The translations under genes and the position numbers were made by a program. Below, piece after piece: positions 1 to 64,000 of a DNA stretch of 64,000 bases. The notes under the pieces were generated by a model, which searched no databases, was not told the origin of the DNA, and worked only from the letters and a program-made list of their open reading frames with translations. Source of the DNA: Klenkia brasiliensis (GTDB taxonomy: Bacteria; Actinomycetota; Actinomycetes; Mycobacteriales; Geodermatophilaceae); contig NZ_FNCF01000001.1 in NCBI RefSeq assembly GCF_900100695.1, positions 526,060-590,059 of the forward strand. Reading direction: 5' to 3'. Positions within the stretch are counted from its first letter, which is position 1. Each line of letters begins with the position of its first letter.

Positions 1-1
1 C

Positions 2-346
2 GACGGCGCGGTGGTCGCCGCGGACGCGCTGTCCTGGCTCGACGTCGGCTGGGCCAACCAGGTCGGCGCGGTGCGCTGGACGGCGGCCACCGGGGTGGTC
101 GGCCAGGTGTTCGTCGCCCCGGAGCACCGCCGGCTGCGGGTGGCCGCCAAGCTGCTGATGGTGGCGGCCGGGGTCCGGGTGGCCCTCGGCTGGGCGTCGC
201 TGCGCAGCGACGGCCGGCTCACCGACCTCGGCGACAGCTGGCTCACCGCGGCCCCGGAGTGGTGGCGGCACCGGGTGCCGGGGCGGGCGGCCCACCTGCC
301 CCCGATGGACCGCCCACCCACCGACGACCTCAGGCCAGGCGGGTGA
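2..346 (+). CDS. Possible GNAT-like protein, C-terminal part (cut by window start)
   Basis: The reading frame is open at the left edge, so only the C-terminal 114 residues or so are present. A stretch reading VFVAPEHRRLRVAAKLL resembles the acetyl-CoA-binding motif A of GNAT acetyltransferases (V-x-P-x-H-R-R followed by a small-residue helix), although the usual R/Q-x-x-G-x-G/A spacing is imperfect. The family call is therefore weak and the substrate unknown. The stop codon overlaps the end of the convergent transglutaminase-like gene by 17 bases. Confidence 0.4.
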   Translation, partial: DGAVVAADALSWLDVGWANQVGAVRWTAATGVVGQVFVAPEHRRLRVAAKLLMVAAGVRVALGWASLRSDGRLTDLGDSWLTAAPEWWRHRVPGRAAHLPPMDRPPTDDLRPGG

Positions 347-1277
347 CCTCGACGACGACCGAGTGCCCCTCGCTGCGCGGGCCGGAGAAGATGCCCTTCA
401 ACGGCGGCACGTCCTTGTAGTCGCGGCCGCGGCCCAGCGTCACGTGCCGGGTGGCAACCTCGACGACGTTGGTCGGGTCGTAGCCGGTCCAGGAGCCGTC
501 CCACCACTCCACCCACGCGTGGCTCTCGCCCTTGACCGGCTCGCCGATCGCCGCGCCCGGGCGGGGATGCAGGTAGCCCGAGACGTAGCGGGCCGGGATG
601 CCCAGCGCCCGCAGCAGGCCGACGGACACGTGCGCCATGTCCTGGCAGACCCCGCGGCCCGAGGTCCAGGCCTGCATCGCCGTGGTCTTCACGTGCGTGG
701 ACCCCGACAGGTACTGCATGTGGTCGTGCACGAACCGGCAGACCCGGTACCCGGCCTCGCGCGGGTCGGCGTCGCCGACGGCCTCGCGCACCGCCCGGAC
801 GACCGGGGGGTCCATGGCGGTGAGCCGGGTGGGCGCCAGCATCTCGCCGAACCGGTCGAGGACGTCGGGGGTGGCGAGCTCGGCCCAGTCGACGACGGGG
901 GCCTGCTCGGGCTCCGGGCCGGCCTCGACCACCGAGGTGGCCACCAGGGACAGCTCGCGGTGCGGGCCGTGCAGGTCGAACGCGGTGACCGTGGAGCCCC
1001 AGTAGTCGCGGTAGGCCTGCATCGTCGCGGCCGGCTCCACCTCGACGCGGGAGCGCAGCGTGGTCTGGCGGGTCGAGTTCTCCGGGGTCATCCGGGCCTC
1101 GTTGTAGGAGCTGCGCACCGGGCCGGCGTAGGAGAACTTCGTCCGGTGCACGACCTGCAGCCGCCACCGCTCGACACCGGCCGGGGCCGAGGCGGGCTGC
1201 GCGGTCTGCGGCACCGCGGCGCGGGGCAGCGGACCGGTGACCGGCTCGGGCACGCGCTGGGACTGCGACTGGGTCAT
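330..1277 (-). CDS. Transglutaminase-like cysteine protease-fold protein
   Basis: 315 residues. The N-terminal third (from about residue 40) looks like the beta-rich domain found before transglutaminase cores in the COG1305 family (VHRTKFSYAGPVRSSYNEAR). The core has the catalytic Cys in GRGVCQDMAHV, the His in ESHAWVEWW and the Asp in GYDPTN. No signal peptide is visible, so it is probably cytosolic. The ATG at 1277 begins five bases past the alpha-E stop codon, so it is the last gene of a three-gene minus-strand operon. By family precedent these proteins hydrolyse or transfer amide bonds of peptides made by the neighbouring ATP-grasp enzyme. The true substrate is not known. Confidence 0.85.
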   Translation of the reverse strand: MTQSQSQRVPEPVTGPLPRAAVPQTAQPASAPAGVERWRLQVVHRTKFSYAGPVRSSYNEARMTPENSTRQTTLRSRVEVEPAATMQAYRDYWGSTVTAFDLHGPHRELSLVATSVVEAGPEPEQAPVVDWAELATPDVLDRFGEMLAPTRLTAMDPPVVRAVREAVGDADPREAGYRVCRFVHDHMQYLSGSTHVKTTAMQAWTSGRGVCQDMAHVSVGLLRALGIPARYVSGYLHPRPGAAIGEPVKGESHAWVEWWDGSWTGYDPTNVVEVATRHVTLGRGRDYKDVPPLKGIFSGPRSEGHSVVVEVTRLA

Positions 1278-1282
1278 CGCGC

Positions 1283-2233
1283 TCACCCCACGGCTTCCGG
1301 CACCCAGACCTGGGGCGCCTGCTCGGTGAAGAACCTGCTGGTCACGGCCTCGCTGGCGGCCGAGCAGGTGCGCTGCAGCTCGTCCAGGCGGGTGGGCAGC
1401 CGATCGAGGATCTCGTCGGTGCCCATGAACTCCAGCATCGTGCGCGCGCGGCCGACGATGCGGTGCGCCTCCCCGGCCACGCCGATGCGGTGGCCGTCGC
1501 GCACGTTGGAGCGCTCCAGCTCGGCCAGGCAGCCCTCGGCCTGCTCCAGCGCGGCGAACACCGAGCGCGGGAACAGCCGGTCCAGCAGCAGGAACTCCGC
1601 CGCCCGGCTGGAGTTCACCGCCCCCCGGTAGGTGCGCAGGTAGGGCTCGTAGGCACCGGTCGAGCGCAGCACCAGGGTCCAGGACGGCGCGGCGTCCCCG
1701 GCGAGCACGCGGGTGGACAGCATCCGGCTGGTCATGTCGACCCGCTCCAGCGACCGCCCCAGGATGAGGAACAGCCAGCTCTCGTCGCGGCTCATCGTGG
1801 CGTCGGCCAGCCCGAACACCATCGCCGACCGCTCGCGGACGAAGCGGAACAGCGAGTGCGGGCCGTACCGGCGGGCCATCGTGCGCTGCTGCGGCAGCGC
1901 GTTGTGGGTGACGTTGAGCGACTCCCAGATCTCCGCCGACAGCACCTCGCGGGCGCCACGGGCGTTCTCCCGGGCGGCGCTGAGGGCACCGACGATGGAG
2001 CTGGGGGCGATCCGGTCGAAGGCCAGGGTCGCCAGCACCCGCTCGGTGTCGGCCTCGGCCGGGTCGCACGGGATGCCCATGAGCGAGAGCAGGTTGTGGC
2101 AGGCCCGCCGCTCGTCGATCCACGGGTCCTCGACCAGGCGCTGGGTGTGCACGTCGAGGATCCGGGCGGTGTCGTCGGCCCGCTCCACGTAGCGGCCGAT
2201 CCAGAACAGCGACTCGGCGATCCGGCTCAGCAT
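1283..2233 (-). CDS. Alpha-E domain protein (COG2307)
   Basis: 316 residues, helical throughout, beginning [20 protein letters not shown], the signature start of the alpha-E family. The family has no established biochemical activity. It is consistently encoded with a circularly permuted ATP-grasp protein and a transglutaminase-like protein, as here. The ATG at 2233 overlaps the upstream ATP-grasp stop by seven bases, which indicates translational coupling. Charged E/R positions ([21 protein letters not shown]) recur in two halves, suggesting an internally duplicated helical fold. A scaffold or partner role for the ATP-grasp enzyme is an inference from gene order. Confidence 0.85.
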
Positions 2234-3903
2234 CGGGAACCTCCAACGGCCTGCTCGTCGCCACCAGCCGTCGGCCCCGTCCCGAGGCTCGGTGCGAGCG
2301 TGCGAGCACTGAGGAGGACGGGGTCCTTCACCTGCTGCTGCTGTTGCTGCTGGCCCTGGCCGACCGCGTTGTCGTTGGCCGGTCCGGGGTCCTGCGCCGG
2401 CGGCTCGGCCGGCAGGTCGGCGGTGGTGAACTCGATCTGGGTGCGGTCCGGCGGGGGCCCGTCGGCCGGCCGCGGACCGGAGATGACCCAGGTGTCCTTG
2501 GACCCGCCGCCCTGGCTGGAGTTGACCACCAGCTCGCCCTCCGGGAGGGCCACCCGGGTCAGCCCGCCGGGCAGCACCCACACGTCCTTGCCGTCGTTGA
2601 CCGCGAAGGGCCGCAGGTCGACGTGCCGGGGGGCGATCCGGCCGTTGATCAGCGTCGGGGACGTCGACAGCCCGATCGGCTTCTGCGCGATCCAGTCGCG
2701 GGGGCTCTCGCGCACCTTCACCGCCAGCGCCTCGAGGGTCTGCTCGTCGGCCCGCGGGCCGATCACGATGCCCTTGCCCCCGGACCCGTCGACCGGCTTG
2801 AGCACCAGCGAGGACAGGTTCTCCAGCACCCACTCGGTCGCGTCGCGGTGGTCGAGCCGGTAGGTGTCGGCGTTGGCCAGCACCGGCTCCTCGCCGAGGT
2901 AGTAGCGGATGAGGTCGGGGACCCAGGTGTAGATGAGCTTGTCGTCGGCGACGCCGTTGCCGACGGCGTTGGCGATGGTCACCCGGCCGGCCCGGGCGGC
3001 GTTGAGCACGCCGGCGCAGCCGATGACCGAGTCGGAGCGGAAGTGCACCGGGTCGAGGAACTCGTCGTCGATGCGCCGGTAGATGACGTCGACCCGCTGC
3101 TGGCCGTCCGTCGTCCGCATGCTGACCTGGCCGCCCGAGCAGACCAGGTCGCGGCCCTCGACCAGCTCGACGCCCATCTGGCGGGCCAGCAGGGCGTGCT
3201 CGAAGTAGGCGGAGTTGTAGACGCCCGGGGTGAGGACGACGACGACCGGGTCGCTGACCGACGGCGGCGCGGCGGCCTTGAGCGCGGCCAGCAGCTTGCT
3301 CGGGTAGTCCGCGACCGGCTGGATGCGGTGGTCGCCGAACAGCTCGGGCAGCACCTGGCTCATCGCCGCCCGGTTGGTGATCACGTAGCTGACGCCCGAC
3401 GGCGAGCGCAGGTTGTCCTCGAGCACCCGGAAGTCACCGGCCTCGTCGCGGACCAGGTCGATGCCCGAGACGTGCACCCGGACGCCGTTGGGCGGCACCA
3501 GGCCGTGCGCGGCGCGGTGGAAGTGCGCGCTGGTGGTGATCACGCTGCGCGGCACGACGCGGTCGGCGAAGACCTGGCCGGCGCCGTAGACGTCGGCCAG
3601 GAAGGCCTCCAGCGCGTGCACCCGCTGGGCCACCCCGCGCTCGACGTGGGCCCACTCGTCGGCGCCGATGATGCGCGGGACGATGTCCAGCGGGAAGGGC
3701 TGCTCCTCCCCCGCGTGGGCGAAGGTGACCCCGGCGTCGCGGTAGGTCTGGCTCAGCACGTCGGCGCGGGCGGCCAGCTCCTCCCCCGACATCGGTTGCA
3801 GCGAGCCGAACAGGCCGGCGTACGGCGGCCGCGGCTGGGCCGGTGCGCCGAACATCTCGTCCCACTGCTCCCCGAGGGGGTAGCCGTCGAAGAGGTCCGC
3901 CAT
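2227..3903 (-). CDS. Circularly permuted ATP-grasp protein (COG2308)
   Basis: 558 residues from ATG 3903; a longer in-frame start exists at 3951. The shorter start is chosen because [18 protein letters not shown] matches the family beginning and a TAGGTT -10-like hexamer at 3911-3916 places transcription start at the ATG (leaderless). ATP-grasp features include [14 protein letters not shown] (phosphate-binding loop) and the ending [12 protein letters not shown]. Members are predicted carboxylate-amine ligases acting with the alpha-E and transglutaminase-like proteins. The last 80 residues are low complexity, with a run of seven Gln (about 2334-2354) just before a conserved-looking [15 protein letters not shown]. 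This tail looks like a lineage-specific addition. Confidence 0.88.
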
Positions 3904-3910
3904 GGCGCAG

Positions 3911-3916
3911 AACCTA
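3911..3916 (-). promoter_or_regulatory. -10 element of the ATP-grasp operon
   Basis: TAGGTT on the minus strand fits the actinobacterial TAnnnT -10 consensus and ends seven bases before the ATG at 3903. This is the spacing expected for a leaderless transcript. No convincing -35 was found. Confidence 0.5.
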
Positions 3917-3960
3917 ACCAGGGGCGGTGAACGGCGCGTTTCGACGCGCACGGGGCCGCA

Positions 3961-5007
3961 TCAGGCGGACGCGCGGCGGACCAGCCGGGTGGGGCAGGTG
4001 CGGGTCTCGGCGGGCGCGGCGACACCCTCGATCTGGCGGCGCAGCAGCTCCACCAGCTCCCCGGTCATCAGGTCCAGCGGCTGGGCGACGGTGGTCAGCG
4101 GGGGGTCGCAGGTGGTGGCCACCGCCGCGTCGTCGAAGCCGACCACGGCGACGTCCTCGGGCACCCGGCGCCCGGCGGCCCGCAGCGCGCGCAGGGCGCC
4201 GACGGCCATGGGGTCGGAGGCGACGAAGACGGCGTCCAGGTCGGGCGCCTGCGCCAGCAGCCGGGCCATCGCGGCCTCGCCGCCGGCCTCGGTGAAGTCG
4301 CCGTGCGCGACCAGCGACGGGTCCACGGCCCGGCCGGCGTCCTCGGTGGCCCGCTGCCAGCCGAGGTACCGGTCGACCCCGGCGATCATGTCGGTCGGCC
4401 CGGTCAGCGTGGCCACCCGGCGGCGCCCCAGGCCGAGCAGGTGCTCGGTGGCCACCCGCGCACCGCCGACGTTGTCGGCGTCGACGTAGGCCACCGACCG
4501 GCCGTCGTAGGGCCGCCCGCACAGCACCAGCGGGACGCCGGCCCCGCTGAGCACGTCGGGCAGCAGGTCCTCGCTGTGCAGCGACATGAGGACGACGCCG
4601 TCGACGTGGCCCTGCCGGGCGAAGCGGGCGATCTTCTGCTGCTCGCGGGCGTCGCGCGCGGTGAGCAGCACCAGGGTGAGCTCGGTGTCGGCCAGCGCGG
4701 CCGAGACCCCGTGCACGATGCTGGCGAAGAACGGGTCGCTGAACACCTGCGTGTTGGGCTCGCTGAGCACCAGCGCGACCGTGTCGGTGCGCCGGGTGAC
4801 GAGGCTGCGGGCCATCCGGTTGGGCACGTAGTGCAGCTGCGCGATGGCCGCCTGCACCGCCTCCCGGGCCTCGGGGCTGACCTTCGGGGACTCGTTGACC
4901 ACCCGCGAGACGGTCGCCCGCGACACCCCGGCGAGCACCGCCACCTCGTCCAGCGTGGGCGTGGCCGACCGCGCGCCGCTGGTCAGCTCGGTGGTCACGG
5001 GGGCCAT
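3961..5007 (-). CDS. LacI-family sugar-responsive repressor, CebR-like
   Basis: 348 residues. A LacI-type helix-turn-helix lies at about residues 18-40 (TLDEVAVLAGVSRATVSRVVNES), with a hinge (YVPNRMARSLVTRRT) and a periplasmic-binding-like sugar-sensing domain to the end. The gene is divergent from a cellobiose-type ABC/beta-glucosidase operon. The intergenic region carries two operators matching the CebR/CelR consensus, so it very probably represses that operon and itself until a beta-glucoside (cellobiose in characterised relatives) is bound. The effector is inferred from the GH1 enzyme downstream. The name cebR is withheld because the ligand is not proven. Confidence 0.9.
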   Translation of the reverse strand: MAPVTTELTSGARSATPTLDEVAVLAGVSRATVSRVVNESPKVSPEAREAVQAAIAQLHYVPNRMARSLVTRRTDTVALVLSEPNTQVFSDPFFASIVHGVSAALADTELTLVLLTARDAREQQKIARFARQGHVDGVVLMSLHSEDLLPDVLSGAGVPLVLCGRPYDGRSVAYVDADNVGGARVATEHLLGLGRRRVATLTGPTDMIAGVDRYLGWQRATEDAGRAVDPSLVAHGDFTEAGGEAAMARLLAQAPDLDAVFVASDPMAVGALRALRAAGRRVPEDVAVVGFDDAAVATTCDPPLTTVAQPLDLMTGELVELLRRQIEGVAAPAETRTCPTRLVRRASA

Positions 5008-5042
5008 CGTGCGGCATCCGGGCCCCGGACGGAAGAGGTCCG

Positions 5043-5056
5043 TGGAAGCGCTCCCA
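5043..5056. promoter_or_regulatory. LacI/CebR-type operator 1
   Basis: TGGAAGCGCTCCCA differs at one base from the 14-bp CebR/CelR palindrome TGGGAGCGCTCCCA. It lies 36 bases from the regulator start codon and upstream of the TTGACA at 5075, so it is well placed for autoregulation. Confidence 0.75.
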
Positions 5057-5074
5057 CGAATTTCCCCGAAGTCC

Positions 5075-5104
5075 TTGACAGGCTGCTGTGACCGCCGCCA
5101 CGCT
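5075..5104 (+). promoter_or_regulatory. Promoter of the beta-glucoside uptake operon
   Basis: A perfect TTGACA -35 (5075-5080) is followed after 18 bases by CACGCT (5099-5104), a weak -10. The promoter lies between the two LacI-type operators; the second operator starts about where transcription would begin. Confidence 0.5.
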
Positions 5105-5119
5105 TCCGTCCGAAACCCG

Positions 5120-5133
5120 TGAGAGCGTTCTCA
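5120..5133. promoter_or_regulatory. LacI/CebR-type operator 2
   Basis: TGAGAGCGTTCTCA is a near-palindrome matching 11 of 14 positions of the CebR consensus and sharing the central GAGCG core. It sits just downstream of the predicted transcription start and 55 bases before the binding-protein ATG, a roadblock position. Confidence 0.65.
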
Positions 5134-5187
5134 CGGGCCCCGTCGGCGGGCAGCGGTGCACGACCCGACGGCTACCTGGGAGGTCCG

Positions 5188-6495
5188 ATGACGGTACGAC
5201 GACGGGCGCGCGCAGCCGCCGGAGCAACGCTCGCCCTGGCCCTGCTCACCACCGGCTGCGGAGGGTCGGACGGGGGCGACGACGGTGACCAGATCACCCT
5301 CACCCTCGGCCTGTACGGCACCTTCGGCTACGAGGAGGCCGGCCTCTACGACGAGTACATGCGGCTGCACCCGGAGATCACGATCGAGCAGTCGGTCGTC
5401 GCCCAGTCCGGCCCCTACTACCAGGCCCTGCAGACCCGGCTGGCCGCCGGCTCGGGCATGGCCGACATCCAGGGCATCGAGATCGGCTTCGTCTCCGACG
5501 TCGCGGCCAACCACGCCGACGCCTTCGTCGACTTCGCCGCCGAGGAGAACGCCGACGAGCTGGAGAGCCAGTACTACGACTGGAAGTGGGACCAGGCCAG
5601 CACCGACGACGGCCGGGTGATCGGCCTCGGCACGGACGCCGGCCCGCAGGCCATGTGCTACCGGCAGGACCTCTTCGAGCAGGCCGGGCTGCCCACCGAC
5701 CCGGCCGCGGTCAGCGCGCTGTGGCCGACGTGGGAGGACTACCTGGCCACCGGGCAGCAGTACCTGGCCTCGCCCACCCGGCAGGAGGGCAGCGCCTTCG
5801 TCGACAGCCCGAACTCGGTCTTCGCCCCCGCCGTCCGGCAGGGCGACACGACCTACGCCGACGAGGACGGCAACCCCGTCGTCGAGGACAGCGACGGCGT
5901 GCAGTCCGCCTGGGCGCTGGCCAGCCAGGCCGCCGGCGACGGGCTGACCGCCCGGCTGGCCCAGTTCAGCGACGAGTGGAACGCCGCCTTCTCCAACGGC
6001 GCGTTCGCCACCATCGCCTGCCCGTCCTGGATGCTCAGCTACATCACCTCCCAGCTGGGCGACGAGGGCGCCGGGCTGTGGAACATCGCCACGCTGCCCG
6101 GGCAGTCGGAGTCGGGCAGCACCTGGGGCGGCTCGTGGCTCGGCGTGCCCAGCAGCGGTGAGCACGTCGCGGAGGCGACCGCGCTGGCCGAGTGGCTGAC
6201 CGCCCCGGAGCAGCAGGTCCGGATGTTCACCGAGCAGGGCTTCTTCCCCTCCAGCTCGGTGGCCGCCGAGAGCCCGGAGGTGGCCGGCGCGACCAGCGAC
6301 TACTTCAGCGGCGCGCCCATCGGCCAGGTCTTCGGCGACGCGGCGGCCGCCGTCCGGCGCACCCCGATCAGCCCGTACGACACCCAGATCCAGGACGCGT
6401 TCTCCGCGGCCCTGACCACGGTGGCCGACGGCAGCCGGGACCCCGACCAGGCCTACGCCGACGCGCTGGCCGCGATCGAGCAGATCACCGGCTGA
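5188..6495 (+). CDS. Sugar ABC transporter substrate-binding lipoprotein (CUT1 type)
   Basis: 435 residues. It starts at ATG 5188 with the Shine-Dalgarno sequence GGGAGG at 5178-5183; a longer frame from 5119 is rejected because it would run through operator 2. The signal peptide ends in LLTTGC, giving a lipidated Cys24. The mature protein has extracellular solute-binding family features (LYGTFGYEEAGLYDEYMRLHP; CPSWMLSYITSQL). It captures a sugar outside the membrane for the two permeases that follow. Context with a GH1 enzyme and a CebR-like regulator suggests cellobiose or another beta-glucoside (inference). A stable hairpin separates it from the first permease gene. Confidence 0.9.
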   Translation: MTVRRRARAAAGATLALALLTTGCGGSDGGDDGDQITLTLGLYGTFGYEEAGLYDEYMRLHPEITIEQSVVAQSGPYYQALQTRLAAGSGMADIQGIEIGFVSDVAANHADAFVDFAAEENADELESQYYDWKWDQASTDDGRVIGLGTDAGPQAMCYRQDLFEQAGLPTDPAAVSALWPTWEDYLATGQQYLASPTRQEGSAFVDSPNSVFAPAVRQGDTTYADEDGNPVVEDSDGVQSAWALASQAAGDGLTARLAQFSDEWNAAFSNGAFATIACPSWMLSYITSQLGDEGAGLWNIATLPGQSESGSTWGGSWLGVPSSGEHVAEATALAEWLTAPEQQVRMFTEQGFFPSSSVAAESPEVAGATSDYFSGAPIGQVFGDAAAAVRRTPISPYDTQIQDAFSAALTTVADGSRDPDQAYADALAAIEQITG

Positions 6496-6500
6496 CCGGC

Positions 6501-6533
6501 ACGGCGCCCCGGGTCCCCCGCCCGGGGCGCCGT
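6501..6533 (+). terminator. Intercistronic hairpin between binding protein and permease
   Basis: A perfect 13-bp stem (ACGGCGCCCCGGG and its complement) with a seven-base loop lies just after the binding-protein stop. There is no T-run, so partial termination or protection of the upstream mRNA end is likely. This would allow more binding protein than permease. Confidence 0.65.
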
Positions 6534-6563
6534 CCCCCGTCCACCCCCGGCCCAGGAGAGCCC

Positions 6564-7562
6564 GTGACCCTCGCCGACGACAGCCCGCGCACCGTGACCG
6601 CGCCGGCCGTCCCCGCCCCGCCCGACCCGACCCCGCCCCCCGTCCCGCGCCGTCGCGGCCCGTCGCTGTCGCGCAACCGGTGGGGCTACGCCTACGTCGC
6701 CCCGTTCTTCGTGGTCTTCGGCGCCTTCAGCCTGTTCCCGTTCCTGTTCACCGCGTGGGTCTCCCTGCACGACGCCCGGCTCTCCGACATCAGCGGCGGC
6801 ACCTTCGTCGGTCTGGACAACTACGCGGCGCTGCTGGGCAACGACTTCTTCTGGAACGCGCTGCGCAACACCATCACCATCGGGGTCCTGTCCACGGTCC
6901 CGCAGCTGTGCCTGGCCCTGGGCCTGGCGCACCTGCTGCACTACAAGCTGCGCGGCCGGACCTTCTTCCGCACGGTCATGCTGGTCCCCTACGCCACCAG
7001 CATCGCCGCGGCGACCCTGGTCTTCGCCACCCTCTTCGGCCGCGACTACGGGATCATCAACACCGCGCTGGAGGCCGTGGGCCTGGACCGCGTCGACTGG
7101 GAGTCGGGCACCCTGTCCAGCCAGGTCGCCATCGCCGTCATCGTGACCTGGCGGTGGACCGGCTACAACGCGCTGATCTACCTGGCCGCGATGCAGTCGA
7201 TCCCCGGCGAGCTCTACGAGGCCGCCGAGATGGACGGCGCCAGCAAGTGGCGGCAGTTCCTGCACGTCACGATCCCGTCGCTGCGGCCCACGATCCTGTT
7301 CACCGTCGTGGTCTCCACGATCGGTGCGGTGCAGTTGTTCGGCGAGCCGCTGCTGTTCGGCGGCAACGGGGCGACCACCGGCGGGGCGCGCAACCAGTAC
7401 CAGACCCTGGGCCTGCTGATGTACCAGCAGGGCTGGACCAACTTCAACATCGGCCAGGCCGCCACCACGGCGTGGGCGATGTTCCTGATCATCCTGGCCG
7501 TCGTCGGGTCCGCCGCCCTGGTCGGCCGGTACCGCGCGCGCCGCGAGGGAGCCCGCCGATGA
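6564..7562 (+). CDS. Sugar ABC transporter permease, MalF-like
   Basis: 332 residues from GTG 6564, preceded by AGGAGAG at 6554-6560. After a Pro-rich cytosolic N-terminus (residues 1-35), about six membrane segments follow, the first at WGYAYVAPFFVVFGAFSLFPF. The ABC-binding EAA loop is present (ELYEAAEMDGASKWRQFLHV). It forms the heterodimeric membrane channel with the next gene, whose ATG overlaps this stop by four bases (ATGA). Confidence 0.92.
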   Translation: MTLADDSPRTVTAPAVPAPPDPTPPPVPRRRGPSLSRNRWGYAYVAPFFVVFGAFSLFPFLFTAWVSLHDARLSDISGGTFVGLDNYAALLGNDFFWNALRNTITIGVLSTVPQLCLALGLAHLLHYKLRGRTFFRTVMLVPYATSIAAATLVFATLFGRDYGIINTALEAVGLDRVDWESGTLSSQVAIAVIVTWRWTGYNALIYLAAMQSIPGELYEAAEMDGASKWRQFLHVTIPSLRPTILFTVVVSTIGAVQLFGEPLLFGGNGATTGGARNQYQTLGLLMYQQGWTNFNIGQAATTAWAMFLIILAVVGSAALVGRYRARREGARR

Positions 7563-8443
7563 CCGCCGTCCTCACCCCGCCGACGGCCACGACGCCCCGG
7601 ACCACCGGGCGCCGACCGAGCACCCGGGCCGGCCGCGCCGGGCCGGTCGCCTACACCCTGCTGGTGCTGGCCGGCCTGCTGTCGGTCTTCCCGCTCTACT
7701 GGAGCCTGGTCGCCGGGTCGCACACCAACGCCGAGATCGCGGCCACCCCGCCGCCGTTCCTGCCGAACGCGACCTTCTTCGAGAACGTCTCGGCGGCGAT
7801 GGACCAGGCCCCGCTCGGGCTGGCGATCGTCAACTCGGTCGTCGTGGCCGGGTCGATCACCGTGGGCACCGTGCTGTTCTGCACGCTGGCCGGCTTCGCC
7901 TTCGCCAAGCTGCGCTTCCGCGGCAGCGGCCCGCTGCTGGCACTGGTGGTCGGCACGATGATGGTGCCCACCCAGCTCGCGGTGATCCCGCTGTTCATGA
8001 TGATCGCCGAGCTGCAGTGGGTCGACTCCCTGCAGGCGGTCATCCTGCCCACGCTGGTCAGCGCGTTCGGCGTGTTCTTCATGCGCCAGTACCTGGTCAC
8101 TGCGCTGCCCGACGAGCTGCTGGAGGCCGGCCGGGTCGACGGCGCCTCGACGCACCGGATCTTCTTCTCCATCGTGCTGCCGGTGGCCCGCCCGGCCATG
8201 GCGGTGCTGGCGATGCTGACCTTCCTGACCGCCTGGAACGAGTTCTTCTGGCCGATCATCGCGCTCACCGCGGCCAACCCGACCGTGCAGGTCGCCATCG
8301 CCAACCTCGGCTCGGGCTACGTGCCCCAGCGCGCCGTGATCATGGCCGGCACCCTGCTCGGCACCCTCCCCGTCCTGCTCGTCTTCGCCCTCCTGGGCAA
8401 GCAGATCGTCGGCGGCATCATGGCCGGCGCCGTGAAAGGTTGA
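7559..8443 (+). CDS. Sugar ABC transporter permease, MalG-like
   Basis: 294 residues, ATG overlapping the preceding stop. The first membrane segment is VAYTLLVLAGLLSVFPLYWSL, five more follow, and the EAA motif is LLEAGRVDGASTHRIFFSIVLP. It is the second half of the CUT1 importer. No ATPase gene is in the operon; the MsiK-like ATPase near 47 kb is a candidate energiser. The beta-glucosidase ATG follows two bases after the stop, so all four genes are one transcript. Confidence 0.92.
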   Translation: MTAVLTPPTATTPRTTGRRPSTRAGRAGPVAYTLLVLAGLLSVFPLYWSLVAGSHTNAEIAATPPPFLPNATFFENVSAAMDQAPLGLAIVNSVVVAGSITVGTVLFCTLAGFAFAKLRFRGSGPLLALVVGTMMVPTQLAVIPLFMMIAELQWVDSLQAVILPTLVSAFGVFFMRQYLVTALPDELLEAGRVDGASTHRIFFSIVLPVARPAMAVLAMLTFLTAWNEFFWPIIALTAANPTVQVAIANLGSGYVPQRAVIMAGTLLGTLPVLLVFALLGKQIVGGIMAGAVKG

Positions 8444-8445
8444 TC

Positions 8446-9846
8446 ATGACGACCACCGCACCCTCCCCCCGCGCCACCGGCCTCCGGTTCCCGCCCGGCT
8501 TCACCTTCGGCGCGGCCACCGCCGCCTACCAGATCGAGGGCGCCGTCACCGCCGACGGCCGCGGTCCCTCGATCTGGGACACCTTCAGCCACACCCCCGG
8601 CACCACCTTCCAGGGCCACACCGGTGACGTGGCCGTCGAGCACCACAGCCGCTACCCCGAGGACGTCGCGCTGATGGCCGAGCTGGGGCTGTCGGCCTAC
8701 CGGTTTTCCACCTCGTGGTCGCGGGTGCTGCCCGAGGGCGCCGGCCGGGTCGAGCAGCGCGGGCTGGATATCTACTCCCGCCTGGTCGACGAGCTGCTCG
8801 GCGCCGGCGTCGAGCCCTGGCTGACGCTCTACCACTGGGACCTGCCGCAGGCCCTGCAGGACCGCGGCGGGTGGACCGACCGGGACACCGCGCACCGGTT
8901 CGCCGACTACGCGCAGGTGCTGCACGGCGCGCTCGGTGACCGGGTGACCCACTGGTCGACCCTGAACGAGCCGATGTGCAGCGCGCTGCTGGGCCACATG
9001 GCCGGCCAGCACGCGCCGGGGGTGCGCGACGCCGTGGCCGCCTCCCGGGCCACCCACCACCTGCTGCTCGCGCACGGCCTGGGCACCCGGGCGCTGCGCG
9101 AGCAGGGCGCCACCTCGCTGGGGCTGACGCTGAACTTCACGCCGATGACCCCGGCCACCGACTCCCCCACCGACGTCGACGCCGCCCGGCGCTGCGACGG
9201 CCAGCAGAACCGGATGTTCGTGACGCCGGTGGTGACCGGCGCCTACCCGGCCGACGTGGTCGCCGACCTCGAGGCCGCCGGCGCCCCGCTGCCCGTGCAG
9301 GACGGCGACCTCGAGGTCATCGCCGCGCCGCTGGACTGGCTGGGCGTGAACTACTACTTCAGCTCCGTCGTCCGGGACACCGGCGCCCCCACCGGCGGGC
9401 ACTCCCCCTTCATCGGCGCCGGGCAGATCGAGGACCTCGAGCCCGAGGGCCCCACCACCACGATGGGCTGGGGCATCGACGCACCGGCGTTCACCGCGCT
9501 GCTGCGCTGGCTGGGGTCGCTGGCGCCGGACCTGCCGCTGGTGGTCACCGAGAACGGGTCCGCCTGGCCCGACGAGGTCTCCTCCGACGGCCGGGTGCAC
9601 GACCCGGAGCGGGTGGCCTACCTGCTCGAGCACCTCGCCGCGGTGGCCGACGCGGTCGACGCCGGGGTCGACGTCCGGGGGTACTTCGCCTGGTCGCTGC
9701 TGGACAACTACGAGTGGGCCCGCGGGTACGCCCAGCGCTTCGGCATCGTGCACGTGGACTACGCGACCCAGGTGCGGACGCCGAAGGACAGCGCCCTGGT
9801 CTACGCCGACGTGCTGCGGGAACATCGGGCGGCGTCGATGCCTTAG
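8446..9846 (+). CDS. Family GH1 beta-glucosidase
   Basis: 466 residues, a typical length for bacterial GH1 enzymes. The (beta/alpha)8 fold begins FPPGFTFGAATAAYQIEGA. The acid/base Glu175 lies in TLNEP and the nucleophile Glu369 in VTENGSAW. The C-terminal motif GYFAWSLLDNYEWARGY supplies aglycone and sugar contacts. There is no signal peptide, so the enzyme cleaves imported disaccharides in the cytosol to glucose. The Shine-Dalgarno sequence is AAAGG at 8435-8439. It is the last gene of the operon; the stop codon overlaps a TAGGGT hexamer that may promote the pirin genes. Confidence 0.95.
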   Translation: MTTTAPSPRATGLRFPPGFTFGAATAAYQIEGAVTADGRGPSIWDTFSHTPGTTFQGHTGDVAVEHHSRYPEDVALMAELGLSAYRFSTSWSRVLPEGAGRVEQRGLDIYSRLVDELLGAGVEPWLTLYHWDLPQALQDRGGWTDRDTAHRFADYAQVLHGALGDRVTHWSTLNEPMCSALLGHMAGQHAPGVRDAVAASRATHHLLLAHGLGTRALREQGATSLGLTLNFTPMTPATDSPTDVDAARRCDGQQNRMFVTPVVTGAYPADVVADLEAAGAPLPVQDGDLEVIAAPLDWLGVNYYFSSVVRDTGAPTGGHSPFIGAGQIEDLEPEGPTTTMGWGIDAPAFTALLRWLGSLAPDLPLVVTENGSAWPDEVSSDGRVHDPERVAYLLEHLAAVADAVDAGVDVRGYFAWSLLDNYEWARGYAQRFGIVHVDYATQVRTPKDSALVYADVLREHRAASMP

Positions 9847-9876
9847 GGTGGCCGACAGGTAGTTGAGCACTCAACT
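9844..9876 (+). promoter_or_regulatory. Pirin promoter with MarR-type operator
   Basis: TAGGGT (9844-9849) is a plausible -10. Directly downstream, 9861-9876 is the palindrome AGTTGAG-CA-CTCAACT with perfect seven-base arms, covering the expected transcription start. The TTGAG-N2-CTCAA form and spacing are typical of MarR-family operators. The regulator is not identified; a MarR gene lies at 39.1 kb but no link is shown. Confidence 0.65.
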
Positions 9877-9888
9877 CAGGAGGTCGGG

Positions 9889-10890
9889 ATGCCCGCCGTC
9901 ACCGTCGAGGACACCACCACGCTGGCCCGGGTCCCGGTGCCCGCGCCGAGGACCGTGCGCCGCCGGGTCCGCTCGGTCACCACCGCGCCGCGCGGGTTCG
10001 AGGGCGAGGGGTTCCCGGTCCGCCGGGCCTTCGCCGGGGTCGACCTGCGCGACCTCGACCCGTTCATCCACATGGACCAGATGGGCGAGGTCGAGTACGC
10101 GCCGGGTGAGCCCAAGGGCACCTCGTGGCACCCGCACCGGGGCTTCGAGACCGTCACCTACATCATCGACGGCACCTTCGAGCACGCCGACAGCCACGGC
10201 GGCGGCGGGTCGATCACCAACGGCGACACGCAGTGGATGACCGCCGGCGGCGGCGTGCTGCACATCGAGCGGCCGCCGGAGTCGCTGGTGGTCAGCGGTG
10301 GGCTGTTCCACGGCCTGCAGCTGTGGGTCAACCTGCCGCAGGCGCAGAAGTGGGTGGAGCCCCGCTACCAGGACCTGCGCGCCGACCAGGCCGTGCTGCT
10401 GGCCAGCCCGGACGCCGGGGCGTTCCTGCGGGTGATCGCCGGCGACGTGGGCGGCCACGCCGGGCCGGGGACGACCTACACCCCGATGGCGATGGTGCAC
10501 GCCACCATCGCGCCCGGGGCCACCCTCGACCTGCCGTGGGACCCCTCGTTCAACGCGCTGGTCTACGTGCTCAGCGGCAACGGCAAGGTCGGCATCGACG
10601 ACCACCCGGTCACCGGCGGGCAGCTGGCGGTCTTCGGCCCCGGCGACACGATCACCGTCAAGGGCGCCGAGCACCAGGACAGCCGCACCCCGGCGCTGGA
10701 CGTGGTCATCCTCGGCGGCCGGCCGATCCGCGAGCCGATCGCCATGTACGGGCCGTTCGTGATGAACACCCGGCAGGAGGTCATGGACGCCTTCACCGAC
10801 TTCCAGGCCGGCCGGCTGGGCAGCATCCCGGCCGCGCACGTGCCGCACACGGGGGTGCGCGACACCGTCGACGTCGGCCAGGACTCCTGA
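9889..10890 (+). CDS. Pirin family protein (first of two)
   Basis: 333 residues with AGGAGG at 9878-9883. Bicupin fold: the N-terminal cupin carries the metal-binding HPHRGFETV and the later HIE of the pirin H-x-H...H...E set, and the C-terminal cupin contains LVYVLSGNGKVGI. Pirins bind iron and in several species act as redox-sensing regulators or quercetinase-like dioxygenases; which applies here is unknown. An N-terminal extension of about 40 residues precedes the cupin, and the second pirin follows with only one base between. Control by a MarR-type repressor is suggested by the palindrome upstream. Confidence 0.88.
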   Translation: MPAVTVEDTTTLARVPVPAPRTVRRRVRSVTTAPRGFEGEGFPVRRAFAGVDLRDLDPFIHMDQMGEVEYAPGEPKGTSWHPHRGFETVTYIIDGTFEHADSHGGGGSITNGDTQWMTAGGGVLHIERPPESLVVSGGLFHGLQLWVNLPQAQKWVEPRYQDLRADQAVLLASPDAGAFLRVIAGDVGGHAGPGTTYTPMAMVHATIAPGATLDLPWDPSFNALVYVLSGNGKVGIDDHPVTGGQLAVFGPGDTITVKGAEHQDSRTPALDVVILGGRPIREPIAMYGPFVMNTRQEVMDAFTDFQAGRLGSIPAAHVPHTGVRDTVDVGQDS

Positions 10891-10891
10891 C

Positions 10892-11860
10892 GTGAGCGAC
10901 CTCGAGCCCCGGCCCGCCCCGCACGTGCTCGGGGGGCTGGGGCCCGTGGCACCGCGCCCGGTCCTGGACCTGCTGCCCGGCAAGACCGTCACCCTGGGCG
11001 AGCGGATGCAGGTCCGCCGGCTGCTGCCCACGCTGGGCCGCCGGATGGTCGGGCCCTGGGCCTTCGTCGACCACTACGGCCCCGACGACATCTCCGTCGG
11101 CGACGGCATGCAGGTCATCCCGCACCCGCACACCGGGCTGCAGACGGTGTCCTGGCTGATCGAGGGCCGGGTGCACCACAAGGACTCCCTCGGCAGCGAC
11201 GTCTCCTTCGGCCCGGGTGAGCTGGCGCTCATGACGGCCGGGCACGGCATCAGCCACTCCGAGCAGTCCCCGGTCCCCCACCCCCGCCTGCTGCAGGGCG
11301 CGCAGCTGTGGGTGGCGCTGCCCGACGCCTCCCGCGACACCGCGCCGGCCTTCGAGCACCACGCCGTCCTGCCCGGCTTCGACGTCGACGGCGTGCGGGC
11401 CACGGTCCTCATGGGGTCGCTGGCCGGGGCGACCTCCCCGGGCACCGCGTGGTCGCCGATGGTCGGCGTCGACCTGGCGCTGGACGCCGGCGCCGACGTC
11501 GAGGTGCCGCTGGAGCCCGGCTTCGAGCACGCCGTGCTCGCGTCGTCGGGGTCCTCGGTGGTCGAGGGCGCCCCGGTCGAGCACGGCTCGATGCTCTACC
11601 TCGGCACCGGACGGCGGACGCTGCGCGTGTCCGCCTCCGCCCCCTCGCGCCTGCTGCTGCTGGGCGGCGAGCCGTTCGAGGAGCAGATCGTGATGTGGTG
11701 GAACTTCGTCGGCCGCGAGGGCGACGAGGTGGCCGGGTTCCGCGAGCAGTGGGAGGCCGGGGAGCGGTTCGGCCACGTCGAGGGCTTCGAGGACGGCGAA
11801 CGCACGCCCGCCCCGCCGATGCCCCCGGTGCCGCTCAAGCCCCGCGGCCGCGAGCGCTAG
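10892..11860 (+). CDS. Pirin family protein (second of two)
   Basis: 322 residues from GTG 10892, one base after the first pirin stop. The N-terminal cupin has HPHTGLQTVSWLIEGRVHHKDS and GHGISHSE as metal ligands. It differs substantially from its neighbour, so it is an old paralogue rather than a recent duplicate. The C-terminal half has LLLLGGEPFEEQIVMWWNF, a pirin hallmark. Co-translation suggests the two act together or form a heteromer (inference). Its stop overlaps the convergent TPM gene stop by three bases. Confidence 0.9.
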   Translation: MSDLEPRPAPHVLGGLGPVAPRPVLDLLPGKTVTLGERMQVRRLLPTLGRRMVGPWAFVDHYGPDDISVGDGMQVIPHPHTGLQTVSWLIEGRVHHKDSLGSDVSFGPGELALMTAGHGISHSEQSPVPHPRLLQGAQLWVALPDASRDTAPAFEHHAVLPGFDVDGVRATVLMGSLAGATSPGTAWSPMVGVDLALDAGADVEVPLEPGFEHAVLASSGSSVVEGAPVEHGSMLYLGTGRRTLRVSASAPSRLLLLGGEPFEEQIVMWWNFVGREGDEVAGFREQWEAGERFGHVEGFEDGERTPAPPMPPVPLKPRGRER

Positions 11861-13896
11861 AAACCCCCACCGTCCCCGAAGTCCCCGCCGCCGAAGTCGC
11901 CGCCACCCCCGAAGTCGCCGTCCCCGCCGCCGTAACCCCCTCCGAAGCCGCCGCCGAGGCCGCCGAAGAGGATGTTGCCCAGCGCCGCGCCGGCGATGCC
12001 GCCGATCATGGCCTCGCCCACGCTCCCGCCACGCCGACCGTAGCCACGGCCGTACCCGCCGGGGGCGTAGCCGCCGTACTGGTCGTAGCCCGCGGCGCCC
12101 TGCTGGTACGCCTGCACGTCGCGCTGGGCGGCGGCCAGGGCCTCCTGCGCCATGCGCTGCGCCTGCTGGGCCTCGCGCAGCGCCGAGACCGGGTCCTTCG
12201 CGGCGGCGAGCCGGTTGGCCTCGTCCAGGTGCCGGTCGGCCTCGGCCAGCCGGGTGCGGGCCTGCGCACCCACCGCGCCGCGGCGGGTGGCCACGTAGTC
12301 GCTGGTGGCGTCGACCGCCGCGGCCGCGGCGGTCAGCGCCTGGCCCAGGTGGGCCAGCGCCCGCTCCTGCTGCTGGCGGGCGTCGCGGGCCGGCTCGAGC
12401 GCGGACTCCAGCGCCTGGTCGGCGTCGTCGAGCGCGCGGGTGGTCGCGACCGGGTCGGGCAGCTGCCCGGCCGGGGTCGGCCGCAGCGCCGCGGTGAGCG
12501 CGGACTCCGCGCGGGCCAGCTGCTCACGCAGGCCGGGGGTGTCCACCCCGCGCTCCAGCAGGGCCCGCGCCTCGGCGATGTCCCGCTCGGTCTCCTCGCG
12601 CACCGCGGCGAACCGTTCGGGGGCGGCCTGCAGGTCGGCGACCAGCTTGTCGACCGCGGCGAGCAGCCGGCGGGCCTGGGCCAGCGCCTCCTCGGCGGCG
12701 CGGACCGCCGGGACCGCACCGGGCCGGCGGCCGGCGGCCAGCTCCTCCCGGCCGTGCGCGACCGCGCGCCGGGCCAGCTCGACCCGCTCGCCGGCCTCGC
12801 GGCCGTTGTCGGCGACCGCGTCCCAGGTGGAGCGGGCGTACCGGCCGGCCAGGTCGGCGAGGGTCTGCTCGGCGGGGGCGATGCGCCCGGCCACCTGGTC
12901 GATCTGGGGCTCGAGGCGCTGCAGCGCGGCCGGCGCGTCCTCCTCCAGGCGCCGCAGCTCGCGGTGCGCCGAGGCCTGCTGCTGCAGCCGCGCCCGCGCC
13001 GACCCGGTGAGGGCCAGCAGCTCGGCGAGCATCCGCCGCTGCGTGGGCTCGTCCTCCGGGACCTCGTCGTCCAGCTCCTGCCGGATCTGGAAGGCCTGAG
13101 CAAGCTCGTCGCGCGACTCCTGCAGCGCGGCCGCCGAGGCGGTCACCGACTCGGGCCCGTACTGGGCCCGGGCGTAGTCGACGTCGATGGCACTGGTCTT
13201 CACGGCCTCGTCCAGCGACAGCAGCTCCGCGCTGGCCCGGTAGTGCAGGTCCTGGGTGGGCGTGCCGTGGAACGGGTCGCGGGCGGCCTCCTCGGCGGCG
13301 GCGATCTCCGCGGCCCGGGCGCGGGAGGCCGCCAGCACCTTCTTCTTCCGGCGGTTGCGGGCCAGGGCGTAGCCGCCGGCGCCGAGGACGGCGAGACCGA
13401 CCAGCCCGCCGAACACGTAGGTCCCGGTGTCGCTGGGCTGGAGTTCCTGCGCGAGCGTGGTCGCCGCGCCCGCCCAGTCCTGCTGCGACAGGAGGGGCTC
13501 GACGTCGCTGGCGACGATCGAGTTGAGCTGGTCCAGGGAGGTGGCGCCGTTGTCGTTGCCGGCGAGGCTGTAGTTCCGGTCGTCCACAGCGACGGCGAAG
13601 AGCACGTCGTTCCCGCCGAGGCCGCGCAACTGGTAGGCCTGCTCGGCCCAATCGCCGGAGCTGGCCCCGTCGAAGGTGTCGACGTACACCACGAACAGCT
13701 GCGTGCCGTCCTCGGTCTGCAGCTGCTGCAGGGCGTCGGTGACCTGCGCCTCCTGACCACCGTCCAGCACGTCGGCGGTGTCGGTCAGCTGGCTCGTCGG
13801 CGCGAAGGGCTCCTCGGCCAGCGCCGGACCGGCCCCCGTGAGGGCGACGACGAGACCCAGGGCGGAACCGGCCAGCAGGCGAAGCGGGAGGCGCAT
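11857..13896 (-). CDS. TPM-domain membrane protein with long coiled coil and Gly-rich tail
   Basis: 679 residues. Signal peptide (residues 1-30, ending GPALAEE), an extracytoplasmic TPM domain (about 33-150; LTDTADVLDGGQEAQVTDAL, FAVAVDDRNYSLA), one membrane segment (about 158-175) followed by basic NRRKKK, then roughly 430 residues of Ala/Glu/Arg-rich coiled coil inside the cell. It ends in a Gly/Tyr/Phe tail rich in GGGY and GGGDFG. TPM domains occur in YgcG-like proteins and in photosystem II repair factors; no enzymatic role is assigned here. Length and coiled coil far exceed ordinary YgcG proteins. Stop-overlapping neighbour: pirin 2. Confidence 0.8.
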   Translation of the reverse strand: MRLPLRLLAGSALGLVVALTGAGPALAEEPFAPTSQLTDTADVLDGGQEAQVTDALQQLQTEDGTQLFVVYVDTFDGASSGDWAEQAYQLRGLGGNDVLFAVAVDDRNYSLAGNDNGATSLDQLNSIVASDVEPLLSQQDWAGAATTLAQELQPSDTGTYVFGGLVGLAVLGAGGYALARNRRKKKVLAASRARAAEIAAAEEAARDPFHGTPTQDLHYRASAELLSLDEAVKTSAIDVDYARAQYGPESVTASAAALQESRDELAQAFQIRQELDDEVPEDEPTQRRMLAELLALTGSARARLQQQASAHRELRRLEEDAPAALQRLEPQIDQVAGRIAPAEQTLADLAGRYARSTWDAVADNGREAGERVELARRAVAHGREELAAGRRPGAVPAVRAAEEALAQARRLLAAVDKLVADLQAAPERFAAVREETERDIAEARALLERGVDTPGLREQLARAESALTAALRPTPAGQLPDPVATTRALDDADQALESALEPARDARQQQERALAHLGQALTAAAAAVDATSDYVATRRGAVGAQARTRLAEADRHLDEANRLAAAKDPVSALREAQQAQRMAQEALAAAQRDVQAYQQGAAGYDQYGGYAPGGYGRGYGRRGGSVGEAMIGGIAGAALGNILFGGLGGGFGGGYGGGDGDFGGGGDFGGGDFGDGGGF

Positions 13897-13961
13897 GCCC
13901 CCATCGTCCCCGTCCCGGGACGACGCCGCCGCAGCGCCTCGGGCCGGCGGCCCCGGGCAGG

Positions 13962-15971
13962 TCAGAAGCGGCCGCCCCGGCTGCGGCGGCCACCCGACCG
14001 GCTGCCGCCGGACCGCCGGCCCGACGACGACCGGGAGGACGACCGGGACGACGAGGAGCGCGACCGGCCCGAGGAGCGGGAGGACCGGCCACCGCCCCAC
14101 GAGCCGCCGGAGCTCCACCCGCCGGAGGACCCACCCCAGCCCGAGCCGCCACCCCACCCGGTGTCGCGCTCCTGCGCGACGCGGCGGGCGGCGTCCAGGT
14201 CGGCCTGCAGCTGCTGCCGGGCCGCGTCCGCGGCGCCCCGCGCGGCGACGGCGGCGGCCAGCGCGGCGACCGGGTCGACCCCGGCGGTGCTCTCGGCCGC
14301 GGTGAGCTGCTGCTCGGCGGCGGTCAGCCGGGTGCGGGCCGAGCTGCCGATCGAGCTGCCGCCCAGCGACAGCCGGCCGCGGACGTCGCCCACCGCCGCC
14401 CGCGCCGAGGCCAGCGCGGCGGGCAGCTGCTCGACGGCCTTCGCGGTGCGCTCGCGGGCCTGGTCCACCGACAGCAGCGCGGCGTCAAGCACGGCGTCGG
14501 CCTCGGTCAGCCGGGTGAGCGCGGTGAGCGGGTCGCGCGGCGTCGTCCGGAAGGCCTGCTCCGCGGCGGTGCGGGCGGCCCCGGCGGAGGAGAGCACTCC
14601 CGCCGCGTCGCCTCCGCCGGCGGCGGCGAGCTCGGCCGGCGGCACGGTCTGCAGCCGGGCGAGCTCGGTGTCGACCTCGGCCAGCAGCCGGGGCACCTCG
14701 GTGTCGGCCGCGGCGAGCCGCTGCTCGTGCCGGCCGACGCCGTCCAGCAGCGTCTGCGCCGCGGTGACGGCGGCCTCGCAGGCGTGCACCGGGCCGACCG
14801 CCTGGCCGCTCGTGCCGGCCGCCACCGCCTGCTGCCCGGCGGCCAGCGCCGCCTCGGCCGCGGCGACGGCCTGCTCGGCGCGGGGCAGTAGGTCGGCCAC
14901 CTCGGCGGTCGACGCCGGGGCGTAGCGCTGCTGGAGCGACGCCACTCGGGTGGCCTCCCCGGGCAGCCGCCCGCGCAGCGCGGTCACCCGGCCGGCCAGG
15001 CCGGCGAGCACCTGCGGGGCGGTGTTCTGCAGGTCGCGCAGCGCGGCGAAGTCGGCGGCCGCGGCGTCCAGGCGGGTGTCCGCGGCGTGCAGCAGCTCCA
15101 GCTGCTCGGCCAGCTTCTCCCGCACCGCCCGGTCCTCCGTCGGGGTGTCCGGCGTCTCGACCAGGTCGAGCTCCTGCTGGAGGGCGAACGCACGGTCCAG
15201 CTCGCCGCGGGCTGTGGCCAGGGTCGCGGCGTGCTCGGCGACCGGCTGCTCGCCGAACTGCAGCCGGCCGTAGTCGAGGTCCAGCTGGCTGGCCCGCACG
15301 GCCTCGTCGACCTCGAGCAGGCCGCTGCCGACCCGGTTGCGCAGCTGCTCGGTGGTCTCGTCGGGGAACGGGCCGCTGCGGCGCACGGCGTCGGCCTCCG
15401 CGGCGGCCCGGCGCCGACGGCGGACCAGCAGGTACCCGCCGCCGCCCACGGCGGCCGCGCCGACGACGCCGGCCAGCACGTACTGCGGGGTCCGGCTGGG
15501 CCGCAGCTCGTCGGTGAGCGCCTGCACGCCGCCGACCCAGTCCTGGTCCCGGAGGCGGTCCTCGACGGCGGCGGTGAGGTCGGCGAACTGCGCGTCGTCG
15601 ACCAGCTCGTAGGACGCCGACACCGAGAACGACCGGTCCTGCACGGCCACCGCGAGCAGCACGTCGTCGTCGCCGAGGTCCGACAGCCGGGCGGCCTGCT
15701 CGGTCCAGTCGTCGGCCGCGGTGCCGTCGAAGGAGTCGACGAAGGCCACGAAGACCTGGGTGCCCTGGTCGTCACGCAACCCGTCGACCGCCTGCTGGAC
15801 GGCGGACCGGTCGGCGTCGGAGAGCACCCCGGCGTCGTCGGTGACCTCGCCGGCCAGCCGGGACGGCGCCTCCGCCGCGGCCGGGCCGGCCAGCAGCACC
15901 GGCCCCACCACCAGCGCGAGGGCGACCGCCAGGCGGAGCGGGACGGGCAGCACGGCACGGCGTCGTGGCAT
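13962..15971 (-). CDS. TPM-domain membrane protein, tandem paralogue with Ser/Arg/Gly tail
   Basis: 669 residues, same order as the downstream neighbour: signal peptide (residues 1-33), TPM domain (about 37-155; VTDDAGVLSDADRSAVQQAV), one membrane segment (about 163-178), basic VRRRRR, then a long coiled coil. The C-terminus differs: WGGG/SSRSS repeats rather than GGY/GGF. Aligned segments (DDWTEQAARLSDLGDDDVLL here versus GDWAEQAYQLRGLGGNDVLF) and a shared LDLDYGRLQFG/IDVDYARAQYG block show a tandem duplication. The start ATG 15971 is the one giving a clean signal peptide. The two genes lie 65 bases apart and are probably co-transcribed. Confidence 0.8.
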   Translation of the reverse strand: MPRRRAVLPVPLRLAVALALVVGPVLLAGPAAAEAPSRLAGEVTDDAGVLSDADRSAVQQAVDGLRDDQGTQVFVAFVDSFDGTAADDWTEQAARLSDLGDDDVLLAVAVQDRSFSVSASYELVDDAQFADLTAAVEDRLRDQDWVGGVQALTDELRPSRTPQYVLAGVVGAAAVGGGGYLLVRRRRRAAAEADAVRRSGPFPDETTEQLRNRVGSGLLEVDEAVRASQLDLDYGRLQFGEQPVAEHAATLATARGELDRAFALQQELDLVETPDTPTEDRAVREKLAEQLELLHAADTRLDAAAADFAALRDLQNTAPQVLAGLAGRVTALRGRLPGEATRVASLQQRYAPASTAEVADLLPRAEQAVAAAEAALAAGQQAVAAGTSGQAVGPVHACEAAVTAAQTLLDGVGRHEQRLAAADTEVPRLLAEVDTELARLQTVPPAELAAAGGGDAAGVLSSAGAARTAAEQAFRTTPRDPLTALTRLTEADAVLDAALLSVDQARERTAKAVEQLPAALASARAAVGDVRGRLSLGGSSIGSSARTRLTAAEQQLTAAESTAGVDPVAALAAAVAARGAADAARQQLQADLDAARRVAQERDTGWGGGSGWGGSSGGWSSGGSWGGGRSSRSSGRSRSSSSRSSSRSSSGRRSGGSRSGGRRSRGGRF

Positions 15972-15997
15972 GCGGCCATCCTGGCGCACCACCCGGG

Positions 15998-16762
15998 TCA
16001 GCCGGCCTCGCCCGAGGTCTGCATGAGCGAGAACGCCGCGCCCTGCGGGTCGGCCACGACCGCGTAGCGGCCGTAGGCGGAGTCCTGCGCGGGCAGCAGC
16101 ACCGAGCCGCCCCGCTCGGTCACCGCGGCGACCACGGCGTCGGTGTCGGTGACCGCGAAGCAGACGCCCCAGCCGGGCACCGGCGAGTCCTCGACGGCGC
16201 CGAGCCCACCGAGCCAGCGGTCGCCCAACCGGAAGGTCTGGTAGTCGTCCATGCCCTCCACCTGGTCCCAGGACCAACCGAACAGCGCGGTGTAGAACTC
16301 CCGCGCGGCGGCCGGGTCGGTCACCGCGGCCTCGTTCCAGACCAGCGAGCCGTGCTCGTTGTACCGCTCGACGCCGGGGTGCTGGCCGGCCTGCCACAGC
16401 CCGAACACGGCCCCGGTCGGGTCGGCCAGCACGGCCAGCGAGCCCAGCGGGCCGACCTGGTCGGGGCCTGCGTGCACGGTGGCCCCCGCCGAGCGGGCGG
16501 TGGCCAGCGACGCCTCGAGGTCGTCGGTGGCGACGTAGGTCAGCCAGGCGGACGGCTGGCCCTCGCGCACGGTCGGCCCGAGGCCCGCCACCCGCGCGCC
16601 GTCGATGTCCGCGCTGGCGTAGCCCCCGAAGGCCGCGACGCCCTCGGGCAGGTGCCAGCCGAACACCTCGGCGTAGAAGGTGCGGGCGGCCGGCAGGTCG
16701 GTGCTGGCCAGGTCGATCCAGCACGGCGTGCCGGCGGGCCAGGGCGTGCTCCGGGTGGGCAT
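15998..16762 (-). CDS. Two-domain VOC (glyoxalase/bleomycin-resistance fold) protein
   Basis: 254 residues from ATG 16762 behind GAGGAGG. Two VOC modules: residues 10-120 (PCWIDLASTDLPAARTFYAE) and 135-250 (LVWNEAAVTDPAAAREFYTA). Each begins with the beta-alpha element that supplies a metal ligand. The tandem arrangement and GSVLLPAQD segment resemble the actinobacterial hydroxylase/CFP30-like proteins, whose activity is unproven. It follows the peptide-transporter ATPase gene by 71 bases on the same strand and may be a tail of that operon. No substrate can be named. Confidence 0.82.
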   Translation of the reverse strand: MPTRSTPWPAGTPCWIDLASTDLPAARTFYAEVFGWHLPEGVAAFGGYASADIDGARVAGLGPTVREGQPSAWLTYVATDDLEASLATARSAGATVHAGPDQVGPLGSLAVLADPTGAVFGLWQAGQHPGVERYNEHGSLVWNEAAVTDPAAAREFYTALFGWSWDQVEGMDDYQTFRLGDRWLGGLGAVEDSPVPGWGVCFAVTDTDAVVAAVTERGGSVLLPAQDSAYGRYAVVADPQGAAFSLMQTSGEAG

Positions 16763-16833
16763 CGGGTCCTCCTCGGTTCCGGTGGGGGGCACCCTCCCAC
16801 CGGGGTCCGACAGGAGTCCAGCGCCGCCCGCGG

Positions 16834-18528
16834 TCAGCGCAGGGCGGCCCACCGGGCGCGGCGCTGCGCCTGCTCGGCCGGGTCGGGCACCGGCAGGGAG
16901 GCCAGCAGCCGCTGCGTGTAGGGGTCCTGCGGCGCGCCGAGGACCTGCTCGCCGGTGCCCTCCTCGACCAGCCGGCCGTGGTGCAGCACCGCGATCCGGT
17001 CGGCGAGCAGGTCGACCACGGCCAGGTCGTGGCTGATGAACAGCGCCGCGAACCCGAACTCCCGCTGCAGCTCGTCGAACAGCTCCAGCACCCGGGCCTG
17101 CACCGACACGTCCAGCGCGGAGGTCGGCTCGTCGGCGATGAGCAGCTCGGGCTGCAGCGCCAGCGCCCGGGCCAGCGAGGCCCGCTGCCGCTGGCCACCG
17201 GAGAGCTCGTGCGGGAACCGGTCGCCGAACGCCTTGGGCAGCTGGACGGCCTCGAGCAGCTCGTCCACCCGGCCGCGGGCGTCGTCGGTGTCCCCGGCCC
17301 GCCCGTGCACGACCAGCGGCTCGGCCACCGCGTCGGCGATGGTCAGCAGCGGGTTGAAGCTGGTGGCCGGGTCCTGGAAGACGAACCCGATCCGGCGGCG
17401 GACCGGCCGGAAGGCCTTCTCCTTGATGCCGGCGACCTCGGTGCCCAACACCGTGAGCGACCCGCCCGACACCGGCGTCAGGCCGGCGATGGCCCGACCG
17501 ATGGTGGACTTGCCGCTGCCGGACTCGCCCACCAGGCCCAGGACCTCGCCCGGGGCGATGGTGAAGGAGACCCCGTCGACGGCGGTGAAGTCGGGCTTGC
17601 GGAACCGGCCCGGGTAGACGATCCGCAGGTCGCGGGCGGCCACCACCGGCGGCTGGTCGGCCCAGCCCTCGGGACGGCGGGCGGCCCGGTCGCGGGCGCG
17701 GGCGGCGCCCTGGCCGAGCTTGGGCACCGAGCCCAGCAGCGTCCTCGTGTACTCCTGCTGCGGGTCGGCGAACAGCGTCGCCACGTCGGCGGTCTCCACC
17801 AGCTCGCCCTGGTACATCACGGCCACCCGGTCGGCCAGGTCGGCCACGACGCCCATGTTGTGCGTGATGAGCACGATCGAGGCGCCGAACTCGTCGCGGC
17901 AGCGGCGCAGCAGGTCCAGGATCTCGGCCTGCACGGTGACGTCGAGGGCGGTGGTCGGCTCGTCGGCGATGATCACCCCGGCGTTGAGCGCCAGGGCCTG
18001 GGCGATGACGATGCGCTGCTTCTGCCCGCCCGAGAACTGGTGCGGGTAGTGGTCGACCCGCTCCTCGGGGTCGGGGATGCCCACCCGGCGCAGCACGTCG
18101 ACGGCGACCTCGCGGGCCTCCTTCTTGGACACGTCGCCGTGCGCCCGCAGGCCCTCGGCGATCTGCCAGCCCACCGGGTACACCGGGTTGAGCACGCTGC
18201 CCGGCTCCTGGAAGACCATCGCGGCGTCCCGCCCGCGCACGGCGCGCAGGTCGCGGCCGTCCAGGGTGGCCACGTCGGCGGTCGAGCCGCCGTCCCGGCT
18301 GCGCAGCACGACCGCGCCGCGGGTCAGCGCGGTCTCGGGCAGCAGGCCGAGCACGGTGCGGGCGGTGACGGTCTTGCCGCTGCCGGACTCCCCGACGATG
18401 GCCAGCACCTCCCCCGGCTGCAGCTGCAGGGAGACGCCCTTGACGGCGGCGACGTCCCCGCCGTCGGTGGCGAAGGTGACCCGCAGGTCCCGGATGTCGA
18501 CCACCGGCTCCAGGTCGCGCGCGGTCAT
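16834..18528 (-). CDS. Fused dipeptide/oligopeptide ABC transporter ATPase (DppD-DppF type)
   Basis: 564 residues holding two complete nucleotide-binding domains. First: Walker A GESGSGKT (46-53), signature FSGGQKQR, Walker [13 protein letters not shown]. Second: Walker A GESGSGKS (about 334-341), signature LSGGQRQR, Walker [13 protein letters not shown]. Each is followed by the oligopeptide-type C-terminal extension ([26 protein letters not shown]). Dpp/Opp systems usually encode the two as separate genes; the fusion fixes a 1:1 ratio. The ATG overlaps the permease stop (ATGA). It powers the two permeases just upstream. Confidence 0.93.
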
Positions 18529-19535
18529 CGCAGGTCTCCTTCGGGGCCGGCGGCGGTGCCCGCGGCGAGGCCGCCGCCGGGGGTGACGGCGACGTCGGCC
18601 GGGGGCGGGACGTCGGCGGCGCGGCGGCGGCTGCGCAGCCGCGGGTCGGCCAGGTCGTTGAGGCTCTCGCCGACCAGGGTCAGCCCGAGCACGGTGAGCA
18701 CGATCGCCGCACCCGGGAAGATCGACGTCCACCAGATGCCGCTGGTGACGTCGGAGATCGACCGGTTGAGGTCGAAGCCCCACTCGGCCGCGGCGGTGGG
18801 CTGGATGCCGAAGCCGAGGAAGCCCAGCCCGGCCAGCGTCAGGATCGCCTCGGAGGCGTTGAGCGTGACGATCAGCGGCAGCGAGCGGGTGGCGTTGCGC
18901 AGCACGTGCCGGGTCATGATCCGCCAGGTGCCGGTGCCCACGACCCGCGCGGACTCCACGAACGCCTCGCTCTTGATCCGCACCGTCTCGGCGCGCACCA
19001 CCCGGAAGTACTGCGGGATGAACACCACGGTGATCGAGATGGCCGCGGCCAGCACCCCGCCGACCAGGCTGGACTGGCCACCGCTGATCACGATGGCCGC
19101 CACGATCGCCAGCAGCAGCGACGGGAAGGCGTAGACGGCGTCGGCGACCACCACCAGCACGCGGTCCAGCCAGCCGCCGAGGTAGCCCGACACCAGGCCG
19201 AGCAGCACGCCGGCCACGATCGACAGCACGATCGCCACGACGATGACGAACACCGCCGTCCGGGAGCCGTAGATGACCCGCGACAGCACGTCGTAGCCGC
19301 CGACCGTCGTGCCGAGCAGGTGGTCGCCCGAGGGCGGCTGCTGGGCACCGAACGCGCCGTCGGCGTCGCGCAGCTGGCCGTAGCCGTAGGGCGCGAGCAG
19401 CGGGGCGAAGACCGCGGCGAGCAGCAGGACGCCGGTGAGCACGAGGCCGGTGACGAGCATGCCGCGCTGCAGGCCGACGCTCTGCCGCAGCTGGTGGACG
19501 ACCGGGAGGGACCGCCAGGTCCGGCGGCGGCTCAC
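18525..19535 (-). CDS. Peptide ABC transporter permease, DppC-like
   Basis: 336 residues from GTG 19535, overlapping the DppB-like stop by four bases (GTGA). Hydrophobic segments start at [21 protein letters not shown] short periplasmic loop has [20 protein letters not shown], the DppC/OppC hallmark before the transmembrane core. The cytosolic coupling loop is [20 protein letters not shown]. The C-terminus has a Pro/Ala/Gly-rich tail of about 45 residues after [11 protein letters not shown], which is not needed in the family. Confidence 0.92.
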
Positions 19536-20626
19536 GAGTACCTCACCCGGGGGTCGATGAGCGCGGCGACGACGTCGACCACGAAGTTGGTGAGCGCGAC
19601 GATGACGGCCAGCAGCGCCACGATGCCCTGCACGGCGACGAAGTCGCGGGCCTGCAGGTACTGGGAGAGCTGGAAGCCCAGCCCGCGCCACTCGAAGGTG
19701 GTCTCGGTGAGCACCGCCCCGGACAGCACGAGCGCGACCTGCAGGCCGATGACGGTGATGATCGGGACCAGTGCCGGCCGGTAGGCGTGCTTGCGCACCA
19801 GCCGGGACTCGCTGACCCCGCGCGAGCGGGCGGCCTCGACGTAGCCCGAGCCGAGCGTGCCGATCATGTTGGTGCGGACCAGCCGCAGGAAGACCCCGGC
19901 GGTGAGCAGGCCCAGGGCCAGCGAGGGCAGGACGGCGTAGCGCAGCACCTCGACCACCAGGTCGCCGTTGCCGGAGCTGATCGCGTCGATGAGGTAGATG
20001 CCGGTGCCCGACCCGCTGCGGTTGAGCTGGATCTGCCCGCGGGTGGAGATCCGCCCGGCGACCGGGAGCCAGCCCAGCCACACCGAGAAGACCAGCTTGA
20101 GCAGCAGACCGGCGAAGAAGACCGGGGTCGCGTAGCAGAAGATCGCGAAGAACCGCAGGACGGCGTCGGGGTACCGGTCGCGCAGCCGCGCGGCGACCAT
20201 GCCCAGCGGGATGCCGACGACCAGCGCCACGGCCAGGGAGTAGACCGCCAGCTCCAGCGTCGCCGCGCCGTAGGTGGTGAGCACCTCGGTGACCGGACGC
20301 CGGTCGCTCAGCGTCGTGCCGAAGTCGCCCCGCAGCAGACCGCCGAGGTAGTCCAGGTACTGCACCAGCAGCGGGCGGTCGTAGCCGGCCTCGCGGACCC
20401 GCTCGGCCAGCTGGTCGGCGGGCAGCCGCCCGCCCAGCGCCGCGGTGATCGGGTCACCGGTGGTGCGCATCAGGAAGAAGACCGTGGTCACCAGGATGAA
20501 CACGGTGGGGATGATCAGCAGCGCGCGGACCAGCAGGTAGCTGCCCAGCCCGCTGCTGCGGCGTCGTCGTCCGGCGGGTGCGTCCGCGGGCGCCGGCGGG
20601 GCCGGGTCCTGGGTCGCGGTGGTCAT
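19532..20626 (-). CDS. Peptide ABC transporter permease, DppB-like
   Basis: 364 residues from ATG 20626 with GAGGA upstream. A Pro/Ala-rich N-terminus of about 30 residues precedes the first membrane segment (YLLVRALLIIPTVFILVTTV). The family motif ADQLAERVREAGYDRPLLVQY is present, then five further segments and the coupling loop YVEAARSRGVSESRLVRKHA. It forms the channel with the DppC-like protein. The hairpin at 20683-20718 separates it from the binding-protein gene. Confidence 0.92.
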   Translation of the reverse strand: MTTATQDPAPPAPADAPAGRRRRSSGLGSYLLVRALLIIPTVFILVTTVFFLMRTTGDPITAALGGRLPADQLAERVREAGYDRPLLVQYLDYLGGLLRGDFGTTLSDRRPVTEVLTTYGAATLELAVYSLAVALVVGIPLGMVAARLRDRYPDAVLRFFAIFCYATPVFFAGLLLKLVFSVWLGWLPVAGRISTRGQIQLNRSGSGTGIYLIDAISSGNGDLVVEVLRYAVLPSLALGLLTAGVFLRLVRTNMIGTLGSGYVEAARSRGVSESRLVRKHAYRPALVPIITVIGLQVALVLSGAVLTETTFEWRGLGFQLSQYLQARDFVAVQGIVALLAVIVALTNFVVDVVAALIDPRVRYS

Positions 20627-20682
20627 CGGGTCCTCACGGGGTGCTCGCTCCATCGGTGGTGTGCAGCGCGGTGACGCAGTGC

Positions 20683-20718
20683 GGCCCCGGGCCGCCCCGC
20701 GAGGGGCGACCCGGGGCC
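20683..20718 (-). terminator. Intercistronic hairpin between peptide-binding protein and permease
   Basis: A GC-only stem of about 16 bp with one mismatch and a four-base loop (GCGA type) lies just after the binding-protein stop. As in the sugar operon, it is expected to reduce read-through into the permease genes. Confidence 0.65.
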
Positions 20719-20734
20719 GGGTGTGCTGGGTGGA

Positions 20735-22369
20735 TCAGCCGGCCGACAGCGCGCCGTACCGGAACTTGAAGGAGGCGTCGAGGGTGTCCGAGGCACCCGT
20801 GACACCGGACCGGACGACGGCGACCTGGGCACCCTGCAGGTAGGGCACCGTGGACAGGTCCTGGGCGACCAGCTGCTGGATCTGCTCGATCAGCGCCGTC
20901 CGCTCGGTGGCGTCCGGGGTGCTGGCCTGCTGCAGGATCAGGTCGTTGACCTGCTGGTTCTCGTAGTGGTTGCCGAGGAAGTTCTCGGTGAGGAAGAACG
21001 GCGTCAGGTAGTTGTCGGCGTCGGAGTAGTCCGGGAACCAGCCGAGCTGGTAGGCCGGGTAGACGTCGGCGGTGCGGTCCTCGGAGTACTGGGTCCACTC
21101 CGTGGTCTGCAGGTCGACCTGGAACAGGCCGGTGGCCTCCAGCTGGTCCTTGATCAGCGCGTACTCGTCACCCGAGCTGGGCCCGTAGTGGTCGTTGGAG
21201 TACTGCAGGGACAGCTGGACCGGGGTCTGCACGCCGGCGGCCTGCAGGGTCTGCGCCGCCTTGTCGGCGTCCGGGCCGCCCTGGCCGTCGCCGTAGAGGG
21301 TCTCCAGCGGGGTGGCCGCGCCGGTCAGGCCGTCGGGCACGTAGGAGTACAGCGGGGTGTAGGTGCCGCGGTAGACCTGGTCGGCGATCTCCTGGCGGTC
21401 GATCAGGTCCGCGACGGCCTGCCGGACGGCGAGGGCCTTGGCCGGGTCGGCCTCGGACGTCGTGGCGCCGAAGGGCTGGGTGTCGAAGTTGAAGACGATG
21501 TAGCGGATCTCGCCGCCGGGGCCGTCCACGACCTCGACGTCGTCGTTGCCGCGCAGGTCGTCGATGTCGGTGGCCGACAGGCTGCGGAAGGCCACGTCGA
21601 TGTTGCCCTGCTCGATGTCGAGCTTGAGGTTGGAGGCGTCGGCGTAGTAGGTGACGTCGACGTTCTCGGTCTTCGGCGCGCCGAGCAGGCCCTGGTAGTC
21701 CGGGTTGGCCTGGTAGGAGACCAGGCTGTTGATCTCGTAGTCGGTGATCGTGTACGGGCCGGCGAAGGCGTTGCCGGACACGATGTCGTCGTCGGAGGTC
21801 AGCGAGTCGGCGGAGAACACGTCCTCGTCGACGATCGGGCCGGCCGGGCTCGACAGGATCTGCGGGAAGATCTGGTCGTCGGCGGTCTTGAGGGTGAACA
21901 CGACGGTGGTGTCGTCGGTGGCCTCGACCGAGTCCAGGTTGTAGAGCAGCGAGGCCGGCCCGTTGGGGTCGTTGATGGCCACCATGCGCTCGAAGGTGAA
22001 GACGACGTCGGAGCTGGTCAGGTCGTTGCCGTTGGCGAACGTCAGACCGGGCTTGAGCGTGACGGTGTACTCGGTCGGCGAGGTGAACTCGGCGGACTCG
22101 GCGATGTCGGGCTCGACGTCGGGGCTGCCCAGCGGGGTGTTCATCAGGAACGGGTAGACCTGGTTCATCACCGCGAACGAGCCGTTGTCGTACGAGCCGG
22201 CCGGGTCGATGGTGGTGATCTTGTCGCTCGTGCCGATGAGCAGCGAGTCGCCGTCGCCGCCGGAGCTGCTGCCGCCCCCGCCGGAGTCACCGCCGCCGCA
22301 GGCGGCCACGGACAGGGCGGTCAGGGTGGCGGCGGAGGCCGCGAGCACCCGGGTGGTTCGGCGCTGCAT
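20735..22369 (-). CDS. Dipeptide/oligopeptide ABC transporter substrate-binding lipoprotein
   Basis: 544 residues. The signal peptide ends SVAAC, giving a lipidated Cys24, followed by a Gly/Ser linker (25-42). The family-5 extracellular binding-protein signature is seen in YTVTLKPGLTFANGNDLTSSDVVFTFERM, given here as its start YTVTLKPG and end VVFTFERM. FFLTENFLGNHYENQQVNDL near the C-terminus is also typical. It is the first gene of the five-gene transporter region. A peptide ligand is the family default; related clusters transport nickel or other solutes, so specificity is open. Confidence 0.9.
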   Translation of the reverse strand: MQRRTTRVLAASAATLTALSVAACGGGDSGGGGSSSGGDGDSLLIGTSDKITTIDPAGSYDNGSFAVMNQVYPFLMNTPLGSPDVEPDIAESAEFTSPTEYTVTLKPGLTFANGNDLTSSDVVFTFERMVAINDPNGPASLLYNLDSVEATDDTTVVFTLKTADDQIFPQILSSPAGPIVDEDVFSADSLTSDDDIVSGNAFAGPYTITDYEINSLVSYQANPDYQGLLGAPKTENVDVTYYADASNLKLDIEQGNIDVAFRSLSATDIDDLRGNDDVEVVDGPGGEIRYIVFNFDTQPFGATTSEADPAKALAVRQAVADLIDRQEIADQVYRGTYTPLYSYVPDGLTGAATPLETLYGDGQGGPDADKAAQTLQAAGVQTPVQLSLQYSNDHYGPSSGDEYALIKDQLEATGLFQVDLQTTEWTQYSEDRTADVYPAYQLGWFPDYSDADNYLTPFFLTENFLGNHYENQQVNDLILQQASTPDATERTALIEQIQQLVAQDLSTVPYLQGAQVAVVRSGVTGASDTLDASFKFRYGALSAG

Positions 22370-22554
22370 GCTGGAGGACCTGCTTCCTCGGCTGGTTCGG
22401 GCCGGACGAGCTGTGTGCTGGGCAGGCCGTGGCGGGAGGAACTCCCGGCGACGGCTGGCCGAACACTAGGTCGTCCCCGAGCAGGACCTGTGCGGCGGGG
22501 CAGTGATCGTCACCGGATCGAGACCTCGGGGTCCGCCGGGCAGGATGGGTCCCC

Positions 22555-23481
22555 GTGAGCGCTGACCTGGGACTCGGCCTGGCCGCGATCGGCCGCCCCG
22601 CCTACATCACCCTCGGCCGGGACGCCGACCTGCCCGGCGACCGCTCCCCCGCCGCGCTGGAGGCCCGGGCGCACGAGCTGCTGGACACCGCCGTGGCGCT
22701 GGGCATCCGCTGGTTCGACACCGCCCGCTCCTACGGCCGGGCCGAGCAGTTCCTGTCGACGTGGCTGGCCGCCGGCCGGGACGCGCCGGGCACGGTGTCC
22801 AGCAAGTGGGGCTACACCTACACCGCCGAGGACCCGGCGGTGGACGCCGACGAGGTCAAGACGCACGACCTGGCCACCTTCGAGCGGCAGTGGGCGGAGA
22901 CGCAGGCCCTGCTCGGGGAACACCTGCGGCTCTACCAGGTGCACTCCCTCACCCCGGACAGCCCGCTGTTCACCGACACCGCACTGCAGCGGCGCATGTC
23001 CCAGCGCCGGGCCGATGGTTCGACGTCCCTGGGCTTCTCCACCTCCGGCCCGCGGCAGGCCGAGGCCGTGCGCCGGGCCCTCGAGCTCACCGTCGACGGC
23101 CGCCCGCTGTTCACCGCGGTGCAGAGCACCTGGAACCTGCTCGAGCCCTCGGTCGGACCGGCGCTCGCCGAGGCCGCCGAGGCCGGGGCGTTCGTGCTGG
23201 TCAAGGAGGGCGTGGCCAACGGGCGGCTGACCGACCGCGGCCTGCCCGCCGACTCGCCCGTGCGCGCCGCCGCCGAGGCCGCCGGGGTGGGCCCGGACGC
23301 CGTCGCGCTGGCCGCCGCGCTGGCGCAGCCGTGGGCCGGCGTCGTGCTGTCGGGGGCGGTGACGCCGGCGCAGCTGCGCGCCAACGCCGCCGCCCGCGGG
23401 CTGGACCTGCCCGACCTGCCGGACCTGGCCGAGGAGCCCGAGACCTACTGGGCCACCCGCTCCGGGCTGCCCTGGGCCTGA
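22555..23481 (+). CDS. Aldo/keto reductase
   Basis: 308 residues from GTG 22555. Catalytic tetrad candidates: Asp in WFDTARSYG with Tyr in the same motif, Lys in SSKWGYTY, and His in YQVHSLT. The C-terminal half has the NADPH-binding segment GVVLSGAVTPAQLRANAAA. The substrate is unknown. The gene is divergent from the peptide transporter and convergent with recR, with one base between their ends. No operon partner is visible. Confidence 0.88.
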   Translation: MSADLGLGLAAIGRPAYITLGRDADLPGDRSPAALEARAHELLDTAVALGIRWFDTARSYGRAEQFLSTWLAAGRDAPGTVSSKWGYTYTAEDPAVDADEVKTHDLATFERQWAETQALLGEHLRLYQVHSLTPDSPLFTDTALQRRMSQRRADGSTSLGFSTSGPRQAEAVRRALELTVDGRPLFTAVQSTWNLLEPSVGPALAEAAEAGAFVLVKEGVANGRLTDRGLPADSPVRAAAEAAGVGPDAVALAAALAQPWAGVVLSGAVTPAQLRANAAARGLDLPDLPDLAEEPETYWATRSGLPWA

Positions 23482-23482
23482 G

Positions 23483-24076
23483 TCAGATCCGGCGGCGGCC
23501 CTCGAAGGCGCGGCCGAGGGTGACCTCGTCGGCGTACTCGAGGTCACCACCCACCGGCAGGCCGCTGGCCAGCCGGGACACCGCCAGCCCCATCGGGGAG
23601 ACCAGCCGGGCCAGGTAGGCCGCGGTCGCCTCGCCCTCGAGGTTGGGGTCGGTGGCGATGATCAGCTCGGTGACCGAGCCGTCCATCAGCCGGCTCATCA
23701 GCTCCTTGACCTTCAGGTCGTCGGGGCCGATGCCCTCGATCGGGCTGATCGCGCCGCCCAGCACGTGGTAGCGCCCCCGGAACTCCCGGGTGCGCTCGAT
23801 GGCCACGACGTCCTTGGGCTCCTCGACCACGCAGATGGTGTCCAGGGAGCGCCGGGGATCGCGGCAGATGCGGCACTGCTCGGCCTCGGCCACGTTGAAG
23901 CAGATGCTGCAGAAGCGGACCTCGGCCTGCACCCGCTGCAGCGAGGCCACCAGCCGGCCGACGTCGGCGGCGTCGGCGGCCAGCAGGTGGAAGGCGATGC
24001 GCTGCGCGCTCTTGGGACCGACGCCGGGCAGCCGGCCGAGCTCGTCGATCAGGTCCTGGACGGCACCCTCGTACAT
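23483..24076 (-). CDS. recR: Recombination mediator protein RecR
   Basis: 197 residues, the usual size. A helix-hairpin-helix lies at [17 protein letters not shown] (residues 16-32), a zinc finger at Cys56, Cys59, Cys68, Cys71, and a Toprim domain (about 80-175) includes [14 protein letters not shown] and [14 protein letters not shown]. It loads RecA on gapped DNA together with RecF/RecO. The ATG overlaps the ybaB stop by one base. The ybaB-recR pair is usually directly behind dnaX, but here dnaX is 3.2 kb away. Confidence 0.97.
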
Positions 24077-24408
24077 CAGAAGCCGGGCAGGCCCAACCCG
24101 CCCGCGGCACCGGCCAGCGGGCCCATGGTCTGCTGGGTCAGCTCACCGGCGGCACGGTTGGCGTCGCGGACGGCGGCGACCACGAGGTCCTGCAGGGTCT
24201 CCACGTCGTCGGGGTCGACGGCCTGGGGCGAGATCTCGACGGCGGTGAGCTCACCGCTGCCGGTCATCCGGGCGGTGACCATGCCGCCGCCGGCGGTGCC
24301 GGTGACCTCGGCGGCGGCCAGCTGCTCCTGGGCCGCGGCCAGCTGCTGCTGCATCTTCTGCGCCTGCTTCATCAGCTGGGCCATGTCGGGCTGTCCACCG
24401 GGTCGCAT
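24076..24408 (-). CDS. ybaB: YbaB/EbfC family nucleoid-associated protein
   Basis: 110 residues. [19 protein letters not shown] is the typical actinobacterial start, then the Gln/Ala helix, then [20 protein letters not shown], the family signature. It is a small dimeric DNA-binding protein. A TACCCT hexamer (24416-24421, minus strand) ends seven bases before the ATG and supports a leaderless start at 24408 rather than the internal Met at 24384. It is translationally coupled to recR. Confidence 0.93.
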
Positions 24409-24458
24409 GCGGTCGAGGGTATGCCGTGGGTCCGACAGCCCGTGGCACGCTGCGGGGC

Positions 24459-25304
24459 GTGCGGGCAGCGGCGGTCCTCCTGGCGGCGGTGGTGGTGCTC
24501 GCCGGGTGCGGCGCCGACCCCGCCCCGCGGGCCGCGGCCCCGGCCACCGGCTCGGCCACGACCGCCGACCCGACGACGGGCCCGCCGAGCACCCCGCCGA
24601 CCACGACCGCTCCCCCGACCACCACCCCGGCACCCACCACCACGGCACCCACGACGCCGGCCCCGGTGGTCGTCCTGGACCCCGGGCACAACGGCGGCAA
24701 CGCGGCGGCCCCGGGGACGATCGACGCCCCGGTGCCCGACGGCACGGGCGGCACCAAGCCGTGCGGCACGGCCGGCACCGCGACCGACGCCGGCTACCCC
24801 GAGCACGCCTTCACCTGGGACACCGCGCTGCGGGTGCGCGACCTGCTGACCGCGGCCGGCGTCCAGGTCGTGCTGACCCGGCAGGACGACACCGGCGTCG
24901 GCCCGTGCGTCGACGTCCGCGGGCAGCTGGGTGCGCAGGTCGGGGCGGCGGCGTTCGTCGGCATCCACGGTGACGGCGCGGCCGCCGGCGGGCGCGGGTT
25001 CCACGTCATCACGTCCTCGCTCGACCCCGGCGGGCCGCAGGTCGCGGCGGCCACCTCGACGCTGGACACCGACCTGCGGGACGCGCTCACCGCCGTCGAG
25101 CCGGTCAGCGACTACCTGGGCACCGACGGGCTGGACAGCCGCGGCGACCTGGCCGGGCTCAACCTCAACACGGTGCCGGCGGTCTACGTGGAGTGCGGGA
25201 ACATGCGCAACGCCGCCGACGCCGCGCTGATGAGCTCGGACCCCGGTCGCCAGGCGCTCGCCGACCGGCTCGCCGCGGGGGTGCTCGCCTTCCTCGGCCG
25301 CTGA
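24459..25304 (+). CDS. N-acetylmuramoyl-L-alanine amidase lipoprotein (Amidase_3)
   Basis: 281 residues from GTG 24459, which gives a compact lipoprotein signal peptide ending LAGC (lipid on Cys17). Starts at 24426 and 24441 are alternatives. A Thr/Pro-rich spacer (about 30-70) leads to the zinc amidase domain: [12 protein letters not shown] (first His), a Glu in YPEHAF, GIHGDGA (second His) and the catalytic Glu in YVECGNM. It cleaves the lactyl-amide bond between glycan and stem peptide outside the membrane. An insertion after the first motif has two Cys (KPCGTA, GPCVDV), possibly a disulfide. It sits between ybaB and dnaX, on the opposite strand. Confidence 0.88.
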
Positions 25305-25315
25305 CCGGTCAGCGG
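25298..25315. terminator. Palindrome over two convergent stop codons
   Basis: CCGCTGACC-GGTCAGCGG is a perfect 18-bp palindrome that contains the stop codons of both the amidase and the TetR gene. As RNA it can form a hairpin from either strand. A bidirectional terminator is likely but unproven. Confidence 0.45.
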
Positions 25316-25974
25316 GGTCGGCGCACCGGCTCGAAGACCTGCGCCATGTCCTCCTCGGTCGGCAGCACCGGCGGCAGCGGGGTGGGGGCGTCGCGGCGCA
25401 CGCACAGCCCGTCGAGCACCAGCGCGGTGAACCGCTCCCGCAGCTCCGCCCGCTCGGGCCCGCCGACCCGGCCGATCATCGCCACCGCGAGCCCGAGGTC
25501 CAGCCCGCCGACGTCCGGACGCAGCACGCCGGCCTCCTGCGCGTGCCGGACCAGCGCGTCCACCGCGGGCGCCAGCCGGTCGCGGCCCTGGGCCACGCGC
25601 TCGTGGCCGTGCCCGGCGGCGGCCAGCACCTGGGCGAGCCCCCGGTCGGCGGCCTGCGCCTCGGCGCCCCAGCGCAGGAACCCGGCCAGCCCGTGCCACG
25701 GGTCGGGGTCGGCCGCGGCCTCCTGCGCCCGGGCGACGACGGCGTCGACCTCCTCCTGGAACAGCGCCTCGACCAGGTCACCCCGCTCGGGGAAGCGCCG
25801 GTAGACCGTGCCCACCCCGACGCCGGCGACCCGGGCGACCTCGTCGAACCCGGCGTCCAGGCCCTGCGCGGCGAACACCTCGCGGGCCGCGGCCAGGATC
25901 AGCGCCCGGTTGCGCTCGGCGTCCCGACGCAGCGGCCGGGGTGCCGCCGGGTCGTCGGGGGTGACGGAGGACAT
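25309..25974 (-). CDS. TetR-family transcriptional regulator
   Basis: 221 residues. The N-terminal helix-turn-helix reads ALILAAAREVFAAQGLDAGF then VARVAGVGVGTVYRRFPER (residues 20-70). The ligand domain is Ala-rich and of the drug-sensing type. It is divergent from a 14-helix efflux pump, and the intergenic DNA has two matching operator modules, so it almost certainly represses the pump and itself. A TAACAT -10 (25982-25987, minus strand) ends seven bases before the ATG, so the message is probably leaderless. Confidence 0.9.
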   Translation of the reverse strand: MSSVTPDDPAAPRPLRRDAERNRALILAAAREVFAAQGLDAGFDEVARVAGVGVGTVYRRFPERGDLVEALFQEEVDAVVARAQEAAADPDPWHGLAGFLRWGAEAQAADRGLAQVLAAAGHGHERVAQGRDRLAPAVDALVRHAQEAGVLRPDVGGLDLGLAVAMIGRVGGPERAELRERFTALVLDGLCVRRDAPTPLPPVLPTEEDMAQVFEPVRRPR

Positions 25975-25991
25975 GCACCGGATGTTAACCG

Positions 25992-26054
25992 AAACGGAAC
26001 CCGCTCTCCGGTTCCACCGGTAGGGTGCAGAAGAAAACGGAAAGACGGTTCCAC
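25992..26054. promoter_or_regulatory. Two TetR operator modules around the efflux-pump promoter
   Basis: Module 1 (25992-26017) has AAACGGAACC, eight bases, then GGTTCCAC. Module 2 (26035-26054) has AAACGGAAAG then CGGTTCCAC. Both share AAACGGAA...CGGTTCCAC but with different centre spacing (arms 14 versus 8 bases apart start to start). A TAGGGT -10 (26021-26026) lies between them and the TetR -10 lies just left of module 1. Confidence 0.65.
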
Positions 26055-26070
26055 TTCGCTCGGAGGACGC

Positions 26071-27555
26071 ATGACCAGCACGGCCCGCACCGACCGGGAG
26101 GCCCGCCCGGGCACCGGAGCCGACGGCGGACGACGGCGGTGGCTCGTGCTCGCGGTCGTCGCGCTGGCCCAGCTGATGGTGGTGCTGGACGCCACCATCG
26201 TGAACATCGCGCTGCCCACCGCGCAGGCCGACCTCGGGTTCGGCGACGACAGCCGCCAGTGGGTGGTCACCGCCTACGCGCTGGCGTTCGGGTCGCTGCT
26301 GCTGGTGGGCGGGCGGCTGGCCGACCTGGTGGGCCGCCGGCCGGTCTTCCTGGTCGGGCTGGTCGGGTTCGCGCTGGCGTCGGCGGTGGGCGGCGCGGCC
26401 GACGGGTTCGGGCTGCTGGTGGCCGCGCGCGGCGCGCAGGGCGTGTTCGGCGCGCTGCTCGCCCCGGCCGCGCTGAGCCTGCTGACGGTCACCTTCACCG
26501 ATGGCCGGGAGCGCGGGCTGGCCTTCGCCGTGTTCGGTGCGCTGTCCGGGGCGGGCGGGGCGATCGGCCTCATCCTCGGCGGCGCGCTGACCGAGTACCT
26601 GTCCTGGCGCTGGTGCCTGTACGTCAACGTGCCGATCGCCGTGCTCGCCGTCGTGGGTGCGCTGCTGTTCCTGCCCCGCTCGGGCGGGCGGGCGGGCGGG
26701 CCGGGGATCGACGCCCCCGGTGCGGTGCTGAGCGTGGCCGGCCTGGTGGCCCTGGTCTACGGCCTGGCCAGCGCGGAGACCGACGGCTGGTCGGCCGGGT
26801 CGACGCTGGGGTTCATCGCGGCCGGCGTGGTCCTGCTGGCGGTCTTCGTGGTGGTGGAGACCCGCGTCGCCCACCCGCTGCTGCCGATGCGGGTGGTCAC
26901 CGACCGGGCCCGGGGCGGTGCGTTCCTGGCCGTGGGGGTCGTCGGCGCCGGCATGTTCGGCGTCTTCCTCTTCCTCACCTACTACCTGTCCACCGTCCTG
27001 GGGTACGCGCCGCTGCCCACCGGCGTGGCCTTCCTGCCGCTGATCGCCGGGATCACGCTGTCGGCGCAGACCTCCCCGGCGCTGGTCACCCGGATCGGGG
27101 TCAAGGTGCCCATCGCCGCGGGCTTCGCCGTCGGTGCGCTGGGGCTGCTGGTCTTCACCACGCTCGGCACCGACAGCGGCTACTGGACGCAGGTCTTCCC
27201 GGGGCTGGTGGTCACCGGCCTGGGCATCGGGCTGGTCATCGCGCCCGCCTTCAGCGCGGCCACCCTGGGCGTGCAGGCCTCCGACGCGGGGGTGGCCTCG
27301 GCGGCGGTGAACACCTTCCAGCAGATCGGCGGGTCGATCGCCACCGCCGTGCTGTCGGCGCTGGCCGCCGCGGCCGCCTCCGACGCGCTCGCCGCCGACC
27401 CGTCGGCGCCGCTGCAGGCCGCGGTGACCAGCTACACGACGGTGTTCGCGTGGTCGGCCGGCATCTTCGCGGCGGGTGCGCTCGTCTGCGGGCTGCTGCT
27501 GCCGCACGGCGCCGTCCGCACCGACCCCGACGCCGCCCCGGTCGTCGGGCACTGA
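26071..27555 (+). CDS. MFS drug exporter, DHA2 (EmrB/QacA) type
   Basis: 494 residues, ATG 26071 behind GGAGGA (26062-26067). About fourteen membrane segments. Segment 1 holds the DHA2 motif LDATIVNIALPTAQ, loop 2-3 the MFS motif A (GGRLADLVGRRPVF), and segment 5 motif C-like GAGGAIGLILGG. The role is proton-driven export of hydrophobic or cationic compounds; the actual substrate is unknown. Regulated by the divergent TetR gene. The end is convergent with dnaX, 16 bases apart. Confidence 0.92.
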   Translation: MTSTARTDREARPGTGADGGRRRWLVLAVVALAQLMVVLDATIVNIALPTAQADLGFGDDSRQWVVTAYALAFGSLLLVGGRLADLVGRRPVFLVGLVGFALASAVGGAADGFGLLVAARGAQGVFGALLAPAALSLLTVTFTDGRERGLAFAVFGALSGAGGAIGLILGGALTEYLSWRWCLYVNVPIAVLAVVGALLFLPRSGGRAGGPGIDAPGAVLSVAGLVALVYGLASAETDGWSAGSTLGFIAAGVVLLAVFVVVETRVAHPLLPMRVVTDRARGGAFLAVGVVGAGMFGVFLFLTYYLSTVLGYAPLPTGVAFLPLIAGITLSAQTSPALVTRIGVKVPIAAGFAVGALGLLVFTTLGTDSGYWTQVFPGLVVTGLGIGLVIAPAFSAATLGVQASDAGVASAAVNTFQQIGGSIATAVLSALAAAAASDALAADPSAPLQAAVTSYTTVFAWSAGIFAAGALVCGLLLPHGAVRTDPDAAPVVGH

Positions 27556-27571
27556 CGCCGGGCGCGCCCGG

Positions 27572-30130
27572 TCAGCTGTCGATCGGGTGCGCCCCCAGCT
27601 GGGTGCGCAGCAGCTGCAGCGCGGCCTGCTCCGGGTCGACCGGCGGCGGGGCGTCGCGGCCGTCGGCCGGGTCGGCGGACCGCTCGGCCATCAGCTCGTC
27701 GGCCTCGGCGCTCTGCGCGGCGTGCTGGGCCTGCTGGGTCTCCTGCGCCGACGGCGGCGGCCCGCTGCGACCGGCCGGGCCCGACGGCGGGGCCGTCCCG
27801 CCGTCGACCACGGTGGCCACCCGCCACCGCACGCCGAGCAGCTCGTTGAGCGCCTCGCGGATGACGTCCTTGTTCAGGTCGTCGCCGAGCCGCCGGGACA
27901 GCGCGGGCGAGGTGGTGGACAGGGTCAGGACGCCGCCGGTGAGGTCGTGCACCTGGGCGTTCTTCAGCAGCGCCTCGGTGGTGCGCTTGTGCCGCTTGAC
28001 CACGCCCATCAGCTCCGGCCAGATCCGCCGGACGTCGGTGGTGGTCAGCTCGCCGTCGCCGGGCTGCTGGTCGGGCGGGTTCGCCGACACCAGCGGCATC
28101 GGCTCGCCGCCGCGGGGCGCGGGGTCGTGCTCGGCCGCCGCGCGGGGCTCCTCGTCGGGGCGCTGCGAGCTACCCGGGCGGGGTGCCCGGCTGTCCTGGG
28201 CCTGCTCGGCGGGGCGCGGCGGCGGGGCCCGACGGGGCGGCTCGGCCGGGCGCGCCGGGGCCGAGCGCGCGGCGGGCCGCGCGGGCTCGGGCCAGTCCTC
28301 GTCGTCGGTCGGCTCGGGCGGCAGCGGGATGTCCGGCTCACCGGTGGCCACCCGCTGGGTGCGGGGAGCGGGCCGCTCCTCGGCCGGCGCGGACGGCGGG
28401 GCCGCCGGCGCCGCGGGCCGGGCGGACCCGGGCGCCGCGATCTCCGGCCAGCCGTCGACCTCGGGGGGAGCCGCGGGTGCGGGCACCGACGCGGCCGAGC
28501 CGGGCGCCGCGATCTCGGGCCAGTCGTCGTCCGCCGCGGCCCCGCCGCCGGGGGCCGCCGGGGCCGAGGTGGCCGGGGCGGACGCGGCCGGAGCGGAGGT
28601 GGACGCGGCGGGGGCCGGCCGAGCCGGCGTCGAGGGCGCCGGGGCGGACGCGGTCGCCGCAGCCGGGGACGGCGCGGCCGGCCGGTCCTCGGCCGCGGGT
28701 CGGCCGGCCGTGCCCGGTGCGGCGGGGGCAGCAGCGGGCTCGGCGGCCGCCGCCGGGCGGGGTGCGGACTCGGCCGCCGCCGGGCGCGGGGCGGCCTCGG
28801 CCGCGGGGCGGGCCGGGGCCGTCTCGGCGCGGGCCTGCGAGGGCCGCACGTACTCCCGCCGTGCCCCCTGGTCCCGGGGGGCCGGGGCCGGTGCGGCCGC
28901 CGGGGACGGGGTGGCGGCGGGCGCCGGCGCGGGGGCGGGATCGGCCGAACCGCCCGTGTGCTCCCCGGCGATGGACAGCCGGCGCTCCAGCCGCTCCAGG
29001 CGCTGCAGGGTGGCCGCGGCCGACCCGTCGACGCCGGGCAGCAGCATGCGGGCGCAGACCAGCTCGAGCAGCAGCCGGGGCGCGGTGGTGCCGCGCATCT
29101 CGGTGAGGCCCTCGTGCACGGTGTCGGCCAGCCGCGACAGCGTGGCCGCGCCCATCGCCTGGGCCTGCCGGCTCATCAGGTCCAGCCGGTCGGGCGGGCA
29201 GTCGAGCAGGCCGTTGCCGCCGGCCTCGGGCACGGCGTCGAGCACGATGAGGTCGCGGAGGCGGTCGAGCAGGTCGGTGGCGAACCGCCGCGGGTCGTGG
29301 CCGGCCTCGACCACCCGGTCGACGGCCTGGAACACCCCGGGCGCGTCGTGCACGGCCAGCGCGTCGACGGTCTCGTCGAGCAGGGCGTCGTCGGTGACCC
29401 CGAGCAGCCCCACCGCGGTGCGGTAGGTGACGCCCTCGGGCCCGGCGCCGGCCAGCAGCTGGTCCAGGATCGACAGCGAGTCGCGCACCGAGCCGCCGCC
29501 GGCCCGGACCACCAGCGGGAAGACCGTCTGCTCGACGACGACGCCCTCGCGCTCGCAGGTGTCCTCCAGCAGCTGGCGCAGCGTCGTCGGCGGGACCAGC
29601 CGGAACGGGTAGTGGTGGGTGCGCGACCGGATGGTCGGCAGCACCTTCTCCGGCTCGGTGGTGGCGAAGACGAAGACGAGGAACTCCGGCGGCTCCTCGA
29701 CCACCTTGAGCAGGGCGTTGAAGCCCTGCGTGGTGACCATGTGCGCCTCGTCGACGATGTAGACCTTGAACCGGCTGTGCACCGGGGCGAAGAAGGCCCG
29801 CTCGCGCAGGTCGCGGGCGTCGTCCACACCGCCGTGGCTGGCCGCGTCGATCTCGATGACGTCGATCGAGCCCGGGCCGTCGGGGGCGAGCGCCACGCAG
29901 GAGGTGCAGACCCCGCACGGGGTCGAGGTGGGGCCCTGCTCGCAGTTCAGCGACCGGGCCAGGATGCGCGCCGAGGACGTCTTGCCGCAGCCGCGCGGCC
30001 CGCTGAACAGGTAGGCGTGGTTGATCCGGCCGGCGTCGACCGCGTTCACCAGCGGCGCGGTGACGTGCTCCTGCCCGACCACCTCGGCGAAGGTCGCCGG
30101 GCGGTACTTGCGGTAGAGCGCCAATGCCAC
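27572..30130 (-). CDS. dnaX: DNA polymerase III subunit gamma/tau
   Basis: 852 residues from GTG 30130. AAA+ ATPase domain: Walker A SGPRGCGKT (43-51), zinc-binding Cys63, Cys72, Cys75, Cys78, Walker B DEAH (127-130), sensor 1 FATTEPEKV. The clamp-loader lid and collar domain run to about residue 370. About 330 residues of Pro/Ala-rich linker follow, then a C-terminal tau-like domain (TDVRRIWPELMGVVKRHKRT; ALNELLGVRWRV). In the linker the motif DxWPEIAAPGSA occurs twice (28494-28535, 28424-28465) with a decayed third copy (28267-28305). A TAGCCT -10 at 30137-30142 makes the transcript leaderless. Confidence 0.96.
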   Translation of the reverse strand: MALALYRKYRPATFAEVVGQEHVTAPLVNAVDAGRINHAYLFSGPRGCGKTSSARILARSLNCEQGPTSTPCGVCTSCVALAPDGPGSIDVIEIDAASHGGVDDARDLRERAFFAPVHSRFKVYIVDEAHMVTTQGFNALLKVVEEPPEFLVFVFATTEPEKVLPTIRSRTHHYPFRLVPPTTLRQLLEDTCEREGVVVEQTVFPLVVRAGGGSVRDSLSILDQLLAGAGPEGVTYRTAVGLLGVTDDALLDETVDALAVHDAPGVFQAVDRVVEAGHDPRRFATDLLDRLRDLIVLDAVPEAGGNGLLDCPPDRLDLMSRQAQAMGAATLSRLADTVHEGLTEMRGTTAPRLLLELVCARMLLPGVDGSAAATLQRLERLERRLSIAGEHTGGSADPAPAPAPAATPSPAAAPAPAPRDQGARREYVRPSQARAETAPARPAAEAAPRPAAAESAPRPAAAAEPAAAPAAPGTAGRPAAEDRPAAPSPAAATASAPAPSTPARPAPAASTSAPAASAPATSAPAAPGGGAAADDDWPEIAAPGSAASVPAPAAPPEVDGWPEIAAPGSARPAAPAAPPSAPAEERPAPRTQRVATGEPDIPLPPEPTDDEDWPEPARPAARSAPARPAEPPRRAPPPRPAEQAQDSRAPRPGSSQRPDEEPRAAAEHDPAPRGGEPMPLVSANPPDQQPGDGELTTTDVRRIWPELMGVVKRHKRTTEALLKNAQVHDLTGGVLTLSTTSPALSRRLGDDLNKDVIREALNELLGVRWRVATVVDGGTAPPSGPAGRSGPPPSAQETQQAQHAAQSAEADELMAERSADPADGRDAPPPVDPEQAALQLLRTQLGAHPIDS

Positions 30131-30170
30131 GGGCCGAGGCTACTGGCCGGCACCGACATCCCCGGTGCGT

Positions 30171-30200
30171 CCCGTCGGCACCGGGCGGGGTGCCGACGGG
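30171..30200 (-). terminator. Hairpin terminator after the YceI gene
   Basis: A perfect 12-bp stem (CCCGTCGGCACC and complement) with a six-base GC loop lies 15 bases past the YceI stop and before the dnaX promoter. No T-run, as is usual in high-GC actinobacteria. Confidence 0.65.
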
Positions 30201-30214
30201 GCGCGGTCACCCGG

Positions 30215-30883
30215 TCACTGCACGAGCGACAGGAAGAACTCCACCGACCCGCTGTCCTCGACCGACACGAAGCCGAGGTCGGGCGGGGTGATGTCGTAGT
30301 CGGCGAAGGCCACGGGGATCGAGCCGGACGCCTGCACGCCGTCAGCGGTGCGCACGACCGACAGGTCGACGGTCACGTCCTGGGTCACCCCGCGCACGGT
30401 GAGCGTCCCGTCGACCGGCACCGTCACCGGCGTCCCGGTCAGCTCGGGGAGGTCCACGGCCTGGTCCACGGCGAAGGTGGCGGTCGGGAAGTCCGCGACG
30501 TCGACCACGTTCTCCCGGAAGTAGGAGTCGCGGCGGTCGCTGTCGGTGGCCACGGAGGCCATGTCGACGTCGACCTGGGCCGACTGCAGGTCCCCGCCCG
30601 AGACGACGACCGAGCCGCTGACCTGGTCGGTCGTGCCGGCGACGGTGACGTCGGCACCGTTGAGCACCTCGTCGACCCGGTAGCCGGCCGACGACCCGGC
30701 ACCGACGGTCCAGGTGCCGTCGGTGACCTCGGACAGCGGGGCGTCGGACTCCTGCACCTGCACGGTCTGCGCCGGTGCGGCGTCCTCCTGGAGGGCGGCG
30801 TACACCAGCGGCCCGGCGACGGCGCCGACCACGACGACCCCGGCCAGGGTCCCGGCGATGACCCACGTACGACGACTCGGCAT
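30215..30883 (-). CDS. YceI-like domain protein with N-terminal membrane anchor
   Basis: 222 residues from ATG 30883 with GAGGAG nine bases upstream. Residues 7-30 (TWVIAGTLAGVVVVGAVAGPLVY) are one membrane segment. The lipocalin-like YceI domain fills about 55-222 (GTWTVGAGSSAGYRVDEVLN; FRENVVDVADFPTATF; LTVRGVTQDVTVDLSV). YceI proteins bind isoprenoid-type lipids in a closed barrel. Anchoring rather than secretion is the common actinobacterial form. It is a single-gene unit between a divergent esterase and its own terminator. Confidence 0.88.
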   Translation of the reverse strand: MPSRRTWVIAGTLAGVVVVGAVAGPLVYAALQEDAAPAQTVQVQESDAPLSEVTDGTWTVGAGSSAGYRVDEVLNGADVTVAGTTDQVSGSVVVSGGDLQSAQVDVDMASVATDSDRRDSYFRENVVDVADFPTATFAVDQAVDLPELTGTPVTVPVDGTLTVRGVTQDVTVDLSVVRTADGVQASGSIPVAFADYDITPPDLGFVSVEDSGSVEFFLSLVQ

Positions 30884-31035
30884 GCGGATGAGCTCCTCTG
30901 CTTGAAGGTTCATGCAGTGAACCAGCCGAACCCGTGAGCGAGCTGTGCACCCACGGAACGACGGGCGGCGCGGGCCGGTTCCCCGCCTCCGCCACGCCCT
31001 TGACCTCCGCTCGTGGCGCCGATCACAGTGCACCC

Positions 31036-32556
31036 ATGACGACGGCGCAGGGGGTCCCCGTGGAGGTCCAGGTCACCGGCGGCACGGTGCGCGGCGTCGA
31101 CGAGGGCGGGGTGAGCCGGTTCCTCGGCGTGCCGTACGCGGCCCCGCCCTTCGGCGAGCACCGAATGGCACCGCCGGCGCCGGTCCAGCCGTGGGGCGGC
31201 GTCCGCGACGCCTCCGCCTACGGGCCCACCGCACCCAAGGGCGACTACCCGCCGCAGTACCAGCCGTTGCTGCCCGAGCAGGTCATCCCGGGCGAGGAGT
31301 GCCTCAACCTCAACGTCTGGACGCCGACCGACGCGGTGGGCACCGGCCGGCTCCCCGTGCTGGTGTGGGTCCACGGCGGGTCGTTCATGAACGGTTCCGG
31401 GTCGGTCCTGGAGTACGACGGCACCGCGTTCGCCCGGGACGGCGTGGTCTGCGTGACCATCAACTACCGGCTCGCCGCCGAGGGCTTCCTGTTCACCGAC
31501 GGCGACGCCGGTGCCGGGAGGGCGAACCTCGGCCTGCAGGACCAGGTGGCCGCGTTGCGCTGGGTGCAGGAGAACGTCGCGGCGTTCGGCGGTGACCCGG
31601 CCCGGGTGACCGTCGCGGGCGAGTCGGCGGGCGCGATGAGCGTGACCACGCTGCTGGCCATGCCCTCCGCCGAGGGCCTGGTCGCCCAGGCGATCACGCA
31701 GTCCGGCGCCGCCGCGCACACCCTCACCCCGGAGACCGGCCGACAGGTCGCGGCGACCCTGGCCGACGCGCTCGGCGTCGCCCCCACCCGCGAGGCGATC
31801 GCCGCGGTCCCGCTGGGCACGCTGGTCGAGGCGGCCTCGGACCTGGTCGTCGAGGTGCAGACCGCCCCCGACCCGGCGAGGTGGGGCTCGCTGGCGCTGA
31901 GCCTGCTGCCGTTCGCCCCGGTCGTCGACGGCACGGTGCTGCCCCGGCACCCGCTGGAGGCCTTCGCCGCGGGCGCGTCGGCCGGCGTCCGGGTGCTGGT
32001 CGGGTCCAACCGCGAGGAGGCCCGGCTGTTCCTGGTCGCACCCGGCGCCATCGACCTGGTCGACGAGCCCACCCTGGTCGGGGGTGCGGGCGCCTACGGC
32101 CTGCAGGCGGAGGGCCTGGACCTGTACCGGCGCAACCGGCCGGGTGCCTCGCCGGGCGACGTGCTGGCCGCCGTCGTCACCGACTGGTTCTTCGCCGTCC
32201 CGGCGATCCGGCACGCCGAGGCACGCGAGGCCGGTGGGGGCACCACCTGGGCCTACCGGTTCGATTGCCCGCACCCGGCCGAGAACGGCGGGCTCGGCGC
32301 GGCGCACGCGGTGGAGATCCCGTACGTCTTCGCCACCGCGCACCAGCCGTCGGCCCACCCGCTGGCCGGCGCGTCGCCGTCCGACGACGTGGTCGCGACC
32401 GCCCACGGCACGTGGGTCGCCTTCGTGACCACCGGCGACCCGGGGTGGGCGCCCTACACCTCCGCGACCCGGACGACGGGTGTGCTGACCGAGCGGGTGA
32501 GCGTGGTCGACGACCCGGACGGCGCCGAGCGGGCGGCGTGGGACGGGATCCGCTGA
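31036..32556 (+). CDS. Type-B carboxylesterase
   Basis: 506 residues from ATG 31036; an upstream frame from 30934 is not needed by the family. Alpha/beta hydrolase of the para-nitrobenzyl esterase type: FLGVPYAAPPFGEHRM near the N-terminus, oxyanion motif WVHGGSFMNGSG, nucleophile Ser197 in AGESAGAMS, acidic residue region NREEARLF, catalytic His in AAHAVEIPYVF. No signal peptide, so a cytosolic ester hydrolase of unknown substrate. The only disulfide-type Cys are ECLNLN and VVCVTIN, so it is not the secreted eukaryotic-like form. Confidence 0.92.
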   Translation: MTTAQGVPVEVQVTGGTVRGVDEGGVSRFLGVPYAAPPFGEHRMAPPAPVQPWGGVRDASAYGPTAPKGDYPPQYQPLLPEQVIPGEECLNLNVWTPTDAVGTGRLPVLVWVHGGSFMNGSGSVLEYDGTAFARDGVVCVTINYRLAAEGFLFTDGDAGAGRANLGLQDQVAALRWVQENVAAFGGDPARVTVAGESAGAMSVTTLLAMPSAEGLVAQAITQSGAAAHTLTPETGRQVAATLADALGVAPTREAIAAVPLGTLVEAASDLVVEVQTAPDPARWGSLALSLLPFAPVVDGTVLPRHPLEAFAAGASAGVRVLVGSNREEARLFLVAPGAIDLVDEPTLVGGAGAYGLQAEGLDLYRRNRPGASPGDVLAAVVTDWFFAVPAIRHAEAREAGGGTTWAYRFDCPHPAENGGLGAAHAVEIPYVFATAHQPSAHPLAGASPSDDVVATAHGTWVAFVTTGDPGWAPYTSATRTTGVLTERVSVVDDPDGAERAAWDGIR

Positions 32557-32573
32557 GGGCTGCCCCGGACATG

Positions 32574-32666
32574 CAGGGACCCCCCGCACACCCGCCAGAG
32601 CCCGCTTATCCTTGCTGCCTTCCGGCCCTGGGGAGGTTCACGGGGTGACGCCGCACGAGGGGTCTG
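32574..32666 (-). ncRNA. ffs: Bacterial small signal recognition particle RNA (4.5S type)
   Basis: About 93 nt on the minus strand. It contains the apical SRP hallmark AGGGCCGGAAGGCAGCAAGG, including the GGAA-type tetraloop and the asymmetric-loop bases that bind Ffh. The ends pair (5' AGACCCC with 3' GGGGGGUCC). A TAGACT -10 at 32673-32678 ends six bases before the proposed 5' end, which fixes the start independently. The RNA scaffolds Ffh-FtsY for membrane-protein targeting. The gene lies 50 nt after tRNA-Ser(GGA) on the same strand. Confidence 0.92.
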
Positions 32667-32672
32667 CGGAGG

Positions 32673-32678
32673 AGTCTA
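32673..32678 (-). promoter_or_regulatory. -10 element of the SRP RNA gene
   Basis: TAGACT on the minus strand, a good TAnnnT match, six to seven bases before the expected 5' end of the SRP RNA. Confidence 0.5.
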
Positions 32679-32716
32679 GAGGACGCCCCCAGGTCGACGG
32701 AGCCGGGGACGTGGAG

Positions 32717-32801
32717 CGGAGGATGGGAGATTCGAACTCCCGAGGGCTTGCACCCAACCCGCTTTCCAAGCGAGCGCCATAGGCCACTAGGCGAATCCTC
32801 C
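32717..32801 (-). tRNA. tRNA-Ser (anticodon GGA)
   Basis: 85 nt without CCA. Acceptor GGAGGAT pairs with ATCCTCC, discriminator G. The anticodon loop TTGGAAA is closed by CTCGC/GCGGG, giving anticodon GGA. A long variable arm confirms a class II serine tRNA; the T arm contains GTTCGAATC. CCA is not encoded. Confidence 0.95.
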
Positions 32802-32905
32802 AACGTGCGCGGGTCAGACTACCGGGCCCGGTGCAGCCGTGTGGTCGCCACCCCGTGCGCACGGCACGATCGGCCCCTGACGTCCCCTGCCGCCGGGAGC
32901 CCGCG

Positions 32906-33250
32906 ATGACCGAGACCGACCGCATCCGCCCCGAGGTGGTCGAGGCCATCGTGGCCGCGCTGACCGCGACCGACCCCGCCGGTCTGCCCGGGGACGCCAC
33001 CCGGGCCGAGAAGGACGCCGCCCGCGACCTGTTCTTCACCCGGACGGCGGCCGAGCGGGCCCAGCGCGACCGCCAGTCACGCGCCTGGGAGCTGCTGCTC
33101 ACCCGCAGCTACGACGAGCCGCCGACCTGGGCGCAGCTGTTCGACGACCTGCCCCCGGGCAGCGTGACCGAGCTGGGCGAGCTGCACGACGCCCTGCCGG
33201 CCGGCGCGCAGGCCGAGTACGACCGCCGCTTCGGGTCACCGGGCCGGTGA
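32906..33250 (+). CDS. Small conserved-looking hypothetical protein
   Basis: 114 residues from ATG 32906, mostly alpha-helical and acidic. I do not recognise a family. Notable segments are RPEVVEAIVAALTATDPAGL, DLFFTRTAAERAQRDRQSRA and WAQLFDDLPPGSVTELGEL. There is no signal peptide or membrane segment. Codon use with strong third-position GC matches its neighbours, supporting a real gene. It lies between tRNA-Ser(GGA) and the kinase gene, with 51 bases to the latter and no evident operon link. Confidence 0.6.
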   Translation: MTETDRIRPEVVEAIVAALTATDPAGLPGDATRAEKDAARDLFFTRTAAERAQRDRQSRAWELLLTRSYDEPPTWAQLFDDLPPGSVTELGELHDALPAGAQAEYDRRFGSPGR

Positions 33251-33288
33251 ACGGTCGCGCACAACGGGCCGACCTGCACCGACGCCGG

Positions 33289-33294
33289 TAGCGT
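33289..33294 (+). promoter_or_regulatory. -10 element of the Ser/Thr kinase gene
   Basis: TAGCGT ends seven bases before the kinase ATG, indicating a leaderless transcript. Confidence 0.5.
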
Positions 33295-33301
33295 CGAGGA
33301 G

Positions 33302-34888
33302 ATGACGCCCCCTGGCCAGGTCGGTCCCGGTTACCGGGTCGCCGGCCGCTACCTGCTCGCCGAGCGCATCGGCGGCGGCGGGATGGGCGCGGTGTGGGTG
33401 GGCACCGACGAGCGGCTGGGCCGCCGCGTCGCGGTCAAGCAGCTGGTGCTCCCGGTGGGGATCACCGACGAGTCCGCCCGCGAGCAGCGCGAGCGGATGA
33501 TGCGCGAGGGCCGCATCGCCGCCCGGATTAGCCACCCGCACGCCATCGCCGTCTACGACGTCGCCGAGGACGCCGGGGTGCCCTGGCTGGTCATGGAGCA
33601 CCTGCCCTCCCGCAGCCTGGCCGCGGTGCTCTCCGACGACGGCGTGCTGCCCGTGCTGCAGGTCGCCCAGATCGGCGCGCAGCTGGCCGACGCCCTGGTC
33701 GCGGTGCACGCGGCCGGGATCGTGCACCGCGACGTGAAGCCGGGCAACGTGCTGGTCGGCCGGGGCGAGAAGCTCGAGGGCCTGGTCAAGATCACCGACT
33801 TCGGCATCTCGCACGCGCAGGGCGACGTCAAGCTGACCCAGACCGGCATGGTCACCGGCACCCCGGCGTTCCTGTCCCCCGAGGTCGCCCGCGGCGAGAC
33901 CGCCGGCCCGGCCGGTGACGTCTGGTCCCTCGGCGCCACCCTGTTCACCGCGCTGGAGGGCCAGCCGCCCTTCGGCAGCAGCGGCAACTCCCTGGAGCTG
34001 CTCTACCGGGTGGCCGGCACCCAGCCCGACCGCCCGGTGCGCTCGGGTGCGCTGACGCCGGTGCTCGAACGGATGCTCACCACCGACCCCGCCGGGCGCC
34101 CGAGCATGACCGAGGTCCGCGACTCCCTGGCCCGGGTCGCCGCCGGGGACGACGGCGACGTCACCGCGGTGCTGACCGCCCGCACGCCGCTGCGGGTGGT
34201 GCCGCCCCCACCGGTCGACCCCACCCGCGTCGAGCTGCCCGCGCAGCAGGCCCCGCAGCAGGCCCAGCAGCAGGCCCCACCGCCCCACCGCACGGTCGTG
34301 ACCCCGCGCGCCGCCGCGAGGAGGTCCTGGCTGCCGGCCGGCGCGGTCGGCGGCGTCGTCATCGCCGCGCTGGCCGCGGGTGCCCTGTGGCTGAACCTGC
34401 GCGAGGACTCCGACAGCAGCGCTGCCGCGCCCACCTCCACCGCGGCCACCTCGACCCAGGCCGCTGCCCCGCCCCCGTCGGCCGAGGCCCCGACCACGAC
34501 GGCGGGGACGACGACGGAGGAGACCACCACGGCGCAGACCACCACCGAGGCCTCCCCCACCACCGGGGCCGACGCCCTCACCGCCGCCGACGTCGAGCAG
34601 GCGGTGACCGGCTACTACGCCCTGCTGCCGCAGGACCCGCAGAGCGCCTGGCAGCTCACCGGCCCGACCCTGCAGGGCGTGATCAGCCGCGGGGGCTACA
34701 TCTCGTTCTGGAACGGGTTCTCCGCGGTCCGGCTGGGCGCGGTGACCGCGCAGGAGGGGTCGCTGACGGCGTCGGCGCAGGTGACCTTCGTGGACCGCGA
34801 CGGCACCGAGCAGGTCGAGCAGCACCAGTTCACGCTGGTCCAGGGCCCGGACGGCCGGTTGCTCATGGACCGCGACGTCGCGGTCTGA
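33302..34888 (+). CDS. Transmembrane Ser/Thr protein kinase, PknB-type
   Basis: 528 residues. Kinase domain about 10-275: Gly-rich loop IGGGGMGAVW, ATP-binding Lys46, catalytic HRD (142-144) with KPGNVL, DFG (166-168), and GTPAFLSPE at the activation-loop end. A Gln/Pro juxtamembrane stretch follows, then one membrane helix (about 343-363), a Thr/Ser/Ala linker outside the cell, and a C-terminal extracellular domain of about 110 residues (ALTAADVEQAVTGYYALLPQ; YISFWNGFSAVRLGAV). That domain is not a PASTA repeat; it resembles small NTF2/SnoaL-like folds seen on other actinobacterial kinases and may sense a ligand. No phosphatase partner is adjacent. Confidence 0.92.
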   Translation: MTPPGQVGPGYRVAGRYLLAERIGGGGMGAVWVGTDERLGRRVAVKQLVLPVGITDESAREQRERMMREGRIAARISHPHAIAVYDVAEDAGVPWLVMEHLPSRSLAAVLSDDGVLPVLQVAQIGAQLADALVAVHAAGIVHRDVKPGNVLVGRGEKLEGLVKITDFGISHAQGDVKLTQTGMVTGTPAFLSPEVARGETAGPAGDVWSLGATLFTALEGQPPFGSSGNSLELLYRVAGTQPDRPVRSGALTPVLERMLTTDPAGRPSMTEVRDSLARVAAGDDGDVTAVLTARTPLRVVPPPPVDPTRVELPAQQAPQQAQQQAPPPHRTVVTPRAAARRSWLPAGAVGGVVIAALAAGALWLNLREDSDSSAAAPTSTAATSTQAAAPPPSAEAPTTTAGTTTEETTTAQTTTEASPTTGADALTAADVEQAVTGYYALLPQDPQSAWQLTGPTLQGVISRGGYISFWNGFSAVRLGAVTAQEGSLTASAQVTFVDRDGTEQVEQHQFTLVQGPDGRLLMDRDVAV

Positions 34889-34896
34889 GGACGCAG

Positions 34897-34929
34897 CGAG
34901 GGCGGCACCCTGGTCGGGTACCGCCCTCG
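34897..34929. terminator. Hairpin between kinase gene and tRNA-Ser(CGA)
   Basis: A nine-bp stem CGAGGGCGG/CCGCCCTCG extends inward through ACC/GGT pairs. It lies 8 bases past the kinase stop on the plus strand and past the tRNA 3' end on the minus strand, so it can terminate both. Confidence 0.6.
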
Positions 34930-34936
34930 GTCGCAC

Positions 34937-35026
34937 TGGCGGTGGCGGTGGGATTTGAACCCACGGAGGCTTTTACACCTCACCCGCTTTCGAGGCGGGA
35001 CCCTTCGGCCGCTCGGACACGCCACC
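34937..35026 (-). tRNA. tRNA-Ser (anticodon CGA)
   Basis: 90 nt including an encoded CCA (34937-34939). Acceptor GGTGGCG/CGCCACC, discriminator G, anticodon loop with CGA closed by a CCCGC-type stem, long class II variable arm, T-loop GTTCAAATC. It lies just downstream of tadA on the same strand. Confidence 0.95.
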
Positions 35027-35036
35027 GTCGAGCAGA

Positions 35037-35513
35037 CTACAGGCCGCGTCTGGCCCGGAAGAAGGCACGTAGCTGCGTGGCGCACTCCTCCTCGCGGATC
35101 CCGGCCACCACCTGCGGCCGGTGGTTGAGCCGCCGGTCCCGGACGACGTCCCAGAGCGACCCGGCGGCGCCGGCCTTGGCGTCGGCCGCGCCGTAGACCA
35201 CCCGGCCCACCCGGGACAGCACCGCGGCCCCGGCGCACATCGTGCAGGGCTCCAGCGTCACCACCAGCGTGCAGCCGGTCAGCCGCCAGCCGTCGCCGTG
35301 CACCCGGGCGGCCCTGCGCAGCGCCAGCACCTCGGCGTGCGCGGTCGGGTCGCCGTCCTTCTCGCGCTCGTTGGCCGCCTCGGCCAGCACGGCGCCGTCC
35401 GGCCCGAGGACGACGGCGCCGATGGGCGTGTCACCCCAGCCGGCGGCGTCCGCGGCCAGCTCCAGGGCCCGCCCCATGGCCCCGTCCAGGTCGTCGTGCG
35501 GGGAGGTCGTCAT
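35037..35513 (-). CDS. tadA: tRNA-specific adenosine deaminase TadA
   Basis: 158 residues. Cytidine-deaminase fold with the zinc/proton-shuttle motif HAE (59-61) and the PCTMC pair (Cys90, Cys93). It converts A34 of tRNA-Arg(ACG) to inosine; that tRNA is also in this window at 48.1 kb. The ATG overlaps the HAD phosphatase stop (ATGA), making it the last gene of a four-gene operon that includes the actinobacterial TadA-associated protein. Guanine/cytosine deaminases share the fold, but the context favours TadA. Confidence 0.93.
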   Translation of the reverse strand: MTTSPHDDLDGAMGRALELAADAAGWGDTPIGAVVLGPDGAVLAEAANEREKDGDPTAHAEVLALRRAARVHGDGWRLTGCTLVVTLEPCTMCAGAAVLSRVGRVVYGAADAKAGAAGSLWDVVRDRRLNHRPQVVAGIREEECATQLRAFFRARRGL

Positions 35514-36145
35514 GTCGACAGGTCGACCCCGGTGGCGCGCGCCAGCTCGGCGAGCGCGTCGGCCGGGTCGACCACCTTGATCGTGCGCCAGCCCAGCTCG
35601 CGGGCGGGCTTGAGGTTCGGGCCGAGGTCGTCCAGGTAGACCACCTCGTCGTCGGCGACCCGACGCCCGACGGCGGTGGACAGCCGCTCCAGGGTCAGCG
35701 GGTAGATGGCCGGCTCGGGCTTGCGGATGCCCTCGACCGAGCTCTCCACCACGACGTCGAACAGCTCCATCAGCGCGCCGTGCTCGGTGGTGGGGTCCAT
35801 CGGTGCCGCGTTGTTGCTCAGCAGCGCCCGCGGCACCCCGGCGTCGCGCAGCGCCCGGACCGCGGCCACCATCGCCGGGCGCACCGAGCCGCGCAGCGCG
35901 TCGAGCACCTGCGTCGCGTCGACCTCGTGGCCAGCGGCGCGGGCCTCGGCCTCGAACACCTCGACGAACCCGTCGCGGTCGAGCTCGCTGCGCTCGAACC
36001 GGGCCCAGGCGTTCTCGTGCGGGTTCGTGGTGTTGAGCCGCGCGACCAGGCCCTCGGGCAGCCCGGCCGACCGCTCGTAGGCCCGGAACGCGGCCAGCGG
36101 GCTGGTGGTCAGCACGCCGCCGAGGTCGAACACCACCGCGGTCAC
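35510..36145 (-). CDS. HAD-superfamily hydrolase (subfamily IA)
   Basis: 211 residues from GTG 36145, overlapping the previous stop (GTGA). HAD motifs: I VVFDLGGVLT (nucleophile Asp7; the second catalytic Asp is replaced by Gly, as in epoxide-hydrolase N-terminal phosphatases), II LLSNN, III Lys in GIRKPEPAIY, IV VVYLDDLGPNLKPAREL. The Gly in motif I means ordinary phosphatase chemistry may be reduced. The substrate is unknown. Confidence 0.85.
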   Translation of the reverse strand: MTAVVFDLGGVLTTSPLAAFRAYERSAGLPEGLVARLNTTNPHENAWARFERSELDRDGFVEVFEAEARAAGHEVDATQVLDALRGSVRPAMVAAVRALRDAGVPRALLSNNAAPMDPTTEHGALMELFDVVVESSVEGIRKPEPAIYPLTLERLSTAVGRRVADDEVVYLDDLGPNLKPARELGWRTIKVVDPADALAELARATGVDLST

Positions 36146-36603
36146 GGGGCGACCGCCGCGGCCAGCTCGTCGGCGAAGCCCAGCCGGCCGGCGATCTCGG
36201 CGACCATCTCGTCGGCCCACAGGTCGGCGAGCAGGATCTGCTCCAGGTCGGCCCGGGGCAGCCCGGCGTCGGCGAACAGGTCCAGGTCCCCGGCCGGGTG
36301 CTCGGACTCGTCGTCCGCGTCGACCTGCACGCCCTCGATCCCGTAGCGCTCCATCACCTCGGCGGCGAGCAGGAACTCCGGCAGCGCGCCGTCGCTGATC
36401 ATCGCCCGCACCATGCCCCCGGGTCCGGTGGTCAGCGCGACGAAGTAGAGCCGGCTGTCCACGACGAACACGAACGGCCCGGGCCACTCCCCGGTGAGCG
36501 CGGCCTCCAGCGCCGGCAGCTCGGAGGCCGCGTCGTCGGCCAGCAGCCGCGCCGCCCAGCCGGTGCCCGACCGGGCGACGTGGACGGCGAAGGAGGTCAG
36601 CAT
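36142..36603 (-). CDS. TadA-associated protein
   Basis: 153 residues, acidic. It starts MLTSFAVHVARSGTGWAARL and contains YGIEGVQVDADDESEHPAGD. This matches the actinobacterial family annotated as tRNA adenosine deaminase-associated protein, which is defined by linkage to tadA. Biochemical function is unknown. The ATG overlaps the O-methyltransferase stop by one base. Here a HAD gene intervenes between it and tadA. Confidence 0.82.
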   Translation of the reverse strand: MLTSFAVHVARSGTGWAARLLADDAASELPALEAALTGEWPGPFVFVVDSRLYFVALTTGPGGMVRAMISDGALPEFLLAAEVMERYGIEGVQVDADDESEHPAGDLDLFADAGLPRADLEQILLADLWADEMVAEIAGRLGFADELAAAVAP

Positions 36604-37265
36604 CAGCGCACCCGCAGCAGGGTCAGCCCGTCGGCGACCGGCAGCAGCACGGTGTCGAAGCGGGGGTCGGTGGCCAGCGCGGCGTTGAGCGCGGCGATGG
36701 CCCGGTCGTCGGCGTCGGCGGGGTCGAGCACCCGGCCGGCACGCAGCGTGTTGTCCAGCACCAGCAGGCCGCCGGGGTGCATGCGGGGGTGCAGGGCGTC
36801 GACGTAGCCGGCGTACCCGGTCTTGTCCGCGTCGACGAAGGCCAGGTCGAAGGTGGGCCGCAGCGGCAGCGCGGCGACCAGGTCGGCGGCCTCGCCCAGC
36901 CGCAGCTCGATGCGGTCGGCCACCCCGGCGCGGGCCCAGTACCGGCGGGCGACGTCCGTCCAGTGCGCGTCCCGGTCCAGGCACAGCAGGCCGCCGTCCT
37001 CGGGCAGACCCCGGGCGATGGCCAGCGCGGACAGCCCGGTGAACGTGCCGACCTCGACCGCCCACCGGGCGCCGGCGACGCGGGCCAGCAGGGTCAGGAA
37101 CGCCGCCTGCTCGGGTGCGACCTGGTAGGTCGGGCGGCCGTCGCCGGCGGCGGTCATCCCCGCGGTCTCGGCCACCAGGTCGGTGACGACGTCGTCCGGC
37201 GGGTCGGCGCAGCCGCGGACGTAGTCCGCCAGCTGGGCGCTCAGGAGGAACGACTGCGGCGTCAT
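36603..37265 (-). CDS. SAM-dependent O-methyltransferase (family 3, CCoAOMT-like)
   Basis: 220 residues from ATG 37265; Met at 37277 is an alternative. SAM-binding motif AVEVGTFTGLSALAIARGL, acidic ribose ligand LLCLDRD, metal/catalytic segment FDLAFVDADKTGY and LLVLDNTLRAGRV are all typical of class I O-methyltransferases acting on catechol-like or other diols. Substrate unknown. First gene of the tadA operon. Its start codon is only ten bases from the start of the divergent thioesterase gene, so at least one of the two messages must be essentially leaderless. Confidence 0.9.
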   Translation of the reverse strand: MTPQSFLLSAQLADYVRGCADPPDDVVTDLVAETAGMTAAGDGRPTYQVAPEQAAFLTLLARVAGARWAVEVGTFTGLSALAIARGLPEDGGLLCLDRDAHWTDVARRYWARAGVADRIELRLGEAADLVAALPLRPTFDLAFVDADKTGYAGYVDALHPRMHPGGLLVLDNTLRAGRVLDPADADDRAIAALNAALATDPRFDTVLLPVADGLTLLRVR

Positions 37266-37275
37266 GGGTGCGATC

Positions 37276-37848
37276 ATGGCCGACGTGCCCGAGCCCGACA
37301 TCTCCCCGGAGCTGTTCGCCGCGCTCGCCGCGGACCCGCTGGCCGCGCAGCTGGGCATCGTGCTGGAGCAGGTCTCCCCCGGCTACGCCCGCGCGTCGAT
37401 GACGGTGGGCCCGGCGCACCTGAACGCCGCGGGCACCGCGCACGGCGGGGCGACGATGGCGCTGCTGGACGTGGTGCACGCGGCGGTGAGCAACAGCCAC
37501 GGCACGCTCGCGGTCGCCCAGGACGTGCACACCGAGTTCCTCTCCCCCGGCCGGCCCGGGGACGTGCTGGTCGCCGAGGGCACCGAGGTGCACCGCAGCG
37601 CCCGGACGGCGGTCTACCGGATCGAGGCCCGCGCGTCGGACCACCGCCTGGTGGCCACCGCGCTGGCCCGGGTGTTCCGGCTGGGCACGCCGTGGGAGCT
37701 CCCCGGCGAGGAGGAGGTGGTGGCGATGACCGCCCCACCGCCGGTGCCGCCGACGATGCAGCTGTCGCAGGTGGCGCAGCCGCTGCCCACCCCGGGCGAG
37801 GGCACCAACCCCTCGGGCGAGCTCCCCCCGCCGGACGAGCTGCGGTGA
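37276..37848 (+). CDS. Hotdog-fold thioesterase, PaaI-like
   Basis: 190 residues from ATG 37276 (ATG 37264 would add four and overlap the divergent ATG). The PaaI signature is HLNAAGTAHGGATMALLD, the active-site region of the hotdog acyl-CoA thioesterases, followed by VAQDVHTEFLSPGRPGDVL. The hotdog core ends near residue 140. The remaining 50 residues are Pro-rich and probably disordered. Acyl-CoA (phenylacetyl-type in characterised relatives) is the expected substrate. The stop overlaps the next gene by four bases (GTGA). Confidence 0.85.
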   Translation: MADVPEPDISPELFAALAADPLAAQLGIVLEQVSPGYARASMTVGPAHLNAAGTAHGGATMALLDVVHAAVSNSHGTLAVAQDVHTEFLSPGRPGDVLVAEGTEVHRSARTAVYRIEARASDHRLVATALARVFRLGTPWELPGEEEVVAMTAPPPVPPTMQLSQVAQPLPTPGEGTNPSGELPPPDELR

Positions 37849-38753
37849 CGCTGCCGGTCCCCACCATGGAGGCACCGCCGGTCGCGGTGGTCGGGCTGGG
37901 CCAGCTGGGCGGGTCGCTGGCCGCCGCGCTGGTCGCCGCCGGGCGCACGGTCACCGGCTGGGACACCGACCCCGCCGCCCGGGACGCCGCCGCGGCGCGC
38001 GGGGTGCGGATCGCCCGCGAGCTGGCCGGGGTGGTCGTGCTGGCCACCCCCATCCCGGCGCTGGCCACCGCGCTGGACGAGCTGGACGTCGACCCCGCCG
38101 CGACCGTCACCGACCTCGGGTCGGTCAAGGTGCCGGTGCTGGCCGCGCTGGGCGAGCGCTTCGGCGGCCGCTACGTGGGCGGGCACCCGATGTGCGGCAC
38201 CGAGCGCAGCGGGCACGCCGCGACCGACCCCGAGCTGTTCCGCGGGGCCCGGTGGGCGGTGTGCCTGGAGCCGGGCACCGAGCTGCCGCGCTGGCTGCGG
38301 GTGGCAGAGGTGGCGCTGGCCGCGGGCGCCTCCGCGGTGCCGGTGACCGCCGCCGAGCACGACGCCGCGGTCGCCGCGATCAGCCACGCGCCGCACCTGC
38401 TCGCCGCCGCACTGGCCGCCGCGGCCGCCGACGCCGGGCCGCTGGCGCTCGCGCTGGCCGCCGGCAGCTTCGGCAGCGGCACCCGGGTGGTGGGCAGCGA
38501 CCCGGCGTTCGTCACCGCGATGGTCGAGGGCAACGCCGGTCCGACCGCCGCCGCGCTGGGCCGGGTGCGGGCCCAGCTGGAGCGGCCCTGGCCCGAGCTG
38601 GTCGCCGCCGGGCACGCCGTGGTCACCCGCCCGCAGGACCGCCGCACCGTGCGCGTGCCGCTGGACCGCGCCGCGCTGCTGGCCCTGGGCCGCGCCGGCG
38701 GCGCCGTGGAGCGCCGGCTGGCCGCCTTCGTGGAGGGCTGGCTCCCCGCCTGA
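37845..38753 (+). CDS. tyrA: Prephenate dehydrogenase
   Basis: 302 residues from GTG 37845; ATG 37866 is an alternative. NAD-binding Rossmann start VAVVGLGQLGGSLAAAL, acidic ribose-binding Asp in VTGWDTD, catalytic/substrate region GGHPMCGTERSG with the family His, and the helical dimerisation domain (ISHAPHLLAAAL). It oxidatively decarboxylates prephenate to 4-hydroxyphenylpyruvate for tyrosine synthesis. It lacks an ACT domain, so feedback control by that route is absent. Translation is coupled to the thioesterase. Confidence 0.88.
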   Translation: MTLPVPTMEAPPVAVVGLGQLGGSLAAALVAAGRTVTGWDTDPAARDAAAARGVRIARELAGVVVLATPIPALATALDELDVDPAATVTDLGSVKVPVLAALGERFGGRYVGGHPMCGTERSGHAATDPELFRGARWAVCLEPGTELPRWLRVAEVALAAGASAVPVTAAEHDAAVAAISHAPHLLAAALAAAAADAGPLALALAAGSFGSGTRVVGSDPAFVTAMVEGNAGPTAAALGRVRAQLERPWPELVAAGHAVVTRPQDRRTVRVPLDRAALLALGRAGGAVERRLAAFVEGWLPA

Positions 38754-38876
38754 CGCCCGCCCGGGGGCCGTCGGGTGACGGCGGGGGCCCGGAACGGGCC
38801 GATTCCGGGCCGCAGGCGTCAGATGACGCCCGACGGGGGACGGTGGGGGGACGAGACGACGCCTGAGGAGGCAGTG

Positions 38877-39113
38877 GTGGACGAGAAGGACATCCTGGGC
38901 CGCATCCACGAGCTGGTCGAGGAGGAGCACCGGCTGCGCGACACCGCCCACGAGCACGGGGACGACGAGCGCACCCGGATGGCCGAGCTGGAGCGGCACC
39001 TGGACCAGGCGTGGGACCTGCTGCGCCAGCGGCGGGCCAAGCGGCAGTACGGCGAGGACCCGGGCGAGGCCGCCGAGCGGCCGGAGTCGCAGGTGGAGAC
39101 GTACCTGCAGTAG
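38877..39113 (+). CDS. DUF2630 family protein
   Basis: 78 residues from GTG 38877 (five bases after AGGAGG at 38866-38871; an adjacent GTG at 38874 is too close). The family pattern is clear: ILGRIHELVEEEHRLRD, then LERHLDQAWDLLRQRRAKR, then a short tail SQVETYLQ. It is a small acidic helical-hairpin protein of unknown function common in actinobacteria. The ORF ends one base before the convergent MarR stop. Confidence 0.85.
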   Translation: MDEKDILGRIHELVEEEHRLRDTAHEHGDDERTRMAELERHLDQAWDLLRQRRAKRQYGEDPGEAAERPESQVETYLQ

Positions 39114-39114
39114 G

Positions 39115-39663
39115 TCAGCGGGGCGGTCGGGCCGCCGCGCCCAGCCGGGTCAGCGCATCGGTGACCGGGCCGGCGGCGGCGCCCAGCGCGCCCAGCAGGT
39201 GGGCCAGCAGCCGGTCGTGGGTGCCCCCGGCCTCCGCCATCCGCTCGCGCCCGCGCTCGGTGAGCCGGGCGCAGGTGGTGCGCCGGTCGGTGGCGCCGCG
39301 CTCGCGGGTGACCCAGCCGTCCTCGGCGAGCCGGGCGAGCGCCTGGCCCACCCCCGCCGGGGAGGACCCGACCTCGTCGGCCAGCCGGCCCACCGACATC
39401 CGCTCGCCGTGCACGGCGTCGACCAGCCGGAGCAGCCGCAGGTCGGCCAACGAGAGCCCGTGCTGGGCGCGCAGCGCGCCGTCCAGCCGGCGGGAGACCC
39501 GCTCGTGCGCCTGCCCGATCCGCAGCCACGTCTCGGCCGGACCGGGGGCGGCGCCGGCCATGCCGCGCAGGTCCCGCGGGGGGACGGCGGCACCGCCGGC
39601 CCGCCCCGCGTGGGAGGGGCGGGGCCGGCCGTACCGGCCGTGGCGTTCCTGGTCGGCGGCCAC
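39115..39663 (-). CDS. MarR-family transcriptional regulator
   Basis: 182 residues from GTG 39663, three bases after the upstream stop; Met at 39561 is an alternative that removes a basic N-terminal extension. Winged-helix core: LSLADLRLLRLVDAVHGERM, VGRLADEVGSSPAGVGQALA (recognition helix), WVTRERGATDRRTTCARLTE (wing). It forms dimers and binds short palindromes; the target is unknown. Coupling to the secreted protein gene upstream suggests that pair shares expression. Confidence 0.85.
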   Translation of the reverse strand: MAADQERHGRYGRPRPSHAGRAGGAAVPPRDLRGMAGAAPGPAETWLRIGQAHERVSRRLDGALRAQHGLSLADLRLLRLVDAVHGERMSVGRLADEVGSSPAGVGQALARLAEDGWVTRERGATDRRTTCARLTERGRERMAEAGGTHDRLLAHLLGALGAAAGPVTDALTRLGAAARPPR

Positions 39664-39666
39664 GGC

Positions 39667-40809
39667 TCAGCCCGCCGCGCCGGCGGGCGGCTGCCGGTCG
39701 TCGGCGCGGGGACGGCGGGCGGCGAGCACGGCCAGCGCGGTGGCCAGCGCGAGCAGCAGCAGGCCGGCGGCCATCAGCGGCAGCGGCGTGCGGCCGGTGC
39801 CGCCGGGGACGTCGCGGGCGGCGACCTGCAGGGCGACCTCGGTGGCCGAGGAGGAGTCCCCGCCGACCAGCCGGACGACGGCGGGCCCGAGGACGGCGTC
39901 CTGCGGGATCTGCACGACCGCCTCCACCCGGCCCCGGTCATCGGCGGTGACCGTGGCCAGCGGCGCGGTGGTGCCGGCCAGCGTCAGGGTGACCTGCTCG
40001 CCGGGGGTGAACCCGGTGCCCCGGATGGTCAGCACGCCGCCCGGCGCCACCTGACCGGTCGAGGACGATCCCCCGACGGTGGGCGGCGGGGCGGGCACCG
40101 AGGTGGACGGCGCCCCCGGGGTCGTCGTCGGGGCCGGCCGGGACGGGGTCGGCGACGGCGTCGTGGGGCGGGGCGCGGTGGTGGTCGGCGCGCTCGGCGC
40201 GGGCCGGGTCGTCGGGCCCGACGAGGTGGACGGCGCCGTGCCCGACGGGGAGGTCGGCGCCCCGGTCGTCGGTGCCGGGCTGCCGGTCGGCCCGCTGGTG
40301 GGTCCGGTGGGCCCACCGACGGTGGCGCACTCCTCGGCGGTGGGCCGGGTCCAGCTGCCCAGCTGCACCGGGGCCTCGGCGCCCTCGGTGCCGGTGACCG
40401 CGACCGCGACGTCGGCGGTGGCGCCGGGGGCCAGCTCGGCGCTCTCCAGCACCACCTGAGCGCCGGGGGCCAGCGGCTGCGGCGCGCCCTGGGCGGCGCC
40501 GTCGAGGGTGAGGGCGACGGCGTGCTCCTCGGTGCCGTTGGTGACCTCCGCCCGGACGAACCCGTCGGAGCAGTTGGGCCCGTGCACCAGCCGGGCGGTG
40601 GGCCGGCCGGGGTCCACGACCGCGGAGGCGCTGGGCGTCGGCTCCGAGGTGGCGGTGGGGGTGGCGGTGGGCGTGGAGGTGGCGGTGGGCTCGGCGAGCG
40701 CGGGGCCGGCGAGCAGCACGCCGGGCAGCACCACGGCCAGGGCGAGCACCCCGCCCTGCAGCAGGGTCGGCAGGCGCAGGGGCACCGGTCGTGCCGTCGC
40801 GCTGCGCAC
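39667..40809 (-). CDS. Secreted, C-terminally anchored Thr/Pro-rich surface protein
   Basis: 380 residues from GTG 40809 with GGGGAGG upstream. Signal peptide (LALAVVLPGVLLAGPALAEP), Thr/Pro/Ser segment, a small beta domain (about 65-160; LVHGPNCSDGFVRAEVTNGT with a Cys pair to EECATV), a second long Thr/Pro/Ser linker, an Ig-like/IPT-type domain (GGVLTIRGTGFTPGEQVTLT), and a C-terminal membrane helix with positive tail (LPLMAAGLLLLALATALAVL then ARRPRADDR). This resembles a cell-surface stalk protein. There is no LPxTG, so anchoring is by the helix. Confidence 0.75.
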   Translation of the reverse strand: MRSATARPVPLRLPTLLQGGVLALAVVLPGVLLAGPALAEPTATSTPTATPTATSEPTPSASAVVDPGRPTARLVHGPNCSDGFVRAEVTNGTEEHAVALTLDGAAQGAPQPLAPGAQVVLESAELAPGATADVAVAVTGTEGAEAPVQLGSWTRPTAEECATVGGPTGPTSGPTGSPAPTTGAPTSPSGTAPSTSSGPTTRPAPSAPTTTAPRPTTPSPTPSRPAPTTTPGAPSTSVPAPPPTVGGSSSTGQVAPGGVLTIRGTGFTPGEQVTLTLAGTTAPLATVTADDRGRVEAVVQIPQDAVLGPAVVRLVGGDSSSATEVALQVAARDVPGGTGRTPLPLMAAGLLLLALATALAVLAARRPRADDRQPPAGAAG

Positions 40810-40975
40810 CCCGCACCTCCCCGTGACTGGTCGACCGGGGGCGCGGCCGCGGGCCCCGGGCACCCCATGATGACCCGTGGCTCCCCCTGGTCGTCCAGGG
40901 GTACCTGCAGGTCCCGGGCGTGTCACCGGCGTGTCGGGGCGGGTGGGGCCGGTGGTGCGACGGCGCCCCGGTGGT

Positions 40976-40981
40976 TAGCGT
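40976..40981 (+). promoter_or_regulatory. -10 element of the hydroxyacid oxidase gene
   Basis: TAGCGT, ending six bases before the ATG at 40988; a leaderless transcript is likely. Confidence 0.5.
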
Positions 40982-40987
40982 CGCGCA

Positions 40988-42268
40988 ATGCATGCAGGGG
41001 CGGGCACCGGTCGGCGGCGGCAGGACGAGGTCTACCGGGCGGGCGTGTACGGCCGCCGTCCGCGGGTGCCTACGGTGCACACCGCGCTGGCGGAGGCGGC
41101 CCGCCGGCGGCTGACCGACCGGGCGCTGGGCTACGTCGCGGGCGGGGCCGGCGGCGAGGCCACGGTGCGCGCCGACCGCGCGGCGTTCGACCGCTGGCAG
41201 GTGGTGCCGCGGGTGCTGCGCGACGTCAGCTCCCGGGACACCTCGGTCGAGCTGTTCGGCCGGCGGCTGCCGGCACCGCTGCTGCTGGGGCCGGTGGGCG
41301 CGCTGGAGCTGGTGCACCGGGAGGCCGACCTCGCCGTCGCCCGGGCCGCGGCGGCCACCGGCATCCCGATGGTGTTCTCCAACCAGGCGTCGGTGCCGAT
41401 GGAGACCACCGCCGCGGCCATGGGGAACTCGCCGCGGTGGATGCAGCTGTACTGGTCGACCTCCGACGAGCTGGTGGAGAGCCTGCTGCACCGCGCCGAG
41501 GCCAGCGGCTGCGAGGCGGTGGTGGTCACCCTGGACACCACGATGCTGGGCTGGCGGCCCCGCGACCTGGACCTCGGCCACCTGCCCTTCGCCCTCGGCA
41601 AGGGCATCGCGCAGTACACCTCCGACCCGGTGTTCCGCCGGCTGGTCGCCGAGCGCGCCGCCGCCGCGGGGCCCCGCCCCCCGCAGCCCCGGCCCACGGT
41701 GGCCGCCGTCCGGGCGCTGGTGGGCATGGCCCGGGCCTGGCCGGGGTCGCTGGCCGACAACCTGCGCTCCCCCCTCCCCCGCGCCGCGGTCGAGACCTTC
41801 CTGGCCATCTACTCCCGGCCCTCCATCACCTGGGCCGACCTGGCGTGGCTGCGCTCCCGGACGTCGCTGCCGCTGGTGCTCAAGGGCGTGCTGCACCCCG
41901 ACGACGCCCGCCAGGCACTGGACGCGGGGGTGGACGGGCTGGTGGTCAGCACGCACGGCGGCCGGCAGGTGGACCGCTCGGTCGGCGCGCTGGACGCGCT
42001 GCCCGGCGTGGTCGAGGCGGTCGGCGACCGGGTGCCGGTGCTGCTGGACTCCGGCGTCCGCAGCGGCGCCGACGTGCTGGTGGCCACCGCGCTCGGCGCG
42101 CGGGCCTGCCTGCTGGGCCGCTCCTACGTCTACGGCCTGGGGCTGGCCGGGGAGGCCGGGGTCCGCCAGGTGGTGGAGGACGTCGTCGGCGAGTTCGACC
42201 TGACCCTGGGCCTGACCGGGCACACGGCGGTCGACCAGCTCTCCCCGGGCGTGCTGCGCCGGGCCTGA
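40988..42268 (+). CDS. FMN-dependent alpha-hydroxyacid oxidase (lactate 2-monooxygenase-like)
   Basis: 426 residues. A TIM-barrel flavoenzyme: active-site Tyr in LGYVAGGAGGE, FMN-binding PLLLGPVGALELVHREADL, SNQASVPMET, substrate/flavin Lys in PLVLKGVLHPDDA, and catalytic His323 in STHGGRQVD followed by LDSGVRSGADVLVATALGAR. Most relatives read S-N-H-G-G-R; the Thr in place of Asn before the His is unusual. The length and insert before LRSPLPRAAVETFLAIYSRP are like lactate 2-monooxygenase or actinobacterial lactate/glycolate oxidases. Fourteen bases separate it from a permease gene that could supply or export an amino-acid-derived substrate. Confidence 0.85.
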   Translation: MHAGAGTGRRRQDEVYRAGVYGRRPRVPTVHTALAEAARRRLTDRALGYVAGGAGGEATVRADRAAFDRWQVVPRVLRDVSSRDTSVELFGRRLPAPLLLGPVGALELVHREADLAVARAAAATGIPMVFSNQASVPMETTAAAMGNSPRWMQLYWSTSDELVESLLHRAEASGCEAVVVTLDTTMLGWRPRDLDLGHLPFALGKGIAQYTSDPVFRRLVAERAAAAGPRPPQPRPTVAAVRALVGMARAWPGSLADNLRSPLPRAAVETFLAIYSRPSITWADLAWLRSRTSLPLVLKGVLHPDDARQALDAGVDGLVVSTHGGRQVDRSVGALDALPGVVEAVGDRVPVLLDSGVRSGADVLVATALGARACLLGRSYVYGLGLAGEAGVRQVVEDVVGEFDLTLGLTGHTAVDQLSPGVLRRA

Positions 42269-42270
42269 CC

Positions 42271-42276
42271 TACCGT
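42271..42276 (+). promoter_or_regulatory. -10-like element before the APC permease
   Basis: TACCGT ends six bases before GTG 42283, so an internal leaderless promoter is possible in addition to read-through. Confidence 0.4.
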
Positions 42277-42282
42277 GCGGCG

Positions 42283-43674
42283 GTGACGTCCCAGCTGCTC
42301 CGCCGCAAGCCGGCGTCCGCCGAGCCCGACACGGGCCTGGCCCGCAGCATCGGCACCTTCGGGCTGATGGCGCTGGGCATCGGCGCCACGATCGGCACCG
42401 GCATCTTCTTCGTGCTCAGCACCGCGGTGCCCGAGGCGGGGCCGGCGGTCACCGTCGGGTTCGTGCTCGCCGCGGTCACCGCCGGGTTCACCGCGCTCTG
42501 CTACGCCGAGCTGGCCTCGGCCATCCCGGCGTCGGGTTCGTCGTACTCCTACGCCTACGCGACGCTGGGCGAGCTGGTCGCCTACGTCGTGGGCTGGTGC
42601 CTGGTGCTGGAGTACGCGGTGAGCTCGGCGGCGGTCAGCGTGGGCTGGTCGGAGTACCTGGACCAGCTGCTGCGCGACACCCTCGGCGTGCAGCTCCCCG
42701 CCGCGCTGGCCGCCGCCCCGGGCGCGGGCGGGGTGGTCAACGCCCCCGCCCTGGTGCTGGTGGCGCTCTGCGCGCTGCTGCTGGTCCGGGGCGCCAGCGA
42801 GTCGACGACGGTGAACGCGGTCATGGTCGTGGTGAAGGTCGGCGTGCTGCTGCTGTTCGTCGTCCTGGCCCTGACCGGGTTCGACAGCGGCAACCTGACG
42901 CCGTTCGCCCCGCTGGGGGTGGCCGGCATCAGCGCGGCGGCGGCGGCGATCTTCTTCTCCTTCATCGGCCTGGACGCGGTGTCCACCGCCGGCGAGGAGG
43001 TCCGCGACCCGCGGCGCACGCTGCCCCGCGCGGTGCTGGGCGCGCTGGTCGTGGTGACCGTGGTCTACCTCCTGGTGGCGTTCGCCGCGGTGGGCGCGCA
43101 GCCGGCGGGCGACTTCGAGGGCCAGGAGGCGGGCCTGGCGGTCATCCTCGAGCGGGTCACCGGCGCGACCTGGCCGTCGGTGGTGCTGGCCGCCGGGGCG
43201 GTCGTGTCGATCTTCTCGGTGACGCTGGTGACGATGTACGGCCAGACCCGGGTGCTCTACGCGATGAGCCGGGACGGCATGGTGCCGCGGGTGTTCTCGC
43301 GGCTGCACCCGCGCACCCGGGTGCCCGTGCGCGGCACGCTGTTGGTGGCGCTGTTCGTCGGCGCGCTGGCCGGCTTCCTGCCGCTGGACTTCCTCGTCGA
43401 CCTGACCTCGATGGGCACCCTGGTCGCCTTCGCCGTCGTCTCGGTGGGCGTGCTGGTGCTGCGCCGCACCGACCCCGACCTGCCGCGCGGGTTCCGGGTG
43501 CCGGGCTACCCGGTGGTGCCCGTGCTGTCGGTGTTGTTCTGCCTGTACCTGGTCGCCGGGCTGTCGGCCACGACCTTCCTGCTCTTCGCCGGCTGGCTCG
43601 CGCTGGCGGGGGTGCTCTACGTCGGCTACGCCCGCCGGCACTCCACCCTGCGGGACACGCCGGACAGGGGTTGA
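42283..43674 (+). CDS. APC-family amino acid permease (CAT type)
   Basis: 463 residues from GTG 42283. Twelve or so membrane segments. Segment 1 carries GIGATIGTGIFFVL, the unwound-helix substrate motif of APC transporters. Further APC/CAT features are LCYAELASAIPASGSSYSYA, FFSFIGLDAVSTAGEEVRDP and YAMSRDGMVPRVFSRLHPRT. Import or exchange of a cationic or neutral amino acid is expected; specificity is not readable. Probably co-expressed with the FMN oxidase upstream. Confidence 0.9.
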   Translation: MTSQLLRRKPASAEPDTGLARSIGTFGLMALGIGATIGTGIFFVLSTAVPEAGPAVTVGFVLAAVTAGFTALCYAELASAIPASGSSYSYAYATLGELVAYVVGWCLVLEYAVSSAAVSVGWSEYLDQLLRDTLGVQLPAALAAAPGAGGVVNAPALVLVALCALLLVRGASESTTVNAVMVVVKVGVLLLFVVLALTGFDSGNLTPFAPLGVAGISAAAAAIFFSFIGLDAVSTAGEEVRDPRRTLPRAVLGALVVVTVVYLLVAFAAVGAQPAGDFEGQEAGLAVILERVTGATWPSVVLAAGAVVSIFSVTLVTMYGQTRVLYAMSRDGMVPRVFSRLHPRTRVPVRGTLLVALFVGALAGFLPLDFLVDLTSMGTLVAFAVVSVGVLVLRRTDPDLPRGFRVPGYPVVPVLSVLFCLYLVAGLSATTFLLFAGWLALAGVLYVGYARRHSTLRDTPDRG

Positions 43675-43801
43675 CGCCTCCGAGTGGCCTGGGTCACAGT
43701 GGTCGTGGGCGGGGCAGCCGGCAGATGAGATGGCTCCTCAGCACCACCGACGGAGACCGACCAACGCGGCCAGACCGCCAGGACCGGCGCCCCGCCCCAC
43801 A

Positions 43802-44092
43802 ATGACCGCCATGCCCGAGGTCGAGTTCGACGTGCACTGGCCCGACGGCCGCTCCGAGTGGGTCTACTCGCCGTCCCTGGTGGTCGAGGACGTCTTCGCC
43901 GCCGGTCACCCGTACCCGGTCGCGGAGTTCGTCGAGCTGGCCCGCTCGGCGATGGCGACCGCGAGCGACCGGGTGCAGGCCCGGTGGGGGTTCCCCTGCT
44001 CCCGGGCCGCCGCGACCCTGGCCCGCATCGAGCACCGCGCCGCCGGGTTCGCCGACGGCGAGGTCACCGTGGTCGCCTTCCGCCGGCGCTGA
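43802..44092 (+). CDS. MSMEG_0570-type nitrogen-starvation-response protein
   Basis: 96 residues (ATG 43802; ATG 43811 also possible). PEVEFDVHWPDGRSEWVYSP, SLVVEDVFAAGHPYPVAEFV and VQARWGFPCSRAAATLARIE closely follow the pattern I recall for the MSMEG_0570 family, small proteins linked in mycobacteria to a nitrogen-limitation gene cluster. No catalytic residues are known. Its usual cluster partners (radical SAM, glutamine-synthetase-like and glycosyltransferase genes) are not next to it here. It is followed 23 bases later by an aldehyde dehydrogenase. Confidence 0.75.
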   Translation: MTAMPEVEFDVHWPDGRSEWVYSPSLVVEDVFAAGHPYPVAEFVELARSAMATASDRVQARWGFPCSRAAATLARIEHRAAGFADGEVTVVAFRRR

Positions 44093-44102
44093 CCGATCGT
44101 CC

Positions 44103-44108
44103 TAGGGT
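44103..44108 (+). promoter_or_regulatory. -10 element of the aldehyde dehydrogenase gene
   Basis: TAGGGT, seven bases before GTG 44116; a leaderless start is implied. Confidence 0.5.
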
Positions 44109-44115
44109 GGCCGCC

Positions 44116-45582
44116 GTGACCTCCAGCGTGCGCCTGACCGGCATCGAGTCCCCCGTCCCCACCGGCCTGTTCGTCGGCGGGGAGTGGCGGGCGGCGTCGT
44201 CGGGGGCGACGTTCGACGTCCTGGACCCGGCCGACGGCTCGCTGCTCGCCCAGGTCGCCGACGGCACGACCGACGACGTCACCGCCGCCGTGGACGCCGC
44301 GGCCGCCGCGCTGCCCGGGTTCGCCGCCACCCCGCCCCGGCAGCGCTCGGAGATGCTGCGCAGGGCCTTCCAGATCATGACCGACCGGGCCGACGAGTTC
44401 GCCCGGCTGATGAGCCTGGAGAACGGCAAGGCGCTGCCCGACGCGAAGGCGGAGCTGACCTACGCCGCGGAGTTCTTCCGCTGGTTCGCCGAGGAGGCCG
44501 TGCGCATCGACGGCGACTACCGGGTCGCCCCGGCCGGCGGCACCCGCACCGTGGTCACCCACCAGCCGGTCGGGGTCTGCCTGCTCGTGACGCCGTGGAA
44601 CTTCCCCGCCGCGATGCTCACCCGCAAGCTCGGCCCGGCCATCGCCGCGGGCTGCACGAGCGTGGTCAAGCCCGCCGAGGACACCCCGCTCACCGCGCTG
44701 CTGCTCGCCCAGGTCCTCACCGAGGCCGGGGTGCCCGACGGCGTGGTCAACGTCGTCCCCACGATGGACGCCAAGGAGGTCGTGGCCACCGCGATGGCCG
44801 ACCCCCGGCTGCGCAAGATCAGCTTCACCGGGTCCACCGAGGTCGGGAAGGTCCTGCTCAAGCAGGCCGCCGACCAGGTCCTGGTCTCCTCGATGGAGCT
44901 CGGCGGCAACGCGCCCTTCGTGGTCTGCGCCGACGCCGACCTCGACGCCGCGGTCGACGGCGCGATGCTGGCCAAGATGCGCAACGGCGGCGAGGCGTGC
45001 ACCGCGGCCAACCGGTTCTACGTGCAGGCCCCGGTCGCCGAGGCCTTCGCCGGCAAGCTCGCCGAGCGGATGGCCGCGATGACCACCGGCCGCGGCACCG
45101 ACGAGGGCGTGACCCTCGGCCCGCTGGTCAACGAGGAGACCGTCGCCAAGGTCGACCGGATCGTCACCGACACCGTCGGCGCCGGCGCGCGGGTGCTCAC
45201 CGGCGGCACCCGGCCGCAGGGCCCGGGCTTCTTCTACCCGCCCACCGTGCTGGTCGACGTCCCCGTGGGCGCCCCGGCGCTGACGGAGGAGACCTTCGGC
45301 CCGGTCGCCCCGATCACCACCTTCGACACCGACGAGCAGGCCCTGGCGCTGGCCAACGCCACCCCGTTCGGCCTGGTCGCCTACGTCTTCACCGGCGACC
45401 TGGCCCGCGGCCTGCGGTTGGCCGAGGCCCTGGAGTCGGGCATGGTCGGCATCAACCGGGGCGTGGTCTCCGACCCCGCGGCCCCCTTCGGCGGGGTCAA
45501 GCAGTCGGGCCTGGGCCGCGAGGGCGGGCACGAGGGCATCGGGGAGTACCTGACGACGAAGTACGTCAGCTTCCCGTTGTGA
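44116..45582 (+). CDS. gabD: Aldehyde dehydrogenase, succinate-semialdehyde dehydrogenase type
   Basis: 488 residues from GTG 44116. NAD(P)-binding VTPWNFPAAMLTRKLGPAIA and FTGSTEVGK, catalytic Glu261 in MELGGNAPF and Cys295 in NGGEACTAANRF, C-terminal PFGGVKQSGLGREGG. The sequence around the active site (GEACTAANR) and overall length fit succinate-semialdehyde dehydrogenases, which convert the GABA-shunt intermediate to succinate. Other semialdehydes cannot be excluded. No GABA transaminase is nearby. Confidence 0.88.
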   Translation: MTSSVRLTGIESPVPTGLFVGGEWRAASSGATFDVLDPADGSLLAQVADGTTDDVTAAVDAAAAALPGFAATPPRQRSEMLRRAFQIMTDRADEFARLMSLENGKALPDAKAELTYAAEFFRWFAEEAVRIDGDYRVAPAGGTRTVVTHQPVGVCLLVTPWNFPAAMLTRKLGPAIAAGCTSVVKPAEDTPLTALLLAQVLTEAGVPDGVVNVVPTMDAKEVVATAMADPRLRKISFTGSTEVGKVLLKQAADQVLVSSMELGGNAPFVVCADADLDAAVDGAMLAKMRNGGEACTAANRFYVQAPVAEAFAGKLAERMAAMTTGRGTDEGVTLGPLVNEETVAKVDRIVTDTVGAGARVLTGGTRPQGPGFFYPPTVLVDVPVGAPALTEETFGPVAPITTFDTDEQALALANATPFGLVAYVFTGDLARGLRLAEALESGMVGINRGVVSDPAAPFGGVKQSGLGREGGHEGIGEYLTTKYVSFPL

Positions 45583-45624
45583 CCCCACGGCTCCCCGCTG
45601 TGGTTCCACGGCGGAAGACACACG

Positions 45625-45640
45625 TGTGACGGGGATCACA
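45625..45640. promoter_or_regulatory. Perfect CRP-type palindrome over the ROK start codon
   Basis: TGTGA-CGGGGA-TCACA matches the CRP/Glx consensus TGTGA-N6-TCACA in all ten specified bases. It overlaps a second perfect palindrome CACACGTGTG (45619-45628). The GTG start at 45626 lies inside it, so a bound protein would block transcription of the ROK gene. Confidence 0.6.
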
Positions 45641-46769
45641 CATCTCGCGGAGGCGGACAGTGCCGGTCAGGTGGCCCGGCACGTGCTGCGCTTCGGCCCG
45701 GTGCCGCGCGGGGCCGTGGCGCGGGCGCTGGGTCTGTCCGCGGGCAGCCTGACCCGGTTGGGCTCGGCCCTGCTGGACGCCGGGGTGCTGGTGGAGACCG
45801 ACCCGGTGACCGACCCGGTCACCCGCCGCCCCACCCGGCCGCTGGACGTCGCCCTGGCGGCGCACCGCGTCCTCGGCGTGGCGCTGGCCGGCGGGGCGGC
45901 GTGGGGCGTGCTGACCGACCTGCGGGCGGGGGTGCGGGCCCGGGCCCGGGTGCCGCTGGGCGGGGCGTCGCCCGACGCCGTCGTGGCCGCGGTCGCCGCG
46001 CTGGCCGGCGAGCTGGGTGTGCCGCGGCCCGACGCGGTGGGCCTGGCCGTCGACGGCCAGGTGGACGCCGACGGGCGGGTGCAGGCCGACGTGCTGGGCC
46101 GCCGTCCCCCGGTGGACCTGGCCGGCCCGCTGCGGGCGGCGACCGGCGCGGAGGTCGTGGTCGGCGACGAGCTGACCTGCGCCACCCGCACCGAGCACTG
46201 GACCGGCCTGGGCCGGGAGCACACGGGGTTCGCGGTGCTGGCGCTGGGCGCGGGCGTCGGGCACGGCCTGGTGGTGGCCGACCGCGTGGTGGACAGCCCG
46301 GACGCCGGGCTGCAGCCGCTGGGCCACCTGCCGCTGGAGTCGACCGGGCCCCGGTGCCCGCGGGGGCACCGCGGCTGCGCCACCGCCCTGCTCGGCACCC
46401 CGGCGCTGCTGGCGGCGGCCCAGGTGGCCACCGGCCTGCCGGTCACCTGGGCCGAGCTGCTCGCCGACGCGGTGGACGGCGACCGGCGGGCCCGGCAGGT
46501 GCTCGACGACGCCGCCGCCCACCTGGGCCGGCTGGTCGCCCTGGTCGCCGGGGTGACCGGGGTGGACCAGGTGCTGCTGGTCGGCGAGGGCGCCGACCTC
46601 GCCGTGGTGGGCTACGAGGCCCTGCGCGCGGCCCTGGACGGCCACCGGGACCCGCGGGCGCGCCCGGTGGAGCTGACCGTGCGCGACCACGACCCGCACG
46701 ACTGGGCGCGCGGGGCCGCGGGGGCGGCGGCGCAGGCGTTCGCGACCGGCCCCCGCTGGCTGTCCGGGG

Positions 46770-46780
<11 letters not shown>
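45626..46780 (+). CDS. ROK-family transcriptional regulator / sugar kinase homologue
   Basis: 384 residues from GTG 45626. An N-terminal winged helix (about 10-60; AGQVARHVLRFGPVPRGAVA then LGLSAGSLTRLGSALLDAGV) precedes a ROK domain. The ROK zinc motif is incomplete: RCPRGHRGCATALLG keeps two Cys but lacks the CxCGxxGC arrangement. GVALAGGAAWGVLTDLRAG replaces the usual DxGGT-type phosphate loop, so kinase activity is doubtful and a regulator role is favoured. The gene is convergent with the MsiK-like ATPase (ends overlap by 11 bases). A sugar-utilisation link is inferred from that neighbour. Confidence 0.85.
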
Positions 46781-47861
<1,081 letters not shown>

Positions 47862-47973
47862 CGTCGGCGGTCCTTCCTCGCAGGTCGTCGCGACCGTGGC
47901 GCCGGTCACGCGGAGGAAGGTAGCCGGGGTGGACGGCGCCCGCCGGGGCCCGTCCCGCGCCTCGCGGCCCGGA

Positions 47974-47990
47974 GCTTCCGTCGCGGAAGC
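47974..47990. promoter_or_regulatory. Inverted repeat upstream of the MsiK-type gene
   Basis: GCTTCCG-TCG-CGGAAGC has perfect seven-base arms, 113 bases upstream of the MsiK-type ATG and between it and the tRNA terminator. It could be an operator for a sugar regulator; it does not match the CebR-type sites at 5 kb. Confidence 0.4.
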
Positions 47991-48010
47991 CTCACTGGTC
48001 GGGGGAAGAC

Positions 48011-48045
48011 ACCGGCCCCGCACTCGCGAGGAGTGCGGGGCCGGT
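48011..48045 (-). terminator. Strong terminator of the tRNA-Ser/tRNA-Arg unit
   Basis: A perfect 15-bp stem (ACCGGCCCCGCACTC and complement) with a five-base loop, 18 bases past the tRNA-Arg 3' end on the minus strand and followed there by TCTTCCCCC. It is the longest uninterrupted stem noted in the window. Confidence 0.8.
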
Positions 48046-48063
48046 GGCTGTCTCAACCTGACG

Positions 48064-48136
48064 TGCACCCGAAGGGATTCGAACCCCTAACCTTCTGATC
48101 CGTAGTCAGATGCTCTATCCGTTGAGCTACGGGTGC
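48064..48136 (-). tRNA. tRNA-Arg (anticodon ACG)
   Basis: 73 nt. Acceptor GCACCCG/CGGGTGC, discriminator A, D-arm TAGCTCAACGGATAGAGCA, anticodon loop CTACGGA closed by TCTGA/TCAGA, T-arm GGGGTTCGAATCCCT. CCA not encoded. A34 of this tRNA is the substrate of TadA, encoded at 35.0 kb. Confidence 0.96.
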
Positions 48137-48157
48137 GTGCTGTGTTCAGTTGTTGCG

Positions 48158-48247
48158 CGGAGGCTCCGGGATTTGAACCCGGGATGGGGGATTACCCCAA
48201 ACCGCATTAGCAGTGCGGCGCCATAGACCGGACTAGGCGAAGCCTCC
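48158..48247 (-). tRNA. tRNA-Ser (anticodon GCT)
   Basis: 90 nt. Acceptor GGAGGCT/AGCCTCC, discriminator G, anticodon loop with GCT inside CACTGCTAATG, long class II variable arm, T-arm CCGGGTTCAAATCCCGG. 21 bases upstream of tRNA-Arg on the same strand; the pair ends in one terminator. Confidence 0.95.
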
Positions 48248-48321
48248 CGGGGTCCGAGTTCCCCCGTAACCACCGAGGAGGAAGGCTACCAGCGCTCCTC
48301 CCCGGTGGCGCCAGGGGGGTC

Positions 48322-49509
48322 TCAGGCCGGCACGGCGACCGGCACCCGCCGGCCCGGCAGCAGGGTGACGACGACGGCCAGCGCCGTCATGGCCGCGGCC
48401 AGCAGCAGGGCGCCGTCCACGCCGTAGGAGGTCTCCACGACCGCGCCGCCGATCGCCGCACCGATGGCCGAGGCGCCGAACGCGACGGTGGACAGCCAGG
48501 TGAAGGCCTCGGTGGTGGCGTCGGCCGGGGCGATGGAGCCGACCAGCGAGCTCTGCACGGTCAGCGTCGGGGCGATCGCGGTGCCGCCCAGGAACAGCAG
48601 CGCCCCCAGCAGCAGCGGCGAGGACACGGCGGCCAGCGGGAGCATGCCGATCGTCGTCCCCAGCAGGCCCCAGCGGTAGAGCCGCGGCAGGGACGCCGAG
48701 ACGACCCGCGCGCCGAACCACAGCCCGCCGGCGACCGACCCCAGCGACCACACGGCGAGCAGCACGCCGGACAGCCCCGGGGAGCCGGCCGCGTCGGCGA
48801 AGGCCGGGACGGCGACCTCGATGGCCCCGAAGCCGAGCATCAGCGCGGTGCCCGACACCAGCACCCGCGGCATGCCGGGGACGGTGACGGTGGCGAACAG
48901 GCTCCTGTGCACCGTGGGCGCCGGCCGCCAGGCCCGCATCGCGCCGGAGAAGGACAGGCCCAGCGTGCCGACGACGGTGAGCACCCCGGCCAGCGCGATC
49001 GCCGCCACGGGGCTGGCCAGCAGGGTGAGCGCGGCGACCGTGGTGGGGCCGGCGACGAAGACCAGCTCGGTGGTGGTGGCGTCCAGCGCGAAGGCGGTGG
49101 GTCGCACCCGCGCGTCGACCCGCGACCACAGCGCCCGGACCGTGCCGCTGACCAGCGGGGTCGACAGGCCGGCCGCGGCCGAGGCGGCGACGATCGCCGG
49201 GGCCCAGGATGTGGAGAGCACGACGCCGGCCAGCAGCACCAGCAGCAGCGGGTAGGTGACCGCCTGGGTGAGCAGCACCAGCCGCGGCCCGCGGCGGTCG
49301 GCCAGCCGGCCCAGGACGGGGGCCATCACGGCCATCGCGATGCCGTAGGTGGCCGAGGCCAGGCCGGCGACGGCGTAGGACCCGGTCTGCTGCTGCACCA
49401 GGAGCAGCAGCGCCAGGGGGACCATGGCGGACGGCAACCGGCCGGCGAAACCGGCGACGAGCAGCACCGGCGCGGAGGGAAGCCGCCACACGGTGAGGTA
49501 GGAACGCAT
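48322..49509 (-). CDS. MFS transporter with divergent CGNR regulator
   Basis: 395 residues, about twelve membrane segments. MFS motif A is seen as VMAPVLGRLADRRGPRLVLL. The two-fold repeat is clear, with the second half beginning at PRVLVSGTALMLGFGAIEVA. It resembles sugar-efflux/multidrug MFS proteins (DHA1-like); substrate unknown. A promoter with TTGACT (49608-49613) and TAGCGT (49585-49590), 17 bases apart on the minus strand, lies within the shared operator region. Expression is probably controlled by the divergent CGNR protein. Confidence 0.88.
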   Translation of the reverse strand: MRSYLTVWRLPSAPVLLVAGFAGRLPSAMVPLALLLLVQQQTGSYAVAGLASATYGIAMAVMAPVLGRLADRRGPRLVLLTQAVTYPLLLVLLAGVVLSTSWAPAIVAASAAAGLSTPLVSGTVRALWSRVDARVRPTAFALDATTTELVFVAGPTTVAALTLLASPVAAIALAGVLTVVGTLGLSFSGAMRAWRPAPTVHRSLFATVTVPGMPRVLVSGTALMLGFGAIEVAVPAFADAAGSPGLSGVLLAVWSLGSVAGGLWFGARVVSASLPRLYRWGLLGTTIGMLPLAAVSSPLLLGALLFLGGTAIAPTLTVQSSLVGSIAPADATTEAFTWLSTVAFGASAIGAAIGGAVVETSYGVDGALLLAAAMTALAVVVTLLPGRRVPVAVPA

Positions 49510-49544
49510 GACACAGCTCGCTTCAGGACGTACGGGGAGGGAAT

Positions 49545-49576
49545 CGTAGGGGTCGAACAGCAGTTGACCCCCTACG
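49545..49576. promoter_or_regulatory. CGNR-region inverted repeat 1
   Basis: CGTAGGGGTCGAA, six bases, then TTGACCCCCTACG, the reverse complement of CGTAGGGGGTCAA. Total length 32 bp with 13-6-13 geometry. The right arm includes a TTGACC that can serve as -35 for the plus-strand CGNR gene. Confidence 0.75.
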
Positions 49577-49584
49577 TGTTCCCG

Positions 49585-49613
49585 ACGCTACGAGATGCCG
49601 CGTAGGGAGTCAA
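49585..49613 (-). promoter_or_regulatory. Promoter of the MFS gene
   Basis: On the minus strand TTGACT (49613-49608), a 17-base spacer, then TAGCGT (49590-49585). The -35 lies in the left arm of inverted repeat 2. Confidence 0.6.
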
Positions 49614-49632
49614 AGCGCCATGACCTCCTACA
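49601..49632. promoter_or_regulatory. CGNR-region inverted repeat 2
   Basis: CGTAGGGAGTCAA, six bases, then ATGACCTCCTACA, whose complement TGTAGGAGGTCAT is a variant of the same 13-mer. The 13-6-13 geometry is identical to repeat 1, with centres 56 bp apart. It ends 18 bases before the CGNR ATG. Confidence 0.72.
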
Positions 49633-49650
49633 CACCGACAGGGGTGTGAG

Positions 49651-50181
49651 ATGGACTACGACGACTACGGGTCCGACGCCGTGGAGCTGGCGGTCGACCT
49701 GGCCAACGCCGACCGGACCGACCCGGAGTGGGCGTCGGCGTTCGTCGCCGCCCACCACGAGTGGTTCACCGAGGGCACCGACCTGGAGCTGTCCCGCAAG
49801 CACGGCAAGGCCGCCGGGACCACCGCCGACCTGGTGCGCGAGGTCGCCCTGGCGTCCTCGCAGAGCGAGGTGGTGCAGCGGCTGAACGCGCTGCTCGCGC
49901 TGGCCAGCCCCAAGCCCTACGCCACCGACCACGACGGCGCCCTGCACCTGCACTACGCCGCCCCGGAGGCCGGGGCGCTGGAGCAGCTGGCCACCACGGT
50001 GGCCATGGGGCTCTCGCAGGTCGTCGTGCAGCACGGCTGGGAGCGGCTGGGCGTGTGCGCCGCCGACGGGTGCGGCAACGTCTACCTGGACACCTCGCGC
50101 AACGGCAGCCGCCGGTACTGCTCGAGCACCTGCTCCTCCCGCTCGACGGTCGCGGCCTACCGCGCCCGCAAGAAGGGCTGA
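49651..50181 (+). CDS. CGNR zinc-finger transcriptional regulator
   Basis: 176 residues. An N-terminal ABATE-like ligand domain (about 8-125; VELAVDLANADRTDPEW) is followed by the CGNR finger: Cys136, Cys141-Gly-Asn, Cys157, Cys161 (CAADGCGNVYLD then RYCSSTCSSRSTVAAYRARK). The family is presumed to bind DNA through this finger and a C-terminal basic helix. It is divergent from an MFS exporter and flanks two matched inverted repeats, which are the likely operators. The effector is unknown, perhaps a compound the exporter removes. Confidence 0.9.
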   Translation: MDYDDYGSDAVELAVDLANADRTDPEWASAFVAAHHEWFTEGTDLELSRKHGKAAGTTADLVREVALASSQSEVVQRLNALLALASPKPYATDHDGALHLHYAAPEAGALEQLATTVAMGLSQVVVQHGWERLGVCAADGCGNVYLDTSRNGSRRYCSSTCSSRSTVAAYRARKKG

Positions 50182-50213
50182 ACCCCCTCCGCGGAACCGC
50201 CGACCAGCCCCCA

Positions 50214-50286
50214 CCGCCGAGGCGAGGGAGCCCCCACCCCCCGGACGGCGTCGGTCCGGTGGGTGGGGGCTCCCCTGCCTCGGCGG
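50214..50286. terminator. Long bidirectional hairpin between convergent genes
   Basis: 26-bp arms (CCGCCGAGGCGAGGGAGCCC... and complement) with two mismatches, around a 21-base loop that itself contains CCGGAC/GTCCGG-type pairing. It lies between the CGNR stop (50181) and the convergent gene end (50335). Confidence 0.75.
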
Positions 50287-50334
50287 CGGGCGGCGGAAGG
50301 CGGAGGGCGGCGGCGGAGGGTTGAGCGGCGGGCC

Positions 50335-51369
50335 TCAGACCAGGCCGGCGCGGACGGCGGCGACGCGGCGGCGGACGGTGGTGCGGCGGTGGCTGACCGC
50401 GGTCGAGCCGGCCACCCCGAACCCCAGGACGACGACCCCGCCCAGCGCGAGGGCCGCGGCGGCGTCGGGCAGCGGGGTGGTCGAGGACGCCGGGTCCAGC
50501 CGGTCCACCCGGCGCACCAGGGTGGCGACGGCGTCGTCCACCGGCGCGACGGCCTGCTGCACGACGGCGAGCGCGGCGGTGGCCCGGTCGACCGAGACGC
50601 CGGCCGCGGTCACCACCTGGGCGGCGTAGTCGGCCTGCGCGGCGACGCCGGCGGCGGTCTGCGGGAGCGCCAGCACCTGCCGGTGCGCGTCCTCGGCGGC
50701 GGCGCGGGCGTCCTGCGCGGCGGTGAGGGAGGCGGTGACGGCGGTGACCTGGTCGGCGACCAGCTGCTGCACCGCGCGGGCGTCGGCGAGCGCGGCGGCG
50801 ACCTCGGTGGCGGGGGCGCCGAGCTCGACGGCGGCCGCCCGGTTGGCGCGGGCGGTGTAGGTGGTGACCAGCAGCTCCCCGGCCTCGGCCTCGGCGGCCG
50901 ACTGCGCACCCGAGCGGGCGGCGGAGGCGGCACCGGCGGCCAGCGCGGAGGCGGCACCGGCCTCGGGCGACCCGCCGGTGGTGGGCTGCTCGGGCAGGTC
51001 GGCGACGACGCGGGTCGTGGTCCGGCCGGCCGGCGTGCGGGGCGCGCGGGTGGCGGGGGCGGCGGCGACGGGCGCCGAGGTCGGGGCGGCCGCGGTGGGC
51101 TGCGGGACGACCGGGGCCTGGGTGGGCTCGGCGACGACCGGCGGGGCCTCGGTGGTGGGGGCCGCGGTCGAGGTGGGGGCGGCGGTGACCGGCGGCGCGG
51201 GGTCGCTGGTGGGGGCGGCCGTGGTCGGGTTCGGGGCCGTGGTGGGGGCGGCGGTCGGGGCCGCGGTGGTCGAGGCGGGGTCCGGCGCGGCCGCGGCCGG
51301 CCCGGCGGTGGCGACGGCGCCGATCGCGACGGCGGCGAGCAGGGGCAGCAGGCGGAGGCGGGTGCGCAC
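50335..51369 (-). CDS. Secreted Ala/Thr/Pro-rich protein with helical domain and C-terminal anchor
   Basis: 344 residues from GTG 51369 with GAGGGAA upstream; ATG 51411 is less likely. Signal peptide (LLPLLAAVAIGAVATAGPAA), a Thr/Pro/Ala/Val spacer of about 90 residues (30-125), an Ala-rich helical segment of about 150 residues (AVQQLVADQVTAVTASLTAA; ALAVVQQAVAPVDDAVATLV), then a membrane helix (AAAALALGGVVVLGFGVAG) and basic tail. The helical part suggests a coiled-coil stalk. Not recognised as a named family. Layout resembles the surface protein at 39.7-40.8 kb, though the folded domains differ. Confidence 0.65.
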   Translation of the reverse strand: MRTRLRLLPLLAAVAIGAVATAGPAAAAPDPASTTAAPTAAPTTAPNPTTAAPTSDPAPPVTAAPTSTAAPTTEAPPVVAEPTQAPVVPQPTAAAPTSAPVAAAPATRAPRTPAGRTTTRVVADLPEQPTTGGSPEAGAASALAAGAASAARSGAQSAAEAEAGELLVTTYTARANRAAAVELGAPATEVAAALADARAVQQLVADQVTAVTASLTAAQDARAAAEDAHRQVLALPQTAAGVAAQADYAAQVVTAAGVSVDRATAALAVVQQAVAPVDDAVATLVRRVDRLDPASSTTPLPDAAAALALGGVVVLGFGVAGSTAVSHRRTTVRRRVAAVRAGLV

Positions 51370-51486
51370 GGGGTTTCCCTCGATCAGGTGACGGGTCGGC
51401 TCCCCCTGCATCGACGCGGCCCGGCCACCGGCCCACCCCCTCGGGGTGCCATCTCACCCCGACGGGTGGGGTGCCGGTTCCGCGGC

Positions 51487-51492
51487 TAGCGT
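51487..51492 (+). promoter_or_regulatory. -10 element of the PAP2-DGK gene
   Basis: TAGCGT, eight bases before GTG 51501; supports this start and a leaderless message. Confidence 0.5.
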
Positions 51493-51500
51493 GCGCGGGC

Positions 51501-52946
51501 GTGCCCCGGTTCCCCCGTCTGTCCGCCCGCCGGCTCGATGCCCGCCTGCAGGCCCGGGTGGGCCGGCTGCCCGCCACCCGGCTGGACGGCGGGCTGCGCC
51601 GGCTGTCCGAGGCCGCCGACCACGGCAAGCTCTGGCTGGGGGTCGGTGCGGCCCTCGGCGCGAAGGCGGGGGCGCCGCGGCGGGCGGCGGTGCGCGGGGT
51701 CGGCTCGCTGCTGGTGTCCAGCGCGCTGGTGAACGTCGTCCTCAAGCCGGTCTTCGGCCGGGTGCGGCCCGACCCGCGCGGGCTGGCCCCCGGCCGCTCG
51801 CTGGACCGGTCGCTGGACACGCTGTCCTTCCCCAGCGGGCACTCGGCGTCCGCGGCGGCGTTCGCCACCGGGGTGGCGCTGGAGAGCCCGTGGGCCGGTG
51901 CCCTGGTCGCGCCGGTGGCGCTGGGCGTGGGCTACTCCCGGGTGCACGTGGGCGTGCACTACCCCGGCGACGTGCTGGCCGGCATGGCGGTCGGCGGCGC
52001 CGTGGCGCTGGCCACCCGGCACTGGTGGCCGGTGCGGCCGAGCACGCCGGCGAAGGTGCGCGACACCGAGCGGGCGCCGGCGCTGCCCCGCGGCGAGGGC
52101 CTGGTGGTCGCGGTCAACCCGCGGTCGGGCCGGTCGGACTACGACCCCTCGGCCGACATCACCGCGATGCTGCCGGCGGCGCGGGTCGTCGAGGTCGACG
52201 AGGAGCACTCGGTGACCGACGTGCTCACCGAGGCCGTGCGCTCCGGCGCGCTGGCGCTGGGCGTGGCCGGCGGCGACGGGTCGGTGGCGGCCGCGGCGGC
52301 GGTCGCCCTGGAGCACGGCCTGCCGCTGGCGGTGCTGCCGGCCGGCACGCTCAACCACTTCGCCCGCGACGTCGGCGTGGCCACCCCCGGGGAGGCCGCC
52401 GCAGCCGTCGAGGCCGGCGACGGCGTGGTCGTGGACGTCGCCGCGGTCAACGGCACCCCGTTCCTGAACACCGCGAGCATCGGCAGCTACCCGGAGATGG
52501 TGCGCCGGCGCGACCGGCTGTCCGGGCGGCTGGGCAAGTGGCTGGCGCTGGCGGTGGCGACCGGGCAGGTGCTGCGGGACGGCCGGCCGGTGGAGCTGGA
52601 CCTGGACGGGCGCCGGGTGAGCGCCTGGATCCTGTTCGTCGGCAACGGCGTCTACACCCCGCGGGGGCTGTCCCCGGCCTGGCGGCCCTCGCTGGAGGAC
52701 GGGCTGCTCGACGTGCAGTACCTGCGCGCGGACCTGCGGTTCGGCCGCACCCGCGCGGTGCTGGCCACGGTCCTGGGGGCCAGCGAGCACTCGAGGTCCT
52801 ACGCCCAGTTCCAGGTGCAGCGGCTGCGCGTGGTGTCGCTGTCCGGGCCGCAGCCGGTCGCGTACGACGGCGAGACCGGCGAGGCGGCCACGGAGTTCGT
52901 GTTCACCAAGCGGCAGCGGCTGGTGGTCTACCGCTCGGCGGCGTGA
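51501..52946 (+). CDS. PAP2 phosphatase - diacylglycerol kinase fusion
   Basis: 481 residues from GTG 51501. Residues 1-185 form a PAP2 phosphatase with the three signature motifs: KPVFGRVRP, SFPSGHSAS and SRVHVGVHYPGD. Residues 190-481 form a lipid-kinase catalytic domain (VVAVNPRSGRSDYDP; GVAGGDGSVAAAAAVA; NTASIGSYPEMVRRRDRLSG). One half removes a phosphate from a lipid and the other can add one, so the pair may recycle phosphatidate or undecaprenyl/isoprenoid lipid phosphates. Location is the inner membrane. The end overlaps the convergent membrane-protein gene by 19 bases. Confidence 0.88.
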   Translation: MPRFPRLSARRLDARLQARVGRLPATRLDGGLRRLSEAADHGKLWLGVGAALGAKAGAPRRAAVRGVGSLLVSSALVNVVLKPVFGRVRPDPRGLAPGRSLDRSLDTLSFPSGHSASAAAFATGVALESPWAGALVAPVALGVGYSRVHVGVHYPGDVLAGMAVGGAVALATRHWWPVRPSTPAKVRDTERAPALPRGEGLVVAVNPRSGRSDYDPSADITAMLPAARVVEVDEEHSVTDVLTEAVRSGALALGVAGGDGSVAAAAAVALEHGLPLAVLPAGTLNHFARDVGVATPGEAAAAVEAGDGVVVDVAAVNGTPFLNTASIGSYPEMVRRRDRLSGRLGKWLALAVATGQVLRDGRPVELDLDGRRVSAWILFVGNGVYTPRGLSPAWRPSLEDGLLDVQYLRADLRFGRTRAVLATVLGASEHSRSYAQFQVQRLRVVSLSGPQPVAYDGETGEAATEFVFTKRQRLVVYRSAA

Positions 52947-53602
52947 CGGGACCGCCCGGGCAGCCGCCGGACGACGACGGCCAGCACGCCGAGGGCGGCC
53001 AGCGCCTCCCCCAGCTCCTCGACGAAGGTGGCGGCGGCGTCGGGCAGCGGTGAGGGGTCCAGCCCGGCGACCAGCCCGGTGAGCTGGTCCAGGCCGAGCG
53101 CCGCGAGGGCGTAGACCGCCAGCGCAAGGACCACGGCGCGCGCGCCGGGCACGCCCCACGCCCGGCCGAGGCGGGCCAGCAGCGGCAGGCCGACGACGGT
53201 GGCCACGGTGCCGACCAGGAGGGTCAGGCCGCGCCCGTCCACGCCCTCCATGACCGAGTGCGCGCTCACCAGCTTGGCGAACACCAGGCCGACCCCGATC
53301 AGCGAGACCGCGGCCCACCACAGCCGGCGGAGCCCCGCGCTGCGCGCGGCCACCCGGACGGCGACCACGGTGGCGGCCAGGAACAGGGAGGTGGTGAACA
53401 GCCGCGGCAGCCCGCCGATCGCGTCCAGGTCGAACAGCCACTCGTGCCGGCCCAGGGCGCACGTCCCGCGGGTGCACTGCCAGCGGACCACGAACCCCAG
53501 CCCGAACAGGCCCAGGGCCAGGCCGGCCAGCGCCCACACCCAGGTGTCGTCCCGCACCCTGGTCGTGGTCACCGGTCGAGTGTGGACGCCGATTGTTGCC
53601 AT
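52928..53602 (-). CDS. Membrane protein of unknown function, family member A
   Basis: 224 residues from ATG 53602. About five to six membrane segments, the first at WVWALAGLALGLFGLGFVV. An extracytoplasmic loop has QCTRGTCALGRHEWLFDLDA followed by IGGLPRLFTTSLFLAA. A later segment reads LVFAKLVSAHSVMEG, and the end AATFVEELGEALAALGVLAV. The pattern LPRL...WW...K-x2-S-x-HSV-x-E...EELGE-x-L recurs in the genes at 55345 and 57483. Two Cys (C-x4-C) are shared with member B. Not recognised as any named family. Confidence 0.72.
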   Translation of the reverse strand: MATIGVHTRPVTTTRVRDDTWVWALAGLALGLFGLGFVVRWQCTRGTCALGRHEWLFDLDAIGGLPRLFTTSLFLAATVVAVRVAARSAGLRRLWWAAVSLIGVGLVFAKLVSAHSVMEGVDGRGLTLLVGTVATVVGLPLLARLGRAWGVPGARAVVLALAVYALAALGLDQLTGLVAGLDPSPLPDAAATFVEELGEALAALGVLAVVVRRLPGRSRHAAER

Positions 53603-53719
53603 CAGCTGCCAGCTCTCCGGAGGCGGGCCGGGACGGTGGTCACTACGGTCCTCGGGAGGGTTGCCGACCGGTCCGACCGGGCAGGCACCGCACCGACGCC
53701 GTCGATGGAAGAGGTCCCC

Positions 53720-54310
53720 ATGCTGGTCCGCCGGATCGCCCGCCCGTTGCTCGCCTCGTCGTTCGTGTACGGGGGGATCGACACCCTGCGCAACCCCGGG
53801 AGCCGGGTGCCCGGCGCCCGGCCGGTCGTCGAGCAGATCGCCAAGACCGCCGACGAGCAGCTGCCCGTCGAGGTGCCCCGCGACGTGGAGCAGTGGGTCA
53901 AGATCGACGCCGGCGTGAAGGTGGGCGCCGGCATCCTGTTCGCCCTGGGCAAGTTCCCCCGCCTGTCGGCCCTGGCGCTGGCCGGGTCGATCGTGCCCAC
54001 CACGCTGGCCGGGCACCGGTTCTGGGAGGACAGCGACGACGAGAAGAAGTTCAGCAACCAGGCGCACTTCCTGAAGAACGCCGGGCTGCTGGGCGGGCTG
54101 CTCATCGCCGCGGTCGACACCGAGGGCAAGCCGTCGGCCGGCTGGCGGGTGCGCCGCGCGTCCGACACCGCGATCGCCAAGGCCGAGGCCAAGTTCGAGA
54201 AGGCCCAGAAGAAGGCCGAGAAGGCGCAGAAGAAGGCTTCCCGCGGCCGCACCCAGCGCAAGCTGAAGAAGCAGGCCAAGAAGGTCGGCAAGGAGATCGG
54301 GCTCTCGTGA
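53720..54310 (+). CDS. DoxX-family membrane protein with lysine-rich tail
   Basis: 196 residues from ATG 53720 behind GAAGAGG. Four membrane helices of the DoxX type (IARPLLASSFVYGGIDTLRN; LGKFPRLSALALAGSIVPTT; AGLLGGLLIAAVDTEGKPSA). The last 50 residues are Lys/Ala/Glu/Gln-rich, with FEKAQKKAEKAQKKASRGR and KLKKQAKKVGKEIG, predicted as a charged cytosolic helix. DoxX proteins act in redox homeostasis in mycobacteria; the basic tail is not part of the core fold and could bind nucleic acid or acidic lipid. The stop overlaps the PHP gene start (GTGA). Confidence 0.82.
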   Translation: MLVRRIARPLLASSFVYGGIDTLRNPGSRVPGARPVVEQIAKTADEQLPVEVPRDVEQWVKIDAGVKVGAGILFALGKFPRLSALALAGSIVPTTLAGHRFWEDSDDEKKFSNQAHFLKNAGLLGGLLIAAVDTEGKPSAGWRVRRASDTAIAKAEAKFEKAQKKAEKAQKKASRGRTQRKLKKQAKKVGKEIGLS

Positions 54311-55335
54311 CCCCGGCGGACGCGCTCCGGAGGATCGCCTTCCTCCTGGAGCGCGCCCGCGAGCCCACGTACCGGGTGTCGGCCTTCCGCACCGCGGCGC
54401 ACGTCGTGGATGGCCTGTCCGACACCGAGCTGGACCGGCGGATCCGCACCCGCACGCTGACCGACCTCAAGGGGATCGGGGCGAAGACCGCGGCGGTGGT
54501 GCTGCAGGCGCACGCCGGCGAGGAGCCGGACTACCTGGCCGACCTCAAGGCCCAGCACCCGCCGGTCGAGCTCGAGGGCGCGGCCGGGGAGCTGCGCCGG
54601 GCGCTGCGGGGGGACCTGCACACGCACTCGGAGTGGTCCGACGGCGGCAGCCCGATCCGCGAGATGGCGCTGGCCGCGATGGGCATCGGGCACGAGTACC
54701 TGGCGCTGACCGACCACTCCCCCCGGCTGACGGTGGCCAACGGCCTGTCGGCCGAGCGGCTGGCGCGGCAGCTGGACGTCGTCGCCGAGCTCAACGAGGA
54801 GCTGGCGCCCTTCCGCATCCTCACCGGCATCGAGTGCGACATCAACGCCGACGGGTCGCTCGACCAGACCGACGAGCTGCTGGCACGGGTGGACGTGGTG
54901 GTGGCCAGCGTGCACTCCGACCTGCGCGCGCCGGCGTCGGAGATGACGCCGCGGATGCTCGCCGCGGTGGCCAACCCGCACACCGACGTCCTGGGGCACT
55001 GCACCGGCCGGCTGCTGGTGGAGCGCACCCAGCGCGGCGGCAAGCAGCAGAAGCCGCGGCCGGAGAGCGCCTTCGACGCCGAAGCGGTGTTCCGCGCCTG
55101 CGTCGAGCACGGCACCGCCGTGGAGATCAACTCCCGCCCCGAGCGGCTGGACCCGCCATCCCGGCTGCTGGCGCTGGCCGCGGAGCTGGGCTGCGAGTTC
55201 TCCATCGACACCGACGCGCACGCCCCGGGTCAGCTGGACTGGCAGGCCGCCGGGTGCGAGCGGGCGGCGGCGGCCGGCATCACCGCCGACCGGGTCGTCA
55301 ACACCCGCACCGCCGAGGAGCTGCTGACGCGCTGA
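54307..55335 (+). CDS. PHP-domain metal-dependent phosphoesterase with HhH region
   Basis: 342 residues from GTG 54307. Residues 1-95 resemble the polymerase-X N-terminal and helix-hairpin-helix region (LLERAREPTYRVSAFRTAAH; LTDLKGIGAKTAAVVLQAHA). The PHP domain (about 98-335) has the metal motifs GDLHTHSEWSDGG, ALTDHSP, GIECDINADGS, VVASVHSDLR, LGHCTGR, VEINSRP and SIDTDAHAP. This is the histidinol-phosphatase/PolX-type PHP without a polymerase domain. A DNA-end or nucleotide phosphoesterase role is inferred from the HhH region. Confidence 0.88.
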   Translation: MTPADALRRIAFLLERAREPTYRVSAFRTAAHVVDGLSDTELDRRIRTRTLTDLKGIGAKTAAVVLQAHAGEEPDYLADLKAQHPPVELEGAAGELRRALRGDLHTHSEWSDGGSPIREMALAAMGIGHEYLALTDHSPRLTVANGLSAERLARQLDVVAELNEELAPFRILTGIECDINADGSLDQTDELLARVDVVVASVHSDLRAPASEMTPRMLAAVANPHTDVLGHCTGRLLVERTQRGGKQQKPRPESAFDAEAVFRACVEHGTAVEINSRPERLDPPSRLLALAAELGCEFSIDTDAHAPGQLDWQAAGCERAAAAGITADRVVNTRTAEELLTR

Positions 55336-55344
55336 GGCCGGGGC

Positions 55345-56046
55345 TCAGGCGCGGCGGGAGACCTCGCGGGCCTGGGCGGCGACGGCGGCGAGCAGGCCGA
55401 CGGCGGACAGGCCCTCCGCGGTCTCCTCGACCCAGCTGGCCAGGTCGCCGGGCAGCGTGCCCGCGCCGGCCAGCACGACCGACACCGCGGCGAGGCCGAC
55501 GGAGGCGAGCGCGTAGAGGGCCAGCCAGGTCACCACGGCCACCCGGGTGCCGCGCCGGACCCACCGGCCGCTGACCACGGCCACGGCCAGCCCGGCGAGG
55601 CTGACGACGAGGAAGACGAGCTGGGCGTCGGGCAGCCGGTCCTCCAGCACGGAGTGCAGCGAGGTCAGCTTGGCCGCGGCGAGCACGCTCGCGCCCAGGC
55701 CGAGCACGGCCCACCAGATGCCGGCCCCGTGCCGGCCGGCCCGCAGCACCGCCCACCAGCAGCACAGCGCGACGACGGCGAGCACCGAGGTGACCAGCAG
55801 CCGGGGCACCGAGCCCAGCGCGTCGAGGTCCAGCCGGGCGGTCCAGGGGGCGCAGGTGGTCGCGCGGCAGGTGAGCCGGGTGACCAGGCCGACGGTCTCG
55901 GCGAGGACGACGAGGCCGGCCAGCACCGCGGTCGCGGCAGCCGACCGGCGCAGCGGCAGGACGAGGGCCGCGCGCACCAGCTCCGCCAGCGGCTCCGCGG
56001 TGGCGGTGCCGGTCAGCGGGGGGCGGACGTCCTCGGTGGTGGCCAC
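55345..56046 (-). CDS. Membrane protein of unknown function, family member B
   Basis: 233 residues from GTG 56046. Same layout as the proteins at 52928 and 57483: N-terminal helix (AAATAVLAGLVVLAETVGLV), Cys-pair loop LTCRATTCAPWTARLDLDAL then GSVPRLLVTSVLAVVALCCW, IWWAVLGLGASVLAAAKLTS followed by LHSVLEDR, and C-terminal WVEETAEGLSAVGLLAAVAA. It lies between the PHP phosphoesterase (convergent) and the UDP-sugar dehydrogenase (same strand, 75 bases away), and may be co-transcribed with the latter. Confidence 0.72.
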   Translation of the reverse strand: MATTEDVRPPLTGTATAEPLAELVRAALVLPLRRSAAATAVLAGLVVLAETVGLVTRLTCRATTCAPWTARLDLDALGSVPRLLVTSVLAVVALCCWWAVLRAGRHGAGIWWAVLGLGASVLAAAKLTSLHSVLEDRLPDAQLVFLVVSLAGLAVAVVSGRWVRRGTRVAVVTWLALYALASVGLAAVSVVLAGAGTLPGDLASWVEETAEGLSAVGLLAAVAAQAREVSRRA

Positions 56047-56121
56047 CTCCCGGTGGTCGGCACGGCGGCACCCCGCCCGGAGGGTGCGGGGCCGAGGACT
56101 CCCCCGCCGGGGTGAGCGCGG

Positions 56122-57441
56122 TCAGCCGGCGCGGCGGCCCAGGGCGCGGTAGGACCAGCCGGCCGCGGTCCACGCGTCGCGGTCGAGGGCCTGCCGGCCA
56201 TCCAGCACCGCCCTGCGGGCCACCACCTGCCCGAACGCGACCGGGTCCAGCTCCCGGAACTGCTTCCACTCCGTCAGCACCAGCACCGCGTCGGCCCGGG
56301 CCGCGGCCTCCTCGGCGGAGTCCACCACGTCCAGCTGCGGCCACGACCGGCGGATGTTGTCCCCCGCCGCCGGGTCGGTCACCCGCACCGTGGCGCCCTG
56401 CAGCTGCAGCTGGGCGGCCACGTTGAGCGCCGGGGAGTCCCGGATGTCGTCGGAGTCGGGCTTGAACGCCGCCCCCAGCACCGCGATCCGCTTGCCCAGC
56501 AACGACCCGTCGCAGACCTCCCGCGCCAGCTCCACCATCCGGATCCGGCGGCGCATGTTGATGTTGTCCACCTCCCGCAGGAACGTCAGCGCCTGGTCCG
56601 CACCCAGCTCCCCGGCCCGCGCCATGAACGCCCGGATGTCCTTGGGCAGACAGCCCCCGCCGAACCCCAGCCCCGCGTTGAGGAACTTGCGGCCGATCCG
56701 GTCGTCGTAGCCGATCGCGTCCGCCAACTGCTTCACGTCGGCACCCGTGGCCTCGCACAGCTCGGCCATCGCGTTGATGAAGGAGATCTTGGTGGCCAGG
56801 AACGAGTTCGCCGCGGTCTTCACCATCTCCGCCGTCGCGTAGTCGGTGACCACCTGCGGGGTCCCGTCGGCCACGATCGCGGCGTACACCTCGTCCAGCA
56901 GCGCCCGCGCGGTGTCGCCGTCGGCGCCCGCGGGCAGGCCGTAGACCAACCGGTCTGGGTGCAGGGTGTCGGCCACCGCGAACCCCTCGCGCAGGAACTC
57001 CGGGTTCCACGCCAGCAACGCCCCGGGCACCTTGCCGGTCACCAGGTCCGCCAGCCGCGCCGCCGTCCCCACCGGCACCGTGGACTTGCCCACCACCAGC
57101 TCACCGGGGGCCAGCACCTCCAGCAACGACTCGGTCGCGGACTCCACGTAGCGCAGGTCCGCGGCGTACTCCCCGCGCTTCTGCGGCGTGCCCACGCACA
57201 CGAAGTGCACCTGCGACCCCGCCGCGTCCGCCATCGACGAGGAGAACCGCAACCGGCCAGACGCCAACGACGAGCTCAGCAGCTCGTCGAACCCCGGCTC
57301 GTGGAACGGCGCCCGCCCCGAGGCCAGCAACTCGGCCTTGGGGACGTCGACCTCGATCCCGACGACGTCGTGGCCCAGCTGCGCCATCGACGCCGCGTGC
57401 ACCGCACCCAGGTACCCGCACCCGATCACCGAGATCTTCAT
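56122..57441 (-). CDS. ugd: UDP-glucose/GDP-mannose dehydrogenase family enzyme (UDP-glucose 6-dehydrogenase)
   Basis: 439 residues. NAD-binding VIGCGYLGAVHAASMAQLG, FVCVGTP, catalytic Cys264 in GFGGGCLPKDIRAF, central-domain YATAEMVKTAANSFLATKIS, and the C-terminal UDP-binding domain IAVLGAAFKPDSDDIRDSPA. The F-x-G-G-x-C-L-P-K-D motif and length fit UDP-glucose 6-dehydrogenase, giving UDP-glucuronate by NAD-dependent four-electron oxidation for surface polysaccharide. It sits among cytidylyltransferase, Wzz-like and ligase genes. Confidence 0.92.
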   Translation of the reverse strand: MKISVIGCGYLGAVHAASMAQLGHDVVGIEVDVPKAELLASGRAPFHEPGFDELLSSSLASGRLRFSSSMADAAGSQVHFVCVGTPQKRGEYAADLRYVESATESLLEVLAPGELVVGKSTVPVGTAARLADLVTGKVPGALLAWNPEFLREGFAVADTLHPDRLVYGLPAGADGDTARALLDEVYAAIVADGTPQVVTDYATAEMVKTAANSFLATKISFINAMAELCEATGADVKQLADAIGYDDRIGRKFLNAGLGFGGGCLPKDIRAFMARAGELGADQALTFLREVDNINMRRRIRMVELAREVCDGSLLGKRIAVLGAAFKPDSDDIRDSPALNVAAQLQLQGATVRVTDPAAGDNIRRSWPQLDVVDSAEEAAARADAVLVLTEWKQFRELDPVAFGQVVARRAVLDGRQALDRDAWTAAGWSYRALGRRAG

Positions 57442-57482
57442 GATGTCCCCACCCGTCGACGGACCGTCGGGGACCGATCCTG

Positions 57483-58226
57483 TCAGGCGCCCGGCACCCG
57501 CCGGTCCGGTGCGGGGCTCCCGATGTCGTCCGTGCGACGCAGCTCACGCCCGGCCGGGAAGACCAGGCGGGGGGCACAGCCGACCAGGACGGCGACCAGC
57601 ACCCCGAGCGCGGTCAGCGCCTCGGCGCTCTCCTCGACCAGGACGAAGCCGGCGGTCAGCGCGCTGCCGTGGCCCCACGCGGCCTCGGCCAGCGCCGACG
57701 GGATCGTCAGCCCGCCGGCGGCGACGCCGTAGGCGGCCAGCCAGCGCAGCACCCGGCGCCGGTCGCGGCGCTCCTCCCGGCTCAGCCAGAACAGCCCGGT
57801 GAGGACGACGACGCCGACCACCGCCGAGCCGACGAGCGTGCGCAGCGGGTGGGTGTAGCCGTCGACGGCCTCCAGCACCGCCTTGTGCACCGTGCTGCCG
57901 GCCTTGACCACCGCGGCGAGCGCGCACAGCAGGGCGACGGCGGTCCACCAGGAGCGCCGCCGGGGCAGCCGGGCGGCACCGGCCGCCGCCGCGACGGCCG
58001 CCAGCACGAACACCGTCGCGATCAGCAGCCGCGGCAGCGAGAACGGCAGCTCCATCGACAGCGGGTGGCTGATGCTGCGCGGGGCGCCGAGCACGCGCAG
58101 GCCGAAGCCCAGCAGCTCGGCACCGACCAGCAGCAGCGCGGCCACCCGCGCCCACGGCGGCACCGGGACCCGCCAGCGGGCCGCGGCCGCCGCGGGCCGC
58201 GAGGTGTGAAGCAGGCTCCCGGTCAC
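57483..58226 (-). CDS. Membrane protein of unknown function, family member C
   Basis: 247 residues from GTG 58226. First helix VAALLLVGAELLGFGLRVL. The family signature appears as MELPFSLPRLLIATVFVLAA, SWWTAVALLCALAAVVKAGS then TVHKAVLEAVDG, and ends LVEESAEALTALGVLVAVLV. It lacks the Cys pair of members A and B, and is more Arg-rich at the end. It lies 41 bases from the UDP-sugar dehydrogenase on the same strand and 80 bases after the cytidylyltransferase. Confidence 0.72.
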   Translation of the reverse strand: MTGSLLHTSRPAAAAARWRVPVPPWARVAALLLVGAELLGFGLRVLGAPRSISHPLSMELPFSLPRLLIATVFVLAAVAAAAGAARLPRRRSWWTAVALLCALAAVVKAGSTVHKAVLEAVDGYTHPLRTLVGSAVVGVVVLTGLFWLSREERRDRRRVLRWLAAYGVAAGGLTIPSALAEAAWGHGSALTAGFVLVEESAEALTALGVLVAVLVGCAPRLVFPAGRELRRTDDIGSPAPDRRVPGA

Positions 58227-58255
58227 CGGGACTGCCTACCGGGCCAGGACACCCC

Positions 58256-58282
58256 GTGCACGCAGGCTCACCGTGCGTGCAC
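58256..58282. terminator. Hairpin between cytidylyltransferase and membrane protein C
   Basis: Nine-bp arms GTGCACGCA/TGCGTGCAC around a nine-base loop, 25 bases past the cytidylyltransferase stop on the minus strand. It may terminate that transcript or act as an operator for the next gene. Confidence 0.45.
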
Positions 58283-58306
58283 CCGTGTGGGTGACCGGTC
58301 CGTCGC

Positions 58307-58768
58307 TCAGGAGGTGAGGGCGCGCGCGACCCGGCCGACCGGCTCCGGGGCGTCGATCGCGTCCAGGGCCCGCCGCAGGATCGTGCTGGAGGTGTGCATC
58401 GTGTAGGGGAAGTAGTGCACCCGGACCCCGACCGCGGCGAAGTCGGCCTCGAGCCGGTCGCCCTTCTCGGTGCCGCGCCAGTCGTCGCCCTTGAAGATCA
58501 CGTCGAACCCGCCGACCTGCCGCCAGGTCTCGACCTTGTCCGGGACGACCTCGGCGTGCACCTGGTCGACGAACCGCAGCGCGCCCACGATCTCCATGCG
58601 CTCGGCGAGCGGGATCACCGGCAGCCGGCCCTTGGTCTGCTCCAGCACCTCGTCGGCGACGACCCCGGCGATGAGGTGGTCGCAGTGCTCGGCGGCGTGC
58701 CGCAGCACGTTCAGGTGACCGATGTGGAAGAGGTCGTAGGCGCCGGGCGCGTACCCGATGACGGGCAA
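58307..58768 (-). CDS. Cytidylyltransferase-like protein (TagD type)
   Basis: 153 residues. The start is TTG 58768, because GGAGG lies four to nine bases upstream and the sequence begins directly with the nucleotide-binding fold LPVIGYAPGAYDLFHIGH (HxGH at His15 and His18). GFDVIFKGDDWRGTEKG binds the nucleotide. The last motif, YTMHTSSTILRR, matches the R-T-x-G-I-S-T-T region of glycerol-3-phosphate and ethanolamine-phosphate cytidylyltransferases. It probably activates an alcohol phosphate as a CDP derivative for a wall or capsule polymer; the alcohol is not readable. Confidence 0.85.
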   Translation of the reverse strand: MPVIGYAPGAYDLFHIGHLNVLRHAAEHCDHLIAGVVADEVLEQTKGRLPVIPLAERMEIVGALRFVDQVHAEVVPDKVETWRQVGGFDVIFKGDDWRGTEKGDRLEADFAAVGVRVHYFPYTMHTSSTILRRALDAIDAPEPVGRVARALTS

Positions 58769-59079
58769 GGGATCCTCCAGGGCTTCAGGTGGAGCGAGGG
58801 ACAGCGTAGGCGACGGCGACCACTCTGCGTAGTGCTCGGCGCGGCCGCTCGACAGCTCACCCGGAAGAGTTGGCTGATCACAGCGGGGGTGTCGTCACGG
58901 GACGACCACCGAGAGTGATGCGGAGTCTGGCACCATCGACGCGGGCGCGGGGAGTCCTCTCCCCCGATCGGGTGGCCGGCTCCTGCTCCAGGGGGTCCAC
59001 GGGCGGCTTCCCGCCGTAGGTTCCTGCACCGGACGTGGCCGTTGGGTCACGGGGAGTCGATCGTCACGGAGGACCGAGG
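58769..59079. other. Intergenic region before the exopolysaccharide genes
   Basis: 311 bases without a gene. It separates divergent transcripts. TAGGTT at 59017-59022 on the plus strand is a possible -10 for the Wzz-like gene. CGGGCGG/CCGCCG near 59000-59015 can form a small hairpin. I see no repeat or other recognisable site. Confidence 0.5.
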
Positions 59080-60477
59080 GTGGAGCTGCGCGAGTACGTC
59101 GCGGTGGTGGGACGGCGCTGGCGCTGGCTGGCGGCCTGCCTGCTCGCCTGCCTGCTGGTCGCCCTAGCCGCAGCCCTGCTGAGCCCGAAGACCTGGACGG
59201 CGCAGACGCAGGTCTTCGTCTCCAGCACCACGGAGAGCACCAGCCCCCAGTTCCTGCAGCAGCGGGTGAAGAGCTACCCCGACGTCGCCAGCAGCGCCGA
59301 GGTCCTCGACCCGGTCCGCGACACCCTGGGCCTTTCCATGTCCCTGGCCCAGCTGCGCGCCGCCGTCGAGGCCGAGAACCCGGTCGACACCTCCCAGATC
59401 AACATCTCCGTCACCCTGCGGGACCCGCAGCAGGCCGCCGACGTGGCCGACGCCGTCGCCGAGGAGTTCAGCTCCGCCGTCGAGCGGCTGGAGACCACCG
59501 GCTCGGGCAGCAGCCCGGTCACCCTCACGGTCACCAACCCGGCCGCCGTCCCCACCTCGCCGGCCAGCCCGCAGATCCCGCTGCTCGTCGCCCTCGGCCT
59601 GGTCTGCGGTCTGGGCTCGGGCATCGCCGCCGCCGTCGTCCGCGACCGCTGGGACACCCGGGTCTGGACGCCGGACGACGTCCGCGCCGCGTGGGGCGCC
59701 ACCGTCCCCGACGTGCTCTCCAGCGGCGGCCGGCGCGAGCCGGGCGACCGCGCCGCCCAGGTGCTGGCCCGCCGGGTCGAGCGCCGGGCGCAGAACGGCC
59801 CGGTGCGGGTGCTCATCGCCGCCCCGACCGACCGCGGCACCCCCGCCGTGGCCGAGCTGACCGCCGACCTCACCGACGTGCTCACCCGCCGCGGCCTGCT
59901 CGTCGGCGGCCCCGACGAGCAGACCACCACCCCGGACACCGACGCCCCCGCGTCCGACGCGCCCGCGGCCCGCCGGCCCGACGTCGTGTTCACCACCGTG
60001 CCCCCGGACGCCGCCCTGAGCACCTGGCGCGACGAGGTGGCCAGCAGCGACGGCGTCGTCGTCGTCTGCCCGCCGGGGTCGGCCGACCGGGTCGACGTGT
60101 TCGAGCTCGGCCAGCTCCTCGACGGCGTCGAGGCCGTCGTGGTCGGCATCGTCTTCACCGACCCCACCCGGCGTCGCCGCCGCCGCGGCGACGAGGCCGC
60201 CGCCCCCGCCGCCGTCCCCGCGGCCCCGGCCCGCCCGGCGATCGCCCGCCGGCCGGCCACCGAGGACACCGGCTGGACCCGGCTCACCTCACCGGTCAAG
60301 CCCGCGCCCGTCACCGACGAGCCGGCCGAGGCGGCCCGCCCCGCCCGCCCGGCGCGGGTCGAGCCCGCCACCGCCCGCCCGAACCGCGTCAAGGGCGCCT
60401 CGCGCCGGGTGTCGGCGCTGTCCCGGAGGACCGGTCCCCGGGTCACCGTCCGCATCCCGCCCACGAACGAGTGGTGA
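59080..60477 (+). CDS. Wzz/YveK-type polysaccharide co-polymerase with degenerate kinase domain
   Basis: 465 residues from GTG 59080 with GGAGG at 59069-59073. Two membrane helices (about 12-33 and 165-186) flank an external Wzz domain (QTQVFVSSTTESTSPQFLQQ; INISVTLRDPQQAADVADAV). The cytosolic part (about 235-380) aligns in shape with bacterial tyrosine kinases, but the Walker A position reads VLIAAPTDRGTPAVAELTAD with no GKS/T and the Walker B-like DVVFTTVPPDAAL is weak. The C-terminal 80 residues are Arg/Pro/Ala-rich and basic, without a Tyr cluster. Role: controls polymer chain length or export. Confidence 0.85.
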   Translation: MELREYVAVVGRRWRWLAACLLACLLVALAAALLSPKTWTAQTQVFVSSTTESTSPQFLQQRVKSYPDVASSAEVLDPVRDTLGLSMSLAQLRAAVEAENPVDTSQINISVTLRDPQQAADVADAVAEEFSSAVERLETTGSGSSPVTLTVTNPAAVPTSPASPQIPLLVALGLVCGLGSGIAAAVVRDRWDTRVWTPDDVRAAWGATVPDVLSSGGRREPGDRAAQVLARRVERRAQNGPVRVLIAAPTDRGTPAVAELTADLTDVLTRRGLLVGGPDEQTTTPDTDAPASDAPAARRPDVVFTTVPPDAALSTWRDEVASSDGVVVVCPPGSADRVDVFELGQLLDGVEAVVVGIVFTDPTRRRRRRGDEAAAPAAVPAAPARPAIARRPATEDTGWTRLTSPVKPAPVTDEPAEAARPARPARVEPATARPNRVKGASRRVSALSRRTGPRVTVRIPPTNEW

Positions 60478-61718
60478 GCGCCGCCCCGTCGCTGCTCGCC
60501 CGGCCCCGGGCGGCCGCGCTGCTGCCCGTCCTCCTCGTGGTGGCCGGCAGCGTGGCCTGGCGCCGCGGGGACGTGTTCTCCGGCGGCGTCGACCCCGTGG
60601 TCGCCGCGAAGGCGCTGGTCAGCCTGGTCGCGCTGGCGCTGGCCTTCCGGCTGGACCACCGCTCCACCGCCGGCCGCCGGGTCGGCACCGGCAGCACCTG
60701 GGTGCTCGCCGTCGTCCTCGTCGCGTCCGTGCTCGGCGCCCTCGGCCACGGCACGCTGGTGCCCTCGGCCGTGGTCGCGGTGCGGGTGGCCATCCTCGCG
60801 GTCACCGTCCGGCTGCTGGTCCGGGCCCTGGGGCCGGCGGTCATGCTCGCCGCGGTCGTCTGGGCCTGCGGCCTGGTCGGCGGGGTCGCCGCGCTGTCCG
60901 GCCTCCCGACCGCGCTGGCCGGCGGGCGACTGTTCGGCGGCATCCCGCCGCTGAACCCCAACGAGATCGCCCTGCTGGCCGGGGTCGTCGTCCTCGGCGC
61001 CGCCTGGCCCACCATGCTCGGCCGGGGCACCGCCCGGCAGGCCGTCGTCGCCGTGGGCGCGCTGGCCGTGCTCTGGCTGACCGGCTCCCGCACCTCCCTG
61101 GCGGTGCTGCTGCTCGCCCTGGCCGTGGCCGCTGTCCGGCTGAGGCGGCCGCAGGTCGGCCTGGTCGTCGGGCTCGGCCTCGCGGTCACCCTCGGCGCCC
61201 TGGTGGTCGGCTCCACCAGCGCGGTCAGCTCCTTCACCGACCGCACCGACGCCTCGGGCAACAGCACCCTGGACTCCCGCTTCGTCGCCTGGGGCGCCGC
61301 GCTGGACTTCGCCTCCTCGGCCTGGCAGTGGGCCTTCGGCGCCGGCCTGTCGGTCAAGCTGATCCCGGTCGCCGGGCAGTGGTGGAACGAGCAGCTGCTG
61401 GACAGCAGCTGGGTGTCGGTCTTCGTGCAGGCCGGCGTCGTCGGCGGGCTCGTCGCGCTCTGCTGGGTCATCGCCTCTGCCCGCGGGCTGGCCCGGCTGC
61501 CCGCCCCCCTGTGGCCGGTGGCCGCCGGCCTGCTGGTCTTCGTCGTGCTGCGCAGCGTGCTCGAGAGCGGGTTGTTCGACGCCACCCCGGCCCTGCTCGT
61601 GCTGCTGACGGTCGCCCTCGCCGGGGAGCGCGGCACGCACGACTCCCCTCCCCCGCAGCTGGGCCGCACCCTCGCGCCCGGCGCCCTCGACCGTGGACCG
61701 GTGCACCTCCGTGGCTGA
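60474..61718 (+). CDS. O-antigen ligase/polymerase-like membrane protein
   Basis: 414 residues from GTG 60474, overlapping the Wzz-like stop (GTGA). Ten or more hydrophobic helices. The Wzy/WaaL-type periplasmic region holds LWLTGSRTSLAVLLLALAVA (membrane Arg), then SAVSSFTDRTDASGNSTLDS and RFVAWGAALDFASSAW, then QWWNEQLLDSSWVSVFVQAG. This pattern fits polymerases of Wzx/Wzy pathways. It acts in the outer leaflet on lipid-linked sugar chains. The order co-polymerase, polymerase, glycosyltransferase, flippase supports a Wzy-type pathway. Confidence 0.85.
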   Translation: MSAAPSLLARPRAAALLPVLLVVAGSVAWRRGDVFSGGVDPVVAAKALVSLVALALAFRLDHRSTAGRRVGTGSTWVLAVVLVASVLGALGHGTLVPSAVVAVRVAILAVTVRLLVRALGPAVMLAAVVWACGLVGGVAALSGLPTALAGGRLFGGIPPLNPNEIALLAGVVVLGAAWPTMLGRGTARQAVVAVGALAVLWLTGSRTSLAVLLLALAVAAVRLRRPQVGLVVGLGLAVTLGALVVGSTSAVSSFTDRTDASGNSTLDSRFVAWGAALDFASSAWQWAFGAGLSVKLIPVAGQWWNEQLLDSSWVSVFVQAGVVGGLVALCWVIASARGLARLPAPLWPVAAGLLVFVVLRSVLESGLFDATPALLVLLTVALAGERGTHDSPPPQLGRTLAPGALDRGPVHLRG

Positions 61719-62853
61719 TCGAGCTCGCCGGGCGCTGGTCGCCCACCCCTCCTCCGACGTCTACGGCTCGGACCTCCAGCTCGTGGAGAGCATCCACGGC
61801 CTGGTCGCCGCCGGCTGGGACGTCACCGTGACCCTGCCCGCCGACGGGCCGCTGACCGGACCGCTGCGCGGGGCCGGCGCCGAGGTCGTGTGGCTGCCGG
61901 TCCCGGTGCTGCGCAAGGCGCTGCTGCGCCCCCGCGGCCTGCTGACCCTGGTCGGCGACACCCTGCGCTGGGTGCGCCCGGCGTCGCGGCTGCTGCGCGC
62001 GCAGCGCCCCGACGTCGTCTACGTCAACACCGTCACCGTGCCCACCTGGCTCGGGCTGGCCGCGGCCCTGCGGGTGCCGGCGCTGGTCCACGTGCACGAG
62101 GCGGAGTCCGACCTGCCCCGCTGGCAGCGCTTCGTGCTCAACGCCCCGCTGCTGCTCGCCCGGCGGGTGGTGGTGAACAGCCACGCCGCCCGCGACACCC
62201 TGCTCGACGCCGTGCGCGGTCTGGCCGGGCGCACCCGCGTGGTGCACAACGGCATCGCCGGCCCGCCCGCCGAACCCCGGCCGGCCGACCGCGGCGACGG
62301 CCCGGCCACGCTGGTGCTGGTCGGGCGCCTGGCCCCGCGCAAGGGCAGCGACGTCGCCGTCGAGGCCGCGGCGCTGCTGCGGGAGCGCGGCGTCGACGTC
62401 CGGCTGGAGCTGCACGGCAGCGTCTTCCCCGGCTACGAGTGGTTCGAGGACGAGCTGCGCGAGCGGGCGTCCCGGCCGGACCTGGCCGGGCACGTCGAGC
62501 TGGCCGGCTACACCTCCCCCACCTGGCCGGTGCTGGCCCGGGCCGACGTCGTGCTGGTGCCCTCGCGGGCCGAGCCGTTCGGCAACGTGGCGGTCGAGGG
62601 CCAGCTCGCGCTGCGCCCGGTCGTCGCCAGCGCCGTGCAGGGCCTGCGGGAGATCGTGCTGGACGGCGAGACCGGCCGCTCGGTGCCCCCGGACGACCCG
62701 GCCGCGCTGGCCGACGCCGTGCAGGAGCTGCTCGCCGACCGCACCGCCGCGGCCGCGCTGGCCGCCGCCGGGCGCGACCGCGCGGTGGCGCGGTTCGGGG
62801 TGGACCGGTACCGGCAGGCCGTCGTCGACCAGGTCACCGAGCTCGCCCGCTGA
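61711..62853 (+). CDS. Glycosyltransferase family 4 enzyme
   Basis: 380 residues from GTG 61711 (overlapping the preceding stop by eight bases; GTG 61693 is an alternative). GT-B fold: N-terminal ALVAHPSSDVYGSDLQLVES with the acceptor site, acceptor-side VHVHEAESDLPRW, donor domain LVLVGRLAPRKGSDVAVEAA and the E-x7-E motif in PSRAEPFGNVAVEGQLA. Sugar donor and acceptor unknown. In the same operon as the polymerase. Confidence 0.92.
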   Translation: MADRARRALVAHPSSDVYGSDLQLVESIHGLVAAGWDVTVTLPADGPLTGPLRGAGAEVVWLPVPVLRKALLRPRGLLTLVGDTLRWVRPASRLLRAQRPDVVYVNTVTVPTWLGLAAALRVPALVHVHEAESDLPRWQRFVLNAPLLLARRVVVNSHAARDTLLDAVRGLAGRTRVVHNGIAGPPAEPRPADRGDGPATLVLVGRLAPRKGSDVAVEAAALLRERGVDVRLELHGSVFPGYEWFEDELRERASRPDLAGHVELAGYTSPTWPVLARADVVLVPSRAEPFGNVAVEGQLALRPVVASAVQGLREIVLDGETGRSVPPDDPAALADAVQELLADRTAAAALAAAGRDRAVARFGVDRYRQAVVDQVTELAR

Positions 62854-62865
62854 GCCGCCGGCCGG

Positions 62866-64000
62866 TCAGGCAGCCCGGCTGCGCGGCACCAGCACCCGCC
62901 ACCGGACGGCGGCCGCCGCGGCCACCGGGCCCAGCGCGAGCACCGCGGGCGCCCAGTCGGCGGCCCCCGGCCGGAGCACGACCAGCGCCAGGACGCCAGC
63001 CAGCGCCGCCATCTCCACCGCGCGCCAGCCCAGCACCGCGCGCTGCGCCCCGTGCACCGAGGCCAGGCCGGCGTAGGGCAGCAGCAGCGCGCCGGTGACC
63101 GCGTAGGCGCCCCAGCCGGCGACGGCGGCGGCCGGCACGGCGTAGTCCCCGGCCGACAGCAGGGGGCCCAGCCAGGGCAGCAGCGCGACGGTGACCAGCA
63201 CGACCAGGCCCACCCCGACCGCGGCGGCGCCCGCGGCCCGGTCGGCGCGGCGCAGCAGCTGCGCGGCGGGGCGGTGCCGGGCGCCGGCGAACCAGGGCAG
63301 CAGGAACGAGCCCAGGCCCGCGACCAGCACGAGGGTGGGCGAGGTGAGCACCCGGGCGGCCTCGACGGGTCCGTAGGCGGCGGCACCGGCGGCGCCGATG
63401 ACCACCCCCCGCAGCAGGGTCAGCGTGGCGGGGCGGACGGTCTGCCCCGCGGCGCGCCACACCCCGAAGGCCAGCACGGTGCCGACGGCGGCGTCGCGCC
63501 AGGGGCCGGCCGGTCGCTCGCCGCGGGGCAGCAGCGCCAGCGCGACCGCGCAGGAGACGAGCTGGCCGACGGCGAGGGCGACGAACAGGTCGGTGACCTC
63601 CAGCGGCCCCCCGGCCCGCAGCGCGACCACCACCGCGAGCGCGGCCCCTGCGCCGGACAGGTCGACGGCGGGCAGCCGCCAGTACCGGCCGGCGGCCTGC
63701 AGCAGCCGGCGCAGCAGGTCCTCCAGCACGAAGGAGACGGTGGCGACGCCGATCCACACCCCGGCCCACGCCGACCCCCAGCCGGTGAGGACCACCAGCA
63801 GGCCGCCGGCCAGGCCGGTGCCCCCGGCGGTGCCCAGCGCCAGGCGGTGCAGGGCGGCGCGCACGCCGGGGTCGTGCCGGTCGAGCACGGTGAGCGAGTC
63901 ACCGACCAGACCGCTGGTGACCGCGGTGGCCAGCACGACCGCGCCGTAGACCAGGGAGAACGCGGCCAGCCCGGCCGCGCCGAGCTCCCGCGCCGCGGCG
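62866..64000 (-). CDS. Wzx-like polysaccharide flippase, N-terminus beyond window
   Basis: The frame is open through the right edge; 377 residues are visible in addition to the missing N-terminus. The visible beginning is ARELGAAGLAAFSLVYGAVV, a pattern typical of MATE/oligosaccharidyl-lipid flippases near helix 1-2, followed by about ten more membrane helices (WAGVWIGVATVSFVLEDLLR; GAAAYGPVEAARVLTSPTLV). It would flip lipid-linked repeat units across the membrane. Convergent with the glycosyltransferase gene, 12 bases apart. Confidence 0.8.
   Translation of the reverse strand, partial: AAARELGAAGLAAFSLVYGAVVLATAVTSGLVGDSLTVLDRHDPGVRAALHRLALGTAGGTGLAGGLLVVLTGWGSAWAGVWIGVATVSFVLEDLLRRLLQAAGRYWRLPAVDLSGAGAALAVVVALRAGGPLEVTDLFVALAVGQLVSCAVALALLPRGERPAGPWRDAAVGTVLAFGVWRAAGQTVRPATLTLLRGVVIGAAGAAAYGPVEAARVLTSPTLVLVAGLGSFLLPWFAGARHRPAAQLLRRADRAAGAAAVGVGLVVLVTVALLPWLGPLLSAGDYAVPAAAVAGWGAYAVTGALLLPYAGLASVHGAQRAVLGWRAVEMAALAGVLALVVLRPGAADWAPAVLALGPVAAAAAVRWRVLVPRSRAA

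Follow-up and report, generated by a model that had tools for sequence, protein, structure and literature searches.

Two inverted repeats of the same form, here called O1 and O2, lie between a CGNR zinc-finger regulator gene and a divergent MFS transporter gene of Klenkia brasiliensis (Table 1). The locus raises the question of whether these repeats are operators and, if so, which protein would bind them and which genes it would control. We address it using the window, by which we mean the whole 64,000-nucleotide stretch of DNA that was analysed, and a comparison with related loci. The reading that we prefer, to which we give a probability of about three in four, is that O1 and O2 form an operator pair for the adjoining ABATE/CGNR-type protein, dimers of which would clamp the MFS promoter and also limit the regulator's own gene.

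Table 1. Coordinates of the genes, repeats and predicted signals of the locus (window numbering)
Feature	Position	Strand	Basis and remarks
MFS_1 transporter gene, 395 aa, divergent partner	48322..49509	-	Domain match
O1 inverted repeat, 13-6-13	49545-49576		Conserved 30-bp core 49546-49575; starts at about +4 of the predicted MFS transcript
Predicted MFS -10, TAGCGT	49585..49590	-	Predicted +1 near 49578; TANNNT spacing in relatives
O2 inverted repeat, 13-6-13	49601-49632		Conserved 30-bp core 49602-49631; entirely non-coding relative to the window CGNR gene
Predicted MFS -35, TTGACT, within O2 left arm	49608..49613	-	17-bp spacer; relatives' rule and window sequence
Nine-codon open frame (MTSYTPTGV, stop)	49620..49649	+	Runs from the O2 right arm; ends one base 5' of the CGNR start
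CGNR zinc-finger regulator gene, 176 aa, zf-CGNR residues 132-174	49651..50181	+	Domain match and model

The two repeats in the window

The preliminary description of this DNA had reported two repeats of 13-6-13 form, each of 32 bp with a 6-bp gap and with centres 56 bp apart, placed between a CGNR gene and an MFS gene. Reading of the window sequence confirms the geometry, and gene coordinates together with domain matches confirm the setting. O1 reads CGTAGGGGTCGAA-CAGCAG-TTGACCCCCTACG, its arms being complementary at 10 of 13 positions, and O2 reads CGTAGGGAGTCAA-AGCGCC-ATGACCTCCTACA, complementary at 9 of 13. The arms had also been called four copies of one 13-mer, a wording that proves loose: the left arm of O1, GTAGGGGTCGAA, fits the later consensus GTAGGNGGTCAA at 8 of its 11 specified positions. 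A repeat finder reported neither the O1 nor the O2 pair, pairing the two inner arms with each other instead. When the 141-bp intergenic stretch was subjected to 5000 dinucleotide shuffles, 107 contained a 13-6-13 repeat at least as good as O1 and 13 contained two repeats equalling both O1 and O2, so that the window sequence by itself gives modest support for the pair; the support from relatives is strong (see below). A search of the organism's own 4.45-Mb genome for the 30-bp core, at most three mismatches being allowed, gives only the places of O1 and O2, and the reversed control pattern gives one place. Several O1 palindromes of Modestobacter lengthen outward, over the stretch equivalent to 49540-49583, to GGAATC...GATTCC, of which the window retains GGAATC on the left and TTCC on the right.

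The transporter had been described as an exporter. It is an MFS_1 protein, as stated, but export is unproven, the multidrug model TIGR00880 scoring 28.1 bits against a cut-off of 131; no solved structure was matched by its sequence at 0.001. The regulator matches zf-CGNR with 62.6 bits (cut-off 24), while by sequence the ABATE domain (PF07336, PF11706 regulators) reaches 11.1 bits, under the cut-off of 24.4. Four of the five relatives tested pass that cut-off and the other, L038, gives no match. An AlphaFold2 model of the CGNR protein made from 29 sequences (pLDDT 89.4) has residues 1-4 disordered and a helix from residue 5. With this model Foldseek finds a single PDB match at E <= 0.001, Jann_2411 (3H0N; E 5.4e-9, TM 0.73 over the model), whose two-domain fold the window protein is predicted to share. 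The two proteins are alike also in the 5-16-4 spacing of their four zinc cysteines, C136, C141, C157 and C161 in the window protein and 147, 152, 168 and 172 in Jann_2411. They differ in that the window protein has an ABATE part falling under the Pfam cut-off and reads CSSR where Jann_2411 has CQNR, neither being the literal CGNR motif.

The accessible part of its description presents Jann_2411 as probably dimeric, with a zinc finger that is likely to bind DNA, suggests DNA binding and an unidentified ligand, and names no operator (PMC2954205). This was the only paper with a title on CGNR/ABATE proteins that was found in the open literature, and within the same scope no operator for an ABATE/CGNR regulator was found. 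On the 3' side of the CGNR gene, at 50206-50285, a long G+C-rich inverted repeat (GAGGCGAGGGAGCCCCCACC... / ...GGTGGGGGCTCCCCTGCCTC), read by eye, is probably a terminator.

Conservation in the Geodermatophilaceae

A search for the pattern GTAGGNGGTCAA-N6-TTGACCNCCTAC with at most three mismatches, accompanied by a control pattern, was run across 112 Geodermatophilaceae genomes. Operator-like sites were found in 96 of them, at one place in 90 and at two in 6; the control gave 0 matches. The check proposed at the outset, whether related CGNR/MFS pairs lack the motif, has thus been made and favours the proposal. All 30 site loci fetched, from among the places listed, have both a CGNR and an MFS gene adjoining the site. 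A CGNR match is present in 109 of the 112 genomes, three of these matches being weak (G016, G067, G073). Among the 16 genomes missed by the pattern, at least four have a diverged form of the site (L012, L013 and L016, and L048 by coordinates), five have more distant forms (L136-L139 and L141), one (L140) was not usable, three lack a CGNR match (G072, G095, G098) and three have the weak match. L139 and L141, family relatives at about 50% identity, are without a 30-bp O1. Upstream of their CGNR start a shorter dyad of about 21 bp (e.g. GTAATGGGTTAAGACCCCTAC) occupies the O1 position and O2 stays in place; these most distant family members have a different O1 geometry.

The arrangement of the genes was compared with tblastn at 110 loci (L006-L115). 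Both genes were found in 65, representing 53 distinct sequences, and were divergent in all 65, with a spacing of 95-149 bp. The remaining 45 loci, from more distant actinobacteria, showed no relative of the window MFS protein at 1e-5. Of 40 further family loci 39 were usable, the intergenic stretch of L140 not being obtainable, and in these too the genes diverge from a short, conserved intergenic stretch. This gave 104 loci in total, 81 of them distinct, with relatives in Klenkia, Modestobacter, Blastococcus and Geodermatophilus. L006-L035 and L036-L070 come from two collections that overlap in genomes, and counts of distinct sequences are labelled as such throughout.

O2 at the start of the CGNR gene

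CGNR starts in relatives were chosen from protein features and not taken from annotation. On these starts, 63 of the 81 distinct family loci have O2 lying across the start codon, with its right arm as coding sequence. The left arm (typically GTAGGGAGTCA and one further base) abuts the start codon on its 5' side; the right arm, usually TACGACACCTAC, forms codons 3-6 of the gene. This placing of O2, which depends on the starts so chosen, is an addition to the preliminary description. At the other 18 loci, including the window, the CGNR start lies further downstream; O2 is non-coding there but its arm is kept. These loci belong to the window's genus and to part of Geodermatophilus.

At 9 of the 13 moved-start loci tested the stretch 3' of the O2 left arm resembles the present gene start more than at least 97% of 2000 shuffles do. 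The likeness is best in L045 and L061, where 2 of the 2000 shuffles were as good; the corresponding figures were 147 for L012, 1083 for L155, 1575 for the window (L006) and 1634 for L009. Translations such as VTDDAYGVSTAHQR and MRYATYVSPWVG, compared with MDYDTYGSTAVELA, point to duplication and displacement of the start, in Geodermatophilus at any rate. Stretches resembling a former, duplicated CGNR start, some with a short open frame, are seen between O2 and the start in L044, L045, L058, L061, L065, L120, L132 and L134. The nine-codon frame of the window is possibly a remnant of such a former start, its likeness, as the shuffles indicate, not being significant.

The position of the start is also reflected in base 7 of the O2 left arm. 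This is A, which gives the Shine-Dalgarno-like TAGGGAG, in 61 of the 63 loci where the start adjoins the arm, base 7 of O1 being G in 58 of the same 63. Among the 18 loci with a moved start, 11 have A and 7 have G at this base (Fisher p 2.5e-4 for the contrast, uncorrected for kinship). Where it abuts the start, therefore, the O2 left arm probably doubles as the ribosome-binding site.

Spread beyond the family

Of 148 actinobacterial genomes sampled, 104 contain zf-CGNR. The comparison was extended beyond the family by 20 of 21 order-level matches and by 110 class-level matches among those listed. From the resulting 280 genes, 219 were placed in the nearest subfamily by an HMM of our own (score >= 60) and 215 had a start that could be anchored on protein features; the 65 dropped comprise 61 removed by the HMM cut and 4 in which the start could not be anchored, the upstream sequence was short or a stop intervened. 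Removal of 69 near-duplicates at 90% identity left 146 distinct genes. In the set of 215, GT[AC][AG] occurs at -12 in 100 genes and at -13 in 43, while any single offset between -30 and -14 has it in 0-10.

Of the 146 distinct genes, 89 have O2 and 109 have an O1 dyad; O1-like dyads arose in 358 of 2920 draws of shuffled upstream stretches. In 80 of the 84 genes having both (90%-distinct) O1 and O2 are equal in length, 48 at 30 bp and 32 at 31 bp. Divided by group, O2 occurs in 44/52 genes of the MDYDTY type, 15/18 of the VELAYY type, 17/18 of the MVFAHD type, 8/8 of the MDNADY type and 4/13 others. It is absent from 57 of the 146, with 0/10 in the Streptosporangiaceae type and 1/27 in 'HD other'. 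Few 30-31 bp dyads were found in other CGNR subfamilies, which score low with the HMM, and inspection by eye of 6 of 17 plasmid records, including that of a proteobacterial relative on a Thioclava plasmid (L320), revealed no clear O2 of this form. Two plasmid-borne CGNR genes of another subfamily (L317, L318) adjoin AEC family transporters, again a pairing of regulator and transporter.

A further addition to the preliminary description is that the arrangement is not confined to MFS neighbours. CGNR genes of Kribbella and Hamadaea, at about 35% identity, have both O1 and a start-codon O2 without a relative of the window-type MFS protein. Candidate divergent neighbours were chosen at 12 loci by GC at third positions, and ten were tested against Pfam: four are EamA transporters (Arthrobacter, two Nocardia, Phycicoccus), three methyltransferases (Streptomyces) and two malic enzymes (Herbidospora and Rhizohabitans, both without O2), and one, from Kribbella, has no Pfam match. 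Since the O1/O2 plan persists as the divergent neighbour changes, the operator pair goes with the CGNR gene and not with any single partner. Helical phasing of the two sites was considered but is not claimed: the distance from the start of O1 to that of O2 is spread, for the most part within 45-64, and peaks at 46-47 and 53-56. At the Kribbella and Hamadaea loci (L090, L076) the O1 region seemingly lies over the start of the divergent gene too, with an ATG on the minus strand in the O1 right arm; both divergent genes may there have an operator over their starts.

Predicted promoters in the intergenic stretch

Diverging promoters with a -35 hexamer in each inner arm had been proposed, TTGACT in O2 for the MFS gene and TTGACC in O1 for the CGNR gene. 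Comparison upholds the former and not the latter. In the window the predicted MFS promoter reads TTGACT-17-TAGCGT, and a TANNNT lies 16-18 bp from the O2 left-arm hexamer in 68 of the 89 subfamily genes with O2 (background 0.012), although the hexamer matches TTGACA at four or more of six positions in only 56 of them. Between TTGACC and the candidate TACGAG, by contrast, the window has a spacer of 19 and some Geodermatophilus one of about 10, and the mirror-image promoter, running from O1 towards the CGNR gene with TANNNT at 16-18 bp, was seen in 1 of 84 genes; no CGNR promoter was found in this way. A conserved TA lying 12-14 bp upstream of O2 was considered as the CGNR -10 and rejected: in 96% of 76 genes the base four positions ahead of it is A, which makes it a minus-strand TANNNT, the -10 of the divergent gene. 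A strict sigma-70 scan returned no promoter in 49450-49720 because TAGCGT shares only three letters with TATAAT.

Within the family the promoter spacing fits 68 of the 81 distinct loci, and O2 is thus predicted to overlie the transporter promoter. In the other 13 the TANNNT is closer, and in 11 of these it follows TGN, like an extended -10. In 54 of the 68 loci the predicted MFS transcription start falls short of the O1 core by 1-5 bp; in 4 it coincides with the edge of the core or enters it by 1 bp, and in 10 it lies 6 bp within. The predicted leaders measure 53-73 nt.

Selection on the coding half-site and alternative explanations

Where O2 covers the start codon, position 4 of its left arm faces the third base of codon 5. 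Of 45 genes with A at that position, 43 have a T-ending codon 5, whether it encodes His, Tyr, Asp, Pro, Ser or Gly; the reference is the 5.5% of T among C- or T-ending codons later in the same genes. If the position is G, codon 5 ends in C in 40 of 44 genes, and in genes without O2 it is T-ending in 17 of 51. Within the 45 A-arm genes the tree requires 10 changes at bases 1-2 of codon 5 versus 2 at base 3; on the tree as a whole arm base 4 itself changed three times, too few for a test of independent pairs. Codon 6 goes with the ends of O1, TAC accompanying GTA/TAC in 132 cases and GAC accompanying GTC/GAC in 22, with 20 other combinations (n=174, near-duplicates included). In the 89 genes the coding half-site pairs with its partner arm in 72 at position 3, 83 at position 4 and 53 at position 5, compared with 10-28 at each of positions 6-11; positions 1-2 are near-fixed through the selection rule, and pairing is confined to the outer positions. 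The paired fraction is 0.56 in register 0 and 0.14-0.38 when the arms are slid. The comparison thus indicates that the coding half-site is maintained at the level of nucleotides.

Might the coding arm of O2 be accidental nevertheless, a protein constraint on residue 6 (Tyr or Asp) facing a left arm that is merely a Shine-Dalgarno sequence plus the -35 of the partner gene? Residue 6 is indeed almost always Tyr, and is Tyr also in Jann_2411 as read from the primer in the accessible part of PMC2954205; TAGGGAG and TAAGGA look like Shine-Dalgarno sequences, GTCAA is the partner -35, and T-ending codons are raised at other early positions as well, namely codon 2 (15/27) and codon 8 (10/24). Against this stand a rare T-ending codon 5 across six amino acids, its replacement by a C-ending one opposite a G arm and its lower frequency without O2. 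Left arms of the form GTAATATG or GTAACCTG contain no Shine-Dalgarno sequence, pairing has its maximum at register 0, and the 18 moved-start loci retain the arm as non-coding DNA. We regard an accidental origin as unlikely.

The remaining alternatives accept the palindromes as functional and assign them to something else. That they serve a regulator other than the CGNR protein is very unlikely in our estimation. The comparative evidence bearing on this is linkage only. Against such a regulator, all 96 matching family genomes have no more than one or two places each, every one of the 30 loci fetched has the site at a CGNR gene, and the site remains with that gene when the neighbour changes. Action as RNA, through an O1 hairpin in the MFS leader and an O2 hairpin around the CGNR start codon, would agree with the expected position of both hairpins in transcribed leaders and with the folding of the window O1 and O2, as RNA, better than shuffles (z -4.11 and -3.71). 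Long DNA palindromes in general fold so, however, and when start-codon forms of O2 were taken from five relatives' loci, their folding did not surpass that of shuffles (z -1.24 to +1.41). The fixed 30/31-bp geometry common to O1 and O2 also argues against a role as RNA, which we consider highly improbable.

A proposed model for the repeats as paired operators

The comparison of relatives supplies the conservation and geometry of the sites, their link with the CGNR gene, selection at the level of nucleotides on the coding arm of O2 and the position of the partner promoter; from this we infer binding by the CGNR protein, repression, release by a ligand and autorepression. On our preferred reading, with O1 and O2 as operators of the CGNR protein, a dimer at O2 would cover the MFS -35 and a dimer at O1 the first transcribed bases of the MFS gene. 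The MFS -10 lies between the two, and the promoter would be shut from both sides. A ligand would cause CGNR binding to be lost and the transporter gene to be opened. In most family relatives O2 extends over the CGNR ribosome-binding site and start codon and over codons 1-6, so that a dimer bound there would hold the regulator itself down as well. More broadly, we think it likely that a large actinobacterial ABATE/CGNR subfamily has a 30-31 bp operator over its own start codon, combining -35 box, ribosome-binding site, start and half-site (codons 4-6) in one stretch, and that this has been kept as the neighbour was exchanged (MFS, EamA, methyltransferase).

In the tetR/tetA system a regulator and a transporter gene likewise diverge, and tandem palindromic tet operators overlap the promoter region between them. 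The window resembles it in the divergent gene pair and in the two palindromic operators at the promoter region; the protein fold, however, is unrelated, and the CGNR system has an operator across the regulator start in most family relatives. The PurR repressor of E. coli has an operator in its own leader or coding region. Like repressors of that type, the CGNR regulator may have an autoregulatory site extending into its own gene, but here the half-site lies in codons 4-6 and is kept over many genera despite amino acid changes.

The comparative motif provides the exact DNA to test, and would predict the target promoters of many uncharacterised regulators and transporters. The coding half-site offers a clear example of how selection for an operator can act on the synonymous positions of codons.
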